From positions 1 to 54,466 of the forward strand of contig CALMRC010000200.1 of NCBI GenBank assembly GCA_937873275.1: a DNA stretch of 54,466 nucleotides, in the 5' to 3' direction. Position 1 is the stretch's first letter; every line of letters begins with the position of its first letter. Position numbers and translations under genes: made by a program. The notes under the pieces were generated by a model. That model ran no database searches. It worked only from the letters and a program-made list of their open reading frames with translations, and was not told where the DNA came from. The DNA is from an uncultured Spirochaetota bacterium (GTDB lineage: Bacteria > Spirochaetota > Spirochaetia > Treponematales > UBA12059). Positions 1 through 54,466 of the stretch are shown here, in pieces.

Positions 1-654
1 CGGGCGGACATGGTGCCCGTGGAGGTCGTGGTCCGGGGGTTCCTGACGGGCTCCGCCTGGAGGGACTACCTGGCGGGGCGTCCTGTGTCCGGCATCGCGC
101 TCCCCCCGGGCCTGTCCCTGGACGCGGAGTTCCCGGAGCCCCTCCTCACCCCCTCCACCAAGGAGCCTTCCGGCCACGACCTCCCGACGGGCGGCGAGGA
201 GCTGGTGCGCTCGGGACGGGTGGACGCGGACCTCTGGGAGGAGATCTCCCGGGCCGCCCGGGCCCTGTACCTCCGGGGACGGGAGATCGCCCGGGAGCAC
301 GGCCTCGTGCTGGTGGACACCAAGTACGAGTTCGGAGTCCGGGACGGGAAGCTGGTCCTGGCCGACGAGATCCACACCCCCGATTCCAGCCGATACTGGA
401 GGATCCCCGGATCCGGCGCCTCCGCGCCGGGGGCCCGGAGCGAACTGGACAAGGAAGGGTTCCGCCGCTGGCTGGCGGAGAGGGGATTCACCGGGGACGG
501 CGAGGCGCCCGCCATCCCGGACGAGGTCCGGGTCGAGACGGCGGCCCGGTACGTGGAAGCCTTCGAGGCCATCACGGGCGAGGGGTTCGAGCCGAATTCC
601 CTGCCGCCGCAAGCGCGGGACGATCTGCTGGCGGAGTGGGCCTTGACCGTCTAG
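1..654 (+). CDS. purC: Phosphoribosylaminoimidazole-succinocarboxamide synthase (SAICAR synthetase), 5'-truncated
   Basis: C-terminal 217 residues of a PurC protein; the frame is open to the first base of the window, so the true start lies upstream. The enzyme makes SAICAR from CAIR, aspartate and ATP in cytosolic purine synthesis. Visible family motifs are VEVVVRGFLTGSAW at the start of the fragment, KYEFG, LADEIHTPDSSRYW and a DKEGFRRWL segment. The RGFLTGS form and the length suggest the long, yeast Ade1-like version rather than the short ~240-residue bacterial form. A repeat element begins about 17 bases after the stop, so no operon link downstream is seen. Family call is firm; subtype is inference. 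Confidence 0.93.
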   Translation, partial: RADMVPVEVVVRGFLTGSAWRDYLAGRPVSGIALPPGLSLDAEFPEPLLTPSTKEPSGHDLPTGGEELVRSGRVDADLWEEISRAARALYLRGREIAREHGLVLVDTKYEFGVRDGKLVLADEIHTPDSSRYWRIPGSGASAPGARSELDKEGFRRWLAERGFTGDGEAPAIPDEVRVETAARYVEAFEAITGEGFEPNSLPPQARDDLLAEWALTV

Positions 655-670
655 GATTTGGTTTCCAGGA

Positions 671-882
671 ATCAACCACGGAGATCACGGAGTACACGGA
701 GAAGGAAAAAGCTTTCGGCAATAAGACGGACAGGATGGACAGGTTTTAAAAAAGGATGCAATAGAACCGGGAACATGACCGCACTTCATCATCGATCCTG
801 AACAATCCATCCGTACTTCCTTCTCTCTACTTCCTCGTTCCCGAAACGTCATTTCTCTGTGACCTCCGTGTCTCTGTGGTTC
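671..882. repeat. Palindromic interspersed element A (CACGGAG-type arms, nested second repeat)
   Basis: This fills most of the gap between purC and the next gene. The left arm (674-701) is an AACCACGGAG-type run with a further CACGGAG and CACGGAGA, and the right arm (854-881) is its imperfect reverse complement, ending in CTCTGTGGTT. Nested inside is a second, partial inverted pair: GGACAGGATGGACAGG (728-743) and ATCCTGAACAATCCATCC (796-812 region). It is AT-richer than the flanks and has no coding potential. Arms of the same type occur at 49330-49470, and the inner motif resembles 47591-47768. Confidence 0.75.
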
Positions 883-977
883 AGATTTCTTATGGATGTT
901 ACCAATCCTCGAGACGGCCGATTCCCGGATCGTGAGCCTTCCATCCGTTCATGAATCCGGACTCCCGGAGGTCCTCC

Positions 978-2036
978 ATGCGTCTACCCCGGTTCGGCGC
1001 GGCCGCGACGGCCGCCCTCGCGGTCCTGGCCCTCGTCTCCTCCCGGTGTTCCGTCCTCGACCCTCCCTCCCGGGAGATCGTGGTCCTGTCCTGGAACCTC
1101 CAGACCCTCTTCGACGACCGGGACGACGGCGTCGAGTTTCCGGGGTGGTCCGTATCCCGGGGAGAGTGGGACACCGAGGGCTACCGGATCCGGCTCCGCA
1201 ACTTCGCGCGGGCCGCGGTGGCCGCGGCACCCGGGGGACCGGACGTGCTCGTCCTCCAGGAGATCGAGAACCGCCGGGTCGCCGAGGACCTGGCGGCCCT
1301 CCTGCCGGGCGCCTGGCCGTGCAGGATCGTTTCGGACGGGGAGGGTTCCGCCCTGCGCTGCGCGGTCCTCTCCCGGTTCCCCGCCGTCGAAGCCCGGGCC
1401 CATTCCCTGGACGCGGGACCCGGACTCCGGACTCCGGAGCTCCGCCCCCTCCTGGAGGTCGTCCTGGACGCCGAGGGGACCCGCCTGACGATCCTGGCGG
1501 CCCACTGGAAGAGCAAGGTCGGGGGCGCCGGGGAGACCGAGCCCGCCCGCCGGGCCCAGGCGGCCCTGGCGGCCCGGAGGATCGCGGAGATCCTGGCGGA
1601 GGATCCGGCGGCGGAGGTCCTCCTGGCGGGGGATCTCAACGAGAATCCCGACGAATGGCTCCGGGTCGGGGGCGCCTGGCCCACGGCCCTCCTCCCCGCG
1701 GGCCTCGTCGGCGCCGCGGACTTCCGGGAGGATCGGATCCTGTTGGCGGAGCGCCCCGGGGACGCCGGTCTCGGCCCGGACGGGCTGGCCCTCTGGAGTC
1801 CCTGGCCGGAATCGGGAGGCTTCAGCTACGTCCACGGGGATACGGAGGAGAGGATCGACCATATGCTTCTATCCCCGGGGCTCCTGGACGGCCGGGGACT
1901 CTCGTTCTCGGGCTTTTCCGCCGAGCCCCCCGGGGATCTCCTCTCGGAGGACGGCCGCCCCCGGGCCTGGGATTCCCGGAGCCGGGAGGGGTACTCCGAT
2001 CACCTGCCCATCCGCCTGGTCCTGGCCCGGCCCTGA
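978..2036 (+). CDS. Secreted endonuclease/exonuclease/phosphatase family protein
   Basis: 352 residues. The fold is a DNase I-like metal-dependent phosphoesterase. The family landmarks appear in order: VVLSWNLQTLFD (Asn, ~residue 40), VLVLQEIEN (metal-binding Glu, ~90), LAAHWKSK, LLAGDLNENPDEW (GDLN, ~220) and a terminal YSDHLPI (catalytic Asp-His). The N-terminus has a basic start, a hydrophobic stretch and a Cys at about residue 24. That suggests a signal peptide, perhaps a lipoprotein, although Arg directly before the Cys makes a poor lipobox. I chose the ATG at 978 over 951 because GGAGG lies 6 bases before it. Substrate (nucleic acid, phospholipid or inositol phosphate) cannot be told. 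Confidence 0.85.
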   Translation: MRLPRFGAAATAALAVLALVSSRCSVLDPPSREIVVLSWNLQTLFDDRDDGVEFPGWSVSRGEWDTEGYRIRLRNFARAAVAAAPGGPDVLVLQEIENRRVAEDLAALLPGAWPCRIVSDGEGSALRCAVLSRFPAVEARAHSLDAGPGLRTPELRPLLEVVLDAEGTRLTILAAHWKSKVGGAGETEPARRAQAALAARRIAEILAEDPAAEVLLAGDLNENPDEWLRVGGAWPTALLPAGLVGAADFREDRILLAERPGDAGLGPDGLALWSPWPESGGFSYVHGDTEERIDHMLLSPGLLDGRGLSFSGFSAEPPGDLLSEDGRPRAWDSRSREGYSDHLPIRLVLARP

Positions 2037-2070
2037 GCCCGGGGTGCCCGGTTCCGCCGCCGGGGGTGTA

Positions 2071-2100
2071 TGGCCAAGCCCCGCCCGGCCGGGGTACAAT
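2071..2100 (+). promoter_or_regulatory. Putative leaderless promoter of the XPB-type helicase gene
   Basis: TGGCCA (2071-2076), an 18-base spacer, then TACAAT (2095-2100) only 9 bases before the ATG. No Shine-Dalgarno sequence lies between, so transcription would start within about 3 bases of the start codon. The -35 match is weak. Confidence 0.5.
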
Positions 2101-2109
2101 CCCCGGGAT

Positions 2110-3783
2110 ATGTCCGATCCCAAGCCCTTGATCGTTCAGAGCGACCTGAGCCTGCTCCTGGACGCCCACGATCCGGGCTTCGAGAAGGCCCGGGAGGAGC
2201 TGGGACCCTTCGCCCAGCTGGAGAAGAGCCCCGAGCACTTCCATTCCTACCGGATCACCCCCCTGTCCCTCTGGAACGCCGCGGCGGCGGGCTTTACCGC
2301 CCGGGACGCGGCGGAGGTCCTGACCCGGTGGTCCCGGTACGAGGTTCCCCAGAGCGTGCTCTACTCCATCCGGGAGACCGCGGCCCGGTTCGGCAAGCTC
2401 CTCCTGGAGCCGGGGGAGTCGGAGGGGGAGCTCCTGCTTTCCTGCGGGGACAAGCGGATCGCCGCGGAGATCGCCTCCTCCCGGCGCCTGGCCAAGTGGC
2501 TTTCCCCCTCGCCCGGGGGCTTCCGGGTGCGCTTGACGGACCGGGGCACCGTCAAGCGGGAGCTCACCGTCCTGGGCTGGCCCGTGAAGGACCTGGCTCC
2601 CTTGGCGGAGGGGGATCCCTTGGCCTTTTCCCTTCGGGACGTCGCGGCCTCCGGGAAACCCTTCTCCCTGCGGCCCTACCAGCGGGACGCGGTGGCGGCC
2701 TTCCTGGGGGACCGGGGGCCCGGCACGGGGTACGGGGTCGTGGTCCTTCCCTGCGGGGCGGGCAAGACCGTGGTGGCCATGGCCGCCGCCTCGGAGATCG
2801 GCCGGAAGACCCTGGTGGTCACCACCAACGTGGCGGCGGTCCACCAGTGGATGGACGAGCTGGCGGACAAGACGGACCTGGCGCCCGGGGACGTCGGGGA
2901 GTACACGGGGGCCCGCAAGGAGGTCCGCCCCGTGACGATCGCCACCTACCAGGTCCTGGTGTGGAGACCCGACAAGGACGCGGACTACCCCCACTTCGAC
3001 CTCTTCCGCCGGGAGAAGTGGGGGCTCGTGATCTACGACGAGGTCCATCTCCTGCCCGCCCCGGTCTTCCGGGTGGTGGCGGAGATCCAGGCCGTACGCC
3101 GCCTGGGCCTGACGGCCACCCTGGTCCGGGAGGACGGCCGGGAGGAGGACGTCTTCAGCCTCATCGGCCCCAAGAAGTACGACGTTCCCTGGAAGGACCT
3201 GGAGCGCAAGGGCTTCATCGCCGAAGCCTTCTGCCGGGAGATCCGGGTGGACCTCCCGGAGGAGGCGGCGGTCCGGTACGCCGTGGCGGAGACCCGGGCC
3301 AAGCACCGGATCGCCGCGGAGAATCCCCGGAAGCTCGGGATCGTCCGGGAACTCGCGGCCAACCACCCGGAGGACTCCATCCTGGTGATCGGCCAGTACC
3401 TGGACCAGCTGGGGGCCATTGCCAAGGACCTCGGGGCCCCCCTGGTGACCGGGGCGGTGCCGAACGCGGAGCGGGAGCGGATCTACGGGGACTTCAAGTC
3501 CGGGAAGGTGCGGATCATCGTGGTCTCCAAGGTGGCCAACTTCGCCATCGACCTCCCGGACGCCTCCGTGGCCGTCCAGGTCTCCGGGGCCTTCGGGTCC
3601 CGGCAGGAGGAGGCCCAGAGGCTCGGCCGGATCCTGCGGCCCAAGGACCGGAACTCCTGGTTCTACTCCCTGGTGTCCCGGTTCACCGGGGAGGAGGACT
3701 TCGCCGCCAACCGTCACCGTTTCCTGGCGGAGCAGGGGTACCGGTACACCATCGAGTCCTGGGACGGGGATCCGTGGAACTGA
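2110..3783 (+). CDS. XPB/Ssl2-type superfamily 2 DNA helicase
   Basis: 557 residues. This is an XPB-family ATP-dependent 3'-5' helicase/translocase that acts on DNA. It shows an N-terminal region resembling the damage-recognition domain, Walker A PCGAGKT (~residue 217), the XPB-type DEVH box (~310), the RED motif in LVREDGREED (~341) and motif VI QEEAQRLGRILRPK (~500). The VPWKDLERKGFIAEAFC block is also typical. The ATG at 2110 is preferred to an in-frame ATG 66 bases upstream because the family homology starts there and a -10-like TACAAT precedes it. The next gene overlaps its 3' end. Bacterial XPB homologues are less studied than archaeal and eukaryotic ones; a DNA repair role is inference. 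Confidence 0.93.
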   Translation: MSDPKPLIVQSDLSLLLDAHDPGFEKAREELGPFAQLEKSPEHFHSYRITPLSLWNAAAAGFTARDAAEVLTRWSRYEVPQSVLYSIRETAARFGKLLLEPGESEGELLLSCGDKRIAAEIASSRRLAKWLSPSPGGFRVRLTDRGTVKRELTVLGWPVKDLAPLAEGDPLAFSLRDVAASGKPFSLRPYQRDAVAAFLGDRGPGTGYGVVVLPCGAGKTVVAMAAASEIGRKTLVVTTNVAAVHQWMDELADKTDLAPGDVGEYTGARKEVRPVTIATYQVLVWRPDKDADYPHFDLFRREKWGLVIYDEVHLLPAPVFRVVAEIQAVRRLGLTATLVREDGREEDVFSLIGPKKYDVPWKDLERKGFIAEAFCREIRVDLPEEAAVRYAVAETRAKHRIAAENPRKLGIVRELAANHPEDSILVIGQYLDQLGAIAKDLGAPLVTGAVPNAERERIYGDFKSGKVRIIVVSKVANFAIDLPDASVAVQVSGAFGSRQEEAQRLGRILRPKDRNSWFYSLVSRFTGEEDFAANRHRFLAEQGYRYTIESWDGDPWN

Positions 3784-5966
3784 CGACCCTGCCCGTCCAG
3801 GCCTGGAGGGACGCCCTGCTGGCGGAGGACACCGAGGCCTTCCTGTCCGTGGCGAGGAACTACCTGGGGACCGTTCCCACGCCCTTCAACAAGCACGCCC
3901 TGGTAACCCGGCTCGAGGCCTTCCTGAAGAGGCCCCAGACCGCGGAAGCCCAGGCGGCCCTCCTGGATCCCCTGGACGCCCGGATCCTGGGGGCCCTGGC
4001 CGCGGCGGGACCCTGCCCGGAGGGCTTCCTGCGGGAACTCTTCGCGGACGAGCGGGGGCCTTGGGAGGTCTCCCTCCGTCTTTCGAATCTCCGGGACCGG
4101 CTGGTCCTTTTCCGCGCCCCGGGGCCGAAGGGGCCGGTCCTGGCCGTGACTCCCGCCCTGGCCCAGCGTCTGGCCCGGGAGGCGGACCTCCGGGGACTCC
4201 TGGGCTGCCGGCCCGCGGAGGGTCCGATCCCGCCCCCCCTCGTGGACGCGGACACGGTCTGCGCCCTCGCGTCGGTCCTCTTCCACGAGGACGGATCCCT
4301 GCGCCGGGACGGCCGTCCGGCCAAGCGGTGCCAAGCCCGGCTGGCGGCACTCCTGCCGGAGCTCGGTTTGGGCGACGGGCCGGGGGATTCCGGTCCGACA
4401 CCCCTCGCCCCCGGGGCCGGCGGAACCCCCGGCGCCGAGGGTTCCCGGGAGGGAGTCCTGGACGCCCTGCTCGCGGGGTTCCGGGGGGCGGGATTCCTGT
4501 CCGGACCGGAGGGATCCCGGGACGGACCGGACATGGAGCGGCTGGCCGCCGCCGCGGAGGACTGGGGGGAGCGTCTGCCCTTCCTCCTGGCCGCGGCCTC
4601 CCTGGAGCTCTCCTTCCGGCCCGACGCGGATCCGGCGCCTCCGCCCCCCCGGGCTTCCCTCGAGGAGGGAGCGCGGTTTCTGGAGGCCGTCGCCGCGGCC
4701 CTGCCCCCGGGCACCGCCGTCGACGAGGCGGGCCTCCGCCGCCTGGCCCTCCTCCGCCTGGAAACCCGGGGCACCGCGGGGGCGGCTCGGGCGGAGGCCT
4801 CCGCGGAGGCCCTGATCCGGTTCGGCCTGGTCCGCCGCACCCCCGCGGGCCTGGTCCGGGCGGCTCCCTCCCGGCGCCTCCCGGGGGCGGCCCCGAAGTC
4901 GGCCGGAACCGACGGCGCGGCCGGTGTCCGGTCCGGTCCGGTCCTGGTGGTGGAAGCCTCCCACGCCCTGGCTGTCTTGCCCGAGGCGGATCCGGCGGCC
5001 CGGGTCTTCGCGGGCACCGTGGCCCGCCTGGAGAGCCGGGGGGAGGTCTGGGCCTGCGTTCTGGACCGAAGGAGCGTCCGGCGTGCCCTGGACGCCGGAC
5101 TCGGATCGGAGCGCATCGCCCGGACCCTGGAGGATCTCTCCGGCCGGCCCCTCCCCCAGAGCCTGGCCTTCTCCCTGGCGGGCTGGGAAAAGGAGCATCT
5201 TTCCGTTAGGCTGTACTACGGATACGTCCTGGCCGCGGACGGGCCGTCCCGGACCCGTGCGGAGAACGCTCCCGCCCTGGCGGGACTCCGGGGGGAAGCC
5301 GTGGCCGAGGGGGCCTGGCTCCTGGAGGGCGACGATCCCGGGCTCATCCGGGCGGCCCTGGAGAAGGCGGGGATCCCCGCCCCCCGGATCCGCCGGGCGG
5401 GCTTCCGGTCGGAGCGTCGGGGAATCGCCCCGGCGCGCGGGTCGACGGGAGTCCCGGGCGCGGCCGTCCGGACATCGGAACCGCCTCCCTGGGCGCGGGA
5501 CCTCGCGGCACCGGGGCCGGACCGGGGCGCGGGACCGGAGGATCCCCGGTTCCGGCTCCGGGACCGGCTGGCGGAACTGGACGTGCCGGAGAGCCGGAAG
5601 GCCGAGCTCGCGGAGCGGATCGAACGGCGGCTCATCCTGACCGAGGACCAGCTGTCCCGGTGGGAGTCGGACGGACCGGGCATGGAGGCCGGGGCCCTGG
5701 ATTACCTCGGGAAGGTGCGGGTGGTGGAGAAGGTCCTGCGCTCGGGAGGGGCGATCCTGGAGATCCTGGCCCGGGATCCCGACGGACGTCCCGAGAGGAT
5801 GCGGGTCCGGCCCCTGGAGCTGGAGAAGACCGAGAGGGGGCTCGTCCTGCGGGCCTCCGACGCGGAGGACGGGAGGATCCGGCTCTTGCCGGTGAGTTCC
5901 CTGAGCCACGTGAAACGTATCAAGACTACATTGTTTGGAGAAGAACATGACTACGATGCCCAATAA
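3774..5966 (+). CDS. Large helicase-associated protein (XPB-neighbour family, Helicase_C_3-like)
   Basis: 730 residues from a GTG that overlaps the last codons of the XPB gene by 10 bases. The region around residues 390-490 (VLVVEASHALAVLPEADP through RRALDAGLGSERIARTLEDL and PLPQSLAFSLAGWEKEH) has the pattern of the Helicase_C_3/helicase-associated family. Members of that family also sit next to XPB in actinobacteria, for example Rv0862c beside ercc3. A WYL-like or small beta domain follows at about 640-722 (GAILEILARDPDGRPERMRVRPLEL to RLLPVSSLSHVKRI). The middle is Ala/Gly/Arg-rich and may be flexible. Upstream extension of this frame to 2070 is only a shadow of the helicase gene. Probably a partner of the helicase; function unproven. 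Confidence 0.75.
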   Translation: MELTTLPVQAWRDALLAEDTEAFLSVARNYLGTVPTPFNKHALVTRLEAFLKRPQTAEAQAALLDPLDARILGALAAAGPCPEGFLRELFADERGPWEVSLRLSNLRDRLVLFRAPGPKGPVLAVTPALAQRLAREADLRGLLGCRPAEGPIPPPLVDADTVCALASVLFHEDGSLRRDGRPAKRCQARLAALLPELGLGDGPGDSGPTPLAPGAGGTPGAEGSREGVLDALLAGFRGAGFLSGPEGSRDGPDMERLAAAAEDWGERLPFLLAAASLELSFRPDADPAPPPPRASLEEGARFLEAVAAALPPGTAVDEAGLRRLALLRLETRGTAGAARAEASAEALIRFGLVRRTPAGLVRAAPSRRLPGAAPKSAGTDGAAGVRSGPVLVVEASHALAVLPEADPAARVFAGTVARLESRGEVWACVLDRRSVRRALDAGLGSERIARTLEDLSGRPLPQSLAFSLAGWEKEHLSVRLYYGYVLAADGPSRTRAENAPALAGLRGEAVAEGAWLLEGDDPGLIRAALEKAGIPAPRIRRAGFRSERRGIAPARGSTGVPGAAVRTSEPPPWARDLAAPGPDRGAGPEDPRFRLRDRLAELDVPESRKAELAERIERRLILTEDQLSRWESDGPGMEAGALDYLGKVRVVEKVLRSGGAILEILARDPDGRPERMRVRPLELEKTERGLVLRASDAEDGRIRLLPVSSLSHVKRIKTTLFGEEHDYDAQ

Positions 5967-6726
5967 GAAAGACGACACCATGCAGTTGAAGCTGGCGGTC
6001 CTGATCGACGCCGACAACACCCAGGCCTGGATCGTGGACGGCCTCCTCGCGGAGGTGGCCAAGTACGGGATCGCCAGCGTAAAGCGGATCTACGGCGACT
6101 GGACCACCACGAACCTACGGCACTGGAAGGACAAGCTCCTGGCCTACGCCATCCAGCCCATCCAGCAGTTCGCGTACACCAGCGGGAAGAACGCCACGGA
6201 CTCGGCCATGATCATCGACGCCATGGACCTCCTGTATTCCGAGCGCCTGGACGGCTTCTGCGTGGTGACCAGCGACTCGGACTTCACCCGCCTGGCGGCC
6301 CGGCTCCGGGAATCCGGAAAACTGGTCCTGGGCTTCGGGGAGAAGAAGACCCCCAAGCCCTTCGTGGCGGCCTGCGACAAGTTCATCTACACCGAGATCC
6401 TGCGGGAGGCGGACGAGGAGGCGGCGCCGGAGAAGGCCAAGCCCGAGAAGGCCAAGGAGGTGGTGGCCGCGGACTGGAAGAACGACCGCAAGCTCCAGGC
6501 CATGCTCCGGGCCGCGGTGGAGGACGCCGCGGACGAGTCCGGGTGGGCCTACCTGGGGCCGGTGGGCCAGTACGTGGCCAACCGCCAGCCCGAGTTCGAC
6601 CCCCGCAACTATGGCTTCCGGAAGCTGGGGGAGCTGATCCGATCCTCCGGCTGGTTCGAGATCGACGAGCGCACCAACGCCGTGGATCCCGGGAAGCAGG
6701 TGTTCATCCGGTATAAGAAGAGGTGA
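5947..6726 (+). CDS. NYN-domain protein with C-terminal OST-HTH/LOTUS domain
   Basis: 259 residues. The N-terminal NYN (PIN-like) domain shows the acidic residues of the metal site: LIDADN (~residue 18), TDSAMIIDAMDLLY (~80) and VTSDSDF (~100). A charged linker of EKAKPEKAK repeats leads to an OST-HTH/LOTUS domain at about 175-255 (LGPVGQYVANRQPEFDPRNYGFRKLGELI). The NYN fold suggests an RNase, and LOTUS domains bind RNA (G-rich or G-quadruplex RNA in known cases). I chose ATG 5947 because GGAG lies 6 bases upstream. It overlaps the upstream gene by 20 bases, so the three genes are probably translated together. The TGA stop lies inside repeat element D. Confidence 0.88.
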   Translation: MTTMPNKKDDTMQLKLAVLIDADNTQAWIVDGLLAEVAKYGIASVKRIYGDWTTTNLRHWKDKLLAYAIQPIQQFAYTSGKNATDSAMIIDAMDLLYSERLDGFCVVTSDSDFTRLAARLRESGKLVLGFGEKKTPKPFVAACDKFIYTEILREADEEAAPEKAKPEKAKEVVAADWKNDRKLQAMLRAAVEDAADESGWAYLGPVGQYVANRQPEFDPRNYGFRKLGELIRSSGWFEIDERTNAVDPGKQVFIRYKKR

Positions 6727-6829
6727 ACCGTGGACGGTGAACAGTACCTAAATCACTTCGCGGTTCCCGCCTATCCGTGAACCGCGGCCGCGCTAGGAAG
6801 CCCACTTCCGTTCACGGTCCACCGTTCAC
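6723..6829. repeat. Palindromic element D (GTGAAC-type 20-bp inverted arms)
   Basis: The arms are GTGAACCGTGGACGGTGAAC (6723-6742) and, inverted, GTTCACGGTCCACCGTTCAC (6810-6829), matching at 18 of 20 positions and about 67 bases apart. The element lies between convergent genes and provides the stop codon of each: TGA at 6724-6726 for the NYN gene and TCA (complement of TGA) at 6826-6828 for the regulator gene. Confidence 0.8.
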
Positions 6830-7152
6830 TGACCACCCTCTTCCCCCGCGTACTTCCCCAGCATCTCCGCCGCCCAGCGGACCAGGGCGGCCCGGGCCCA
6901 GGCGGGTCTCCCCTCGGGAGCGAGCAGGTCTTCCAGGTCCCGGTCGGACATGTACAGGCGGTAGGGCGGGACTTCCAGGGCCCGGGCGAGGCGTTCCACG
7001 TTGTCGACGGAGGGGAATTTACGGCCGCTCTCGATCTCCCCGATGTACCCCGGGGAGAGCTCGGCGCGCTCGGCCAACGTCGATTGGGAGATCCTCAGGC
7101 GGCTTCGCTCCTTCTTGAGGTTCTGGATGAATACGGCCTGGAGTTCCGCCAC
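6826..7152 (-). CDS. Small XRE-family helix-turn-helix regulator
   Basis: 108 residues. A classic XRE/Cro-C1 HTH spans about residues 9-65: LKKERSRLRISQSTLAERAELSPGYIGEIESGRKFPSVDNVERLARAL. It is followed by a 40-residue tail of unknown role, so this is a DNA-binding regulator with no obvious effector domain. I chose the GTG at 7152 because GGGAG lies 8 bases upstream. A longer reading from ATG 7242 would add 30 poorly structured residues and run across a TATAAG that could be the gene's own -10. The last codons and stop lie in element D. A small unknown gene is divergent from it and may be its target. Confidence 0.8.
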   Translation of the reverse strand: MAELQAVFIQNLKKERSRLRISQSTLAERAELSPGYIGEIESGRKFPSVDNVERLARALEVPPYRLYMSDRDLEDLLAPEGRPAWARAALVRWAAEMLGKYAGEEGGQ

Positions 7153-7199
7153 GGGATCGTCTCCCTTCGGTGGCTTGATGCTAGCCCCGGGCCCCTTGC

Positions 7200-7229
7200 T
7201 TGACAATTTGCTTATAGCGAGTCGATCCT
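7200..7229 (+). promoter_or_regulatory. Possible leaderless promoter of the small divergent gene
   Basis: TTGACA (7200-7205), an 18-base spacer and a weak GATCCT (7224-7229) end 5 bases before ATG 7235. The -35 is perfect but the -10 is poor. On the other strand TATAAG (7211-7216) may serve the regulator gene. Confidence 0.35.
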
Positions 7230-7234
7230 GGCTT

Positions 7235-7540
7235 ATGGCCATAGTTCGAGCCCGCTCTCGTCCCAGGACCTCCTCCGAAGCCCTCCGGGCCCTGGGGCTC
7301 CCGGATCTGGAGGGGGCCGCGGGAGGGGCCGGGGACTGCCGGATCTGGGTCTCCGTATTCCTAGGGCGGGACGGCCGGATCCTGCTCGCGCCCCTGCGGC
7401 TGTCCGGGGGACGGGAGCCCCCGGGCTACGCCGCCTGCCTGCGGCGTCTGCCCCGGCTGCTACGGCGGGAGGGATTTCCGGCGGGGCTCTCGGGTCCGGG
7501 GGAGACCGGGGTCAGGGCGGGGAGATTCCGGCGGCTCTGA
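7235..7540 (+). CDS. Small hypothetical protein, unrecognised
   Basis: 101 residues, rich in Arg, Leu and Gly, with no motif I recognise. The centre (CRIWVSVFLGRDGRILLAPL) looks like a beta hairpin, and the C-terminus is basic. A perfect TTGACA 30 bases before the ATG supports expression from this start. It is divergent from the XRE regulator and its end overlaps the convergent hydrolase gene by 29 bases. In DNA this GC-rich an open frame of this size can occur by chance, so its reality is uncertain. Confidence 0.4.
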   Translation: MAIVRARSRPRTSSEALRALGLPDLEGAAGGAGDCRIWVSVFLGRDGRILLAPLRLSGGREPPGYAACLRRLPRLLRREGFPAGLSGPGETGVRAGRFRRL

Positions 7541-8513
7541 GGTCCGAAAGAAAGCGGTAGACGGCCCGGGCGGTCTCCTCGGAGCGTTCGGTCTGGGGGT
7601 GGTGCCCGCAGTCCTCCAGGGCCAGGAAGCCCCTCAGGTCGGGGAGGAGCTGGAGATAGGTTGCGGAGGACTCGAACCGCAGGACCTCGTCCTTTCGTCC
7701 CCAGACCAGGAAGACGGGCACCTCGATCTCCTCCAGCCGGTCCGTGAGGTCCGGGGCGGCCAGGGCGTGCCGGGTCGTCTCTCGCAGGGCCTGCCGCCCT
7801 TCCGGGGTCCGGAGCCCGGCGATCGCCCACTCGGCGATCCCGGGATACGCGTACCGGGGATCCCGCACCACCCGGTTCCGGTAGAACCGCAGGTACAGCC
7901 GCTCGGTCGTCAGGTTCGCCCCCGCGCGGATGATCGAGTCCCGGCCCAGGGCCCAGCGGTCCAGGGGATAGAACGACTCGGCCAGGCCCGCCGGGGCCAG
8001 GAGGACCAGGGCCTCCACCCGGTCCGGGTGGACCAGGGCGTATTCCAGGGCCAGGCGTCCCCCCAGGGAGTGCCCGGCGAGGACCACCTTCTCCCGTCCG
8101 AGGGCTTCCCGAAGGCCGTCCAGGATCCCGACGAACCACTCCGGTGTGTAGGGAGCCTCGGGCTTGCCGGAAGCCCCGGACCCGGGAAGGTCCGGGGACA
8201 CGAGCCGGACCGTGGGCGATCCGGATTCCGGGGCGGCGGCCGACCGGGCCTCGCGCTCCAGGGCCCGGCCGAACGCCAGGCCCTCCGCGCCGGAGGCTCC
8301 CCACCCGTGGACTCCCAGGACCAGGATATCCGCGTCCCGGGGTCCCTGGTCGAAGGCGTGGACCGGGATTCCGCCCGCCTCCAGCCAGACGGCCGGAGCG
8401 GACGCCGGGTCCGGCGGTTCCTCCGGCGGGGTAGGGCTCCGGGGCGCGGTCGCGCAGGAGACCAGGAAGGCTGCGGAGAGGGAGAGTATCAGTCGAAGTC
8501 GTAGTGTCGCCAT
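7512..8513 (-). CDS. Alpha/beta hydrolase, predicted lipoprotein
   Basis: 333 residues. The N-terminus is a lipoprotein signal peptide ending in FLVSC (~residue 18), so the protein is probably anchored to a membrane. The hydrolase core shows an oxyanion region HGWGASG (~90), the nucleophile elbow GHSLGG (Ser ~148), Asp in VWGRKDEVL (~270) and His in EDCGHHPQTERSEE (~302), so a complete catalytic triad is present. Typical reactions are ester or C-C hydrolysis; the substrate is unknown. Its start overlaps the end of the MBL-fold gene by 25 bases, suggesting one transcript. A GGAG just 2 bases before the ATG is a tight ribosome site. Confidence 0.88.
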   Translation of the reverse strand: MATLRLRLILSLSAAFLVSCATAPRSPTPPEEPPDPASAPAVWLEAGGIPVHAFDQGPRDADILVLGVHGWGASGAEGLAFGRALEREARSAAAPESGSPTVRLVSPDLPGSGASGKPEAPYTPEWFVGILDGLREALGREKVVLAGHSLGGRLALEYALVHPDRVEALVLLAPAGLAESFYPLDRWALGRDSIIRAGANLTTERLYLRFYRNRVVRDPRYAYPGIAEWAIAGLRTPEGRQALRETTRHALAAPDLTDRLEEIEVPVFLVWGRKDEVLRFESSATYLQLLPDLRGFLALEDCGHHPQTERSEETARAVYRFLSDLRAAGISPP

Positions 8514-9349
8514 TGCTCCGTGAACCCCGCGAATCCGAGGTCCCGCACCCGGTCCGCCTGGGAGGACGCGGTGTCCTGGTAGTGCATGAGGTAGGTCCGG
8601 GACTTCACTTCCGGCGGCAGGGCGGACAGTTCGTCCATCGACGCGTGCACGCCCCCGGTGAACAGCTGGCCGTCGTGGAAGATCGCCTCGAAGCGGTAGG
8701 TCCGGTCGAGGTCCAGGACCATGCCGGGGTCGAAGCGGGTGTCGCTGGTGAACAGGACGCGGTCGTCCAGGATCACCCCGTGGCTCGGGGCGGATTCCCG
8801 CCAGGTCTCCGCGTTGTCCGGGATGTGCTTGGTCCGGAAGAGGGTAAGCCGCAGGGAGCCGATCCGGGCCACCGAGAGCTGCCGGTCCGCCCCGGGGATC
8901 CTCTTGGGCCGGACGGGGACCCAGAAGTCCTCGAACTCGAGGTCCCGATCGTCGTGCCGCTCGTTGTAGGCGCAGCCGCCCCGGAGGGACGCGTTCCACA
9001 GGAGACGCTGGTAGGCCCGGGAGATCACGATGGAGGGTTTCCGCTTGGGACCGTACCGGTTCACCAGCATCACCTCCTCCAGCCCGCCGATGTGGTCCGC
9101 GTGGGAGTGGGTGATGAGGAAATTGTCGATCTTCGTGACCGGCAGTCCCAGGAAGGCCAGGGCCTCGGGGGTCCGTGTCCCGCAGTCGATCAGCAGGTGG
9201 GTATCGCCCTTGGTCACGAGGAGGTTCGTCTGGTAGTACTTCTTGGAGAAGGCGCTTCCCGCCCCGACGAAGAAGAGCCGCAGGCTCCCGTCGCTCGAAA
9301 GCGGAAGGGGCCGCTCCGCGCTCCACTCTTCCCGGGCCAGTATTTTCAT
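8489..9349 (-). CDS. MBL-fold metallo-hydrolase (RNase Z-like)
   Basis: 286 residues. The metallo-beta-lactamase signature THSHADHIGG is at about residues 79-88. The downstream metal ligands fit FTSDTRFD (Asp ~200) and His residues in GVHAS (~233) and LMHYQD (~255). Layout resembles RNase Z/arylsulfatase-like members rather than beta-lactamases. It lacks a signal peptide, so it is cytosolic. The start is backed by TTGAAA-18-TATAGT ending 7 bases before the ATG with no SD sequence. It appears to lead an operon with the alpha/beta hydrolase. Whether it cuts RNA or a small molecule cannot be decided here. Confidence 0.87.
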   Translation of the reverse strand: MKILAREEWSAERPLPLSSDGSLRLFFVGAGSAFSKKYYQTNLLVTKGDTHLLIDCGTRTPEALAFLGLPVTKIDNFLITHSHADHIGGLEEVMLVNRYGPKRKPSIVISRAYQRLLWNASLRGGCAYNERHDDRDLEFEDFWVPVRPKRIPGADRQLSVARIGSLRLTLFRTKHIPDNAETWRESAPSHGVILDDRVLFTSDTRFDPGMVLDLDRTYRFEAIFHDGQLFTGGVHASMDELSALPPEVKSRTYLMHYQDTASSQADRVRDLGFAGFTEQWRHYDFD

Positions 9350-9356
9350 CCACTTA

Positions 9357-9386
9357 ACTATATCGTAGCGGTCCGGGGATTTTCAA
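9357..9386 (-). promoter_or_regulatory. Leaderless-type promoter of the MBL-fold gene
   Basis: On the minus strand TTGAAA (9386-9381), 18 bases, TATAGT (9362-9357), then 7 bases to the ATG. Both hexamers are close to sigma-70 consensus and there is no SD sequence. This is the best-formed example of the pattern in the window. Confidence 0.65.
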
Positions 9387-9402
9387 TGAAGGGGCGAATT
9401 GT

Positions 9403-9422
9403 AGTATAGTGCGGATTATACT
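9403..9422. promoter_or_regulatory. Palindrome AGTATA-N8-TATACT between divergent genes
   Basis: The half sites AGTATA (9403-9408) and TATACT (9417-9422) form an inverted repeat just upstream of the SDR gene. Each could also be a -10 hexamer, in opposite directions. It may be an operator or simply the SDR -10 region; no clear -35 is seen. Confidence 0.35.
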
Positions 9423-9441
9423 CGGGCAAGGAGCAGCATCG

Positions 9442-10254
9442 ATGTCGCGGAAAACATGGTTCATCACCGGCGCGTCCAAGGGTTTCGGACGGATCTGGAC
9501 CCGGGCGGCCCTGGCCCGGGGAGACCGGGTGGCGGCGACCGCCCGCGATCCGGAGACCCTTCGGGATCTCTCCGCCGCCTTCGGGGACTCGATCCTGCCC
9601 CTGGCCCTGGACGTGCGGGACCGGGCCGCGGCCTTCCGGGCCGTGGCCGAGGCGAAGGCCCGGTTCGGGCGGCTGGACGTGGTCGTGAACAACGCCGGGT
9701 ACGGACTGTTCGGCGCCGTGGAGGACGTCACCGAGGAGCAGGCCCGGGCCCAGATGGAGACGAACTTTTTCGGCACCCTCTGGGTCACCCAGGCGGTCCT
9801 GCCGGTCCTGCGGGAAGGCGGGGGCGGACGGATCCTCCAGGTGTCCAGCCTGGGAGGCGTCGTGTCCTTCCCCTTCCTGGGGCTCTACCACGCCTCCAAA
9901 TGGGCCGTGGAGGGAATAAGCGAGTCCCTGGCCAAGGAGGTCGCGGGCTTCGGCATCCGGATCACCCTGATCGAGCCGGGGCCCTTCGGCACGGACTGGA
10001 GGGGTCCCTCCGCGGCGCACGCCCCGAAAGCGGCCCCCTACGAGGGCGCCGGCCGCGTGGGCTCGGGCCTCCAGTCGGGGGACCCGGAGGCCACGGCCGC
10101 GGCGATCCTCGCGGTCGCGGATTCCCCGGAACCGCCCCTGCGGATCTTCCTGGGCGCCGGGGTGGCCGAGCTGGCCCGGGGGGTCTACGCCGAGCGGCAG
10201 AAGACCTGGGACGCCTGGGCCGAGGTTTCTACGGCCGCCCAGGGCGGCCGATGA
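9442..10254 (+). CDS. Short-chain dehydrogenase/reductase
   Basis: 270 residues, classical SDR with an NAD(P) Rossmann motif TGASKGFG (~residues 9-16), NNAGYG (~83), a Ser-containing VSSLGG strand and the catalytic YHASK (~150-154). Family members reduce or oxidise alcohol/carbonyl groups on lipids, sugars or other small substrates; the actual one is unknown. I chose ATG 9442 over a GTG 33 bases upstream because AAGGAG stands 8 bases before it. Followed 49 bases on by a small unknown gene on the same strand. Confidence 0.92.
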   Translation: MSRKTWFITGASKGFGRIWTRAALARGDRVAATARDPETLRDLSAAFGDSILPLALDVRDRAAAFRAVAEAKARFGRLDVVVNNAGYGLFGAVEDVTEEQARAQMETNFFGTLWVTQAVLPVLREGGGGRILQVSSLGGVVSFPFLGLYHASKWAVEGISESLAKEVAGFGIRITLIEPGPFGTDWRGPSAAHAPKAAPYEGAGRVGSGLQSGDPEATAAAILAVADSPEPPLRIFLGAGVAELARGVYAERQKTWDAWAEVSTAAQGGR

Positions 10255-10303
10255 TCCGGAGCCGCGGCTTCGGCCGCGGCGGGCGTTCGAAATGGGAGGC
10301 GAC

Positions 10304-10732
10304 ATGACCCGGGATGCGGAGACGTTCTGGCGGGACTACGAGCGCGATACCGGGGAAACCGTGGAAGCCCGGGCCATGGGCCAGTGGCTGGGACCCGGGG
10401 CGCCCCGGGAGGGGGTCTGGGGCATCCTCGTCCTGACGGACCGCTCCTTCCACTTCCTGGGGAGGAAGTCCGAGAACTGGGTCCGGGGACTGTTCACCCT
10501 TCGGGGCCGGGAGGATCCCGAACCCGTGGAGTTCCGGATCCCCCGGGAGGCCCTCCGGGGCCTGGAGGAGCCGCGCCGGACCTGGCTGTCCCGGATCCTG
10601 GGGGCCGCCTTCCCGGAGATCGCCCTGTCCTGGGATCCCGCCGCCGGCGGGGAGGCCTCCCGGGCCGTGTTCAACGTGGACGACCAGCAGGGATTCCTCG
10701 ACAAGCTCCGGGGCGCGGTACGGGGAGGGTAG
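10304..10732 (+). CDS. Conserved-looking hypothetical protein, possibly PH/GRAM-like
   Basis: 142 residues, soluble and without signal peptide. The central block GVWGILVLTDRSFHFLGRK followed by an amphipathic end (FNVDDQQGFLDKL) resembles the beta-strand pattern of bacterial PH or GRAM-like domains, where TD.S..F repeats are common. That is a visual impression only. The start at 10304 is preceded by GGGAGG at 4 bases; an in-frame ATG 12 bases earlier is possible. It lies between the SDR and the promoter of the peptidase gene. Confidence 0.65.
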   Translation: MTRDAETFWRDYERDTGETVEARAMGQWLGPGAPREGVWGILVLTDRSFHFLGRKSENWVRGLFTLRGREDPEPVEFRIPREALRGLEEPRRTWLSRILGAAFPEIALSWDPAAGGEASRAVFNVDDQQGFLDKLRGAVRGG

Positions 10733-10756
10733 CGGTTTCCCGCTGGCGCATTGCCT

Positions 10757-10786
10757 TTGACAAACCGATAATCTAGGTGTTAAACT
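10757..10786 (+). promoter_or_regulatory. Sigma-70-type promoter of the envelope cluster
   Basis: TTGACA (10757-10762), 18-base spacer, TAAACT (10781-10786). It lies about 40 bases ahead of the GTG start of the peptidase gene, which also has AAGGAG, so this is an ordinary leadered promoter. Confidence 0.65.
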
Positions 10787-10825
10787 ACTCCGATAGCTGT
10801 CATCGCGGGGTCTCAAGGAGCGCGG

Positions 10826-11854
10826 GTGTCGACTCTGAAACGATATAAGAAGCTGGAGAATTCTCTGGTTCAGCGGCTCGTCGCCGTCCTAACCCGCGGG
10901 GCCGCGTCCCTGCGGGATTTCCTCCGGCGCTTCGTGAAGGCCGGCCGGCAAAAGCTCACCATCATGCTGGTCCCCCACACGGAGAAGCGGATCCTCAATC
11001 TCCAACTCAGCTTCTTCGGCCTGGCGGGCATCCTCCTGGCCCTGGGCGTGATCCTGTCCGTGTCCGTCTTCGCGACCTCCCGGTTCGGAAGCACCGCCCG
11101 CCTGTTGTCCGGCAAGGTCTCCGACCTCCGATCCACCCAGGCGGACCTCGACGCGGTCCGGGACGAGACCACGACCCTGATCAAGGCCGCCCGCAACTTC
11201 GAGGCCGCCCTGTCCTCCACCCTGTCCCGGATCGGCATCCAGCCTTCGTCGTCCTCCTCGGGGGACCGGGACGGGGACCTGGCCGCCTTCTTCGACGTCG
11301 AGGAGGCCGGACGCGGATCCCTGCGGGAGGTGGGGGAGATCCGGAAGGTCACCCGCTACCTGGAGAAGACGGTGGACGCGGTCAAGGAATTGGGCGGCGT
11401 CGTGGCCTCCCAGAGCGAGGTCCTCTCGGAGATCCCGAACCTCTGGCCCGTCAAGGGCGGGATCGGCCACATCTCGATGTACTACGGCCAGAACGAGAAT
11501 CCCTTCTACGGTTCCTGGTACCTCCACAAGGGGCTGGACATCTCCACGTTCCGGATGGGGGATGCCGTCGTGGCCACCGCGGACGGGAAGGTCGCCAACA
11601 TCGGGTACGACCCCAGCTACGGCAACAACATCATCCTGGAGCACAAGCACGGGTTCTTCACCCGCTACGCCCACCTCCAGTCGGTCCGGGTCCAGAAGGG
11701 CCAGAAGGTCCAGCAGGGCCAGGTCATCGGGTATCTGGGCAACACCGGGCTCACCACGGGTCCCCACCTCCATTACGAGGTGCACCTGGGCACCGAGACC
11801 ATCGATCCCCTCCGGTTCCTGAACATCCGCTCCAGTTCCGCGTTGACGCAGTAA
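10826..11854 (+). CDS. M23 family (LytM-type) metallopeptidase, membrane-anchored
   Basis: 342 residues. A basic cytoplasmic N-terminus is followed by one transmembrane segment (~residues 58-86, LNLQLSFFGLAGILLALGVI), a coiled-coil-like periplasmic stretch (~90-200) and a C-terminal M23 domain. The zinc ligands are intact: HKGLD (~234-238) and HLHYE (~313-317). M23 enzymes cut peptidoglycan cross-links or peptide stems. Start is GTG with AAGGAG 5 bases upstream. The bactofilin gene follows 23 bases later. In other helical bacteria M23 endopeptidases and bactofilins work together in cell shape, which is the likely role here. Confidence 0.93.
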   Translation: MSTLKRYKKLENSLVQRLVAVLTRGAASLRDFLRRFVKAGRQKLTIMLVPHTEKRILNLQLSFFGLAGILLALGVILSVSVFATSRFGSTARLLSGKVSDLRSTQADLDAVRDETTTLIKAARNFEAALSSTLSRIGIQPSSSSSGDRDGDLAAFFDVEEAGRGSLREVGEIRKVTRYLEKTVDAVKELGGVVASQSEVLSEIPNLWPVKGGIGHISMYYGQNENPFYGSWYLHKGLDISTFRMGDAVVATADGKVANIGYDPSYGNNIILEHKHGFFTRYAHLQSVRVQKGQKVQQGQVIGYLGNTGLTTGPHLHYEVHLGTETIDPLRFLNIRSSSALTQ

Positions 11855-11871
11855 GCCCCTCCGGATAGGAT
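11843..11871 (+). promoter_or_regulatory. Internal leaderless-type promoter for bactofilin
   Basis: TTGACG (11843-11848), a 17-base spacer and TAGGAT (11866-11871), ending 6 bases before the bactofilin ATG, with no SD sequence. The -35 lies in the last codons of the peptidase gene. Confidence 0.55.
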
Positions 11872-11877
11872 ACCCCC

Positions 11878-12333
11878 ATGGCGAACCTCCGCGACTCCCT
11901 GGTGAACTCCCTCGTCGGCACGGGCAGCACCCTTCGGGGGGACCTGGTCGTGGACGGCCTGGTGCGGGTGGACGGGGACGTCCTCGGGGCCATCCGGTCC
12001 ACGGGAAAGGTCGTGGTCGGCCAGGCCGGTCGGTGCGAATCCTCGATCCAGGCCCGGTCCGCCATCATCGGCGGCCTGGTCAAGGGCGACGTCTGCGTCA
12101 CCGAGCGGCTTTCGGTGCTGGACGGGGCCGTCATCGTGGGAAACGTCTTCGCCCCCCGGCTGGACGCGGAGGGGGACATCGTCATCCACGGGGACGTGGA
12201 GGTCAGCGGCCGGGTCGAGAAGGCCGAGGAGGCCCTCTTGGACTTCCAGGCCCGGCACGGCACCCGGGTCCCCGTCGTCGATCCGGCGGATCCCCGCAAG
12301 GGGGCGGGAACCGAAGGCCCATGGCGAAGATAG
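11878..12333 (+). CDS. Bactofilin
   Basis: 151 residues. The bactofilin (DUF583) domain covers about residues 15-115, with the regular glycine- and valine-rich beta-helix repeats (GTGSTLRGDLVVDGLVRVDG, IIGGLVKGDVCV, GAVIVGNVFAP, GDIVIHGDVEVSG). Bactofilins polymerise into filaments without nucleotide and scaffold peptidoglycan enzymes; in Leptospira one is needed for helical shape. The Pro/Arg-rich tail is likely disordered. No SD sequence precedes the ATG. The next gene starts 13 bases before the stop. Confidence 0.95.
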   Translation: MANLRDSLVNSLVGTGSTLRGDLVVDGLVRVDGDVLGAIRSTGKVVVGQAGRCESSIQARSAIIGGLVKGDVCVTERLSVLDGAVIVGNVFAPRLDAEGDIVIHGDVEVSGRVEKAEEALLDFQARHGTRVPVVDPADPRKGAGTEGPWRR

Positions 12334-12827
12334 ACCTCCCGGACAACCTCCTGTCGGGGCTCGTGCCCGGACTCTCGGGGAGAAAGCCCCGGGAGGAGCG
12401 GAAGGTCGACAAGGGCCGGGGAGTCTTCCGGACCCTCCTGGGAAAGGCCGAGAAGGCCGAGGAGGACGGGTTCCACACCGATTCCGTGGCGGACGCCCCC
12501 TACTCCCAGGCGGACCTGGAGGCCATGCTGGACGACGTCCACGGGCTCGGGGAGGATCTGAAGCGGGACCCCAATTCGGAGGCCGTGGTGGCCTACAAGC
12601 TGGCGGTGCGCAACTTCGTCCATTACGTGGTTTCCCGGGCGTACGCCCTGGAGGAGAAAACTTCGGGGACCAATATCCTGAAACGCAAAAAATACGTTAT
12701 CCTGTCCGTCGTGGACCAGAAGCTCGAACGGCTCGCGGCGGAAATCCTGTCCACCCAGCGCAGCCAGCTGGAGATCCTGCGGAAGGTGGACGAGATCTAC
12801 GGAATCCTGGTGGATCTCCTGCAGTGA
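12321..12827 (+). CDS. YaaR family (DUF327) protein
   Basis: 168 residues, all-alpha and charged. The C-terminal two thirds fit the YaaR/DUF327 family: an AVVAYKLAVRNFVHYVVSRAYALEEK block followed by the KRKKYVILSVVDQKLERLAAEIL helix and a DEIYGILVDLLQ end. The biochemical role of the family is not well established. Its start overlaps the bactofilin gene by 13 bases, and the RicT gene follows 16 bases later, so it belongs to the same transcription unit. The first 40 residues (Gly/Arg/Lys-rich) look flexible. Confidence 0.85.
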   Translation: MAKIDLPDNLLSGLVPGLSGRKPREERKVDKGRGVFRTLLGKAEKAEEDGFHTDSVADAPYSQADLEAMLDDVHGLGEDLKRDPNSEAVVAYKLAVRNFVHYVVSRAYALEEKTSGTNILKRKKYVILSVVDQKLERLAAEILSTQRSQLEILRKVDEIYGILVDLLQ

Positions 12828-12843
12828 GCCTCATGGAGGAACG

Positions 12844-13986
12844 ATGACGCGGTACGCGGATCACGATATGACCGAGGAGGAGCTCCGGCACCTGGAGGAC
12901 GAGGGCGCGGACGCGGAGCGGAGGGAAACCCGGCCCCCGTCGTCCCTGCCCTGGCCCCTCTACCGGCTGGCCATCGAGCACTCCCACGAGACCTTCCTGG
13001 CCGTCTTCGACGGTCCCGTTCCGAAGCCCGCGGCCCCGGAGCCCGTCCCGGCCCCGGAGGCGCCCCCGATCCCGGACCTGTCGGCGACCCCGGCCGGGGA
13101 GCCCGCCGCGGAGACGGCGGGGGAACCCGGGGTCGGCGGGAATCCCGAGGCCGAACGGATCCCGGACCCGACGGCGGTTCCGGAGCCCACCCTCGAGGCC
13201 GCGCGGCCCGACGCCCCGGAAGCCGGCCCTTCGACCCTGGGCGTCGGCACCTATGTGCTGGTATCCACCCGGTACGGCCGGGACCTCTGCCGGGTCATGG
13301 GGCTCATCCGGAGCCCCGGGTACGTATCCCCCGAGGAGATCGCCCGGATCGAGAGGGTCGCCACCCCGGCGGACCTCGAGCGGAAGACCCAGAACGCGGA
13401 GAAGGAACGGCAGGCCTTCAAGGTCTGCCAGGACCGGATCGCCGCGCGTCATTTGCCCATGAAGCTGGTGTCCGCCCATTACCTCCTCGAGGAGCCCAAG
13501 GTCCTCTTCTTCTTCACTGCAGATTCCCGGGTGGACTTCCGGGAACTGGTGAAGGACCTGGTCTCGGTGTTCAAGATGCGGATCGAGCTTAGGCAGATCG
13601 GCGTGCGGGACGAGGCCCGGGTCACCGGGGGCTGCGGCGTCTGCGGCCGGGTCCTCTGCTGCCACGGCGTCACGGACAAGCTGGTCCCGGTCTCCATCAA
13701 GATGGCCAAGGACCAGAACCTGTCCCTCAACTCCATGAAGATATCCGGCCCCTGCGGCCGCCTGCTCTGCTGCCTGGCCTACGAGTTCGGCTTCTACCGG
13801 GAAGCCCGGCGGAGCATACCCCCCGAGGGGGCGCGGTTCCAGTGGGAGGGGGTGGTCTTCCGGGTCACCGAGATCAACGTTCCCGCCGGCCGGGTGCGCA
13901 TCTCCGGGGAGGACGGACGGGTCCTCGTGGTGGACGCCTCCCGGTTCTCCCAGGTCGAGGGCCGCTGGGCCCTCAAGAGCGAGTAG
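12844..13986 (+). CDS. ricT: PSP1-domain protein, RicT-like
   Basis: 380 residues. An N-terminal acidic stretch is followed by a Pro/Ala/Glu-rich linker (~residues 60-135) and then the PSP1 domain (~135-330). The domain includes the cysteine cluster typical of RicT: CGVCGRVLCCHG and CGRLLCCLAYE, six or more cysteines in two blocks. In Bacillus RicT is part of an Fe-S complex that affects RNase Y activity; other PSP1 proteins are linked to DNA replication and sporulation. The long low-complexity linker makes this protein about 100 residues longer than typical bacterial RicT. GGAGGA precedes the ATG closely. Partners RicA and RicF are not in the window. Confidence 0.88.
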   Translation: MTRYADHDMTEEELRHLEDEGADAERRETRPPSSLPWPLYRLAIEHSHETFLAVFDGPVPKPAAPEPVPAPEAPPIPDLSATPAGEPAAETAGEPGVGGNPEAERIPDPTAVPEPTLEAARPDAPEAGPSTLGVGTYVLVSTRYGRDLCRVMGLIRSPGYVSPEEIARIERVATPADLERKTQNAEKERQAFKVCQDRIAARHLPMKLVSAHYLLEEPKVLFFFTADSRVDFRELVKDLVSVFKMRIELRQIGVRDEARVTGGCGVCGRVLCCHGVTDKLVPVSIKMAKDQNLSLNSMKISGPCGRLLCCLAYEFGFYREARRSIPPEGARFQWEGVVFRVTEINVPAGRVRISGEDGRVLVVDASRFSQVEGRWALKSE

Positions 13987-14002
13987 TCTCGCCGGAAGTG
14001 TA

Positions 14003-14028
14003 CGGCGGCCGGAAGCGTCCGGCCGCCG
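14003..14028. terminator. GC-rich hairpin between convergent genes
   Basis: Perfect 11-bp stem CGGCGGCCGGA / TCCGGCCGCCG with a 4-base loop, 17 bases after the RicT stop. There is no U-tract on either strand, so it may pause transcription or protect RNA rather than act as a classic terminator. Confidence 0.5.
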
Positions 14029-14051
14029 AATGCGCCGTTCCCGTGCGGGGC

Positions 14052-14960
14052 TTACGGCGCGGAGGGCGAGCCGCCCGAGACGCCGTCCCCGATACGGTAG
14101 ATCACCCCCAGGCCCGCGTCGAAGAGGAAGGCTCCCGGATCGGGGCTCTGGCCGGAGAGGCCGTCGGTCCCGAAGGAGAAGACGCTGGTCTCCAGCCTCG
14201 CGGTGATGCGGAGCTTCCGGGCGACCCTCCAGTCCGCCCGGGTCCCCAGGATCACGCTCCCCAGGGTGTCGGTCGCCGGCAGCCCCGAATCCCAGGTCTT
14301 GGAAAGGGCCTGGTAGCCCAGGGTCCAGACCAGGGTCAGGGGGGCGCCCTTCCGGTACACGTTCACGTCGAAGGTGTACCGGGACAGGCGGTCCTGGGTC
14401 ATGAGGGAGGCGGTCTCCTGGAGGTAGAACTTCTTGGTCTGCATGGACAGGGTGCAGATGGCGTTGTACACGTACCAGCCCGCGCTGATCTCCGTCATCT
14501 CCTGGATGTAGTCCCCCGCGGCCAGCAGGCCCCCGCCCAGGGAGGAGTCGGACCGGAAGGAGGCGAAGACCCGGCCGGGCCACTCCAGGCGCAGGGATGT
14601 GGAGAGTCCGCCCTTGAGGGGGGCTTCCCGGGAGTTGAAGGCCCCCAGGAAGGGGCCCGCGCTGAACTGGGCGAAGCCCAGGTCGTAGGTCAGGAGGACC
14701 GAGACGAGGTGCCGGAGGACGGGATCGGTCTCGTAGCCGATCCGGTAGGACAGGCTGTCCCCGACGGAGTCGGAGACGGCGACCGCGGCGCCCCAGAAGA
14801 AGTTGTCCGCCGGGAAGACGCCGACCGTGGCGGCGTCCTGACTCCAGGGCAGGAAAAGATTGCCCGCCCGGGCTTCCGTCGCGAGCTCCAGGCCGGAAAG
14901 GGGGGCGGCCGCCAGGACCAGGATCAGCACGGCCCAGGCCGCGCCGCGGGAACTTGTCAT
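14052..14960 (-). CDS. Predicted outer-membrane beta-barrel protein
   Basis: 302 residues. A Sec signal peptide (AWAVLILVLAAAPLSGLEL, cut near residue 24) is followed by repeated amphipathic strands with alternating hydrophobic residues and many aromatic and Gly/Ser turns, for example FSAGPFLGAFNS, EISAGWYVYNAICTLSM and VILGTRADWRVARKLRITARLE. It is likely a barrel in the spirochaetal outer membrane, ending with a LGVIYRIG strand and a short Gly/Ser/Pro tail. No named family is recognised. GAGGTG lies 5 bases before the ATG. It is divergent from the chemotaxis operon. Confidence 0.7.
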   Translation of the reverse strand: MTSSRGAAWAVLILVLAAAPLSGLELATEARAGNLFLPWSQDAATVGVFPADNFFWGAAVAVSDSVGDSLSYRIGYETDPVLRHLVSVLLTYDLGFAQFSAGPFLGAFNSREAPLKGGLSTSLRLEWPGRVFASFRSDSSLGGGLLAAGDYIQEMTEISAGWYVYNAICTLSMQTKKFYLQETASLMTQDRLSRYTFDVNVYRKGAPLTLVWTLGYQALSKTWDSGLPATDTLGSVILGTRADWRVARKLRITARLETSVFSFGTDGLSGQSPDPGAFLFDAGLGVIYRIGDGVSGGSPSAP

Positions 14961-15098
14961 CGGATCACCTCATCCCAGGCTTTTCAGCTAGCATAAGTTT
15001 CGGAACATCTCCCCCTATAGTCTATACCATTTTCGGCGATATCGGGATCCCTCGTCGAATCTTGACTTAATCTCCATTCCGTATAAGATGATACCATA

Positions 15099-17585
15099 AT
15101 GAGCGATTACCTTGACCCGAACAACGAGGAACTCCTCAAGGATTTTTTCGCCGAAGCCCAGAGCCAGGTGGATGCCCTGGAACAGAACATCCTGGTGCTG
15201 GAGAATGATCCGGGGAATCGGGACGCCGTGGACGAGATCTTCCGGGCGGCCCACACCCTCAAGGGCGGGGCCGCGACGGTGCAGATGATGGAGCTCCAGG
15301 GCTTCACCCACCTCGTGGAGGACGTCCTGGACGAGATCCGCTCGGACCGCCTCAAGGTGACCGAAGAGGCCGTGGACGTCCTGCTCAAGGCCATCGACGT
15401 GATCAAGGCCATGCTGGAAGCCCGCATGGAGGGGGCCGTCTACGACGGGGACGCCTCGGCGGTCCAGGAAGCCCTGGCCGGCTTCCTTCCCGGAGAGGCG
15501 CCCAAGGCCAAGGGGGGCGCCAAGGCGCCCGCGGCCAAGGCCCAGCCGACCGCCGCCGCGAAACCCGCGGCCGCGAAGCCCGCCGAGGGTGCCGTGCCGA
15601 CCCAACCGGTGTCGGCCGCGGGGCTCACGGAATACGAGATCCTGGAACTCAAGGAAGCGGCGGGCAAGGACCGCCGGGTATACCGCATAACCGTCGTCTT
15701 CGACGAGTCGAACCTCATGAAGACGGTCAGCGCCATCCACGCCTTCGCCGCCCTGCGGGACACGGGGACGGTGCTCAAGACCCATCCGGATTTCGAAAAA
15801 CTATACGAGGACCAGTTCTATCCCGAGGTGGACTACTACGTCGCCACCGAGAAGTCCGCCGAGGACCTGGACCGCAAGGCCCGCATCCCCGAGGTGGTCC
15901 GGGACGTCCGGGTCACGGAACTCACCTTCGAGGATGGCGGAAAAGCCGTCGGCGCTCCGGCAGTCCCGGCCGCGCGGGCCAAGGCGCCCTCCGCGGCCAA
16001 GCCCGTCGCCAAACCCTCCGCCCCGGCCTCCCCGGGGGCGGTCACCGAGGACGAGCTGGCCCGGGCTGTGGCCCGCAAGAACGCCGCTGCGTCCGCCCCG
16101 GCCCCGTCTCCCGCGGCTCCGGAACCCCCGGCCGCCGCGGCGGAGGAGCATCCCGAGGAGGCCGCCGAGGAAGGGGACCGGAAGGCCGCGGGGCCGAAGG
16201 TGCAGCAGGGTTCCATCCTCCGGGTGGATTCCCGCCGCATCGACAACCTCCTCAACCTCGTGTCCGAGACGGTCATCAACAAGGCAACCTTCAACCAGAT
16301 CAGCTCCCAGTTCTCGGAGCTCCAGGGCACCTTCACCGCGGCGCAGTCGGAGTTCCGGGACAAGCTCAAGGAATTCTTCGACGAGGTGAGCGAGGCCCTG
16401 GCCTCCGGAAAGACCGTCAAGGAGATGAAGAAGGCCCTCCAGGAGCGCTGGGCCGTCCTGGCCGCCGCCCACGATCCCTTCGAGGCGGAGTTCAAGTCCA
16501 CGGTGGCCAAGTTCCGGTCCACGGCCCAGAACCTGGGCCGGATCACCGGGGAGCTCCAGGAAGGGGTCATGCGCATCCGCATGGTGCCCATCAGCCAGAT
16601 CTTCAGCCGCTTCCCCCGGCTGGTCCGGGATCTCTCCAAGAGCCTGGCCAAGAAGGTCGACCTGGTCATCGAGGGCGAGGAGACGGAGCTGGACAAGTCG
16701 GTGATCGAGGACCTCCTGGATCCCCTCATGCACTCCGTCCGGAACGCCCTGGACCACGGCGTGGAAAGCCCCGAGGCCCGGTTGGCGGCCGGAAAGCCCG
16801 AGACGGGGACGGTGCACCTCCGGGCCTCCAACGAAGGCAACATGATCATCATCGAGATCGAGGACGACGGCAAGGGCATCGACGTGGAGGCCGTCAAGAA
16901 GAAGGCCGTGGAGCGGGGTCTCATCCATCCCAACAAGGTCCTCACGGACGTGGAGGCCTTCAACCTCATCTTCGAGGCCGGGTTCAGCACGGCCTCCGCG
17001 ATCACGAACATCTCGGGACGGGGAGTCGGCCTGGACGTGGTTAGGCGGCAGATCGAGAAGCTCAACGGCTCCGTGGCGGTCACCTCCAAACCCGGCAAGG
17101 GCACCAAGTTCAGCATCAAGCTTCCCCTGACCCTGGCGATCATCCAGGGCCTCCTGGTCCGGGTGGGCCGGGAGACCTATTCCATTCCCATCACCTCGGT
17201 CATCGAGTCCCACCGCATCAAGCCGGAAGAGATCCGTATGATCGACAACTACGAGGTCTTCAACGTCCGCAGCGACGTGGTCTCCCTCCTCCGCCTGGAC
17301 CGGCTCTTCCGGATACCTTCCTCCGGACAGAAGGAGTACAACTTCGTCGTCATCGTCGGGACCAACGAGAAGCGGGTGGGGCTCATGGTGGACTCCCTCA
17401 TCGGGGAGGAGGACGTGGTCATAAAGCCCCTGCGGGACCAGTACACGGCCTCCCCGGGGATCGCGGGCGCCTCGATCCTGGGGGACGGGTCCGTATGCCT
17501 CATCATCGACGTGAGCCAGCTCCTGGAGCTGGGGCTCAAGCGGGAAAAGGAAGAACGCCAGCGGCTGGAAGGAGCCGTCCGATGA
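15099..17585 (+). CDS. cheA: Chemotaxis histidine kinase CheA
   Basis: 828 residues with a complete CheA plan. P1 has the phospho-His in AAHTLKGG (~52). A CheY/CheX-binding-like domain lies at about 175-275. Two Ala/Pro/Lys-rich linkers follow, then P3 dimerisation (~370-500) and the ATPase P4 with N-box HSVRNALDHG (~548), G1 EDDGKGID (~588) and G2 SGRGVGLDVV (~640). A CheW-like P5 spans about 685-820. It phosphorylates CheY in response to receptors and so controls flagellar rotation. First gene of the operon cheA-cheW/R-cheX-cheY. There is no good SD sequence; a TATAAG lies 11 bases before the ATG. Confidence 0.97.
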   Translation: MSDYLDPNNEELLKDFFAEAQSQVDALEQNILVLENDPGNRDAVDEIFRAAHTLKGGAATVQMMELQGFTHLVEDVLDEIRSDRLKVTEEAVDVLLKAIDVIKAMLEARMEGAVYDGDASAVQEALAGFLPGEAPKAKGGAKAPAAKAQPTAAAKPAAAKPAEGAVPTQPVSAAGLTEYEILELKEAAGKDRRVYRITVVFDESNLMKTVSAIHAFAALRDTGTVLKTHPDFEKLYEDQFYPEVDYYVATEKSAEDLDRKARIPEVVRDVRVTELTFEDGGKAVGAPAVPAARAKAPSAAKPVAKPSAPASPGAVTEDELARAVARKNAAASAPAPSPAAPEPPAAAAEEHPEEAAEEGDRKAAGPKVQQGSILRVDSRRIDNLLNLVSETVINKATFNQISSQFSELQGTFTAAQSEFRDKLKEFFDEVSEALASGKTVKEMKKALQERWAVLAAAHDPFEAEFKSTVAKFRSTAQNLGRITGELQEGVMRIRMVPISQIFSRFPRLVRDLSKSLAKKVDLVIEGEETELDKSVIEDLLDPLMHSVRNALDHGVESPEARLAAGKPETGTVHLRASNEGNMIIIEIEDDGKGIDVEAVKKKAVERGLIHPNKVLTDVEAFNLIFEAGFSTASAITNISGRGVGLDVVRRQIEKLNGSVAVTSKPGKGTKFSIKLPLTLAIIQGLLVRVGRETYSIPITSVIESHRIKPEEIRMIDNYEVFNVRSDVVSLLRLDRLFRIPSSGQKEYNFVVIVGTNEKRVGLMVDSLIGEEDVVIKPLRDQYTASPGIAGASILGDGSVCLIIDVSQLLELGLKREKEERQRLEGAVR

Positions 17586-17604
17586 GGACCGTGGGGAGGA
17601 CAGC

Positions 17605-18966
17605 ATGACGAGCCAGGCGAACCCGTTGGACGCCGCTATCCTCGAGCGGCCGGAGGAAGGCCGCAAGGAGAAGGCCGAGAAGGTCGACTTCAAGATGGTC
17701 ACCTTTTCCCTGGGGGGCAAGGAATACGGCATCGACATCATGAACGTGAAGGAGATCGCCCGGGCGGGCCGCTTCACCTACGTGCCGAACGTGGCCCCCT
17801 TCGTCCGGGGGGTCTACAACCTCCGGGGCGACATCATCTCCGTCATCGACCTCCGGGTCATGTTCCACCTGCCCGTGGAAAAGCGGGAGGAGGACGCCCT
17901 CGAAAGCCTGCTGATCCTGCGGGTGGAGGACCACGTCTTCGGGGTGATCGTGGACAGCATCGACAAGGTCGTGGGCATCTCCCGGTCGTCCATCCAGCCC
18001 CCGCACCCCATCTTCGGGGACATCAACGTCAAGTACATCCGGGGGATCGTGGAGAACGCCGGGAAACTCTACATCATCCTGGACATCGCCAAGATCTTCT
18101 CCCCCAAGGCCGAGCGGGAGGAGCATCCCGCCCACTACGAGGCGCCCGCGGCGGCGACGCCTCCCGCCCGGACCGGCGCCCCGGGACCGGCGGCCGCGCG
18201 GTCGGGAACCGAACGGTCGCAGACCGTGGAAGCCGAGATGACCTCCGGCTTCGTGAAGGAGGGCCTCTACTCCTTCCGGCACTTCGCCGTCACCGCCGTG
18301 AACGAAGCCTGGTTCCGGACCCGGTTCTCCGAATGGGAACGCCTCCGGAAGGGGACGGATCTCCAGCTCCACGAGGAAGCCGACGCGGACGCCTTCCTGG
18401 ACGGATTCTCCTCCCCCTATACCGGGACCCTATGGGGCGCGGATTACCTGGACGCGGTCACCTCCTGCCTGCCGGAGACGGACGGCCGGAGCCTGAACGT
18501 CTGGAATCCCGGCTGCGGCAAGGGCTTCGAGACCTGGTCCCTGGCCTGCGCCCTGCGGCGGAAGTATCCCCAGGCCCGGGTGAAGATCTGGGCGAACGAC
18601 TCGGACCTGCTGGCCATCTCCATGGCCCCGAACATGGTCTTCGACGTCGACGAGGTCCCGGAGCCCTACCGGGAGTTCCTGGTCAAGGGCCGCAACGGCT
18701 GGACCTTCGACCCGGCGATCCGGGACTCCATCTTCTTCGAGTTCCACGACGTTTTGAATTCCAACCCCCTGCCGCCGGTGGACCTGATCCTCTGCCGGGA
18801 CATGCTGTCCTTCCTCGCCCCGGAGGAACAGGGTCGGGTGCTGAACGATTTCCACGAAAAGCTCAAGGGAGCGGGACTGCTTATCCTGGGTACCAACGAA
18901 ACCGCCGCGACCGACGCCTGGAAGCCCCTGAGTTCCGGTGCGGTGTCGGCGTTCGCCAAGGCATGA
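17605..18966 (+). CDS. CheW fused to a CheR-like domain
   Basis: 453 residues. Residues ~20-170 are a CheW coupling domain (GVYNLRGDIISVIDLR, VVGISRSSIQPP). After an Ala/Pro linker, residues ~210-450 follow the outline of CheR methyltransferases, but key motifs have drifted. The SAM loop is NPGCGKGFETWSLAC where classical CheR has a CSTGEEPYS-like loop, and the CRNVLIYF motif is LCRDMLSFL. This matches the CheW-CheR-like hybrids described in spirochaetal chemoreceptor arrays (Treponema), where the second domain is thought structural rather than catalytic. GGAGG precedes the ATG. It couples receptors to CheA at the inner membrane. Confidence 0.92.
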   Translation: MTSQANPLDAAILERPEEGRKEKAEKVDFKMVTFSLGGKEYGIDIMNVKEIARAGRFTYVPNVAPFVRGVYNLRGDIISVIDLRVMFHLPVEKREEDALESLLILRVEDHVFGVIVDSIDKVVGISRSSIQPPHPIFGDINVKYIRGIVENAGKLYIILDIAKIFSPKAEREEHPAHYEAPAAATPPARTGAPGPAAARSGTERSQTVEAEMTSGFVKEGLYSFRHFAVTAVNEAWFRTRFSEWERLRKGTDLQLHEEADADAFLDGFSSPYTGTLWGADYLDAVTSCLPETDGRSLNVWNPGCGKGFETWSLACALRRKYPQARVKIWANDSDLLAISMAPNMVFDVDEVPEPYREFLVKGRNGWTFDPAIRDSIFFEFHDVLNSNPLPPVDLILCRDMLSFLAPEEQGRVLNDFHEKLKGAGLLILGTNETAATDAWKPLSSGAVSAFAKA

Positions 18967-18987
18967 TTCGATAGACGGGAGAAAGAG

Positions 18988-19452
18988 ATGAGAGTCGAAT
19001 ACATCAACCCCTTCGTGGAGTCCGCGTTCAACGTCCTCAAGGAAGTCCTCCAGGGGGACGTCAAGCGAGGGGAACTGTACCTCAAGTCCACGTCCATCCC
19101 GGTGATGGGCGTGGCGGCCATCGTCGGTCTGGCCGGGGACGTGGAAGGCCGGGTCCTCTTCGACATGGACAAGCCCACGGCCCTGAAGGTCGCCTCGGTC
19201 ATGAACGGGGAGGAGCTCAAGGTCATGGACGAGCTCGTCAAGGCCACCATCACCGAGCTGGCGAACATGATCACCGCCCAGGCGGTCACCAAGCTCCACG
19301 AGCTGGGATTCAAGTTCGACCTGACGCCCCCGGCGATCTTCACGGGGGAGAACATGGAGGTCTCCGACCAGGACGTGGAGGCCCTCATCGTCCCCATGGA
19401 AACCGCCCAGGGCAAGCTGGAGATCAACGTGGCCATCCGGGAACGCGGCTAG
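18988..19452 (+). CDS. cheX: CheY-P phosphatase CheX
   Basis: 154 residues, the usual length. The CheC/CheX-type active-site pattern E-x2-N is present in ITELANMITAQA (~residues 90-97), matching the ELANM helix of Thermotoga and Borrelia CheX. It dephosphorylates CheY-P and replaces CheZ, which spirochaetes lack. A GGGAGA ribosome site precedes the ATG, 21 bases after the cheW/R gene. Confidence 0.95.
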   Translation: MRVEYINPFVESAFNVLKEVLQGDVKRGELYLKSTSIPVMGVAAIVGLAGDVEGRVLFDMDKPTALKVASVMNGEELKVMDELVKATITELANMITAQAVTKLHELGFKFDLTPPAIFTGENMEVSDQDVEALIVPMETAQGKLEINVAIRERG

Positions 19453-19470
19453 GCGCGGGGAGAGGACGGC

Positions 19471-19908
19471 ATGAAGACCAAAGAGGATTTTCCCGAGATC
19501 AACGCGCGGCGGCCGGACGGGCTCAAGCCCGAGGGGACCCCGTACCGCGTCCTGATCGTGGACGATTCCATGTTCGTGGCCAAGCAGCTGAACCAGATCC
19601 TCACCTCCGAGGGATACCAGGTCGTGGCCACGGCGGGGGACGGCCTGGAGGGCTACGAGAAGTACAAGGAGCTCTTTCCGAACGTGGACGTGGTGACCAT
19701 GGACATCACCATGCCCAAGATGGACGGGCTCACGGCCCTGCAGAAGATCATGGAGTTCGACAAGAACGCCAAGGTCATCATGATCAGCGCCCTGGGCAAG
19801 CAGGACCTGGTCAAGCAGGCCCTGGTGGCGGGCGCCAAGAACTACATCGTGAAACCCCTGGACCGGAAGAAGGTCCTGGAGCGCTTCCTGTCCGTGGTTT
19901 CCAAGTAG
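19471..19908 (+). CDS. cheY: Chemotaxis response regulator CheY
   Basis: 145 residues, a single receiver domain with a ~20-residue N-terminal extension. The acidic pair is in LIVDDSMF, the phospho-acceptor is Asp78 in VTMDITMP, the Thr/Ser switch is in MISALG, and the Lys is in YIVKPLD. Phosphorylated by CheA; it acts on the flagellar switch. Last gene of the operon, 18 bases after cheX. Confidence 0.95.
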   Translation: MKTKEDFPEINARRPDGLKPEGTPYRVLIVDDSMFVAKQLNQILTSEGYQVVATAGDGLEGYEKYKELFPNVDVVTMDITMPKMDGLTALQKIMEFDKNAKVIMISALGKQDLVKQALVAGAKNYIVKPLDRKKVLERFLSVVSK

Positions 19909-19947
19909 GGAAGCGGACGTCCAGGCGGTTCCGGGCGGTCCGTGAGA

Positions 19948-19977
19948 TTGACACGCCGGGACGCTTCGGGGTATAAC
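19948..19977 (+). promoter_or_regulatory. Promoter of tRNA-Val
   Basis: TTGACA (19948-19953), 18-base spacer, TATAAC (19972-19977), about 12 bases before the mature tRNA 5' end. Close to sigma-70 consensus. Confidence 0.75.
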
Positions 19978-19989
19978 GTCGTGTCCCCA

Positions 19990-20063
19990 GGGCGGTTAGC
20001 TCAGTTGGTTAGAGCACCAGTATGACACGCTGGGGGTCACAAGTTCGACTCTTGTACCGCCCA
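19990..20063 (+). tRNA. tRNA-Val (anticodon GAC)
   Basis: Complete cloverleaf. The acceptor GGGCGGT/ACCGCCC pairs perfectly, D stem GCTC/GAGC, anticodon stem CCAGT/GCTGG around loop ATGACAC (anticodon GAC), and T stem ACAAG/CTTGT with loop TTCGACT. The discriminator is A. CCA is not encoded. Confidence 0.97.
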
Positions 20064-20096
20064 GAAAAGCCCGGCGCCGAAAGCGCCGGGCTTTTC
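20064..20096 (+). terminator. Rho-independent terminator of tRNA-Val
   Basis: Perfect 14-bp stem GAAAAGCCCGGCGC / GCGCCGGGCTTTTC with loop CGAAA starts directly after the tRNA. The T-run is inside the 3' arm and continues as CGTTT. Confidence 0.88.
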
Positions 20097-20176
20097 GTTT
20101 CCGGTCCGGAGGACGGGCCCGGTTCCGCGGCCGGCCGCGGCGGCCCTCCGCGATTCCCCCCGGCCCGCCGCCCCGC

Positions 20177-20205
20177 TTGCGTCCCCTGTCCTGGCCGCCT
20201 ACAAT
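20177..20205 (+). promoter_or_regulatory. Putative leaderless promoter of the EAL protein gene
   Basis: TTGCGT (20177-20182), a 17-base spacer and TACAAT (20200-20205) with its end 6 bases before the ATG. GAAGGA touches the ATG directly, too close for a normal ribosome site. Confidence 0.5.
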
Positions 20206-20211
20206 GAAGGA

Positions 20212-22311
20212 ATGTTTCTCGGCAAAACCGGGTCCGAAACCTCCCGCGGTCTCGAGGGAAGGAAGCCGGGCTCCGTCCTCCTGGGGACGGTGGTCGGCTG
20301 GATCGCCGATTCCGGTCCCTCCGGCCCGGAATCCGACGGCTCCGGGGAGCCGGAAGGGAAGGGAGGGCCGGCCCTTCCGGCCGCGGCCGGAAACCGCTAC
20401 CGCATGGACGTGTCCGGATTCCTCATCCGGGCGGGCCTCGTCCTGGGCACCCTCCTTCTGGTGCCCAGCCTCCTGTACGCGCTGCGGGAAGGCAGGACGG
20501 CCCTGGTCGTCGCGGACGCCTGCGCCTATCTCGCCTTCCTGTCCCTGTATTTCCTGAACCGTATTCGTCCGCGGTTTTCCGCCGGAGCCCTTGTCGGGCT
20601 CGTGTTCGGCTTCGGGTGCTACCTCCTGGCCGCCAACGGACCCGCCGCGGCGGGCGGCGTCTGGATGGCCGCGTCGGTCACCCTGGCCGCGGTGTTTTTC
20701 GGGACCCCCGGCGGTGCCGCCGTCGCGGGCCTGGTCTGCGCCGCCTTCCTGGCCGCGGCCCTCGCCGCGTTCCGGGGGCTCGTCTCCTGGCAGGCGGGCA
20801 CCGCGTTCCTGATCATCCTGGGACTCAACGTGGCCGTACTGTCCCTGGCCGCGGGGCTTGCGGCGTCCTACGTGGCCCGGTCCCTGGAGCGGGCCCTGGC
20901 GGAGCGGGAGCGGCTTTCCCGGCAGCTGGCGGAACGCAGCGCGGCCCTGGAGCGGGAGGCGGCGGAGCGCCTGGGGGCCGAGCGTCGGGCGGAGTTCTAT
21001 CGGGACTTCGACGGCCGCACGGGCCTTCCGAACCGGGAACGCTTCCTGCGGGAACTCGAGAGGGTGATCGTCCCCTCGTCCCGGCGGGGCAGGACCTTGG
21101 CCGTCTTGGCCGTGGGCATTTACCGACCTGGCCTGATCTTCGACGAGTTCGGCCACGTCGTCGGGGAGGCCGCCGTCGCGGGCGCCGCCGCCCGGCTCCG
21201 GGACGCGTTCCGGGACGACGACGTGGTGGCCCGGTTCGGGGACACCCTCTTCTTCGTACTCTGCTCCGACCTGGGGAGCCCGGACGACATCGTCGAGATC
21301 CTTCCCAAGGCATTCTCCGCCTTCGACCGGCCCGTGGAAGCCGGGGACCATCGTGTCTCCCTATCCGCCGCGGTCGGGGTCGCCCTGTACCCCCACGACG
21401 GGGATACCCCGGATGCCCTGGTTCGGGCCGCATCCGCGGCGTACCACCATGCCGAGGAGGACGGACCGGGGGCCTACCGCGTCTTCGACGCGTCCCTGCA
21501 CGCGGACCTCATCGAGCGGCTCCGGTTCGAGCGGGACTTGGCGGGGGCCGTGCGGTCCGGCGCCTTGGAGCCCTGGTTCCAGCCCAAGGTGGACCTGGCC
21601 GGCGCGGTGGTCGGGGCGGAAGCCCTGGCCCGCTGGCCCCGGCCGGACGGGAGTCTGGGCATGCCCTCGGATTTCATCCCCGTGGCCGAACGGGCGGGGC
21701 TCATGGATGACCTGGGCCGGGACATCCTTCGGAAATCCTGCCGCCGGGCCCTGGAGTGGAACGCGGGGACGGTCCGCCGCGCCTCCGTGGCGGTCAACCT
21801 CTCCCCCCAGGCCCTCCGGAAGCCCGCGATCGCCGAGGAGGTGCGGAAGGCCCTGGAGGAGACCGGCCTGGCGCCGGCGCTGCTGGAACTGGAGATCACC
21901 GAGACCGGGCTGGCCCTGGCCGCGGACGCGGCGGTGCCGCGGCTCCGGGAGCTGAAATCCCTGGGCATCTCCCTGGCGATCGACGACTTCGGGACCGGGG
22001 CCAGCGGGATATCCCGGCTCCGGGACTTTCCCGTGGACTACGTGAAACTTCCCCTGGACCTGGTGGAACCCCTGCCCGCGGACCGGCGGTCCCGGGCCAT
22101 CGTCCGGGCCGTCATCGACCTGGCCCACGCCCTGGGCTTCCGCGTGGTCGCCGAGGGCGTGGAATCCGCCGGCCAGTTCGAGTGGCTCGGCGAGGCTTCC
22201 TGCGACCTCTTCCAGGGCTTCCTCTTCGCCCCGCCCCTGCCCGGGGATCGGTTCGGGGAGGTGCTCGGAACGGGCTACCCGGGCATTCCGGGGACGGGGA
22301 AGCCGGGCTGA
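20212..22311 (+). CDS. Membrane EAL-domain protein with a degenerate GGDEF domain
   Basis: 699 residues. About six hydrophobic segments (~residues 68-225) form a membrane sensor, followed by a coiled-coil of Glu/Arg/Leu (~225-265). The GGDEF domain (~265-420) has lost its signature (RFGDTLFFVL in its place), so it should not make c-di-GMP. The EAL domain (~430-690) keeps AEALARW, LEITETGL, AIDDFGTG and VVAEGVES, and so may be an active phosphodiesterase. However, the usual KID after strand 5 is VKLPLDL, so one metal-site residue is unclear. Start is uncertain: the first 64 residues are low complexity, and ATG 20404 would begin just before the first membrane segment. Confidence 0.9.
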   Translation: MFLGKTGSETSRGLEGRKPGSVLLGTVVGWIADSGPSGPESDGSGEPEGKGGPALPAAAGNRYRMDVSGFLIRAGLVLGTLLLVPSLLYALREGRTALVVADACAYLAFLSLYFLNRIRPRFSAGALVGLVFGFGCYLLAANGPAAAGGVWMAASVTLAAVFFGTPGGAAVAGLVCAAFLAAALAAFRGLVSWQAGTAFLIILGLNVAVLSLAAGLAASYVARSLERALAERERLSRQLAERSAALEREAAERLGAERRAEFYRDFDGRTGLPNRERFLRELERVIVPSSRRGRTLAVLAVGIYRPGLIFDEFGHVVGEAAVAGAAARLRDAFRDDDVVARFGDTLFFVLCSDLGSPDDIVEILPKAFSAFDRPVEAGDHRVSLSAAVGVALYPHDGDTPDALVRAASAAYHHAEEDGPGAYRVFDASLHADLIERLRFERDLAGAVRSGALEPWFQPKVDLAGAVVGAEALARWPRPDGSLGMPSDFIPVAERAGLMDDLGRDILRKSCRRALEWNAGTVRRASVAVNLSPQALRKPAIAEEVRKALEETGLAPALLELEITETGLALAADAAVPRLRELKSLGISLAIDDFGTGASGISRLRDFPVDYVKLPLDLVEPLPADRRSRAIVRAVIDLAHALGFRVVAEGVESAGQFEWLGEASCDLFQGFLFAPPLPGDRFGEVLGTGYPGIPGTGKPG

Positions 22312-22318
22312 TCCCGGA

Positions 22319-22347
22319 TTGACACCCCGCGGCGGCGGCGGAATACT
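22319..22347 (+). promoter_or_regulatory. Promoter of the AOR gene
   Basis: TTGACA (22319-22324), 17-base spacer, AATACT (22342-22347); the transcript would have a leader of about 30 bases containing GGGAGG. Confidence 0.65.
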
Positions 22348-22383
22348 GACCCGGGGCCCGGGGACGGGTCCCGGGAGGCGATC

Positions 22384-24261
22384 ATGGAAGCCGTACAGAG
22401 GGTGCTCTTCGTCGATCCGTCCACGGGATTCTACCGCCTGAGGCGGTACAAGGTGGGGGACTACTTCGGCCCCGTGGACCTGGGGCTCCACATCACGGAC
22501 CGCTGGAGAAGCCTCAACATCGGGGTGGGGATCTTCGCGGGCTCCATCCTGCCGGGCTCCAACCGCCTGATCGTCAACGGCTTCTCCCCCTGCTGGCGGG
22601 GCTTCTACGTCTCCTCCATGGGCGGGGCCGGAGTGGCCTTCGACAATCTCGGGATCAACCTGATCAGCATCGTGGGCAAGGCTCCGGTCCCCTCGATCCT
22701 CTACCTCAACCGCAGCCACGGGGAGGAGATCGACGTGGAGGTGATTCCCGTCGACCTCGCCGAAGCCTGGTCCCACGGCCGGGGGGGCCTCTACGGCCTT
22801 CAGGAGCTGGTGCTGGAGAAGTACGGCGGCCGGTACGAGACGGACCCCCGGGTCCTGGCGGTCGGCCCGGCGGCCCGGTCCACGGACTTCGGCGCGATCG
22901 GGTCCGCCCCGGTCTCCAAGGGCAAGCTCACCTTCGTGGACACCTGGGCGGGTAGGGGGGGCTTCGGCTCCAGCATGCTCCAGGAGCACGGCCTGGCGGC
23001 GGTGGTCTTCGGGGGGACCTTCCTGGACGAGGATTTCCGGGACCGCAAGGTGGCCGACGAGTGGTTCGAGCAGAAGTACCAGCAGAAGCTGGCGGCCAAG
23101 GACTTCGAGAGCACCACCAAGTACCGCTTCGACCCCAAGTTCGAGACCGGCGGCACCTTCGGGGTGAACTACGCAACCCTCAAGGGCCGGGTGATGGCCT
23201 TCAACTACCGCACGATCTTCGACACCGAGGACGCGAGGCTGGACCTCCACAAGCGCCTCATCCTGGACCACTACCTCAAGCAGTTCAACGAGGAGACCAT
23301 CCGGCCCCGGAAACAGGCCACCTGCGGGGAACCCTGCGCCGCGGTCTGCAAGAAGATGAACGGCGAGTTCAAGAAGGACTACGAGCCCTACCAGACCATG
23401 GGCCCGCTGTGCGGCGTCTTCGACCAGCGGGCGGCGGAGCGTCTGAACCACAGGGCCGACGCGGCGGGCTTCGACGGAATCTCCCTGGGCGGGGTCCTGG
23501 CCTGGTTCCTGGACCTCCTGGACCGGGGGGAGCTCTCGGGCGCGGACCTGGGCGTCTCGGGGAAACCCACGTTCGACCCGGGGAACTTCGACCCCGTGGC
23601 GGACTCGGCGGCCAACGCGGATCTGGCGGAGGGCCTCATCGATGCGATCCTGGAGAAGCGGGGGATCGTGGACCTCACCGAGGGGGTGCGCAAGTTCGCC
23701 CGGAGGGTCGCCAAGGAGCGGGGCGTCCGTATCCTGGATTCCTTCGTGCACACCGCCAACGGGCGGCGGGGCTGGATGGTGCCCAACCAGTACTGGACCC
23801 CCGGCGCCCTGGCCCCGATGGCCATCATGGGCAAGTACTACATGCACTACGGCCCCGAGTTCCTGCCCCCCCGGAAGCTCGGCCGCACCTGCGCGGAACG
23901 CCTCAAGAAGGAACTGGTCATGGACAACCTGGGGGTCTGCCGCTTCCACCGGGGCTGGTCCGAGGAGATGCTCCCGGAGATCCTGGAATCCCTCTACGGC
24001 AACAAGGACCGTTTCCTGGCCGCCACGGCGGTCTGCGCAAGCCGGATCAACAGCCGCAACGCCTCGGTCTACTGGGAGAGCGAGCGGAACCTGGACTTCG
24101 TGGTGAGCTTCCTCAAGCGCCGCCGGGACGTGGAGGGCGACGCGGATCCCGAGCTGGCCCGGTGGATCGGCGAGTTCGATAAAGACCGCAAGGAAGCGGG
24201 GCTCTCGTTCTGGTACGAGATGAAGAAAGGGATTGACGAGAGCCTGCGGGAGTTCTTCTAG
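22384..24261 (+). CDS. Aldehyde:ferredoxin oxidoreductase family protein (tungsto-pterin enzyme)
   Basis: 625 residues, normal for the family. The [4Fe-4S] ligands are present as CGEPCAAVC (~residues 313-320) plus a distant Cys in LGVCRFHRG (~519). Pterin-binding-like segments (CWRGFYVSSMGGAGVAFDNLG, AVGPAARSTDFGAIGS, WAGRGGFGSSM) are clear. AOR-family enzymes oxidise aldehydes to acids with ferredoxin, typically using tungsten, in the cytosol of anaerobes. The subgroup (AOR, GOR, WOR-like) and the substrate are not determined. GGGAGG precedes the ATG. It is alone, with no ferredoxin or cofactor gene beside it. Confidence 0.92.
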   Translation: MEAVQRVLFVDPSTGFYRLRRYKVGDYFGPVDLGLHITDRWRSLNIGVGIFAGSILPGSNRLIVNGFSPCWRGFYVSSMGGAGVAFDNLGINLISIVGKAPVPSILYLNRSHGEEIDVEVIPVDLAEAWSHGRGGLYGLQELVLEKYGGRYETDPRVLAVGPAARSTDFGAIGSAPVSKGKLTFVDTWAGRGGFGSSMLQEHGLAAVVFGGTFLDEDFRDRKVADEWFEQKYQQKLAAKDFESTTKYRFDPKFETGGTFGVNYATLKGRVMAFNYRTIFDTEDARLDLHKRLILDHYLKQFNEETIRPRKQATCGEPCAAVCKKMNGEFKKDYEPYQTMGPLCGVFDQRAAERLNHRADAAGFDGISLGGVLAWFLDLLDRGELSGADLGVSGKPTFDPGNFDPVADSAANADLAEGLIDAILEKRGIVDLTEGVRKFARRVAKERGVRILDSFVHTANGRRGWMVPNQYWTPGALAPMAIMGKYYMHYGPEFLPPRKLGRTCAERLKKELVMDNLGVCRFHRGWSEEMLPEILESLYGNKDRFLAATAVCASRINSRNASVYWESERNLDFVVSFLKRRRDVEGDADPELARWIGEFDKDRKEAGLSFWYEMKKGIDESLREFF

Positions 24262-24349
24262 GAGCCCGGCGATCCGCGGGGCCGGGAAGGGCGCGCCGGG
24301 ATCCTGCGCGCCGATTCCGCTCCCGGCGTCCGGACGCGGGCGCCCGGCC

Positions 24350-25525
24350 TCACTCCTCCGCCTTCGCCCGGACCTCCCCCCATACCCGCAGGAGGTTTCC
24401 GCCCAGGATCTTGGCCAGATCCTCCTCGCCGTAGCCCATCGACAAAAGCTCCCGCACCAGGTTGGCGTACATGGACACGTCCGCCAGCTCCTTGGGCAGG
24501 GAGAACCCGACCCCGTCGAAGTCGGATCCCAGGCCGACGTGGTCGATCCCGGCGATCCGGACGGTCCGGTCGATCGCCTCCGCGACGTCCCGCGCGGTGG
24601 CCAGGTCCGCGGAGGCGTGGGTGCTGCGGTAGGCGTCCCGGAGGAAGTAGGACCCGAAGGCCAGGCAGACGATCCCCCCGGATTCCGCGACGCCCCGGAC
24701 CAGGTCGTCCGGGAGGTTCCGCTCGTAGCCGGGGGTGAGGGACCGAAGGCCCGAGTGGGATGCGATGACCGGAGCGGAGGATAGTTTCAGGATTTGGCGG
24801 ATCGCCTCGTCCGTGGCGTGGGACACGTCGATCACGATGCCCAGGCGGTTCATTTCCCCGATCACCTCGCGGCCGAAGGGGGACAGGCCACCCCAGCGGT
24901 GCGCGGGGTCCGGCTCCATGGAAGAGTCGCAGAGGTGGTTGTCCTCGGAATGGACGAGGCCGATGTAGGAAGCCCCCCGGTCCCGGAAGTACCGGAGCCG
25001 GTCGAGCCGGCCCTCCAGGGGGGCGCCGTTCTCGATCCCGACGGCCAGGGCGAGCCGGCCCGATCCGAAGGCCGCCCGGGCATCCTCGGGGCTCCGCGCC
25101 AAGGCGAGCTTGTCCGGATGGGCCTCGGCGGCCTTGAGGACCAGGTCGATCCTCTCCTCCGCACGGGAGAAGGCCGTTCCCGCGTCCTCGTCCTCGGGGG
25201 GCACGTAGGCGGCCAGGAAGGCGAGGTTCAGCCCGCCCTTCCGGGCCCGGGGCTCGTCGAAGTTGCCGGAAGTCCCGATCGTCAGGTCCTCGTAGGGGCT
25301 GGCCCGGTCGGGATAGTCGATGTGCCCGTCCGCGATGAAAAGCCGTGCGGTGAGCTCCACGGCCCGGGCCTTGAGGACCGCGGGATCCCGCGGGGGGATG
25401 GCGCGGCCCGGCCCGCAGGATGCCAGGAGGACAGCCGACAGGGCGATCGCCGGGATGCGCGACCGGGCGGTGCGGGCGGCCGGTCGCCGGGAAGTGCCGG
25501 GCGTGGAAATGGATGGATTTCTCAT
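24350..25525 (-). CDS. Membrane dipeptidase (M19 renal dipeptidase family), lipoprotein
   Basis: 391 residues. Signal peptide with lipobox LLASC (~residue 31). The zinc-site residues are intact: HID in DGHIDYP, Glu in VGIENG (~160), His in VIASHSG (~260) and Asp in LGSDFDG (~345). M19 enzymes split dipeptides, often with D-amino acids. Being membrane-anchored it may take part in peptide uptake or peptidoglycan recycling. The start at 25525 is preferred because the signal peptide begins there; the frame runs further up without homology. A TACTAT ends 6 bases before the ATG. Confidence 0.92.
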   Translation of the reverse strand: MRNPSISTPGTSRRPAARTARSRIPAIALSAVLLASCGPGRAIPPRDPAVLKARAVELTARLFIADGHIDYPDRASPYEDLTIGTSGNFDEPRARKGGLNLAFLAAYVPPEDEDAGTAFSRAEERIDLVLKAAEAHPDKLALARSPEDARAAFGSGRLALAVGIENGAPLEGRLDRLRYFRDRGASYIGLVHSEDNHLCDSSMEPDPAHRWGGLSPFGREVIGEMNRLGIVIDVSHATDEAIRQILKLSSAPVIASHSGLRSLTPGYERNLPDDLVRGVAESGGIVCLAFGSYFLRDAYRSTHASADLATARDVAEAIDRTVRIAGIDHVGLGSDFDGVGFSLPKELADVSMYANLVRELLSMGYGEEDLAKILGGNLLRVWGEVRAKAEE

Positions 25526-25531
25526 GATCCT

Positions 25532-25560
25532 ATAGTACGCTCCCTTGGCAGGACATTCCA
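25532..25560 (-). promoter_or_regulatory. Putative leaderless promoter of the dipeptidase gene
   Basis: Minus strand: TGGAAT (25560-25555), 17 bases, TACTAT (25537-25532), then 6 bases to the ATG. An AGGA 2 bases before the ATG is too close to be a usual ribosome site. Confidence 0.5.
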
Positions 25561-25607
25561 GCCGGGCCGCGGCGCGTACACGGGAGGGTACGGCCGCGAA
25601 GCCCGAG

Positions 25608-26567
25608 TCAGGGACGGTCCGGCAGGTTTTCGGCGTCCAGGACCAGGGTATGGATCCGGTCCAGTTCCACGTAGACGTACGGGTTCCCGTCGTAGTCGTG
25701 GATTCCCGCCCCCTTCTCGGGGATTCGAAGTCCCGCGATCTCCTTGGATCCCTCGAAGGGGGTGGACCACCTGTCCTTCCGGCTCCGGCCCTCCACCTCC
25801 GCGTAGCGGTCCCCGGTCTTCCAGTCCACGGGGCGGCCCTCGGCATCCACGGTCATCACCGCGGAGACGGTCATCCCCGTGTGGGTCACGGAAAGCTCCA
25901 CGCTGTCCGGCCCGGCCTGCCGCCACCGGAGGGGGAGGCTGAAGTAGGCCAGGGGGCAGAGAGTCAGGTCGTTCAGGAAGGTGGCCAAGGCGGAGACGGC
26001 CATTTCGGGCCCCCGGGAGTCCACGACCTTGATCAGGTTCAGGGCCTTGATGAGCATCCGGCCCCGGCCTTCCAGGAAGGAGTCGATCCCGTTCATGGGG
26101 GGCTTGGTCGAGGTCAGGAAGACCACCCGGGCGGGATTGTCCAGGCGGTTGTACTGTCGCATGACCAGGGGCATCCAGGGTGCTTCCGGGCCGTTCCGGA
26201 TCCGGCCCTCCAGGATCACGGAAAAGGAGGCGATCCGGGGCTTCCCGGAAACGTTCGCATGCCGGAAGTAGCGGCGGGCCGGCTCCGGCAGGGCATCGAT
26301 GTCGGCGTCGGTCACCGGGGTTCCGGGCGCGGCCATGGGCAGGGCGATCCAGGCGGTGTCCGCCGTCCGGGCTTCCGATCCCGCGACGGCCGCAGGATCC
26401 GGCCCGGCCGGCCCGGGGCCGTAGCCGAAGGCCGGAGGCAGGGACCGCGCGGTCGCGACGTCCGCCCGGGCTTGCCGCTCTAGGCCTCCGAGCCGGGCGG
26501 CGAGAAGGAGAACCGCCGCGGCGGCGAGGACGCCGACCAGGACGCGGATCATCAGGTTCATCATCAT
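25608..26567 (-). CDS. DUF6544-like membrane-anchored protein
   Basis: 319 residues. One N-terminal membrane segment (~residues 6-26) and then a soluble domain. The block ALPEPARRYFRHANVSGKPRIASFSVILEGRIRN and the later HTGMTVSAVMTVDAEGRPVDWKTGDRY resemble the DUF6544 family of unknown function. Its ATG overlaps the stop of the FMN-binding gene (ATGA), so it is the third gene of the TetR operon. The soluble part probably faces the periplasm. Function unknown; the family call is from memory of the pattern and moderate. Confidence 0.7.
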   Translation of the reverse strand: MMMNLMIRVLVGVLAAAAVLLLAARLGGLERQARADVATARSLPPAFGYGPGPAGPDPAAVAGSEARTADTAWIALPMAAPGTPVTDADIDALPEPARRYFRHANVSGKPRIASFSVILEGRIRNGPEAPWMPLVMRQYNRLDNPARVVFLTSTKPPMNGIDSFLEGRGRMLIKALNLIKVVDSRGPEMAVSALATFLNDLTLCPLAYFSLPLRWRQAGPDSVELSVTHTGMTVSAVMTVDAEGRPVDWKTGDRYAEVEGRSRKDRWSTPFEGSKEIAGLRIPEKGAGIHDYDGNPYVYVELDRIHTLVLDAENLPDRP

Positions 26568-26962
26568 TCCCCGCCCTCCCCCGCGGCTACGGCCTTCTCC
26601 AGGGCGTCCTGGACGGCCCTCAGGATGACCTTGCTGCTGCCGGTGGCGCCGCTCACCGTGTCCACCGCGAGGCTCTGGGCCGCGATGACCCGGTCCGTGA
26701 TCGCCTCCGCGGGCTTGCCCTTCCCGCAGTCATGCCGGAGGATCTCGATGCCCTCGATCCTGCGGGACCGGGTGTCCACGGATACCGTCGCGGAGACCAG
26801 GGTTGTGTTCCATTCCCCGACCCAGGTACCGTCCGCGGTCTTGGCCAGGTCGGGATCGGCGATCTCGATTCGGTCGATCTCGCCCATGAACGCGCAGCCT
26901 CCCATAAGGACGGCAAGCGCGACGGCGGCCGGTACGGCCCGCCGCCTTCCTTCCGATTTCAT
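26564..26962 (-). CDS. FMN-binding domain lipoprotein
   Basis: 132 residues. Lipobox LMGGC at about residue 23. The FMN_bind domain is recognisable by IEILRHDCGKG and the flavinylation-type motif DTVSGATGSSKVILRAV (~100-117), where FMN may be attached covalently through a phosphoester bond. Such proteins pass electrons outside the inner membrane. It overlaps both neighbours by 4 bases (ATGA at each junction), so it is translationally coupled to the regulator before it and the DUF6544-like gene after it. Confidence 0.88.
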   Translation of the reverse strand: MKSEGRRRAVPAAVALAVLMGGCAFMGEIDRIEIADPDLAKTADGTWVGEWNTTLVSATVSVDTRSRRIEGIEILRHDCGKGKPAEAITDRVIAAQSLAVDTVSGATGSSKVILRAVQDALEKAVAAGEGGE

Positions 26963-27624
26963 GGTTCGCTCCTTCCGCGCCCGTTCCGGCGCGCAGATTC
27001 CCTATGCCCGGCCGGGTATATCCCGCCGGAAGGCCGCCCCGATGCGGCGGCCCGAACGGCCCCGACAAGGAAGTCGGCGGCCGATTCGATCCATTCCTGT
27101 TCCCGGGCCCGCGGGATTCCCTCGTCCTGGACGAGGGAGAGGGCCATGCCGTACAAGGTCGCGGCGGTCCATCGGCCGATCCGCTCGGCTTCCCGGGGTT
27201 TCCGATCCCCGCCCAGGATTTCGGCGACCAGGGCCGGGATGTCCCCGAAGGATCCGCCCTCGACGGCGGCGCCGGTCAGGGCGGGCTCGGTTCGGGACCA
27301 TTCCGCGATGAGCCGGAAGCCCGACCGGTCCCGGACCCAGAACCGGAGGTAGTACCGGGCCGTGGCCGCCAGGAGCGCCTCGGGGCCTTCGGCGCCGCGG
27401 CGGGCCGCCTCGAGGCCCCGGACGAACCGTCCGTGTCCCCGCTCGATCATGGCCCGGACGATCTCCTGTTTGGACCGGAAATGCCGGTACGCCGCCGGGG
27501 CGGACAGGCCGATCCGCTCCGCGATGGCCCGCATCGACAGGGATTCCAGTCCCTTGAAGCGGGCTATCTCCTCCGCCGCGTCGAGTATCCTGGACCGGGT
27601 GTCCGACGCTTCCGGTTCCGGCAT
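26959..27624 (-). CDS. TetR family transcriptional regulator
   Basis: 221 residues. N-terminal TetR HTH: RILDAAEEIARFKGLESLSMRAIAERIGLSAPAAYRHFRSK (~residues 10-52). A helical ligand-binding domain follows with a WHG-type C-terminal pattern. I chose ATG 27624 because GGAGG lies 8 bases before it; an ATG 39 bases upstream lacks this and falls in the operator region. It heads an operon with the FMN-binding and DUF6544-like genes and very likely represses it and itself through the GTTAAC palindromes upstream. The ligand is unknown. Confidence 0.92.
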   Translation of the reverse strand: MPEPEASDTRSRILDAAEEIARFKGLESLSMRAIAERIGLSAPAAYRHFRSKQEIVRAMIERGHGRFVRGLEAARRGAEGPEALLAATARYYLRFWVRDRSGFRLIAEWSRTEPALTGAAVEGGSFGDIPALVAEILGGDRKPREAERIGRWTAATLYGMALSLVQDEGIPRAREQEWIESAADFLVGAVRAAASGRPSGGIYPAGHRESARRNGRGRSEP

Positions 27625-27646
27625 TCCGGCATCCTCCCGAATTGCA

Positions 27647-27704
27647 GTTAACGATGTTAACATCGCGCGATCGCATTGTTAACACTGTAAACAACTATTG
27701 TCAA
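27647..27704 (-). promoter_or_regulatory. TetR promoter overlapped by GTTAAC operator palindromes
   Basis: Minus strand: TTGACA (27704-27699), 17 bases, TAACAA (27681-27676). A 19-base near-perfect palindrome (27676-27694, TTGTTAAC...GTAAACAA) covers the spacer and -10. A second pair, GTTAAC at 27647 and 27656, lies downstream. The arrangement fits autorepression by the TetR protein. Confidence 0.65.
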
Positions 27705-27740
27705 GGGGTCGGACGGGCTCTCGGGACGCCCGCGGCGGGC

Positions 27741-27769
27741 TTGACAGGAACGGTTCTCGGAACGATAGT
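27741..27769 (+). promoter_or_regulatory. Promoter of the PAS histidine kinase gene
   Basis: TTGACA (27741-27746), 17-base spacer, GATAGT (27764-27769). It lies about 50 bases ahead of the chosen GTG and rules out the longer reading frame start at 27642. Confidence 0.65.
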
Positions 27770-27821
27770 GCGGGTAGCCGGGATACGGCGCGCAGAAGGA
27801 ACGAACGCGTTCGGAGGCGAG

Positions 27822-28880
27822 GTGAAGGAGAATCGGACGAAGCCCCCGGGAGAGGGTGAACCCCGGATCGCCCGGACGGAACGGGAGCGCCTCCGGTTCG
27901 TCATCGACGGCGCCGGCCTGGGAACCTGGGATTGGGATGTCCGCACGGATCGGACCGTATTCAATGAAACCTGGGCCGCCATGCTGGGATATACCCTGGC
28001 GGAGCTTACCCCCTACGACTACCGGACCTGGTCCCGTCTGGTCCACCCCGACGACATCGGCCGGGCGGAAGCCGCCCTGGAGGACTGCATCTCCGGCCGG
28101 GCTCCCTACTACGAGTGCGAATTCCGGATGCGGCACAAGGACGGCCGCTGGGTCTGGATCCTGGACCGGGGCCGGGTGATGACCCGGGACGCCCGGGGCC
28201 GTCCCTCCCACATGTTCGGAACCCACACGGACATCGACCGCATGAAGAGGACCGAGGAGGAGCTCCGCCGGGGCCTCGAGGAGAAGGAGCTCCTGCTCCG
28301 GGAGACCCACCACCGCATCAAGAACAACCTAGCCTCCGTCGCCAGCCTGCTTTCCCTGCAGTCGGGGTACGTCGCCAGTCCGGAGGCCCAGTCCGCCCTG
28401 CACGAGGCCCTGGGCCGGGTCCGGAGCATGCAATCCCTGTACACGAAGATGCTTTCCGCCGGGGAGGACGTCCGGGAGGTCTCGGTTCCGGGATACCTCT
28501 CGGACATCGCGGATTCCGTGATCGGGCTCTTCCCCGGCGCCGCCGCCGTAACCGTGGAAACGCGGTTCGAAACCCTGTCCCTGGACGCGAAGCGCCTGTT
28601 CCCCCTGGGGATCATCCTGAACGAACTGTTGACCAACGCGATGAAGCACGCCTTCGCGGGGAGAACGACCGGGAGGATCGAGGTTTCCCTGGAACGTCGG
28701 GGAGGACGGATCGTGTTTTCCCTGCGGGACGACGGGGTGGGGCTTCCCCCGGGCTTCGGCTCGGCCGACCCCGCGGGATTCGGTATAACCCTGGTCCGCA
28801 TCCTGGGCGAGCAGCTCGGGGGCACATCCCGGTTCGAGTCGGATACCGGGACCCGGGTGACCGTCGAGTTTCCGGAATAG
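27822..28880 (+). CDS. PAS sensor histidine kinase of the HisKA_2 type
   Basis: 352 residues, soluble. A PAS domain with PAC segment (~residues 25-140: TWDWDVRTDRTVFNETW, LVHPDDIGRAE, YECEFRMRHKDGRWVWI) is followed by a HisKA_2 dimerisation domain with phospho-His in RETHHRIKNNL (~163). The ATPase domain (~245-350) has N-box LLTNAMKHAF and G1 DDGVGLPPGFG. HisKA_2 kinases often sense light or redox through PAS. GGAGG precedes the GTG start. No response regulator is adjacent, so its partner is elsewhere or is the diguanylate cyclase pathway; that link is inference. Confidence 0.92.
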   Translation: MKENRTKPPGEGEPRIARTERERLRFVIDGAGLGTWDWDVRTDRTVFNETWAAMLGYTLAELTPYDYRTWSRLVHPDDIGRAEAALEDCISGRAPYYECEFRMRHKDGRWVWILDRGRVMTRDARGRPSHMFGTHTDIDRMKRTEEELRRGLEEKELLLRETHHRIKNNLASVASLLSLQSGYVASPEAQSALHEALGRVRSMQSLYTKMLSAGEDVREVSVPGYLSDIADSVIGLFPGAAAVTVETRFETLSLDAKRLFPLGIILNELLTNAMKHAFAGRTTGRIEVSLERRGGRIVFSLRDDGVGLPPGFGSADPAGFGITLVRILGEQLGGTSRFESDTGTRVTVEFPE

Positions 28881-28932
28881 ACCCCCCTCCAGGGGGATGC
28901 GTACCCGCGCGGTTTTGTGTCGGACTCCCTCG

Positions 28933-28962
28933 TAGCCGATCCCGGCGCCTTCGTGGTACCTT
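28933..28962 (+). promoter_or_regulatory. Weak leaderless-type promoter of the diguanylate cyclase gene
   Basis: TAGCCG (28933-28938), 18 bases, TACCTT (28957-28962), then 6 bases to the ATG with no SD sequence. The -10 geometry equals that of the ABC ATPase gene, but the -35 is poor. Confidence 0.3.
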
Positions 28963-28968
28963 TTCGCC

Positions 28969-30120
28969 ATGGGGAAACGGGCTCGATCGGAACCCGACCG
29001 CGAGACGGCGGAGGCCCTCGATCAGTACAGGGCGCTGGAGGCGTCCGGGGCGAGGAACGCCCTGGAAACCCTCCGGCGGGAAAACCGGGAACTCGAGAGC
29101 CTGGTGAACGACGCGTCCGGCCTCCTGAGCCTGTCCGGGATCCCGGAGATGCTCGACTTCGCCATCACCCGGTTCCTGGACCGGTTCATCCCCGTCTTCC
29201 TCGCCTTCTTGATCGAACCACCCCGGGGAGGCCGTATCCGGCAGTATTGCTTCCGGTCCCTGAAGCCGGTGGACGAGTCGGTCCCGGTTCGGTACTACCG
29301 GATCCTCAAGGGGCTCTTCCTGGAAGACGCCCGACCCAGGACCTTCGAGGAAGTCCGCCGGGCTCTGGGAGAGTCCTCGTTCGGCCGGGACTTCCTGTCC
29401 TACGAGCCGGAGTACATCCTCCCGATGCGGGGGATCGGGGGCCTCTACGGGATCCTTCTCCTGGGCCGCAAGATCGCCGGGGCGGAATACACCCTTCCGG
29501 AGCGGATGTACGTGGACCGCCTTTCGCGGTTCCTGTCCATCGGCATCCAGAACGGCCTCCACCACGAGAGCTCCATCACGGATCCCAAGACGGGGCTGTT
29601 CAACCACGACTACTTCATGCGGCGGGTCGAGGACGAGCTGGCCCGTTCCGCGCGCCACGGTTCCCGGGCGGGACTGATCCTGGTCGACGTGGACCACTTC
29701 AAGCGCTTCAACGATACCTTCGGGCATCTGGCCGGGGACGAGGTCCTCCAGGTCCTCTCCCGGGTCCTGCGGGCGGCCACCCGGTCCGAGGACACCGTCG
29801 CCCGGTTCGGCGGGGAGGAATTCTCCGCCCTGATCCTGGAGTGCGACGAGATTCACCTGGCGGAGGTGGCGGAGCGCATCCGTTCGGCCGTGGAGGGGAT
29901 GCGGGTCCCCTACAAGGGAAAGATTCTCGCGATTACCGTCAGCCTCGGCGCCCGCATGCTGGATGCCCGGGATCGGCGGGGTTCCCGGGATCTCCTGGAC
30001 GACGCGGACCGGGCCCTCTACGCTTCCAAGGCCGCGGGGCGGAACCGGGCTACGATCCACCGGACCGGATTGCTGGGTCGAGCGTCCATCCTGAGGCTTT
30101 CGCGGGAAAAGGCGGGATAG
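28969..30120 (+). CDS. Diguanylate cyclase with N-terminal GAF-like domain
   Basis: 383 residues. An N-terminal coiled segment (~1-40) and a GAF-like sensory domain (~45-190) precede an intact GGDEF domain (~200-370) with active-site GGEEF (~282-286). An inhibitory RxxD site (RSED) lies 5 residues before the signature, so the enzyme should make c-di-GMP and be product-inhibited. DVDHFKRFNDTFGHLAGDE and DDADRALYASKAAGRN are textbook. The signal is unknown. It lacks an SD sequence. Together with the EAL protein at 20 kb it could form a c-di-GMP circuit in this region. Confidence 0.94.
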   Translation: MGKRARSEPDRETAEALDQYRALEASGARNALETLRRENRELESLVNDASGLLSLSGIPEMLDFAITRFLDRFIPVFLAFLIEPPRGGRIRQYCFRSLKPVDESVPVRYYRILKGLFLEDARPRTFEEVRRALGESSFGRDFLSYEPEYILPMRGIGGLYGILLLGRKIAGAEYTLPERMYVDRLSRFLSIGIQNGLHHESSITDPKTGLFNHDYFMRRVEDELARSARHGSRAGLILVDVDHFKRFNDTFGHLAGDEVLQVLSRVLRAATRSEDTVARFGGEEFSALILECDEIHLAEVAERIRSAVEGMRVPYKGKILAITVSLGARMLDARDRRGSRDLLDDADRALYASKAAGRNRATIHRTGLLGRASILRLSREKAG

Positions 30121-30151
30121 GTTCGAACGGCGGGGGATACTTCAAGAGATC

Positions 30152-30189
30152 CCGGGACGCCCCGATCTTCGCAGGTCGGGGTATCCCGG
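30152..30189. terminator. Bidirectional hairpin between convergent genes
   Basis: 14-bp stem with a two-base internal mismatch, CCGGGACGCCCCGA / TCGGGGTATCCCGG, 10-base loop. It lies between the cyclase and lipoprotein stops. No clear U-tract. Confidence 0.55.
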
Positions 30190-30205
30190 TCGGGGTTCGG
30201 CTCGC

Positions 30206-30754
30206 TTACTTCACCGGATCCGTGGGAACCCGGAGGTACTCGATGTAGTAGGGGTCTCCGTCGATCTCTACCTGGTTCTTGTAGAGGAGTTCCGTGGAGG
30301 TGATGTTGCCCAGGCCCCAGGAATCCTTCCGGTAGCTGTCCGCGGAGATCTTGTCATGGTTCGCCCATCCGACCAGATAGAACACGGGCGCTCCCACGAC
30401 GAAATCGGCCTTCGTCGCCTTCCGGCTTCCGATCACGTAGTTGACCCACTGCTTCTTGCCGTCCGACACCCAGAGGGCTTCCGCCTGGTTCTTGGTGGCC
30501 GCGCTGGCGGGGGTCAGGATCTTGGCCAGACGGAATCCGGAATCGAACATGGAGCGGGAGTCGGCGGACGCGAGGATCTCGCCGGACTGGAACTCGACGG
30601 GCGCCGCCGCGGACGCGACCGCCGAACTTCCGCCGCCGCCGCTGGGGACCACGGCGCCGAGAGCCCCGCTCAGGGCTCCCTGGGCCATGGAAGAGCAGGA
30701 CGCCGCGATCAAGACCAATCCCAGCGTCAGACCGATGTAGACGAACTTTTTCAT
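30206..30754 (-). CDS. Hypothetical lipoprotein
   Basis: 182 residues. Signal peptide with lipobox IAASC (~residue 20), then a Gly/Ser/Ala-rich stretch (~25-52) and a mixed alpha/beta domain with several Trp and Tyr residues (ALWVSDGKKQWVNYVIG, GAPVFYLVGWANHD). No family recognised. A good ribosome site (AGGAGA, 8 bases before the ATG) and its own promoter suggest solid expression. It is surrounded by signalling genes, but nothing links it to them functionally. Confidence 0.8.
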   Translation of the reverse strand: MKKFVYIGLTLGLVLIAASCSSMAQGALSGALGAVVPSGGGGSSAVASAAAPVEFQSGEILASADSRSMFDSGFRLAKILTPASAATKNQAEALWVSDGKKQWVNYVIGSRKATKADFVVGAPVFYLVGWANHDKISADSYRKDSWGLGNITSTELLYKNQVEIDGDPYYIEYLRVPTDPVK

Positions 30755-30798
30755 GGACCTATCTCCTTTGACGGCTTTCCCTTGGGGTGCCGGGGACT

Positions 30799-30826
30799 AG
30801 TATATACCTGTCCCGCAGGAAATCAA
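30799..30826 (-). promoter_or_regulatory. Promoter of the hypothetical lipoprotein gene
   Basis: Minus strand TTGATT (30826-30821), 16 bases, TATACT (30804-30799); leader of about 38 bases with AGGAGA. Confidence 0.65.
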
Positions 30827-30854
30827 GGACGGATGGACAGCCCGGCGGACGGCT

Positions 30855-33830
30855 TCAGACGGTTCCGGATTCCTTCCGGGCTTCCAGCTTGCGGATCCGG
30901 GCTTCCGCCTCCGCCAGGGCGGTCTCGGCGTTCACGAGGTCTTCCACGTCCAGGCAGGAACCGATATAGCCCAGGAATTTTCCCCCTTCCCCGAACCTCG
31001 GGCTGCCGACGTCCTCGATGAGCCGGTAAACCCCGTCCCGGCGTCGCAGCCGGTACCGCAGGGTGAAGGGACGGCGCCGATCGAAGGCCTCGACGTAGTC
31101 CGCGAAGCAGCGGTCCCGGTCCTCGGGGTGCACCCCCTCGGCCCAGCCGTCCCCCAGTTCCTGGTCCAGGGTACGCCCGGTGTACTCCAGCCAAGTCTTG
31201 TTGAACCAGAAACACTTTTTGTCGGGGCCGGCCATCCAGACCAGGGCCGGCGAGGTGTCCACCACGGCGGCGAAGCGGCTCTCGGAATCCTCCAAGGCCG
31301 CATTGGCTTGCTGGACCTCCGAGGTTTCCATGAAGGACAGCACGGTTCCGGAAAACGCCCCGGGGCCGACGCTGTAGGGGAGGACGCGCATGAGGAACCA
31401 GCGGCCGTCGGTCGTCCGGACCTCCTTGAGGTACTCCCGGGAGCTGGTCTGGACCGACCGGATGACCTCCACGGGATCCACGCCCACCAGGTAATGGGGG
31501 ATGTGGGTGATGGGGCGGCCGATGTCCGTCTCCAGGAGCTTGAAGATGTTGGCCGTCTGGGCGGAGAACCGGCGGATCTCCAGGTTCTCGTCCAGGATCA
31601 GATGGCCGATATGGCTGGAGTTCAGGAGGTTCTCCAGGTCGTTGTGTAGCTCCGTCAGCTCGAGGATCTTGGTATGGTACTCGGCGTTCACCGTAAATAG
31701 TTCCTCGTTGGTGGACTGGAGTTCTTCGTTCGTGGACTGGAGCTCCTCGTTGCTGGCCAGGAGCTCCTCGTTGGTGGCCTGGAGCTCCTCGTTGGCCGTC
31801 TCCAGCTCCTCGATGGTGGCCTGGAGGTTTTCGCTGGTGAACTGGAGTTCCTGCTCCAGGTCCCGGATTCGCTGCTCGGTCTCCTTGGAGAGGTCGTAGT
31901 CCACCACGGTGCCGCCCCGGTCCGCCGAGGAGTCCCTTCGCGTTTCCGAAATGAGGACGGCCGCCAGGGGTTCCTGGTTCTTCTTGGCCGGGAGGAGACG
32001 GATCCGGAGGTCGATGGTCCGTCCCAGGCCGGGCAGGTGGAGGTTGGAGAACTTCAGCTCCTGCCCCTGCCGGAACGCCTTCTGGATGCCCGTAGACAGG
32101 GGTATGGAAAGCTCCTTGACCGCCATCCGGGTGATGTCCGCGGTGGGGCGGCCCGAGGGCAGTCGAAAGTACCCCTCCGTGTCGCCCAGGATGTGGAGGG
32201 GCTCCATCTGCTCGTTCACGATGATGGAAAGGGGAATGTAGTCGGACGCCAAGGATTCCAGGAAGCGCTCCAGGACTCGGTCCTCCTCGTGGCTGCGGTA
32301 ATATCTCCGCGCCGAGGCGAAGCGGTCCCGGACCTCCCGGGCCCGGGTGTCCGTGACCGCGGGACCCGGGGAGGGCTCCAGGAGAGCCCGGGCCCGGCCG
32401 GCGGAGCGGTAGATCTTGTTCTTCTGGTCCGCGGTCTCGAAGAACTCCGCGGCTTCCCCGGCGGTCTCGCTGGTCCCGAGGAAGAGGACGCCCCCCGGCA
32501 GGAGGGAGAAGTTGAAGTAGTCCAGGACCTTGCGCTGGAGGTTGGGCTGGAGGTAGATCAGGACGTTCCGGCAGCTCACCAGGTCTATGTTCGTGAAGGG
32601 CGGGTCCTTGATCAGGTTGTGCTGGGCGAAGACGACCATTTCCCGGACCGCCCGGGAGACCTGGAAGGATTCCTCCTTCTTGAAGAAGTACTTGGCCAGG
32701 TACCGGGGGGACAGGTCCGCGGCCACGCTCTCGGGATAGAGACCAGCGGCGGCGAAATGGATGGCGTCCTTGTCGATGTCCGTGGCGAAGATCTTGACGT
32801 CCCGGCGGAGCCCGAGCTCCTCCATCACCTCCCGGGCCAGGATGGCCAGGCTATAGGCCTCCTCCCCGGTGGAGCAGGCGGCCACCCAGAACCGGAGCTC
32901 CCGGTCCCCGGCGGCGCGGAACAGCTCCGGAAGCTCCTTGGAGGCCAGGCGTTCCCAGGCCGGGGGGTCCCGGAAGAAGCTGGTGACCCCGATCAGGAGC
33001 TCCCGGAAGAGGGCGGAGATCTCCATGGGGTTGCCGTTCATGTAGGCGACGTAATCCCCGATGGTGTTCGACTGGGTCACGGTCATGCGCCGTTCGATGC
33101 GGCGGGTCACGGTGTTCGGCTTGTAGTAGGTGAAGTCCACCTTGCAGCGCTCCCGGAGGAGGGCGAAGATGCGGGTCAGCCCGTCCTCGTCGGACAGGAG
33201 GGTGTCCGAGCGCGCGGCCAGGGAGGCGTAGGGGCGCGCGATGAAGCCGAGGAGCTGGCGGGGCATTTCCGCGGGCTTCAGGATGAAATCCGGCAGTCCC
33301 GTGGAGATGGCGGCCCGGGGCATGCCGTTGAACTTGGCGCTGTCCTCGTCCTGGACCATCACCATGCCGCCGTTTTCCTTGACCTTGCGAACCCCCCGCA
33401 TCCCGTCGGAACCCGTGCCGGACAGGATCACGGCGACGGCCTTCTCCGCCTGGTCCTCCGCCAGGGAGGTCAGGAAGATGTCGATGGGGAGGTTGATGCC
33501 CCGGGTGTGGTCCTGCTCGCTCAGGAGGAGCTTGCCGTGGAAGATCGTGAGGTTCTTCCGGGGCGGGATCAGGTAGACCCGGTTGGGCTCGACGTGGAGA
33601 CCGTCCTCCGCCCTCAGCACCTGCATGGAGGTCTTCTTGGACAGCAGCTCCACCATGAGGCTCTTGTAGTCCGGGGACAGGTGCTGGATCACGACGAAGG
33701 CCAGTCCCGTGTCCGCGGGCATGTTCGTGAAGAATTCCTCGATGGCCTCGAGGCCTCCCGCGGAAGCCCCCACGGCCACGTAGTACGCGGGGTTTTGCGG
33801 GGTGTCCTTGACGTTCTTACGGTTCTGCAC
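30855..33830 (-). CDS. CheB-CheR-PAS fusion protein
   Basis: 991 residues. Residues ~10-190 form a CheB methylesterase domain with the Ser in GASAGG, His in IQHLSPD and Asp in LSGTGSDG. CheR methyltransferase (~205-460) has VAACSTGEEAYS and SCRNVLIYLQP intact. A long coiled coil (~645-725) of repeated EELQSTNEEL/EELQATNEEL units follows, then two PAS domains (~735-985). No receiver domain precedes CheB. Such fusions feed non-flagellar or orphan sensory pathways. I prefer GTG 33830, which has GAGGTG 6 bases upstream, over GTG 33839. It reads toward the lipoprotein gene, with no obvious partner beside it. Confidence 0.93.
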   Translation of the reverse strand: MQNRKNVKDTPQNPAYYVAVGASAGGLEAIEEFFTNMPADTGLAFVVIQHLSPDYKSLMVELLSKKTSMQVLRAEDGLHVEPNRVYLIPPRKNLTIFHGKLLLSEQDHTRGINLPIDIFLTSLAEDQAEKAVAVILSGTGSDGMRGVRKVKENGGMVMVQDEDSAKFNGMPRAAISTGLPDFILKPAEMPRQLLGFIARPYASLAARSDTLLSDEDGLTRIFALLRERCKVDFTYYKPNTVTRRIERRMTVTQSNTIGDYVAYMNGNPMEISALFRELLIGVTSFFRDPPAWERLASKELPELFRAAGDRELRFWVAACSTGEEAYSLAILAREVMEELGLRRDVKIFATDIDKDAIHFAAAGLYPESVAADLSPRYLAKYFFKKEESFQVSRAVREMVVFAQHNLIKDPPFTNIDLVSCRNVLIYLQPNLQRKVLDYFNFSLLPGGVLFLGTSETAGEAAEFFETADQKNKIYRSAGRARALLEPSPGPAVTDTRAREVRDRFASARRYYRSHEEDRVLERFLESLASDYIPLSIIVNEQMEPLHILGDTEGYFRLPSGRPTADITRMAVKELSIPLSTGIQKAFRQGQELKFSNLHLPGLGRTIDLRIRLLPAKKNQEPLAAVLISETRRDSSADRGGTVVDYDLSKETEQRIRDLEQELQFTSENLQATIEELETANEELQATNEELLASNEELQSTNEELQSTNEELFTVNAEYHTKILELTELHNDLENLLNSSHIGHLILDENLEIRRFSAQTANIFKLLETDIGRPITHIPHYLVGVDPVEVIRSVQTSSREYLKEVRTTDGRWFLMRVLPYSVGPGAFSGTVLSFMETSEVQQANAALEDSESRFAAVVDTSPALVWMAGPDKKCFWFNKTWLEYTGRTLDQELGDGWAEGVHPEDRDRCFADYVEAFDRRRPFTLRYRLRRRDGVYRLIEDVGSPRFGEGGKFLGYIGSCLDVEDLVNAETALAEAEARIRKLEARKESGTV

Positions 33831-33923
33831 GGCACTCACCTCGCCGGTCCAGGATTGGGGAAAAGATACCGCCGCCCAAGGTCGGCAGCAAGGGAGCCGG
33901 TCCGCCTTCCGGTTCCGGATCCC

Positions 33924-36260
33924 CTAGCCGGATGCTCCGGCATTCCGAACCACGGGGAATTCCAGGACGAAACGGGTTCCCCGGTCCCGTTCCACCCGGA
34001 TTTCGCCGTTCAGCTGGCCCGCGAGCATACCGACCAACCGCATGCCGAAGCCCGAAGAGCTGTCCAGGGATACCGTCTCCGGAAGCCCGACCCCGTCGTC
34101 CGCCAGTACCACGCGGATCCGATCCCCGGCCCGGGCGGCCCGTACCGACAAGTTGCCCTCCTCCCGGTCCGGGAACGCGTGCTTGAGGGCGTTGGTGGCC
34201 AGTTCGTTCACCAGGATGCCCAGGGCCGATAGGGTCCGGGCGTCCAGGGGAATGTCCTCCGCCGTCACGGACGCCCGGATGCCCGGGGATCGTGCGTGGC
34301 ACCGCACGATTTCCGGGATCAGGGACTCCAGGTATTCCCGGATCGAGAGGCTCCCGAAATCCTCCGACCGGTACAGGCGGTCGTAGAGGACCTCCATGCC
34401 GATGACCCGGCCCGCGGCGTCCTCCAGGGCCGTCCGGGTTTCCGGATCCGTCCGTAGACCCGCCTGGAGACGGAGCATGCTCTCCACGGCGCCGAGGTTG
34501 TTCTTGATCCGGTGGTGGACTTCCTTCAGGACCAGCTCCTTTTCCTCCAGGAGGCGCTCGGAGGTCTCCTCGGCCCGCTTGCGCTCGGTGATGTCGATCT
34601 CGATGCCGTCCCAGAGCACGTGGCCGTTCGGCAGTTCCCGGGGCATGGAGGACAGGAGGCCCCAGCGCTCGGTCCCGTCGGGCTTCCGGAACCGGGCCTC
34701 GACGTAGAACTTGGACATGTTCCGGAGCGCCTCCTCTTCGAGGTCCGCGATCCTTCGTCGTTCCTCCTCGGGGAACTGGCCGTACAAGGACAGGGGATCC
34801 CGGAGGACCGTGTCCGCCGTGACTCCGTGGAGGGACTCCACTCCTCCGCTGATGTACGTGAAACGACGGTCCCCGTTTCCGGGCCCGAAATCCACCTGGT
34901 AGACGATGCCCCCGGGAAGATTGTCCGAGAGGGTCCGGATCCGATCTTCCGATTCCCGGGTCGCCGCCTCCGCGTACTTCTGGCGAAGTACCAGGCCCGC
35001 CTGGAGTACGAAGGCCTCGACGAACTCGGGATCCTCGATGCCCCCGTCCCGGAACGTGAAGAAGTGCAGGGCCCCCAGGAGGGACCGGTCCTTGTTGAGG
35101 CCGACGGTGTAGATCCTCCGGAGGCCCAGGAGCTTCTCCACCGCCCTCGCCGCCGCGGCCGGGAATTCCCCGGCGCAGAATTCCGCCAGCCCTCCCTCGA
35201 AGGGACGGAGGTGGCCGGACCGGAAATACTCGTCGTGGGTGGCGGCTAGGCGGAAGGAGCGGCCCACCGGGTCGAATCCGATGACTTCCAGAGCCGCCCG
35301 GAGGGGACCCGGGTCCAGACCGCCCACGCACTCGAGTCTCGAGCTCCCTTCCCGCTCGTCGATCGAGTTGAAGAGGATGATCGTGCCCGGGTACCGCTCC
35401 TCCATGCGCCGGACGATGTAGCGGTACAGGTCCTCGGGATCCTTCGCCTCGAGCATCTCCGCGGTCATCCGGTTCAGGATCCGGGAATACTGTTCCCGTT
35501 CCCTGCGGAGGTCCTCCGCCCGCTTCCGGTCCGTGACGTCCCGGATGAAGCAAATCGTGTAGCCCTGGTCGGGGACGTCCGTGGCGTTGACCTCGACCTC
35601 GAGGATTCGGCCGTCCTTGGTCCGGTGCCGGGTCTCGAAGCGGCCCGATCCATCTTCCCGGATTTCCCGGATCTTTTGCCGTACCGCCGGCCCGTCCATC
35701 TCCGCCTCCAGGTCTGCGATGCGCATCCCCAGGAGTTCCTCCCGGGAGTACCCGCTCATCCGGGCGAAGGTCCGGTTGACCTCCAGGATCCGTCCCTCGG
35801 AGTCGGAGATCCAGAACCCCTCCATGCTGGTGCCCGCCAGGGCGTCGAAACGGCGTGCGTTCCGGGAGGCTTCGCGGTTGGATTCGTGGAGCCGGAAGGC
35901 CATCTTGACGGACGCGTCGAGGACCCGAATGCCGGAATTCTTGACCACGTACCCGTAGGACGAGACGGCCTCCGTCCGGGCGACCACCTCGGGCTCCGTG
36001 TGGGAGGACAGGAAGAGGACGGGCACGTCCCGGAGCATCAGGATCTCCCGGGCGGCCCGGGTGCCGTCCATGCCCGGTCCCAGGTCGATGTCCATGAGGA
36101 CGAGGTCGAAGGCGGCGTCGGAGGCCGCGATCTCCACCGCCCGCTCGCCGGTCCCGGCTCGGAGGACCGAATATCCCACCCGCTCCAGGTCCCGGGCCTC
36201 GGCAAGGGCGATGAGGGCTTCGTCCTCCACGAGCAGGAGGGTGCGGGGGATTTCTGACAT
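33924..36260 (-). CDS. Hybrid receiver - PAS - GAF - PAS - HisKA_2 histidine kinase
   Basis: 778 residues. The receiver domain (~5-120) has phospho-Asp in VLMDIDLG and Lys in VVKNSG. It is followed by PAS (~140-250), a GAF-like domain (~260-420), a second PAS (~435-550), HisKA_2 with VHHRIKNNLG (~585) and an ATPase domain (~650-775: NELATNALKHAF, DDGVGLPE). An input receiver at the N-terminus means the kinase is itself controlled by another kinase. The kinase core is close in type to the one at 27.8 kb. The reading frame continues far upstream through the formate dehydrogenase gene only as a GC-rich shadow; homology starts at ATG 36260. Confidence 0.93.
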   Translation of the reverse strand: MSEIPRTLLLVEDEALIALAEARDLERVGYSVLRAGTGERAVEIAASDAAFDLVLMDIDLGPGMDGTRAAREILMLRDVPVLFLSSHTEPEVVARTEAVSSYGYVVKNSGIRVLDASVKMAFRLHESNREASRNARRFDALAGTSMEGFWISDSEGRILEVNRTFARMSGYSREELLGMRIADLEAEMDGPAVRQKIREIREDGSGRFETRHRTKDGRILEVEVNATDVPDQGYTICFIRDVTDRKRAEDLRREREQYSRILNRMTAEMLEAKDPEDLYRYIVRRMEERYPGTIILFNSIDEREGSSRLECVGGLDPGPLRAALEVIGFDPVGRSFRLAATHDEYFRSGHLRPFEGGLAEFCAGEFPAAAARAVEKLLGLRRIYTVGLNKDRSLLGALHFFTFRDGGIEDPEFVEAFVLQAGLVLRQKYAEAATRESEDRIRTLSDNLPGGIVYQVDFGPGNGDRRFTYISGGVESLHGVTADTVLRDPLSLYGQFPEEERRRIADLEEEALRNMSKFYVEARFRKPDGTERWGLLSSMPRELPNGHVLWDGIEIDITERKRAEETSERLLEEKELVLKEVHHRIKNNLGAVESMLRLQAGLRTDPETRTALEDAAGRVIGMEVLYDRLYRSEDFGSLSIREYLESLIPEIVRCHARSPGIRASVTAEDIPLDARTLSALGILVNELATNALKHAFPDREEGNLSVRAARAGDRIRVVLADDGVGLPETVSLDSSSGFGMRLVGMLAGQLNGEIRVERDRGTRFVLEFPVVRNAGASG

Positions 36261-36271
36261 GGCTTCTTTGA

Positions 36272-36300
36272 ATTGTAGGCCGGGCCCGCGGGGGGTGCAA
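36272..36300 (-). promoter_or_regulatory. Promoter of the hybrid kinase gene, very short leader
   Basis: Minus strand TTGCAC (36300-36295), 17 bases, TACAAT (36277-36272), then 11 bases to the ATG. There is no convincing SD sequence, so the leader would be about 5 bases. Confidence 0.5.
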
Positions 36301-36342
36301 GGTTCGAGGCCGCAAAACCGAGCCGGGGGACCGTTTTCAACC

Positions 36343-36371
36343 TTGAAATATTCCAAAAATCCATACATACT
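36343..36371 (+). promoter_or_regulatory. Leaderless-type promoter of the formate dehydrogenase gene
   Basis: TTGAAA (36343-36348), 17 bases, CATACT (36366-36371), then 9 bases to the ATG; the gap is pyrimidine-rich and has no SD sequence. Confidence 0.6.
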
Positions 36372-36380
36372 GCTTTTTCT

Positions 36381-39077
36381 ATGATCACCTTCACCCTGAA
36401 CGGTAGGCCCCTCTCGGTGACGGAAGGCACCACGGTGCTGGAGGCGGCCCGGGGTGCGGGAGTCGAAATCCCCACCCTCTGCCATATCGAGGGCCTCGAA
36501 GGCTACGGGGGCTGCCGGGTCTGCATGGTGGAGGTGGAGGGTTCCCGGACGGGCTGCGCCCCGGCCTGCACATTGGAAACCGCCCCGGGGATGGTGGTGC
36601 GGACGGATTCCGAGGCTGCCTTCGAGCTCCGGAAGGCTGTGCTCGAGATGATCCTGGCGGAGCATCCCGCGGACTGCTTCAACTGCAAGCACAGCGGGGC
36701 CTGTCGGCTCCACGAGCTGGCGGCCCGCCACGGCCTTACGAAGGTACCCAGCGGGATCGAGCGCAGCGGGTTCCCGGTGGACGATTCCAACCCCTTCTTC
36801 ACCCTGGACCCGAACCGCTGCATCCTCTGCGGCAAGTGCGTGCGTACCTGCGCGGAGATCCAGTGTTCCGACGTGTATACCTTCGCGGACCGGGGCTGCC
36901 GGTCCAGTGTCGCCCCGGGGTTCGGGGATCTCCTTGCGGACAGTCGGTGCGTCTCCTGCGGTTCCTGCGTGGCCGCCTGCCCGACCGGGGCCCTCCGCCC
37001 CAAGGACGGGTCCTGGTCCGGGGCGATGTACGTGGACCGGAGGGTCCGTACCGTGTGCTCCTATTGCGGGGTGGGCTGCCAGCTGGACCTCCTGGTATCC
37101 GGCGGCAGGGTCGTGGGAGCCCTGCCGGCGGACGGACCCTCCAACCGGGGCCGCCTCTGCGTCAAGGGCCGGTTCGCCCACGCTTTCATCGGCCACCCGG
37201 ACCGCCTGACGGTCCCCTTGGTCCGGAGGGACGGAGCACTGGTCGAGGCGACCTGGGACGAGGCCCTGGAACGGGTCGTCCGGAGCCTCCGCTCGACCGT
37301 GGACCGCCTGGGTCCCGACGGGGCCGCGGGCCTGGCCTCGGCGCGGTGCACGAACGAGGAGAACTACCTCTTCCAGAAGCTCTTCCGGGCCGGGATCGGG
37401 ACGAACAACGTCGACCACTGCGCCCGGCTCTGCCACGCTTCCACCGTGACGGGCCTGGCCGCCACCCTCGGCTCCGGGGCCATGACCAATTCCATCGACG
37501 AGATCGACCTGCAGGACGCCATCCTGGTCACCGGCTCCAACACCACGGAAACCCATCCCGTCATCGGGACCCGGATCAAGCGGGCCGCCCGTCGGGGCGC
37601 TCGGTTGATCGTGGCGGATCCCCGCCGGATCGACCTGGCCGAGGAGGCGGAGGTCTACCTGCCCCTGAAGCCGGGAACCAACGTGGCCCTGTACAACGCC
37701 CTGGCCTGCGCGATCCTGGAGGAGGGTCTCGCGGACCGCGAGTTCATCGCCGAGCGGACCGAGGGCTACGAGGAATGGGCCGCCGCCGTCCGGTCCTGCA
37801 CCCCCGAGAAGGCCGCGGAGGTCTGCGGCGTGGACGCCCGGGACATCCGCCGGGCCGCCCGGATCTACGCCGGGGCCCGGGCCGCGGGGATCTACTACGC
37901 CATGGGAGTCACCCAGCACACCTCGGGCACCGCGGGGGTGATGTCCCTCTCCAACCTGGCCCTGGCCTGCGGGAAGCTGGGGAAGCCCGGCTGCGGGATC
38001 AACCCCCTCCGGGGCCAGAACAACGTCCAGGGTGCCTGCGACGTCGGGGCCCTGCCGGACGTCCTCCCGGGGTACCGCAAGGTCTCCGATCCCGCGGCCC
38101 GGGCCGCGGCGGCGGCGGTCTGGGGCCGGGAGCCCCCGTCGGAACCGGGACTCACGGTGACGGAGATCGTCTCGGCCGCGGAATCGGGCCGGATCGGGTT
38201 CCTGTACATCATGGGGGAGAATCCCCTGGTCTCGGATCCGGACATCGGCCATGTCCGGGAGGCCCTCTCGGCGGTGGACTTCCTGGTGGTCCAGGATATT
38301 TTCCTGACCGAGACCGCCGCCCTGGCGGACGTGGTCCTCCCGGCGGCCTGCTTCGCGGAAAAGGACGGGACCTTCACGAACACCGAGCGGAGGGTCCAAC
38401 GGGTGCGACGGGCCGTTCCGCCCCCCGGACGGGCCCGGGAGGACCTGGACATCCTGGCGGACCTCCTGGAGAGGCTTGGACTGCCCCCGGCGGACCGTTC
38501 CGGGGCGGGGGTCTTCGCGGAGCTGGCCCGGACGGCGCCCCAGTACGCGGGCATGTCCTGGGACCGGCTGGAGGGCGGGGGGCTCCAGTGGCCCTGCCCG
38601 TCGCCGGACCACCCGGGCACCCCCATCCTCCACGCGGGACGCTTCACCCGGGGGCTCGGACGCTTCGTGCCCCTGGCCTGGAGCCCCCCGGCCGAGGAGA
38701 CCGACGAGGAGTACCCCCTGGTCCTGACCACGGGGCGGAACCTCTACCAGTACCACACCCGGACCATGACCGGACGGGAAGAGGGGCTCTCGATCCTGGC
38801 TGGGGAGGCCTACGCGGAGCTCCATCCCCAGGCCGCGGACCGGGCCGGAGTCCGGCACGGCGAGACGCTCCGGCTTTCCACCCGGCGGGGCTCCATCGAG
38901 CTGGCCGCCCGGGTCTCCGAGGGGATCCGGCCGGACACCGTGTTCGTTCCCTTCCATTACGCCCAGGCCGCGGCGAACATCCTGACCGGGACGGCCCTGG
39001 ATCCCCTCGCCAAGATCCCGGAGCTCAAGGTCTGCTCCGTCCGTGCGGAGCGGGGGAACGGCCGGGCTCCTTCCTGA
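36381..39077 (+). CDS. Molybdopterin formate dehydrogenase, catalytic subunit with N-terminal Fe-S module (Cys form)
   Basis: 898 residues. Order of domains: a 2Fe-2S ferredoxin-like domain (~1-80, Cys34, GGCRVC), a His/Cys NuoG-like segment (DCFNCKHSGACRLHEL, ~86-102) and a twin [4Fe-4S] ferredoxin (CILCGKCVRTC and CVSCGSCVAACP, ~150-205). The molybdopterin oxidoreductase core follows, with its own CSYCGVGC cluster (~222). The active-site motif HCARLCH carries Cys351 (TGC codon) where selenocysteine stands in Sec enzymes. It interconverts formate and CO2. The N-terminal module resembles NADH-linked or hydrogenase-linked FDHs, but no beta subunit or hydrogenase gene is adjacent, so the electron partner is unknown. 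Confidence 0.93.
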   Translation: MITFTLNGRPLSVTEGTTVLEAARGAGVEIPTLCHIEGLEGYGGCRVCMVEVEGSRTGCAPACTLETAPGMVVRTDSEAAFELRKAVLEMILAEHPADCFNCKHSGACRLHELAARHGLTKVPSGIERSGFPVDDSNPFFTLDPNRCILCGKCVRTCAEIQCSDVYTFADRGCRSSVAPGFGDLLADSRCVSCGSCVAACPTGALRPKDGSWSGAMYVDRRVRTVCSYCGVGCQLDLLVSGGRVVGALPADGPSNRGRLCVKGRFAHAFIGHPDRLTVPLVRRDGALVEATWDEALERVVRSLRSTVDRLGPDGAAGLASARCTNEENYLFQKLFRAGIGTNNVDHCARLCHASTVTGLAATLGSGAMTNSIDEIDLQDAILVTGSNTTETHPVIGTRIKRAARRGARLIVADPRRIDLAEEAEVYLPLKPGTNVALYNALACAILEEGLADREFIAERTEGYEEWAAAVRSCTPEKAAEVCGVDARDIRRAARIYAGARAAGIYYAMGVTQHTSGTAGVMSLSNLALACGKLGKPGCGINPLRGQNNVQGACDVGALPDVLPGYRKVSDPAARAAAAAVWGREPPSEPGLTVTEIVSAAESGRIGFLYIMGENPLVSDPDIGHVREALSAVDFLVVQDIFLTETAALADVVLPAACFAEKDGTFTNTERRVQRVRRAVPPPGRAREDLDILADLLERLGLPPADRSGAGVFAELARTAPQYAGMSWDRLEGGGLQWPCPSPDHPGTPILHAGRFTRGLGRFVPLAWSPPAEETDEEYPLVLTTGRNLYQYHTRTMTGREEGLSILAGEAYAELHPQAADRAGVRHGETLRLSTRRGSIELAARVSEGIRPDTVFVPFHYAQAAANILTGTALDPLAKIPELKVCSVRAERGNGRAPS

Positions 39078-39125
39078 TCCGCGGGATCCCCCGCCGGGAG
39101 GCCGCCCGCCGCCGGGACCCGGGCC

Positions 39126-40142
39126 TCACTCCCACCGGAAGAGGGCGGAGGCCAGGGCCAGGGCGGCGGCGCTGAAGATCCCCAGGAACAGCAAGTCCGG
39201 GGCTATCCGGCCGAAGCCCGCCCCCTCCAGCATGACCGCCCGGGCGGCCCCGATCGCGTGGGTCAGGGGAAGGGCCCGGGACACGGACTTGAGGATATCC
39301 GGGGACCCCTCCAAAGAGAAGAACACGCCGGACAGGGCCAGCATGGGCAGGGTCGCGAGGTTCATGAGGCCGTTGACCAGCTCCTCGCTCCGGAGCCGCG
39401 CGGCGAAGACGAGCCCCAGGGCCTCCATGCTCACGATTCCCAGGGCGGCGATCGCCAGGAGGGCCGCCCAGGATCCCTCCATCCGGAACCGGAGGAAGGC
39501 GTTCGTGCCCGCGAACACGACGACGCTGGTGAGGATGACGATGAGGAACCGGGATACCGCCTGGGCGGTCACGAAGGCCGCGGCGGACACGGGCGTCGCC
39601 TTGAGCCGCTTGAGCACCCCGTTCTTCCGGTACCGCACCAGGACGAACCCGACGCCGAAGAGGCAGGAGAACATGATGTTCATTCCGATGACCCCCGGGA
39701 CGAGCCAGTCCACGTACCGGATCGGGGCCCCGGTGACCGTCCGCTCGACGTACTCCCGGAGTCCGGGATCCGCGGCCGCCAGCCTTCGCAGCAGGCTCGC
39801 GTTCCGGCCCTGGACGTTGAGGTAGTAGCTCCGGCTCCCGGGATCCAGGACCATGTCCAGCTCGTGCCGCCGGAGCCTGTCCAATACCGCCTCCCGGCTT
39901 TCCTCCGGCCCGTAGACGATGAATCGTCCCTGCTCGATGGCCAGGAAGGATGCCGGACTTTCCAGGGCCGCGGGAGGCGACCCGAGCACCCCGACCTTGA
40001 AGAGGGGCTGGCCCTCTCCGGAGAAGGCGAAGGAAAACCCGAACACAAGGAGGACGGGAAACAGGAGGTTCCAGAAGAAGGTTCCCCGGTCCCGGACGAA
40101 TTCCATCGTGCGGGCGTATACCATGGTCCGGAATTGTTTCAT
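39126..40142 (-). CDS. ABC-2 type transporter permease
   Basis: 338 residues. One membrane segment near the N-terminus (FFWNLLFPVLLVFGFSFAF), a ~120-residue extracytoplasmic domain, then five membrane segments with the ABC-2 signature region around LVPGVIGMNIMFSCLFGVGFVLVRYRKNGVLKRLKATPVS. Such permeases export drugs, lipids or polysaccharides together with an ATPase. GGAAGG lies 6 bases before the chosen ATG; an upstream extension would read into the repeat element. The partner ATPase gene lies directly upstream on the same strand, but a palindromic element separates the two. Confidence 0.92.
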   Translation of the reverse strand: MKQFRTMVYARTMEFVRDRGTFFWNLLFPVLLVFGFSFAFSGEGQPLFKVGVLGSPPAALESPASFLAIEQGRFIVYGPEESREAVLDRLRRHELDMVLDPGSRSYYLNVQGRNASLLRRLAAADPGLREYVERTVTGAPIRYVDWLVPGVIGMNIMFSCLFGVGFVLVRYRKNGVLKRLKATPVSAAAFVTAQAVSRFLIVILTSVVVFAGTNAFLRFRMEGSWAALLAIAALGIVSMEALGLVFAARLRSEELVNGLMNLATLPMLALSGVFFSLEGSPDILKSVSRALPLTHAIGAARAVMLEGAGFGRIAPDLLFLGIFSAAALALASALFRWE

Positions 40143-40154
40143 CGTGCACCTTCC

Positions 40155-40291
40155 TAGCAGGGTGCTGACAAACTCGAAGCTTGTCAGCACCCTGCTATGC
40201 AATTGCTCGAAAAGCTTGCGCTTTTCTGCGCAATTGCGACATTAAGGAAGCTGTTGACAAAGGCGCCATCGCCTTTGTCAACAGCCTGCTA
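40155..40291. repeat. MITE-like palindromic element between ABC ATPase and permease genes
   Basis: 137 bases with imperfect ~22-bp terminal inverted repeats: TAGCAGGGTGCTGACAAA on the left and, read inverted, TAGCAGGCTGTTGACAAA on the right. Inside are three hairpins: a 17-bp perfect stem (40155-40171/40181-40197), a two-part stem of GCAATTGC and AAAAGC (40199-40237), and a 16-bp perfect stem (40250-40265/40270-40285). It is clearly AT-richer than the flanks. The right end supplies the TAG stop of the ATPase gene. Confidence 0.85.
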
Positions 40292-41161
40292 GTTCCGCAG
40301 GGACGATCCCGTGAGCTCGATGAAGAGGTCCTCGAGGTCGGGCTTGTGAATGGACAATCCCTCGAGGTTGACCCCCGCGGCGAGCAGTTCCCGCATGGTC
40401 TTGTCCAAGTTCTCGGATTGGATCTCCAGGTGGTCCGCGACCAGCTTCCCCGGCACCCGGTCCCCGTCCACGCAGCCCCGGGGGATGCGCACCAGGGCAC
40501 CCCGGAAGTGTCGGGCCAGGAGGCGGGAGGGGTTGCCGCGCTCCAATATCCTCCCCCGGTCCATGATGGCCACCTCGTCGCAGAGCGTCTGGGCCTCGTC
40601 CATGTAATGGGTGGTCAGGACCACGGTGGTCTTCTCGGCCTGGATCCCCCGGACGAGGTCCCAGAAATTCCGGCGCGCCTGGGGGTCGAGGCCGGTGGTC
40701 GGCTCGTCCAGGAATACCACGTCCGGACGGGGGGCGATGGCCAGGGCCAGGAGCATCCGCTGGCGCTGGCCGCCGGAAAGCTTGCGGTTGTCCCGGTCCA
40801 GGATGTCCGAGAGGGAGCACAGGTCCACCACCTCGTCGAAGGGGCGGGGGGAGGGGTAGAAGGAGGAGAAGAGCTTCAGGGTCTCCCGGACGGTGATGAA
40901 CTCCGGCAGGGCGGTGGTCTGGAACTGGATCCCGACCTTCCGCTTGAATTCCCGCCCGATCGGTTCACCCCGGAACGTCACGGTTCCCTCGTCCGGGGCG
41001 AGGATGCCCTCCATCATCTCGATGGTGGTGGTCTTGCCCGCGCCGTTCGGGCCCAGGATGCCCAGGCAGGTCCCTTCCTCGATGGCAAGGGACACGCCGT
41101 CCACGGCCTGCACGGAGCCGTACCGTTTCCGGAGCCCCGCGGCTTCAAGGATGGTAGCCAT
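40289..41161 (-). CDS. ABC transporter ATP-binding protein
   Basis: 290 residues. Walker A GPNGAGKTT (~36-44), Q-loop in FQTTALPEF, signature LSGGQRQR (~128), Walker B VFLDEPTTGLDP (~150) and H-loop TTHYMDE. The C-terminal extension (~215-290) is typical of DrrA/CcmA-like exporters with ABC-2 permeases. It energises the permease encoded just downstream. The stop codon falls at the tip of the MITE-like element, so the last residues may have been changed by its insertion. No SD sequence; a -10-like TACCTT ends 6 bases before the ATG. Confidence 0.94.
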   Translation of the reverse strand: MATILEAAGLRKRYGSVQAVDGVSLAIEEGTCLGILGPNGAGKTTTIEMMEGILAPDEGTVTFRGEPIGREFKRKVGIQFQTTALPEFITVRETLKLFSSFYPSPRPFDEVVDLCSLSDILDRDNRKLSGGQRQRMLLALAIAPRPDVVFLDEPTTGLDPQARRNFWDLVRGIQAEKTTVVLTTHYMDEAQTLCDEVAIMDRGRILERGNPSRLLARHFRGALVRIPRGCVDGDRVPGKLVADHLEIQSENLDKTMRELLAAGVNLEGLSIHKPDLEDLFIELTGSSLRN

Positions 41162-41167
41162 GGTACG

Positions 41168-41196
41168 AAGGTAGTGATCCGCCTGCGGCAGGGCAA
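41168..41196 (-). promoter_or_regulatory. Putative leaderless promoter of the ABC operon
   Basis: Minus strand TTGCCC (41196-41191), 17 bases, TACCTT (41173-41168), then 6 bases to the ATG. Confidence 0.5.
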
Positions 41197-41224
41197 CGGA
41201 AACCGTGCGGTCGCCGTCCCGGAT

Positions 41225-41253
41225 TTGATTTTTTATGAGTTAAATTGTAATTT
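41225..41253 (+). promoter_or_regulatory. Promoter of the DUF1761 gene
   Basis: TTGATT (41225-41230), 17 bases, TAATTT (41248-41253) in an AT-rich block; the short leader carries AAGGAG 6 bases before the ATG. Confidence 0.6.
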
Positions 41254-41273
41254 TAATACCCAAGGAGCCCTAT

Positions 41274-41699
41274 ATGCTTGATTTGAGCGTCTCCCTGCTT
41301 CCCTTCGTGGCGGTCGCGCTGGCCAACTTCTTTCTCTCCTGGCTCTATTATTCCCCCGCAGCGCCTTGGTTCCGGGCGTGGGCGCATGGCGTCGGAATGG
41401 ACCCCGACCGCCGGGAGATGTCCGAGGAAGACCGCAGGGCGATGCCCCGGCTGATGGGAGGGGCCGTGGTCGCCTCGCTCCTGCTTTCCTACGGACTCCA
41501 GGTCCTCGTCCGCTCCGTCCGGGCGGAAACCTTCGGGCAGGGAGCGCTGACCGGGATCGTGCTCTGGGCGGCTTTCGCGGTGACCCATAGCCTCAACACC
41601 CAGTTCGAGGGCCGAAAGCCCTCGGTCCTGGTCATCAACAACGCCCTCTATCTGCTCACCTACGCGGTCTTCGGGGGGATCCTGGCCGTCTGGCGCTAG
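41274..41699 (+). CDS. DUF1761 family membrane protein
   Basis: 141 residues with four membrane segments (~residues 5-26, 60-80, 88-107, 118-140). The pattern ANFFLSWLYYSPAAPWFRAW near the start and ALTGIVLWAAFAVTHSLNTQFEGRKPSVLVINNALYLL toward the end match DUF1761, a family of unknown function. AAGGAG lies 6 bases before the ATG. It is divergent from the ABC operon. Confidence 0.88.
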   Translation: MLDLSVSLLPFVAVALANFFLSWLYYSPAAPWFRAWAHGVGMDPDRREMSEEDRRAMPRLMGGAVVASLLLSYGLQVLVRSVRAETFGQGALTGIVLWAAFAVTHSLNTQFEGRKPSVLVINNALYLLTYAVFGGILAVWR

Positions 41700-41769
41700 G
41701 TTCCCGGGGAATCGAGCAGCGCCCCGGTCCGGCGGGACGACCCCGTGTCCCGGGAATCCTGAAACGGAA

Positions 41770-41795
41770 ACGGCCGCCCGTCGCGGGGCGGCCGT
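41770..41795. terminator. Hairpin between convergent genes
   Basis: 10-bp perfect stem ACGGCCGCCC / GGGCGGCCGT with a 6-base loop, between the DUF1761 gene and the aminotransferase stop. A-rich on the 5' side, so it has a U-tract only for the minus-strand gene. Confidence 0.7.
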
Positions 41796-41813
41796 CCATG
41801 CGCAGTGGTTCTA

Positions 41814-42947
41814 TCAGCGACCGAGGACTTTTTTCAGGGCTTCCTCGAAGGTCTTGACGGTGCGGTCCGGGTTTCCCAGCTTGTCCAGGCCGAACAGGCC
41901 CACCCGGAAACTCCGGTAGTCCGCGGGCTCGTCGCACTTGAGGGGCACTCCGGCGGCCACCTGCATTCCCAGGTCCAGGAACTTCTTCCCGGACTGGATG
42001 TCCGGATCCGTGGTGTAGCTGACCACCACCCCCGGAGCCTCGAAACCCGGGGCCGCCACGCTCTTGAACCCCGAGGAAGCCAGCAAGGCGCGGACCCTCC
42101 GGCCGATCTCCGCCTGGGCGTCCCGGGCCTTGCCGAATCCGAAGGCCTCCATCTCCAGCATGACCTTGCGGAGGACAAGGAGGGAGTCCGTCGGGGGGGT
42201 CGCGTGGTAGGCGTGTTTCCCCGCTTCGTAGGTTTCCATGATCTCCAGCCATTTCTTGAGGTCGCAGGAGAAGCTGGTGCTGACCGTGGAGTCGATCCGC
42301 TGCCGGGCGGTCTCGCCCAGGCAGACCATGGCGCAGCAGGGGGGGCCGCTCCATCCCTTCTGGGGGGCCGTGACCAGGACGTCGATGCCGAGGGCCTTCA
42401 TGTCCACCCACATCGCCCCGGAGGCCACGCAGTCCAGGACCAGCATGCCCCCGTGGACGTGTACCGCGTCGGCCAGGGATTTGATGTAGCCGTCCGGCAG
42501 GATCATTCCCGAGGAAGTCTCCACGTGGGGGGCGAACACGAGGTCCGGTTTCGCGCGCTCGACCGCCGTCACGGCCTCCTCGATCGAAATGGGGGCGAAG
42601 GGGGACTCCGGGGCTTCCGCGATCCGGCGCGCCTTGAGGACGGTCTCCGAAGCGGGGATCTTCCCGGTCTCGAAGATCTGGCTCCACCGGAAGCTGAACA
42701 GGCCGTTCCGGATGATCAGGCACTTCTTCCCCGTCGCGAACTGCCGGGCCACGGCCTCCATCCCGAAGGTCCCCGAACCCGGCACCACGACGGCGGAGCG
42801 GGCCTTGTAGACCTCTTTGAGGACGCGGGAGATGTCCCGCATCGCCCCCTGGAAGAGCTTGGACATGTGGTTCACCGAGCGGTCGGTGTAGACAACCGAG
42901 TATTCGAGCAGACCGTCGGGATCGACGTCGGGCAAGAGACCGGGCAT
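41814..42947 (-). CDS. Class V aminotransferase (alanine/serine-glyoxylate type)
   Basis: 377 residues. PLP-binding Lys in TAPQKGWSGPP (~199), Asp in LVLDCVASGAMW (~174), and a typical N-terminal SGTFGMEAVARQF block. Family members transfer amino groups from alanine or serine to glyoxylate, or act as cysteine desulfurase-like enzymes; the QKG motif and length favour the aminotransferase subgroup. AGGAGG lies 5 bases before the ATG. Preceded by a putative secreted protein gene on the same strand 72 bases upstream. Confidence 0.9.
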   Translation of the reverse strand: MPGLLPDVDPDGLLEYSVVYTDRSVNHMSKLFQGAMRDISRVLKEVYKARSAVVVPGSGTFGMEAVARQFATGKKCLIIRNGLFSFRWSQIFETGKIPASETVLKARRIAEAPESPFAPISIEEAVTAVERAKPDLVFAPHVETSSGMILPDGYIKSLADAVHVHGGMLVLDCVASGAMWVDMKALGIDVLVTAPQKGWSGPPCCAMVCLGETARQRIDSTVSTSFSCDLKKWLEIMETYEAGKHAYHATPPTDSLLVLRKVMLEMEAFGFGKARDAQAEIGRRVRALLASSGFKSVAAPGFEAPGVVVSYTTDPDIQSGKKFLDLGMQVAAGVPLKCDEPADYRSFRVGLFGLDKLGNPDRTVKTFEEALKKVLGR

Positions 42948-43019
42948 GGAAGCCTCCTAGCGCATGAATATACGCAAGCGTATCCCAAGACGGCCCCGGG
43001 ACGCAAGGTGCGCCGCGGG

Positions 43020-43514
43020 CTACTCCATCCTTGCCGAGGCGATGACCTTCTCGTAGTCCGGCTTCAGGGCCGCGAAACCGTCCGCCAAGGAGCCGCAGAC
43101 CAGGCTGTGGGCCCTGCCGCCCTGGAAGACGTACAGCACGATGTAGTTCATCTTCATGCCCGAGACTTCCCCGGAAAAATCGAATCTCCGGGCTTCGTTT
43201 CCGCTCACCTTCAGGCTCGTCACGGGTCCGAACTTGCAGTTGGAAAAGCTCTTGGCGAAGTTCTTCTGGGCGAAGGCCGCGAAGGAGTCCGGGGTCTTGG
43301 CCTCCGCAGGCATATTCTCGGGCTTGAGGGTGTAGGTGCCCGTGCCCTTCATCATCACGGAGGCGTTGGAGGGATGGGGGCTCCATCCGGCCGGGGCGGC
43401 GACGACCAGGCGGGAACCGGAGGCCTGGGCGGCGGCGGGGAGGGGTAGAAGGACGATGGCCAGGACGAGAGTGAACGCGGACAGGGAACCGAATTTGCGG
43501 AATCGTTTCGACAT
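43020..43514 (-). CDS. Hypothetical secreted protein
   Basis: 164 residues. Sec signal peptide (SAFTLVLAIVLLPLPAAAQA, cleaved near residue 31), followed by a small alpha/beta domain beginning LVVAAPAGWSPHPSNAS. The body (FAAFAQKNFAKSFSNCKFGPVTSLKVSGNEARRFDFSG) resembles PsbP/Mog1-like secreted domains found in many bacterial periplasmic proteins; this is only a resemblance. GGAGG lies 5 bases before the ATG. Confidence 0.75.
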   Translation of the reverse strand: MSKRFRKFGSLSAFTLVLAIVLLPLPAAAQASGSRLVVAAPAGWSPHPSNASVMMKGTGTYTLKPENMPAEAKTPDSFAAFAQKNFAKSFSNCKFGPVTSLKVSGNEARRFDFSGEVSGMKMNYIVLYVFQGGRAHSLVCGSLADGFAALKPDYEKVIASARME

Positions 43515-43582
43515 GGTGACCTCCGTTGGATGGGGAACCGCTGGGCGGTCTCATCGGCCGCCGGAGGCATCGTATCTCGCCG

Positions 43583-43680
43583 TGAAAGGCTTGTCAGCAT
43601 CCCGTCAAGGAAATAGCGCGCATCCCTGAGCGCTATTCCTCGCTGCCGCTCGGCGGCCGGAACCCTTCGAGTCCTACTCA
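43583..43680. repeat. Degenerate palindromic sequence next to the tRNA-tail cluster
   Basis: GGCTTGTCAGCATCCCGTCA at about 43588 resembles the end of the element at 40155-40291. It is followed by a hairpin AGGAAATAGCGC / GCGCTATTCCT (43608-43640, one bulged base). TTCGAGTCCTAC at 43666-43677 matches the T-arm end of the nearby initiator tRNA. Confidence 0.55.
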
Positions 43681-43910
43681 CCTTCCCGAAAACGAAAAGA
43701 GGCCACGCTTTTGCGTAGCCTCTTCAATAGCAGGGGTAGGACTCGCCTTCCGGACTCGGGCGTCGTGCCCTCGTCCTCCAGGCCGCCTCGCTGGCTCTCG
43801 CCGCATCCTGCGGCTCGCGCTCGCCAGCTCGCGACGCCATCTCGGTTCGAGTCCTACCCCTGCTCCTTCGAAACGAAAAAGGCCGCGCTTACGCGCGACC
43901 TTTTCGTTTC
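43666..43910. repeat. Tandem units of initiator-tRNA 3' tail copies flanking hairpins
   Basis: Two similar units lie side by side. Each has a plus-strand copy of the tRNA T-arm/acceptor end, then a hairpin, then a minus-strand copy. Unit 1: TTCGAGTCCTAC (43666), hairpin 43697-43724, then an 18-base copy (43728-43745) identical to the tRNA 3' end. Unit 2: a 21-base inverted copy (43844-43864), hairpin 43870-43910, then the real tRNA. Between them, nested inverted repeats GGCGTCG...CGACGCC, GCTGGC...GCCAGC and GCCGCA...TGCGGC span about 43768-43838. This and the preceding repeat fill the gap upstream of 43911. Confidence 0.8.
43870..43910 (-). terminator. Terminator hairpin of tRNA-fMet
   Basis: On the minus strand, directly after the tRNA, GAAACGAAAAGGTCGCGCG pairs with a CGCGGCCTTTTTCGTTTC-type arm across a 3-base loop. 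The U-run lies in the 3' arm, as at tRNA-Val. Confidence 0.8.
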
Positions 43911-43983
43911 TAGCAGGGGTAGGACTCGAACCTACGACCTCCGGGTTATGAGCCCGACGAGCTGCCAACTGCTCTACCCTGCG
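43911..43983 (-). tRNA. Initiator tRNA-fMet (anticodon CAT)
   Basis: Complete cloverleaf. Initiator marks: no Watson-Crick pair at the acceptor tip (C1 opposite U72), and three G-C pairs (GGG/CCC) next to the anticodon loop CTCATAA. D stem GAGC/GCTC, T stem GTAGG/CCTAC with loop TTCGAGT. Discriminator A; CCA not encoded. C1-U72 is less common than the usual C1-A72. Confidence 0.95.
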
Positions 43984-43996
43984 TCGATGTGAGAGT

Positions 43997-44025
43997 AAAC
44001 TACAAGAAACGAAAGAAAATGTCAA
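43997..44025 (-). promoter_or_regulatory. Promoter of tRNA-fMet
   Basis: Minus strand TTGACA (44025-44020), 17 bases, TAGTTT (44002-43997); 13 bases before the tRNA 5' end. Confidence 0.65.
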
Positions 44026-44049
44026 TAGACCCGATCTATTGCAACGCCC

Positions 44050-44778
44050 TCACACGTGGAAGAACTTGCGCAGGGACGTGGTCGTGGCGATCCGAAGGTG
44101 GATGTAGACCAGGAAGATACCCACGGGCACCAGGGCGAAGGCCACGATGGAGGACCATTGCAGGAGGACCTCCCCCCGGACGAAGCGGTCCGTCAGGTAC
44201 TCGATGGAGAGACAGATCGCGGTCACCCCGAACAGGATCATGGAAACGATGTTCAGGCCCTTCCGGCGGGCCTTGACGACGGCCAGGACGGTGCCGATCC
44301 CGAAGACCTCGATGCACAGGGCCAGGGGAAGTCCCAGGGACACGAACCAGGTGTACTTCGGTCCGTCGATCAGGTCCAAGGCTCCCAGGTAACCGATCAG
44401 GCCGGCCGCGGCGACGGTCAGGGCCAGGCCGGGGCGTTTGGGCACATATAGGGGGAAGCCCACGCAGAGCCATACGAAGGCGATGGAAGCCGCGGGATAG
44501 AGGGACCAGGTCAGGTGTCCGGACACCAGGTAGTTGATGGCCGCCGCGGAGCCCGCCGCGATGGCCATGCAAACGGTGATGACCTCCCGGGTGATGAAGA
44601 GCTTCTCCCGGGGGGTGAAGTTGCCCTTTCCGTCGGGGTCGAAGAGGGGCTCCATGTGGGGAAGGGGATGGATCGCGGGGCCGGGCTTGTCCGCGTCGGG
44701 TCCCACCCGGACCCCGCAGAGGGGACAGGAACGGGCTTCGTCGCCCAGGTCGACGCCGCAGTTGGGGCACAGGTTCAT
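44050..44778 (-). CDS. Zinc-ribbon membrane protein, DUF6320-like
   Basis: 242 residues. An N-terminal zinc ribbon (CPNCGVDLGDEARSCPLCG, two CxxC pairs) is followed by a ~35-residue linker and six membrane segments (~residues 68-235). The layout fits the DUF6320 family. Its start overlaps the stop of the upstream acyltransferase-like gene (ATGA), so the two are translationally coupled. GGAGG lies 7 bases before the ATG. The role is unknown; the coupling suggests it supports or regulates the acyltransferases at the membrane. Confidence 0.82.
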   Translation of the reverse strand: MNLCPNCGVDLGDEARSCPLCGVRVGPDADKPGPAIHPLPHMEPLFDPDGKGNFTPREKLFITREVITVCMAIAAGSAAAINYLVSGHLTWSLYPAASIAFVWLCVGFPLYVPKRPGLALTVAAAGLIGYLGALDLIDGPKYTWFVSLGLPLALCIEVFGIGTVLAVVKARRKGLNIVSMILFGVTAICLSIEYLTDRFVRGEVLLQWSSIVAFALVPVGIFLVYIHLRIATTTSLRKFFHV

Positions 44779-46112
44779 ACGGGATCCTCCATGTTGCATT
44801 CCAGGCGGACGGGGATGCCGAGGGACGCCAGTCGCTTGAAGGCGAGGCGCTCGACCTCCCGGGATTTCATGAGGCTGCCGAAGTTGGCGTAGATCCGGTC
44901 TCCCCAGGTTACGGCCCCGAGGTTGCCGCAGGTCACCCGGCTGGGGGGCATGAGGCACTCCATCCGGGTGACCCGGGAATTCAGGGGCTCCGGCAGGGTC
45001 AGGAGGCCCAGGTTGGAGACCCCTCCGGACAGGAAGTTCTTGCCCATGGAATTGTAGAACATGCGCATGAAGATCTCCTTGATGCCCAGGGGAAGGAGGC
45101 GCACGTACTGTCTGCGGGAAAGCCCGACGTTCCGGGCGATCTGGCGGGGGATCTCCCGCTCGGGGCTTTCGCTCTTGATCCGGTGGTGGACCAGCTCCGC
45201 CAGCTCCCCGAAGTCGTACCGCCCCAGGCGCAGGTCCACGGAGGGCATGAAGTAGAGGCTGAAATTCCGCATGGTCCGGGTAGGGTAGACCTTTCTCATG
45301 TTGATGGGGACTTCCAGGGTGGCCATGGGGCCGCTCCGGCGGCGCATCCAGGCGGGATAGGCCGCCCGGATCTCCTGGAGGGCGTCCATGATGGCGGCGC
45401 AGAACAGCTCCGTCACGGTGACCCCGAAGCTCTTGGAGACTTCCTTCACCTTGTCCACGGGAAGGATCCCCGTGGTGACCCGGAACTGGTAGGCCGGGAG
45501 CAGGGGGGATACGATGCGGAAGGCGTGGGGCCGGGGTTCCGGGACGGGGAGCTCGGACCGGAAGAACCGGTTGTAGGCGTCCTCGTATTCCTCCGGGTGG
45601 GGGGTGCTGTCGGGGTCGAAGACGTCCGGCGCGGCCTCGGACTCCACGCCCCGGTTCCGGAAGTACTGGGCCAGGAGGGTCTTGAAGAAGATCAGGGCGC
45701 CTCCACCGTCGGACAGGACGTGGTGCATCTCCAGGGCGATCCGGGAGCCCCGGGCCCGGACCCGGAAGGGGAACTGGCCCCGCTTGCGGACGTCGAAGTC
45801 CTGGACCGGGTAGCGGTGGTCCGGGACGGGGACGGGGACCTTGCCCAGGGGCTGGAGGTAGTTCCAGAAGAAGCCCCGGTGCAGGTCGACCATGTAGTAC
45901 GGGAACCGGGGGGCGATGCGGGCCAGGGCCGCGGAGAGGGAGGGCAGGTGGACGGGCTCGTCCAGGGTGGCCGCCAGGCGGAACATGTAGGTCGCCGTCC
46001 GGTCGGACATGACCGGGAAGATCATGGCCGCGTTGTCCAGGACGTACCAGGGCCCGAACTCGTCGGCCCGCGCGGCGTTCGCGTATTTCCGGTTCAGTCG
46101 ATCGGCGTCCAT
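44775..46112 (-). CDS. Condensation/alcohol acyltransferase-like protein, paralogue 1
   Basis: 445 residues. The catalytic HHxxxDG motif of the CoA-dependent acyltransferase/condensation fold is intact in MHHVLSDGGG (~residue 130). Two-lobed architecture with a second conserved block LEVPINMRKVYPTRTMRNFSLYF (~275). Similar to alcohol acetyltransferases and PapA-like enzymes that acylate hydroxyl groups on lipids or small alcohols. Clearly homologous along its length to the protein encoded just upstream (YVLDNAAMIFPVMSDRTATYMFRL, ALARIAPRFPYYMVDL). The start follows the upstream stop by 14 bases. Substrate unknown. Confidence 0.87.
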   Translation of the reverse strand: MDADRLNRKYANAARADEFGPWYVLDNAAMIFPVMSDRTATYMFRLAATLDEPVHLPSLSAALARIAPRFPYYMVDLHRGFFWNYLQPLGKVPVPVPDHRYPVQDFDVRKRGQFPFRVRARGSRIALEMHHVLSDGGGALIFFKTLLAQYFRNRGVESEAAPDVFDPDSTPHPEEYEDAYNRFFRSELPVPEPRPHAFRIVSPLLPAYQFRVTTGILPVDKVKEVSKSFGVTVTELFCAAIMDALQEIRAAYPAWMRRRSGPMATLEVPINMRKVYPTRTMRNFSLYFMPSVDLRLGRYDFGELAELVHHRIKSESPEREIPRQIARNVGLSRRQYVRLLPLGIKEIFMRMFYNSMGKNFLSGGVSNLGLLTLPEPLNSRVTRMECLMPPSRVTCGNLGAVTWGDRIYANFGSLMKSREVERLAFKRLASLGIPVRLECNMEDPV

Positions 46113-46126
46113 GCTCTGTCCCCGGG

Positions 46127-47521
46127 TCAGGATTCGGACGGCATCGGTCCGCTCGGATTTTCCGCCCCCGGGTTCCGGGAGGCGGGTTCCGGATCGTCCG
46201 CATCGCATTCTATTCTGGCTCGTAGATTTATGGAAGACAAAAGGGAGAAGAATCTCCTCTCCACCTCCCGGGACCGTGCCCGGCTGCCGAAGGTGACGTG
46301 GAGCTCGCCCTTCCAGCTGCAGACGGCCAGGTTCGTCTTGAGGTTGCGGCTGGGGGCCGGGACGAACTCGAAGCGCCGGACCCGCTCGTCCAGGGGGGCC
46401 GGCAGGGTCATGGCTCCCAGGTTCGAGATGAGGCCCGTGATGAGGCCTTCGCCCAGGGAATCGTAGAGCAGGCGGGCGAAGAAGTTCTTGAGGACCAGCG
46501 GCACCAGGCGGACCAGGAGGTTCCGGCCGCCCCCGGCGTTCCGGGAGATCTGCCGCGCGATCTCCCGCTCGTCGTTCTCCAGGGCCACCCGGTGGTGGAC
46601 GATCCGGACGAGCTCCTCGAAGGTGTAGGGCCCCAGTCGGAGGTCCACCGCGGGAAGGATGAAGAGGGTGAAGTTCCGGAGGGTGCGGGAGGGGTAGAAC
46701 CGGCGCATGTTGACCGGGATCTCCACGGCGGCCATGCACTCCTTCCGTTTCCGGACCCGGGGCGGCAGGGACTCCCAGATACCCTGGTAGGCGAAGATGA
46801 GGGCCGCCGTCAGGAGCTCCGTCACCGTGGCGTCCCGGGACTGGGCTGCTTCCCGGACCGCCTCCAGGTCGAAGATTCCCGTGAGGACCCGGTACTGCCC
46901 CAGGGGAAGGGCGGGGCTCGGGGGACGGAAGGCCCGGGGCCGGGGATCCGGGTGGGGCCAGTTTTCCCGGAAGTACCGGTGATAGGCGTCCTCCCACTCG
47001 TGGGGGTTCGGTTCGGTCCCGGGCAGGAAGACGTCCGGGGCCGGCGCGCTGGGTACCCCCTGAAGACGGAAGTACTCGGCCAACAGGGTCTTGGCGAAGA
47101 TTAGGCCGCCGTACCCGTCCGCCAGGATGTGGGAGAACTCGCAGGCGATGCGGGAGCCCCGGGCCCGGACCCGGAAGAGGTGCCCCCGGTCCTTCCGGGG
47201 ATCCAGACCCTGGCAAGGGGAACCCAGGTCCGCGATGACCGTCGGGGGGCGCCGGGAAGGCTGGAAGTAGTACCAGAAGAACCCCCGCCGCAGTTCCACC
47301 AGGAAGTAGGGGAACCGGGGGGCCACGTTCGCGAGGGCCCGCTGGAGAATCGGGAGGTCCACCGGCCGGTCCAGGACCAGGGCGATCCGGAAGAGGCTGG
47401 TGGCCACCCGGTCCGAGATCGCCGGCATGATGATGGCCGCGTTGTCCAGCACGTAGTAGTGGTCGGAGGCGGACTGGAAGAGGGTCCGGGCCATCCGAAT
47501 GTTCGCGATATTGGTCGACAT
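46127..47521 (-). CDS. Condensation/alcohol acyltransferase-like protein, paralogue 2
   Basis: 464 residues. Same fold as its downstream neighbour, with the active-site His and Asp in SHILADGYG (~residue 140; Ser replaces the first His of HHxxxDG). Matching blocks are YYVLDNAAIIMPAISDRVATSLFRIALVLDRP, NVAPRFPYFLVELRRGFFWYYFQP and VEIPVNMRRFYPSRTLRNFTLFI. The first gene of a three-gene unit: paralogue 2, paralogue 1, zinc-ribbon membrane protein. ATG 47521 is preferred to upstream options because similarity starts there. It ends in a Pro/Ser/Glu-rich tail absent from paralogue 1. Confidence 0.87.
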   Translation of the reverse strand: MSTNIANIRMARTLFQSASDHYYVLDNAAIIMPAISDRVATSLFRIALVLDRPVDLPILQRALANVAPRFPYFLVELRRGFFWYYFQPSRRPPTVIADLGSPCQGLDPRKDRGHLFRVRARGSRIACEFSHILADGYGGLIFAKTLLAEYFRLQGVPSAPAPDVFLPGTEPNPHEWEDAYHRYFRENWPHPDPRPRAFRPPSPALPLGQYRVLTGIFDLEAVREAAQSRDATVTELLTAALIFAYQGIWESLPPRVRKRKECMAAVEIPVNMRRFYPSRTLRNFTLFILPAVDLRLGPYTFEELVRIVHHRVALENDEREIARQISRNAGGGRNLLVRLVPLVLKNFFARLLYDSLGEGLITGLISNLGAMTLPAPLDERVRRFEFVPAPSRNLKTNLAVCSWKGELHVTFGSRARSREVERRFFSLLSSINLRARIECDADDPEPASRNPGAENPSGPMPSES

Positions 47522-47590
47522 CACCCGAATTCGACCGCAAAGTCCGAAATCGGTTGCCGCCCGACGGGCCGAGGTGGTTTCCAAATATTT

Positions 47591-47768
47591 TTGACAGGAT
47601 CAACAGGATAAAGATCGGATGGGCAGGATGGAAGAAGGGAGGAAGGATCGCGGTTACTCTTGGTGTTCAATAACCGGGATAGTGTATGGAATATACGTCT
47701 CATACCTTCCTCCCTCATTCCAGGATTCAATCCTGTTCATCCTCCCCAAATCATGTTCATCCTGTCAA
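47591..47768. repeat. Palindromic element B (GACAGGAT-type arms)
   Basis: 178 bases. The left arm begins TTGACAGGATCAACAGGAT (47591) and the right arm ends GTTCATCCTGTCAA (47768), an imperfect inverted pair of about 39 bases each. An inner pair GGGAGGAAGG (47638) and CCTTCCTCCC (47705) can extend the hairpin. AT-richer than the flanks. It lies between the acyltransferase unit and the DUF554 gene. Confidence 0.78.
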
Positions 47769-47784
47769 GATTTGCCAGCGGGTC

Positions 47785-48483
47785 CTACAAAAACGGCACG
47801 TACGGAAACAGCAGGACGAAGGCCACCGTGACCAGCAGGGCCGGCAGGAAGTCCCCGGTGCGGACCTTGCGCAGTTCCAGGAGGTTGAGGCCGATCATCA
47901 GGACCAGGACCCCACCCACGGCGGTCAACTCCGCCAGCATGGTCTCCGAGACCAGGTGGGCGATCCGGACGGACAGGAGGGTCAGGGCCCCCTGGTAGGC
48001 GAAGACGGCCAGGGCGGAGAAGGCGACCCCCACGCCCATGGCCCCCGCGAAGAGCACGGAGATGAAGCCGTCCAGGACGCTCTTGGTCAGGAGGATGGAG
48101 TAGTCCCCGTCGACCCCGGCCTTGAAGGAGCCGACCAGGGCCATGGCCCCCGCGCAGAAGAGGACCGAGGCGTTCAGGAAGCCGTAGGCGAAGGAGGATC
48201 CCTCCTCCCCCTTGGCGAAGCGCCGCTTGAGGACCTCCCCGAAGCGGAAGACCGCGCCTTCCACGTCCATCCAGGTGCCCCAGATCCCCCCGATGAACAG
48301 GGCCAAGGCCAGGGCCAGGACGTGGCCGGTCTTGAAGGCCATCTGCATCCCCAGCACCAGGGTGATGCAGCCCGCGGCGGTGAAGACCGTGTCCTTCATC
48401 TTGTCGGAGAATCCCTTGCGCAGGGCCAGACCCACGAGGGTGCCCACTACGATGGCGATGGCGTTCACGATGGTGGCGATCAT
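47785..48483 (-). CDS. DUF554 family membrane protein (YdfK-like)
   Basis: 232 residues with six or seven membrane segments. Starts IATIVNAIAIVVGTLVGLALRKGFSDKMKDTVFTAAGCITLVLGMQM, the DUF554 pattern, and keeps the YSILLTKSVLDGFISVLFAGAMGVGVAFSAL block. Family function is unknown; a transport role is often guessed. GGAG lies 5 bases before the chosen ATG, 30 bases inside a longer frame. Its stop is 16 bases from repeat element B. Divergent from the small Cys-rich gene. Confidence 0.9.
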   Translation of the reverse strand: MIATIVNAIAIVVGTLVGLALRKGFSDKMKDTVFTAAGCITLVLGMQMAFKTGHVLALALALFIGGIWGTWMDVEGAVFRFGEVLKRRFAKGEEGSSFAYGFLNASVLFCAGAMALVGSFKAGVDGDYSILLTKSVLDGFISVLFAGAMGVGVAFSALAVFAYQGALTLLSVRIAHLVSETMLAELTAVGGVLVLMIGLNLLELRKVRTGDFLPALLVTVAFVLLFPYVPFL

Positions 48484-48516
48484 GGCGGCTCCGGGGGGAC
48501 GGGTTCGGGTCAAGGC

Positions 48517-48545
48517 TTGACCGCGGTTTCCCGATTATATACTAT
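48517..48545 (+). promoter_or_regulatory. Promoter of the small Cys-rich protein gene
   Basis: TTGACC (48517-48522), 17 bases, TACTAT (48540-48545); leader of about 19 bases. Confidence 0.6.
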
Positions 48546-48570
48546 CGAACCCGCAAGGGGGGCAAGGGAC

Positions 48571-48885
48571 ATGGAAACCCTGACGAAGCCACGGGAATCC
48601 GAAACCGCCGACCGCGCCGCGGCGCGCATCTACTGCGCCAACTGCGTCCACTGCAAGCTCGTGCCGACCCCCGCCCACGGAACCGGGCGGTATTATCTCC
48701 GGGTCCGCTGCGACGCGGGAAAGTGGAAGAAGAAACTGGGGGAGGAGAAGATCTACAAGTACTTCACCGTAGCCCGGCGAGCCATCGAAACCTGCGACAA
48801 GTACGAGGACATGGGGGATCCCCGGGAATTCCTGCGGGATCTCAAGAAGTCCCTGCCCGACAAGGACGAAATCTACACCGCCTGA
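48571..48885 (+). CDS. Small cysteine-rich hypothetical protein
   Basis: 104 residues, charged, without signal peptide. Three cysteines are packed as CANCVHCK (~residues 22-29), and further ones follow in VRCDAG (~50) and ETCDKYED (~72), a set that could hold zinc or an iron-sulfur cluster. The rest is rich in Lys and Tyr (KWKKKLGEEKIYKYFTVARRAIE). I do not recognise the family. It has its own promoter, divergent from the DUF554 gene, and is followed 17 bases later by a lipoprotein gene with a good ribosome site, so the two form a unit. Confidence 0.75.
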   Translation: METLTKPRESETADRAAARIYCANCVHCKLVPTPAHGTGRYYLRVRCDAGKWKKKLGEEKIYKYFTVARRAIETCDKYEDMGDPREFLRDLKKSLPDKDEIYTA

Positions 48886-48902
48886 CCGACCGAGGAATCC
48901 CG

Positions 48903-49331
48903 ATGCGTACACCCGCCCTTCCGATCCTGGCCGCGCTTCTCGCCGCGGCCCTGTTGGCCTCCTGCGCCTCCAAGCCTCCCGTCATCCCCGAGGACGCCAC
49001 CGCCATGGAGCTGATCCAGCGAGCCCAGGAGGCCTCGGACCGCTCCGACTGGGCCGCCGCCATCGTCTACTACGAGACCACCCGGGAGCGCTTCGGCTCG
49101 GACCCCTCGGTCCTGGTGACCTGCGAGTACGAAACGGCCTTCATCCATTACAAGCAAGGGAAGTATGCCCTGGCGGAGGAGGAGTTCCTGGCCCTCATCG
49201 CCAAGTATGAGTCCCCCGAGGGGGCCTCCCTCCCGCCCCGGTATCTGATCCTGGCCCGGAAGGTCCTGCCGACGGTGCGGGAAAAGATGGGCAAGCCGGC
49301 CGAAACCATCGGGACGTCAACCACAAATTAA
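48903..49331 (+). CDS. Lipoprotein with TPR-like helices
   Basis: 142 residues. Lipobox LLASC (~residue 21). The mature part has paired helices of TPR type: AMELIQRAQEASDRSDWAAAIVYYETTRERF and YETAFIHYKQGKYALAEEEFLALIAKY. This suggests a small scaffold or an outer-membrane assembly (BamD-like) partner, though it is too short for BamD. GAGGA precedes the ATG. The last residues (TSTTN) and the TAA stop come from the edge of repeat element C, so the original C-terminus may have been different. Confidence 0.82.
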   Translation: MRTPALPILAALLAAALLASCASKPPVIPEDATAMELIQRAQEASDRSDWAAAIVYYETTRERFGSDPSVLVTCEYETAFIHYKQGKYALAEEEFLALIAKYESPEGASLPPRYLILARKVLPTVREKMGKPAETIGTSTTN

Positions 49332-49470
49332 CCACTGAGACACAGAGACACAGAGAGAAGAAAAGCAAGGGTACGGAGAGCGAAGACAGTCGGTCGCATA
49401 TTAGCATCGTCTGTCGCATTCGGACTCTTCCCTAATTCTTCTCTCCGTGCCTTCCGTGCCCTCCGTGGTT
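49330..49470. repeat. Palindromic element C (CACAGAG-type arms)
   Basis: 141 bases. Left arm AACCACTGAGACACAGAGAC and onward (49330-49357), right arm CTCTCCGTGCC to CCGTGGTT (49441-49470), imperfect inverted repeats of the same family as element A. The middle has GTCGGTCGCAT/GTCTGTCGCAT direct copies. It supplies the stop of the lipoprotein gene. Confidence 0.78.
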
Positions 49471-49490
49471 GATTCCGGAAATCCGTATCC

Positions 49491-50132
49491 TTAGAACCCC
49501 AGGTTCTCCCCGACGATCACTACGGTGAAGTCCGAGAGGCTGGGCTTGCGGCGCAGGATCTGGTAGGCCCGGCAGATGCGGGTCTCGCCCTGGCAATCCT
49601 CGCAGGTGCCGGTCTTCACGCAGGGATTGGGCTTGTCCAGCCGCTTGTTGTTCATGGGGCTGGCGTAGGTCTCCACCCGGGCGAAGGCCTCGTCCAGGTC
49701 CCGGACGATCTTGTTGGTCCCGACGACGACCACGGTCTTGACGGGGCCGAAGGTCAGGGCGGCCACGCGGTTCCCGTTCCCGTCCACGTTGACGATGTCC
49801 CCTTCCAGGGTCACGGCGTTGGATCCGGACACGAAGACGTCGCAGGTGAGCTGCTTGCGGAGGGTTTCCAGCTTCTTGTCCGGCGCCAGGCCCGGGGCGT
49901 TGTGGTCCAGGAGCACGGCTCCCTTGGCGGCGGCCTTCTCCTGGATGCCCAGGGCCTTGACGGTCATGGAGCCGCCGAACCCGACGGAGGCGCCGGGCTT
50001 GATGTAGGAGAGGACCTTGTCCGCGGCTTCCGCGGCGGTGGCCGCGTACACGGCGTCGAAGCCGCTTTTCTGGAGAGCCTTGACGGCCTGGGCGCCCAGG
50101 GCTTCGGCATGCCACGTCTCTACGGGATTCAT
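49491..50132 (-). CDS. LUD-domain protein (LutC/YkgG-like, DUF162)
   Basis: 213 residues. The LUD core is visible in GASVGFGGSMTVKALGIQEK, ADVFVSG-like CDVFVSGSNAVTLEGDIVNVDGNGNRVAALTFGP and KTVVVVGTNKIVRDLDEA. A cysteine set near the end (CVKTGTCEDCQGETRICR, four Cys) may bind an Fe-S cluster. LutC-type proteins take part in lactate oxidation with LutA and LutB, which are not in this window. Stand-alone LUD proteins of unknown role also exist, and this may be one. AAGGAGG lies 5-6 bases before the ATG. Confidence 0.88.
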   Translation of the reverse strand: MNPVETWHAEALGAQAVKALQKSGFDAVYAATAAEAADKVLSYIKPGASVGFGGSMTVKALGIQEKAAAKGAVLLDHNAPGLAPDKKLETLRKQLTCDVFVSGSNAVTLEGDIVNVDGNGNRVAALTFGPVKTVVVVGTNKIVRDLDEAFARVETYASPMNNKRLDKPNPCVKTGTCEDCQGETRICRAYQILRRKPSLSDFTVVIVGENLGF

Positions 50133-50244
50133 GGGGGACCTCCTTGCGAGGTTGGTAAGGGTGTTGGACCGTACGGCCGACGGATCCACCATACCGGGCC
50201 CGGGCGGGATTGTAAAGCCGGTCCGTCCGTCCGCCGGGACTCGC

Positions 50245-50273
50245 TTGCCCAAAGCCCCCGCGCGGGATAGGAT
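50245..50273 (+). promoter_or_regulatory. Promoter of the glutamine synthetase gene
   Basis: TTGCCC (50245-50250), 17 bases, TAGGAT (50268-50273). A leader of about 28 bases carries AAGGAG. GGATATCC at the -10 is palindromic. Confidence 0.5.
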
Positions 50274-50306
50274 ATCCTCCCCCTAGCGCGATAAAAGGAG
50301 CATTCT

Positions 50307-51659
50307 ATGAAGATCGCCCCGTACACGGGGGACATGGATTCCTTCGACTACTTGTCCCTCCTGGTCGTGGACCTCCAGGGCGCCCTGCGCTCGGTCTCCC
50401 TGCCCCGGTCCTACGTGTCCGAGAAGGTGCTGGCGGACGGCATCGGCTTCGACGCCTCCAACTTTTCCTTCGCCCAGGTTCACGCCAGCGATATGACCGC
50501 GGTGCCCGACATGGCCTCGGCCTTCCTGGAGGAGCGCGGGGAGTTCCGGGTCCTCCACGCCTTCTGCGACGTACGGTCCACGGACGGACGGCCCTTCCTC
50601 CAGTATCCCCGGGTGGTGGCCCGCCGGGCGGAGGAATACCTGCGGACCACGGGCGTCGGCGAGGAAGCCCACATGCTCGTGGAGCTGGAGTTTTACGTCT
50701 TCGAGGACGTCCGTTACCATACCACCGTGGACAAGTCCTATTACTTCGTGGAGAGCGCCGAGGGGCTCGGGGAGGAGCACGAGGACCGGGACCGCTTCGG
50801 CCTGTCCAAGGGCTACCACCGGATCGGGCCGGACGAGAAGTACGGGCTGCTCCGGGACCGGGCGGTGCGGACCATGCTGGAGGCGGGGATCCCCGTGAAG
50901 TACCACCACCACGAGGTGGGGGCCTCCCAGATGGAGATCGAGCTGGACTTCATGAACCTCTCCCGGGCGGCGGACGCGGTGGTCCTGGCCAAGTGGATCC
51001 TCAAGTCCACGGCGGACGAGCTGGGGCTCAAGATCACCTTCATGCCCAAACCCATGTACAAGATCGCCGGCAGCGGAATGCACGTGCACCAGTACGTCAC
51101 CAAGGGCGGAAAGAGCATCTTCCCCGGGGAGGGCCTGTACGGGCTATCCGAGGCGGGCCTCGCGTACACGGCGGGCATCCTTTCCCATGCCCGGACGGGG
51201 TCCCTCCTGGCCTTCTCCAATCCCAGCACGAACAGCTACCGCCGCCTGGTCCCGGGCTACGAGGCCCCGGTGTCGGCGACCTTCGCCCAGGGCTCCCGGG
51301 CCGCGGCCATCCGCATCCCCGGCTACCTGAAGAAGGGACACGCCCGGGTGGAGTTCCGCACCGGGGACGCCACGGCCAACACCTACTACTTCCTGGCGGC
51401 CATGCTCCTGGCGGGCCTGGACGGGGTCCGGCGAAACCTGGATCCCGTGCGGCTCGGTTTCTCCTCCGCCAAGCCGGGACCCAAGACCACCTTCCCGACG
51501 GGGCTCTACCACGTCCTGGCCGGGCTCCGGAAGGACCGGGACTACCTGGCCCCCGCCTTCCCGGAGGAACTCCTGTCCAACTGGATCGAGTCCAAGATCA
51601 AGGAAGCGGAGTACGTGTACAACGCCCCGGTTCCCCAGGAATACGAGCTGTACTTCTAG
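50307..51659 (+). CDS. glnA: Type I glutamine synthetase
   Basis: 450 residues, the short GSI form. Motifs in order: GFDASNF (~residue 49), ELEFYVFE (Glu, ~132), HHHEVGASQMEIEL (~200), GSGMHVHQ (~255) and NPSTNSYRRLVPGYEAP (~310), plus RIPGY and EFRTGDATANTYYFLAAM. It makes glutamine from glutamate, ammonia and ATP. The adenylylation tyrosine region of GSI-beta enzymes is not seen, so control by GlnE is unlikely. AAGGAG lies 6-7 bases before the ATG. A cupin gene follows 50 bases on. Confidence 0.93.
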   Translation: MKIAPYTGDMDSFDYLSLLVVDLQGALRSVSLPRSYVSEKVLADGIGFDASNFSFAQVHASDMTAVPDMASAFLEERGEFRVLHAFCDVRSTDGRPFLQYPRVVARRAEEYLRTTGVGEEAHMLVELEFYVFEDVRYHTTVDKSYYFVESAEGLGEEHEDRDRFGLSKGYHRIGPDEKYGLLRDRAVRTMLEAGIPVKYHHHEVGASQMEIELDFMNLSRAADAVVLAKWILKSTADELGLKITFMPKPMYKIAGSGMHVHQYVTKGGKSIFPGEGLYGLSEAGLAYTAGILSHARTGSLLAFSNPSTNSYRRLVPGYEAPVSATFAQGSRAAAIRIPGYLKKGHARVEFRTGDATANTYYFLAAMLLAGLDGVRRNLDPVRLGFSSAKPGPKTTFPTGLYHVLAGLRKDRDYLAPAFPEELLSNWIESKIKEAEYVYNAPVPQEYELYF

Positions 51660-51709
51660 GAGCCCGACGAGCCGCCGGGCGGACCGATACCACATCTGTA
51701 GGAGGCACC

Positions 51710-52036
51710 ATGGTAATCCGGAACGCGGACGTGAAGAAGAAGGACCTGTTTCCCGGCGCCAGCCGCAAGATCCTGGCCCGGGGCGGCAAGCTCATGGTCG
51801 TGGAGGTCCGGTTCGCGGCGGGCTCCGTCGTGGACGCCCACACCCATCCCCACGAGCAGGCCAGCTACGTGGTCTCCGGGAAGCTTGCCCTGACCATGGA
51901 GGGCCGGGAGGAGATCCTGGGCCCCGGGGACACCTTCTACGCGGGACCGAACGTGTCCCACGGCGTGAGGTTCCTGGAGGACTCCGTGGTGGTGGACACC
52001 TTCACGCCCCAGCGGGAGGACTTCCTCCAGGGCTAG
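51710..52036 (+). CDS. Small cupin-domain protein
   Basis: 108 residues, single cupin barrel. Motif 1 HTHPHEQASYVVSGKLALTM holds the His-x-His and Glu metal ligands (~residues 45-52), and motif 2 has PGDTFYAGPNVSHGV (His ~85). Role unknown; such small cupins are often isomerases, oxygenases or sensors. AGGAGG is 4 bases before the ATG. The last 35 bases overlap the convergent histidine kinase gene. Confidence 0.88.
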   Translation: MVIRNADVKKKDLFPGASRKILARGGKLMVVEVRFAAGSVVDAHTHPHEQASYVVSGKLALTMEGREEILGPGDTFYAGPNVSHGVRFLEDSVVVDTFTPQREDFLQG

Positions 52037-53405
52037 GAACCGCCGGGTCCGGCCCGGAGGGGGCGAGGGGGATGGAGATCTCGAACTCGCTGCCCCGCCC
52101 GGGATCGGACCGCACCCGCAGCTCCCACCCGTGGGAGTCCGCCACCCCCCGGACGACGGCCAGGCCCAGGCCCAGGCCCTGTTCCCGGCGGGAGGAGGTC
52201 CCCCGGTAGAAGAGGTCGAAGATCCGGGGCAGATCCTCCCCGGCGATCCCCGGTCCGTCGTCGGAGATCGTCACGATCGCCCGGCCCGTCTCCGCCCGGG
52301 CGGCCAGGCGGACGAGACCCCCCGGTTCGGTGTACCGGAGGGCGTTGTTCAGGACGTTCTCCAGGGCCCGCCGGGCCAGGCGCTCGTCCAGGAGGGCGGA
52401 CTCCCGGTCCGGAATTTCCAGATCCTCCCGGAATCTCCGCCCCAGGAGCTCCGCGTCCTCCCGGGCCCGCCGGGCCAGGTCCCCCAGGAAGGCCGCGAGG
52501 GCGACGGGCCGGAGATGCCGCCTCCACTCGGCGGTGTCCATCCGGACGAAATCGATCAGGTCGTCCACCATCCCGTCCAGCTGATCCACCTTGGCGCCGA
52601 TGATTCCCACGCAGCGGTCCCGTTCCCCGGGATCGTCCGCCATCCCGTCCCCGATGGCCTCCGCGTAGCCCTTGATCAGGGCCAGGGGGGTCTTGAGGTC
52701 GTGGGAAACCCCCATGATGAAGCGGCTCCGGCGGGTACGGTCCTCCTTCAGGGCGTCCCGCATGCGGACCAGGGATCCCGCCAGGACCGCCAACTCCCCG
52801 CCCCCCCGGACTTCCACCGGCACGTCCAGCTCCCCCGCGGCGATCCGCCGGGTGGCGGCCTCCAGGGCCAGGACGGACTGGGTGATGGACCGGGCGATCA
52901 GGACGGAGACCGCGGCGGAAAAGACGAAGAGGGCGGCCAGGAGGGTCGCGAAGGTCTCGAAGAGGCGCTGGAAGGGGCTGGGGGGCCGGCGTCCGTCCCG
53001 GGTGATCCGGGTCAGGACGACCAGGCGCCCCTCCCCGGTGCGGACCGGGGAGTCCACCTGGTACAGGTAGCGGCCTCCGGTCGCCCGGATCCGGTCCAGG
53101 ACTTCCGCGTCCGAGACGGTCCGGCCGGCTTCGAGTCCCTCGATGGAGGAGAAGAGGATCCGCATGCCCGTGTCCAGGACCGTGAACTCCACGGTGGGCG
53201 GCTTGCGCTCCATGAAGCGGGCCAGCTCCTCCCAGGCCGCCCGGTCCACCGTCCGGCCCGCCCGCTGGACGATCTCCTCGTACCCGGGCACCCGGGGGGC
53301 ATGGGATTCCTGGAGGCGCCAGGCGAGGTAGAAGCCCGCCATCACCGCCACGGGAACCACCACGATGCCCGCCACCAGGAGGTAGAACTGGGTGCGGATC
53401 CTCAT
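52002..53405 (-). CDS. Membrane sensor histidine kinase
   Basis: 467 residues. Two membrane segments (~residues 8-28 and ~157-178) flank a ~130-residue extracytoplasmic domain. HAMP (~178-230), HisKA with phospho-His in GVSHDLKTPL (~240) and HATPase (~345-455: N-box ENVLNNALRYT, DDGPGIAGED, GLGLGLAVVRG) follow. A Pro/Gly-rich tail closes it. It is the partner of the OmpR-type regulator whose stop overlaps its start (ATGA). GGAGA precedes the ATG. The signal is unknown. Confidence 0.94.
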   Translation of the reverse strand: MRIRTQFYLLVAGIVVVPVAVMAGFYLAWRLQESHAPRVPGYEEIVQRAGRTVDRAAWEELARFMERKPPTVEFTVLDTGMRILFSSIEGLEAGRTVSDAEVLDRIRATGGRYLYQVDSPVRTGEGRLVVLTRITRDGRRPPSPFQRLFETFATLLAALFVFSAAVSVLIARSITQSVLALEAATRRIAAGELDVPVEVRGGGELAVLAGSLVRMRDALKEDRTRRSRFIMGVSHDLKTPLALIKGYAEAIGDGMADDPGERDRCVGIIGAKVDQLDGMVDDLIDFVRMDTAEWRRHLRPVALAAFLGDLARRAREDAELLGRRFREDLEIPDRESALLDERLARRALENVLNNALRYTEPGGLVRLAARAETGRAIVTISDDGPGIAGEDLPRIFDLFYRGTSSRREQGLGLGLAVVRGVADSHGWELRVRSDPGRGSEFEISIPLAPSGPDPAVPSPGGSPPAGA

Positions 53406-54112
53406 GCCGGGTCTCCCGCCGGGGAGGGGAGGGCGAACCGGTAGCCCATGCCGTGGACCGTCTCCAGGAAGCGGGGGTTCGAGGGATCCTCCTCAAGTTT
53501 CTTCCGGAGGCGCTGGACGTAGACCGCCACGGCGGTCAGGTCCCCGTAGGCGTTCTTCCAGACCGCGGCGTAAATGGACTGGGGCGAGAGGGGACGTCCC
53601 GGGTTCCCGGCCAGGAAGGCCAGGACCGCGTATTCCTTGGCGGAGAGGGGAACCCTCTGCCCGTCCTTCTTGAGGACGCAGGCCTCCGTGTCCAGGGCGT
53701 AGGGGCCGAACCGGACCGTCCCGGGGGAATCCCGGGACGCGGTCCCCTCCTGGGCCCGCCGGAGGAGGGCCCGGACCCGGGCGGTGAGGACCCGGGGGGA
53801 GAAGGGCTTGGTGACGAACTCGTCCGCCCCGTACCCGAGGCCGGCGATGATGTCCTCGTCGGCGTCCCGGGCGGAGACGATGAGGACCGGGCAGCGGCCG
53901 GTACGGCGGAACTCGTGGAGGAACTCGAAACCGTCCATGCCGGGAAGGTTCAAGTCCAGGAGGATGAGGTCCGGGGGCCAGTCCGAAAGGAGGGCCAGGG
54001 CCTCCTCCGCCGTCTCGGTCTGACGGGTTTCCATGCCCTCCTTGGAGAGGTACAGGGCCACGAGGTCGGAGAGCTCCGCCACGTCCTCCACGATCAGAAC
54101 CCGGGCTTTCAT
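53402..54112 (-). CDS. OmpR/PhoB-type response regulator
   Basis: 236 residues. Receiver domain (~3-118) with acidic pair in VEDVAE, phospho-Asp in LILLDLNLPGMDG (~52) and Lys in FVTKPFSP. Winged-helix DNA-binding domain at about 140-232 (SAKEYAVLAFLAGNPG, VAVYVQRLRKKLEEDPSNPRFLETVHGMGYRF). GAGGTG lies 8 bases before ATG 54112; a GTG 12 bases upstream overlaps that site and is less likely. It is translated together with the kinase gene. The TolC-like gene diverging from it is a plausible target. Confidence 0.95.
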   Translation of the reverse strand: MKARVLIVEDVAELSDLVALYLSKEGMETRQTETAEEALALLSDWPPDLILLDLNLPGMDGFEFLHEFRRTGRCPVLIVSARDADEDIIAGLGYGADEFVTKPFSPRVLTARVRALLRRAQEGTASRDSPGTVRFGPYALDTEACVLKKDGQRVPLSAKEYAVLAFLAGNPGRPLSPQSIYAAVWKNAYGDLTAVAVYVQRLRKKLEEDPSNPRFLETVHGMGYRFALPSPAGDPA

Positions 54113-54135
54113 TCCGAGAATCACCTCGAGTTCGA

Positions 54136-54165
54136 GTATACGTGTCCGTCCCGGGGCGGAACAAC
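54136..54165 (-). promoter_or_regulatory. Promoter of the two-component operon
   Basis: Minus strand TTGTTC (54165-54160), 18 bases, TATACT (54141-54136); leader of about 18 bases with GAGGTG. Confidence 0.6.
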
Positions 54166-54226
54166 GGGAAGACCCCCCGGCGACCCGTATATAACAGAAT
54201 ATTATCCTCCCTTCATCCCGGGTATA

Positions 54227-54256
54227 TGGCCCAACCCGGCCGGGATCGCGTATCCT
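54227..54256 (+). promoter_or_regulatory. Putative leaderless promoter of the TolC-like gene
   Basis: TGGCCC (54227-54232), 18 bases, TATCCT (54251-54256), then 6 bases to the ATG with no SD sequence. Same geometry as the XPB-type helicase promoter. Confidence 0.4.
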
Positions 54257-54262
54257 TGCGGC

Positions 54263-54466
54263 ATGCTGCGAAACGCGATCCTGATCCTGGCGGCCGCCCT
54301 GACGGTATCGGCCGCCGGGGCGCAGACGGGACCGTCCCCGTCGGCCGCCTCCCCCCGGTCCCTGACCCCGGAGGCCGCCGTGGAGCTCGCCCTGGCCGGC
54401 AACCTCCCCCTGGCCCGGAGCCGGGTGGATTTCGAGGCCGCCGAGCGGGCCCTTTCCCGGGCCTGG
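54263..54466 (+). CDS. TolC-like outer-membrane efflux protein, N-terminus only
   Basis: 68 residues up to the end of the window, frame still open. Signal peptide (NAILILAAALTVSAAGA, cut near residue 20), a short Pro/Ser linker and LTPEAAVELALAGNLPLARSRVDFEAAERAL, the opening helix of TolC/OEP family proteins. It should form the outer-membrane channel of an efflux or type I secretion system, with partner genes expected beyond the window. Divergent from the OmpR-type two-component operon, 150 bases away, which may regulate it. Confidence 0.75.
   Translation, partial: MLRNAILILAAALTVSAAGAQTGPSPSAASPRSLTPEAAVELALAGNLPLARSRVDFEAAERALSRAW

Follow-up and report, generated by a model that had tools for sequence, protein, structure and literature searches.

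The window, the whole stretch of 54,466 nucleotides analysed here, belongs to a genome (G000) of 3.6 Mb in 200 contigs with 44 tRNAs. Behind its initiator tRNA lies an array composed of the following features:

43911..43983, minus strand: tRNA-fMet(CAT), the host gene (tRNA call, initiator features)
43870..43910, minus strand: terminator-like hairpin 1 (sequence and fold)
43844..43864, minus strand: antitail, a 21-nt inverted copy of tRNA nt 52-72, forming the 5' strand of P1 (repeat comparison and own-tRNA test)
43746..43843, minus strand: conserved element core, P2 plus P3 (R1 match and covariation over 115 distinct units)
43790..43828, minus strand: hairpin P2 with the loop CAGGATG (fold and covariation)
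43745..43784, minus strand: hairpin P3 with GGA/GGA and GA/GA internal loops and the loop CACGACG (fold and covariation)
43728..43745, minus strand: tail, an 18-nt direct copy of tRNA nt 56-73, forming the 3' strand of P1 (repeat comparison)
43688..43727, minus strand: terminator-like hairpin 2 (sequence; resembles terminator 1 at the fMet locus of the congener G149)
43666..43677, minus strand: second antitail of 12 nt (repeat comparison)
43590..43665, minus strand: degenerate second core (R1 19.6 bits, E 0.67; related to the fMet unit of G150, L250)

Read along the tRNA strand, the array runs from the tRNA through terminator 1, antitail, core of ~98 nt, tail, terminator 2, and second antitail to the degenerate second core. 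The original prediction had placed copies of the tRNA-fMet tail at 43728-43745, 43844-43864 and 43666-43677, and these positions were confirmed, with the direct copy of 18 nt and the inverted copies of 21 and 12 nt each 100% identical to the tRNA. Among the 44 tRNA tails of the genome, the 21-nt antitail scored 21 with its own tRNA and at most 15 with the others, and the folding stability of the locus against shuffles reached z = -11, which together exclude a chance origin of the tail copies. Of the proposed unit, "inverted tail - hairpin - tail", the flanking copies stood, but its centre is a two-hairpin core of ~100 nt rather than a terminator, the terminators being located between units. 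The interval 43666-43983 was correct as far as given; the degenerate second core at ~43590-43665 falls outside it and also belongs to the array. Comparison with the congeners revealed two histories in the array, with unit 1 resembling the fMet unit of G149 (L436) and the remnant unit 2 that of G150. Among known RNA families, the tRNA alone reached the gathering score in the window, and a weak BjrC68 match covered the tail and terminator.

Comparison of ten units indicated a common fold, in which antitail and tail pair to form P1, and the hairpins P2 and P3 contain GA/GA or GGA/GGA internal loops and are capped by loops such as CAGGATG; double changes were found at 24 of the 30 pairs (RNAalifold). 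A covariance model, R1, was built from ten units of the window's genome and matched the window unit at 43729-43865 with 116.8 bits (R1 was built partly from this unit). A further R1 match at window 16384-16510 (26.2 bits, E 0.05), where a tRNA is absent, was judged to be due to chance. When 118 units were aligned to R1, 91.5% of the cells were paired and all 30 pairs carried double changes, and the covariation score was 0.705 over 115 distinct units, compared with 0.20 after shuffling and at most 0.117 after sliding; as the alignment was fitted to R1 and its sequences are related, the size of this contrast is informative and the pair count is not. This conserved core, and not the terminator, defines the element.

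Such strong covariation favors an explanation by function, in which the unit is a tRNA trailer freed by tRNA-processing enzymes like RtT RNA and its presence is selected, for example through CsrA binding by CAGGA(U/A/C)G hairpins or through a switch in which the antitail alternates between tRNA and downstream tail. We regard a functional RNA, in any of these modes, as unlikely, although it deserves serious weight. The loop contains GGA in 102 of 118 P2 hairpins and in 77 of 118 P3 hairpins, and csrA was present in 10/10 genomes tested, both of which fit CsrA binding. However, the loop is CACGAnG in 36 of the 118 P3 hairpins, and the CAGGAnG loops remain only a lead because csrA occurs even in G156, which lacks elements, as in every other genome tested. 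A CsrA sponge RNA as a reading of its own was rejected, given the variable loops and ubiquitous csrA, and is kept only as a mode of the functional RNA. In some elements, the P2/P3 hairpins or loops also contain a second repeat family, GTCGTGCGCGATAGCGCACACGACAATC ... CTCTCGGCAAACGACGCGAAGCGGCG, which looks as though it inserts into hairpins (L252, L084, L082, L226 and L260, downstream of Glu-ttc, Lys-ttt, Ala-cgc and Leu-cag).

A DNA search of the window's genome found the core beside other tRNAs. Inspection of all 44 downstream regions revealed an inverted copy of the tRNA's own 3' end behind 14 tRNAs: fMet, Met, Leu-cag, Leu-gag, Leu-caa, Ser-gct, Glu-ctc, Cys, Pro-cgg, Pro-ggg, Ala-cgc, Ala-ggc, Val-tac, and Lys-ttt. 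At most of the 14, a direct tail copy follows further downstream, and at some the unit has grown into tandem units; tandem units are located at Leu-cag (L061), L188, and L365. In both this genome and G150, a congener with the same 44 tRNAs, the best fit of each antitail out of the 44 is its own tRNA, with ties only between sister tRNAs that share the tail or T-arm. Inside the tRNA-Ser operon, units lie between two tRNAs without any terminator and are therefore surely transcribed, a point in favor of the functional RNA. The view of a small element made partly of a tRNA tail, often with its terminator, and locally duplicated in tandem is thus supported, whereas spread by local duplication alone is contradicted by the occurrence of the element behind many tRNAs across much of the phylum.

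A check of other tRNAs and of relatives, which the original prediction had called for, was strongly positive: in addition to the 14 of 44 tRNAs, R1 copies were found in 22/23 genomes of the window's family (5-16 per genome). They occur in 11 of 149 genomes of the phylum, Treponema among the carriers, and in 0 of 21 control genomes outside it. A scan of ~85,000 species genomes with a core-only pattern yielded 77 stretches; those confirmed by R1 lie behind tRNAs in nearly every case, and most come from records that carry the name Spirochaetota, Treponema socranskii among them. A single R1 copy was also present in a record labelled Deltaproteobacteria, which may be binned wrongly. Both tail copies, direct and inverted, are present at 96 distinct tRNA loci of 23 tRNA kinds. 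All matches whose flanks were long enough to judge stand behind a tRNA, and no orphan copies away from tRNAs were found among the fetched partial matches, several of them in complete genomes, contig edges excepted. Phage and plasmid searches gave partial matches only, those listed covering ~1/4 of the query in its tRNA part. Because many units sit at contig ends (L201, L202, L206, L211, L214, L217, L220, and L223), it is probable that the elements interrupt assemblies and that their counts are too low.

Comparison of G000 and G150 revealed differences in occupancy at individual tRNAs. At tRNA-Glu-ttc, G000 is empty (tRNA, terminator, flank) while G150 is filled with antitail, core, and tail, forming one clean pair of empty and filled sites; the filled site carries a direct repeat of ~50 bp, from the T-loop to the terminator end. 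Conversely, elongator Met has an element in G000 and none in G150. Near-identical cores stand behind different tRNAs with arms that fit each host: the cores of Ser-gct in G000 and Ser-cga in G150 are ~94% alike, and those of Cys in G000 and Leu-gag in another genus ~83% alike. Persistence at a locus also occurs, much of it vertical, since the nearest core is at the same tRNA kind in another genome for 23 of 75 first units, against 4.3 expected. When tRNA and genome labels were counted by parsimony on the core tree, the result was only weakly informative, and no transfer was seen caught with its donor's arms. The presence of elements is patchy at orthologous tRNAs of congeners, which argues against a functional RNA.

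Direct repeats from the T-loop to the tRNA 3' end mark the classic crossover place of integrases, and the direct repeats of the element fall there, as do those of integrative elements and satellites targeted to tRNAs. In G150, phage-type tyrosine integrase-like genes start directly behind tRNA-Met (L225) and tRNA-Leu-gag (L263), two tRNAs that in G000 are followed by tail-flanked elements. Repeated integration, another early suggestion, could leave such repeats as scars of prophages or islands, but the conserved, covarying core of ~100 nt between the tail copies is left unexplained and refutes scars as the sole explanation. The units are, moreover, only ~140 nt long, gene-free and thus without an integrase inside, they carry an extra inverted copy, and the same core stands behind many tRNAs in many genera; we consider integration scars very improbable.

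Analysis of the arms revealed a perfect direct tail in 64 of 79 loci and a perfect antitail in 6, with antitail identity dropping from ~0.9 at the T-stem to 0.27 at nt 73. In 62 loci with a perfect tail, the next 35 nt are at least 90% identical in 20 and less than 70% identical in 24 (shuffled mean 55%). The former 20 represent recent duplication; in the latter 24 the flank has diverged, so that upkeep, by conversion or selection, acts on the tail alone. This near-perfect upkeep, even beside a diverged flank, is also in keeping with a functional RNA. The pairing statistics were compared with real tRNA acceptor stems from the same data, where the ratio of G-U to A-C is 93:2. It is 54:48 in the acceptor part of P1 and 44:14 in P2 plus P3, and the contrasts with tRNA stems have p values of 1e-14 and 3e-5, respectively, computed over non-independent cells. 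These ratios differ from those of tRNA helices, which weighs against a functional RNA and suggests that the complementarity arises or is preserved largely in the DNA; P3 retains some excess of G-U over A-C, which leaves room for an RNA role.

A ratio near 1 in the acceptor part of P1 also agrees with a purely mutational origin of the palindromes, by template switching at a terminator hairpin that copies the tRNA tail back without any element, and the tail, terminator, and antitail behind fMet indeed fold as a single long palindrome. The homologous core in all units refutes this as the sole cause, and the units inside the tRNA-Ser operon are free of terminators; as a full account it is highly improbable, although template switching may still explain how antitails are made or repaired.

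The DNA-level pairing signature would likewise be expected of recombination sites that fold from a single strand, as integron attC does, and are moved by an integron-type tyrosine recombinase. Like attC sites, the elements are imperfect palindromes that can fold as single strands, and integron integrases are common in carriers: TIGR02249 (E <= 1e-60) was found in 6/11 element-bearing and 7/138 element-free genomes of the phylum (Fisher p 5e-5, kinship uncorrected). The integrase is, however, neither necessary nor sufficient. G000 and G150 carry elements and no integron integrase above the family cut-off (a XerA-like relative scores 208 bits), three genomes of genus g3 and G156 have the integrase without elements, and E. 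coli, a control, has RtT without it. In addition, cassettes are absent, the T-loop reads GTTCRA and not GTTRRRY, and the repeat starts at nt ~54-57 rather than at a G/TTRRRY boundary (partly by inspection), so that we hold an attC-type origin to be improbable. Examples of integron integrases in element-bearing spirochaetes are G063:C13, G146:C1:1114598, G160:C4, and G157:C33.

Short intergenic palindromic repeats are also typical of REP/BIME sequences mobilised by RAYT (Y1) transposases, and a RAYT gene lies behind tRNA-Gly-tcc in both G000 and G150, in G150 directly behind it and beside an element remnant. No unit adjoins any other RAYT gene of G000 or G063; these genes have repeats of their own with GGGACAGAGCT, and most Treponema carriers and G130 gave no RAYT match at E 1e-10. 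With arms taken from the host tRNA, a strict tRNA location, and no linkage of the repeats to a RAYT gene, a RAYT-driven REP was rejected and appears hardly credible. Several RAYT genes are present per genome, most flanked by the short GGGACAGAGCT-containing repeats (L067:1303-1848, L259:846-1373, L301-L308), one of them behind tRNA-Gly-tcc. A retroviral-type primer-binding site was rejected as well, the antitail ending at nt 72-73 without a complement to CCA (by inspection).

The rtT repeats of E. coli were described in 1978 and 1991 and are usually treated as a feature of one operon. At E. coli tyrT (L375), RtT is present in four copies, of which three follow the second tRNA-Tyr gene as a tandem array and one separates it from the first; the copies consist of an inverted copy GGGGAAGGAT, a hairpin core, and a 19-nt tail AATCCTTCCCCCACCACCA (shown for the three tandem copies). 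The design of the spirochaete unit, for which the original prediction knew no described family, is thus shared with these repeats. Both RtT (RF00391, gene rttR) and the spirochaete units lie behind a tRNA, end in a direct copy of the tRNA 3' end that starts in the T-loop, pair an inverted copy with this tail around a hairpin core, and form tandem units (in spirochaetes, at the three loci named above). A tandem-GA helix, likewise shared, is reported in the structure of the tyrT repeat (PMC8250186). Two further studies describe the release of RtT RNA from the tyrT transcript and suggest a role in the stringent response (PMC4986893, PMC2965389), and this release favors a functional RNA.

Although trained on spirochaetes, R1 placed the four tyrT copies first within 3 kb (E ~0.1) and matched several gammaproteobacterial RtT units, with the best E of 2.8e-4 (the model being roughly calibrated). 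In the opposite direction, RF00391 gave no match to window 43580-43990 at E up to 10, nor any hit at its gathering threshold, and none to L061, L123, L091, L188, L365, and L184 at E up to 0.5. The spirochaete elements further differ from RtT in tails without CCA, antitails of up to 22 nt, a P3 loop of CAGGAnG, and a host range of 23 tRNA kinds with up to 14 tRNAs per genome. They are therefore probably a sister family of RtT by plan, outside RF00391 by the Rfam model. RF00391 matches were found in 30/185 Gammaproteobacteria genomes. RtT-type units with own-tail copies were also observed behind gammaproteobacterial tRNA-Ser, Gln, and Tyr, up to 8 per genome and not at tyrT alone (L376-L408). 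A search of the open-licence PMC literature found no paper describing the spirochaete elements, which may be described elsewhere.

On balance, we favor the interpretation that the units form a non-autonomous repeat family of ~140 nt behind tRNAs, with arms that derive from the host tRNA by copying, probably at the DNA level, and which is a spirochaetal sister group of RtT. The vertical persistence at loci, the upkeep of the tail beside decaying antitails, the G-U excess in P3, and the lack of an observed transfer with donor arms weigh against it. The arms span the host tRNA from T-loop nt ~54-57 to nt 72-73. In the proposed mechanism, a core would settle behind a new tRNA by pairing of its ends with conserved T-arm sequence, and the host tail would then be duplicated, in direct orientation at one end, often together with the terminator, and in inverted orientation at the other. 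This would leave the tRNA intact, and the direct repeats would permit tandem amplification and clean loss. The stems may persist chiefly in the form of DNA palindromes or folded single-stranded DNA and less as ordinary RNA helices, and a putative mobilising enzyme would work in trans. More tentatively, and with somewhat less than even confidence, the element could be a mobile hairpin without fixed termini, of which the core alone moves while both arms, direct and inverted, are rebuilt at each tRNA from the host tail.

The family also affects annotation, as the ends of contigs fall at several units and units are crossed by open frames. The E. coli rtT repeats would count as a branch of a multi-copy family whose members stand behind up to 1/3 of the tRNA genes of a genome, and the elements provide a testable case of ends taken from the target. 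If true, core-only mobility would represent an undescribed way to insert small elements at essential tRNA loci, common to spirochaetes and the gammaproteobacterial RtT.
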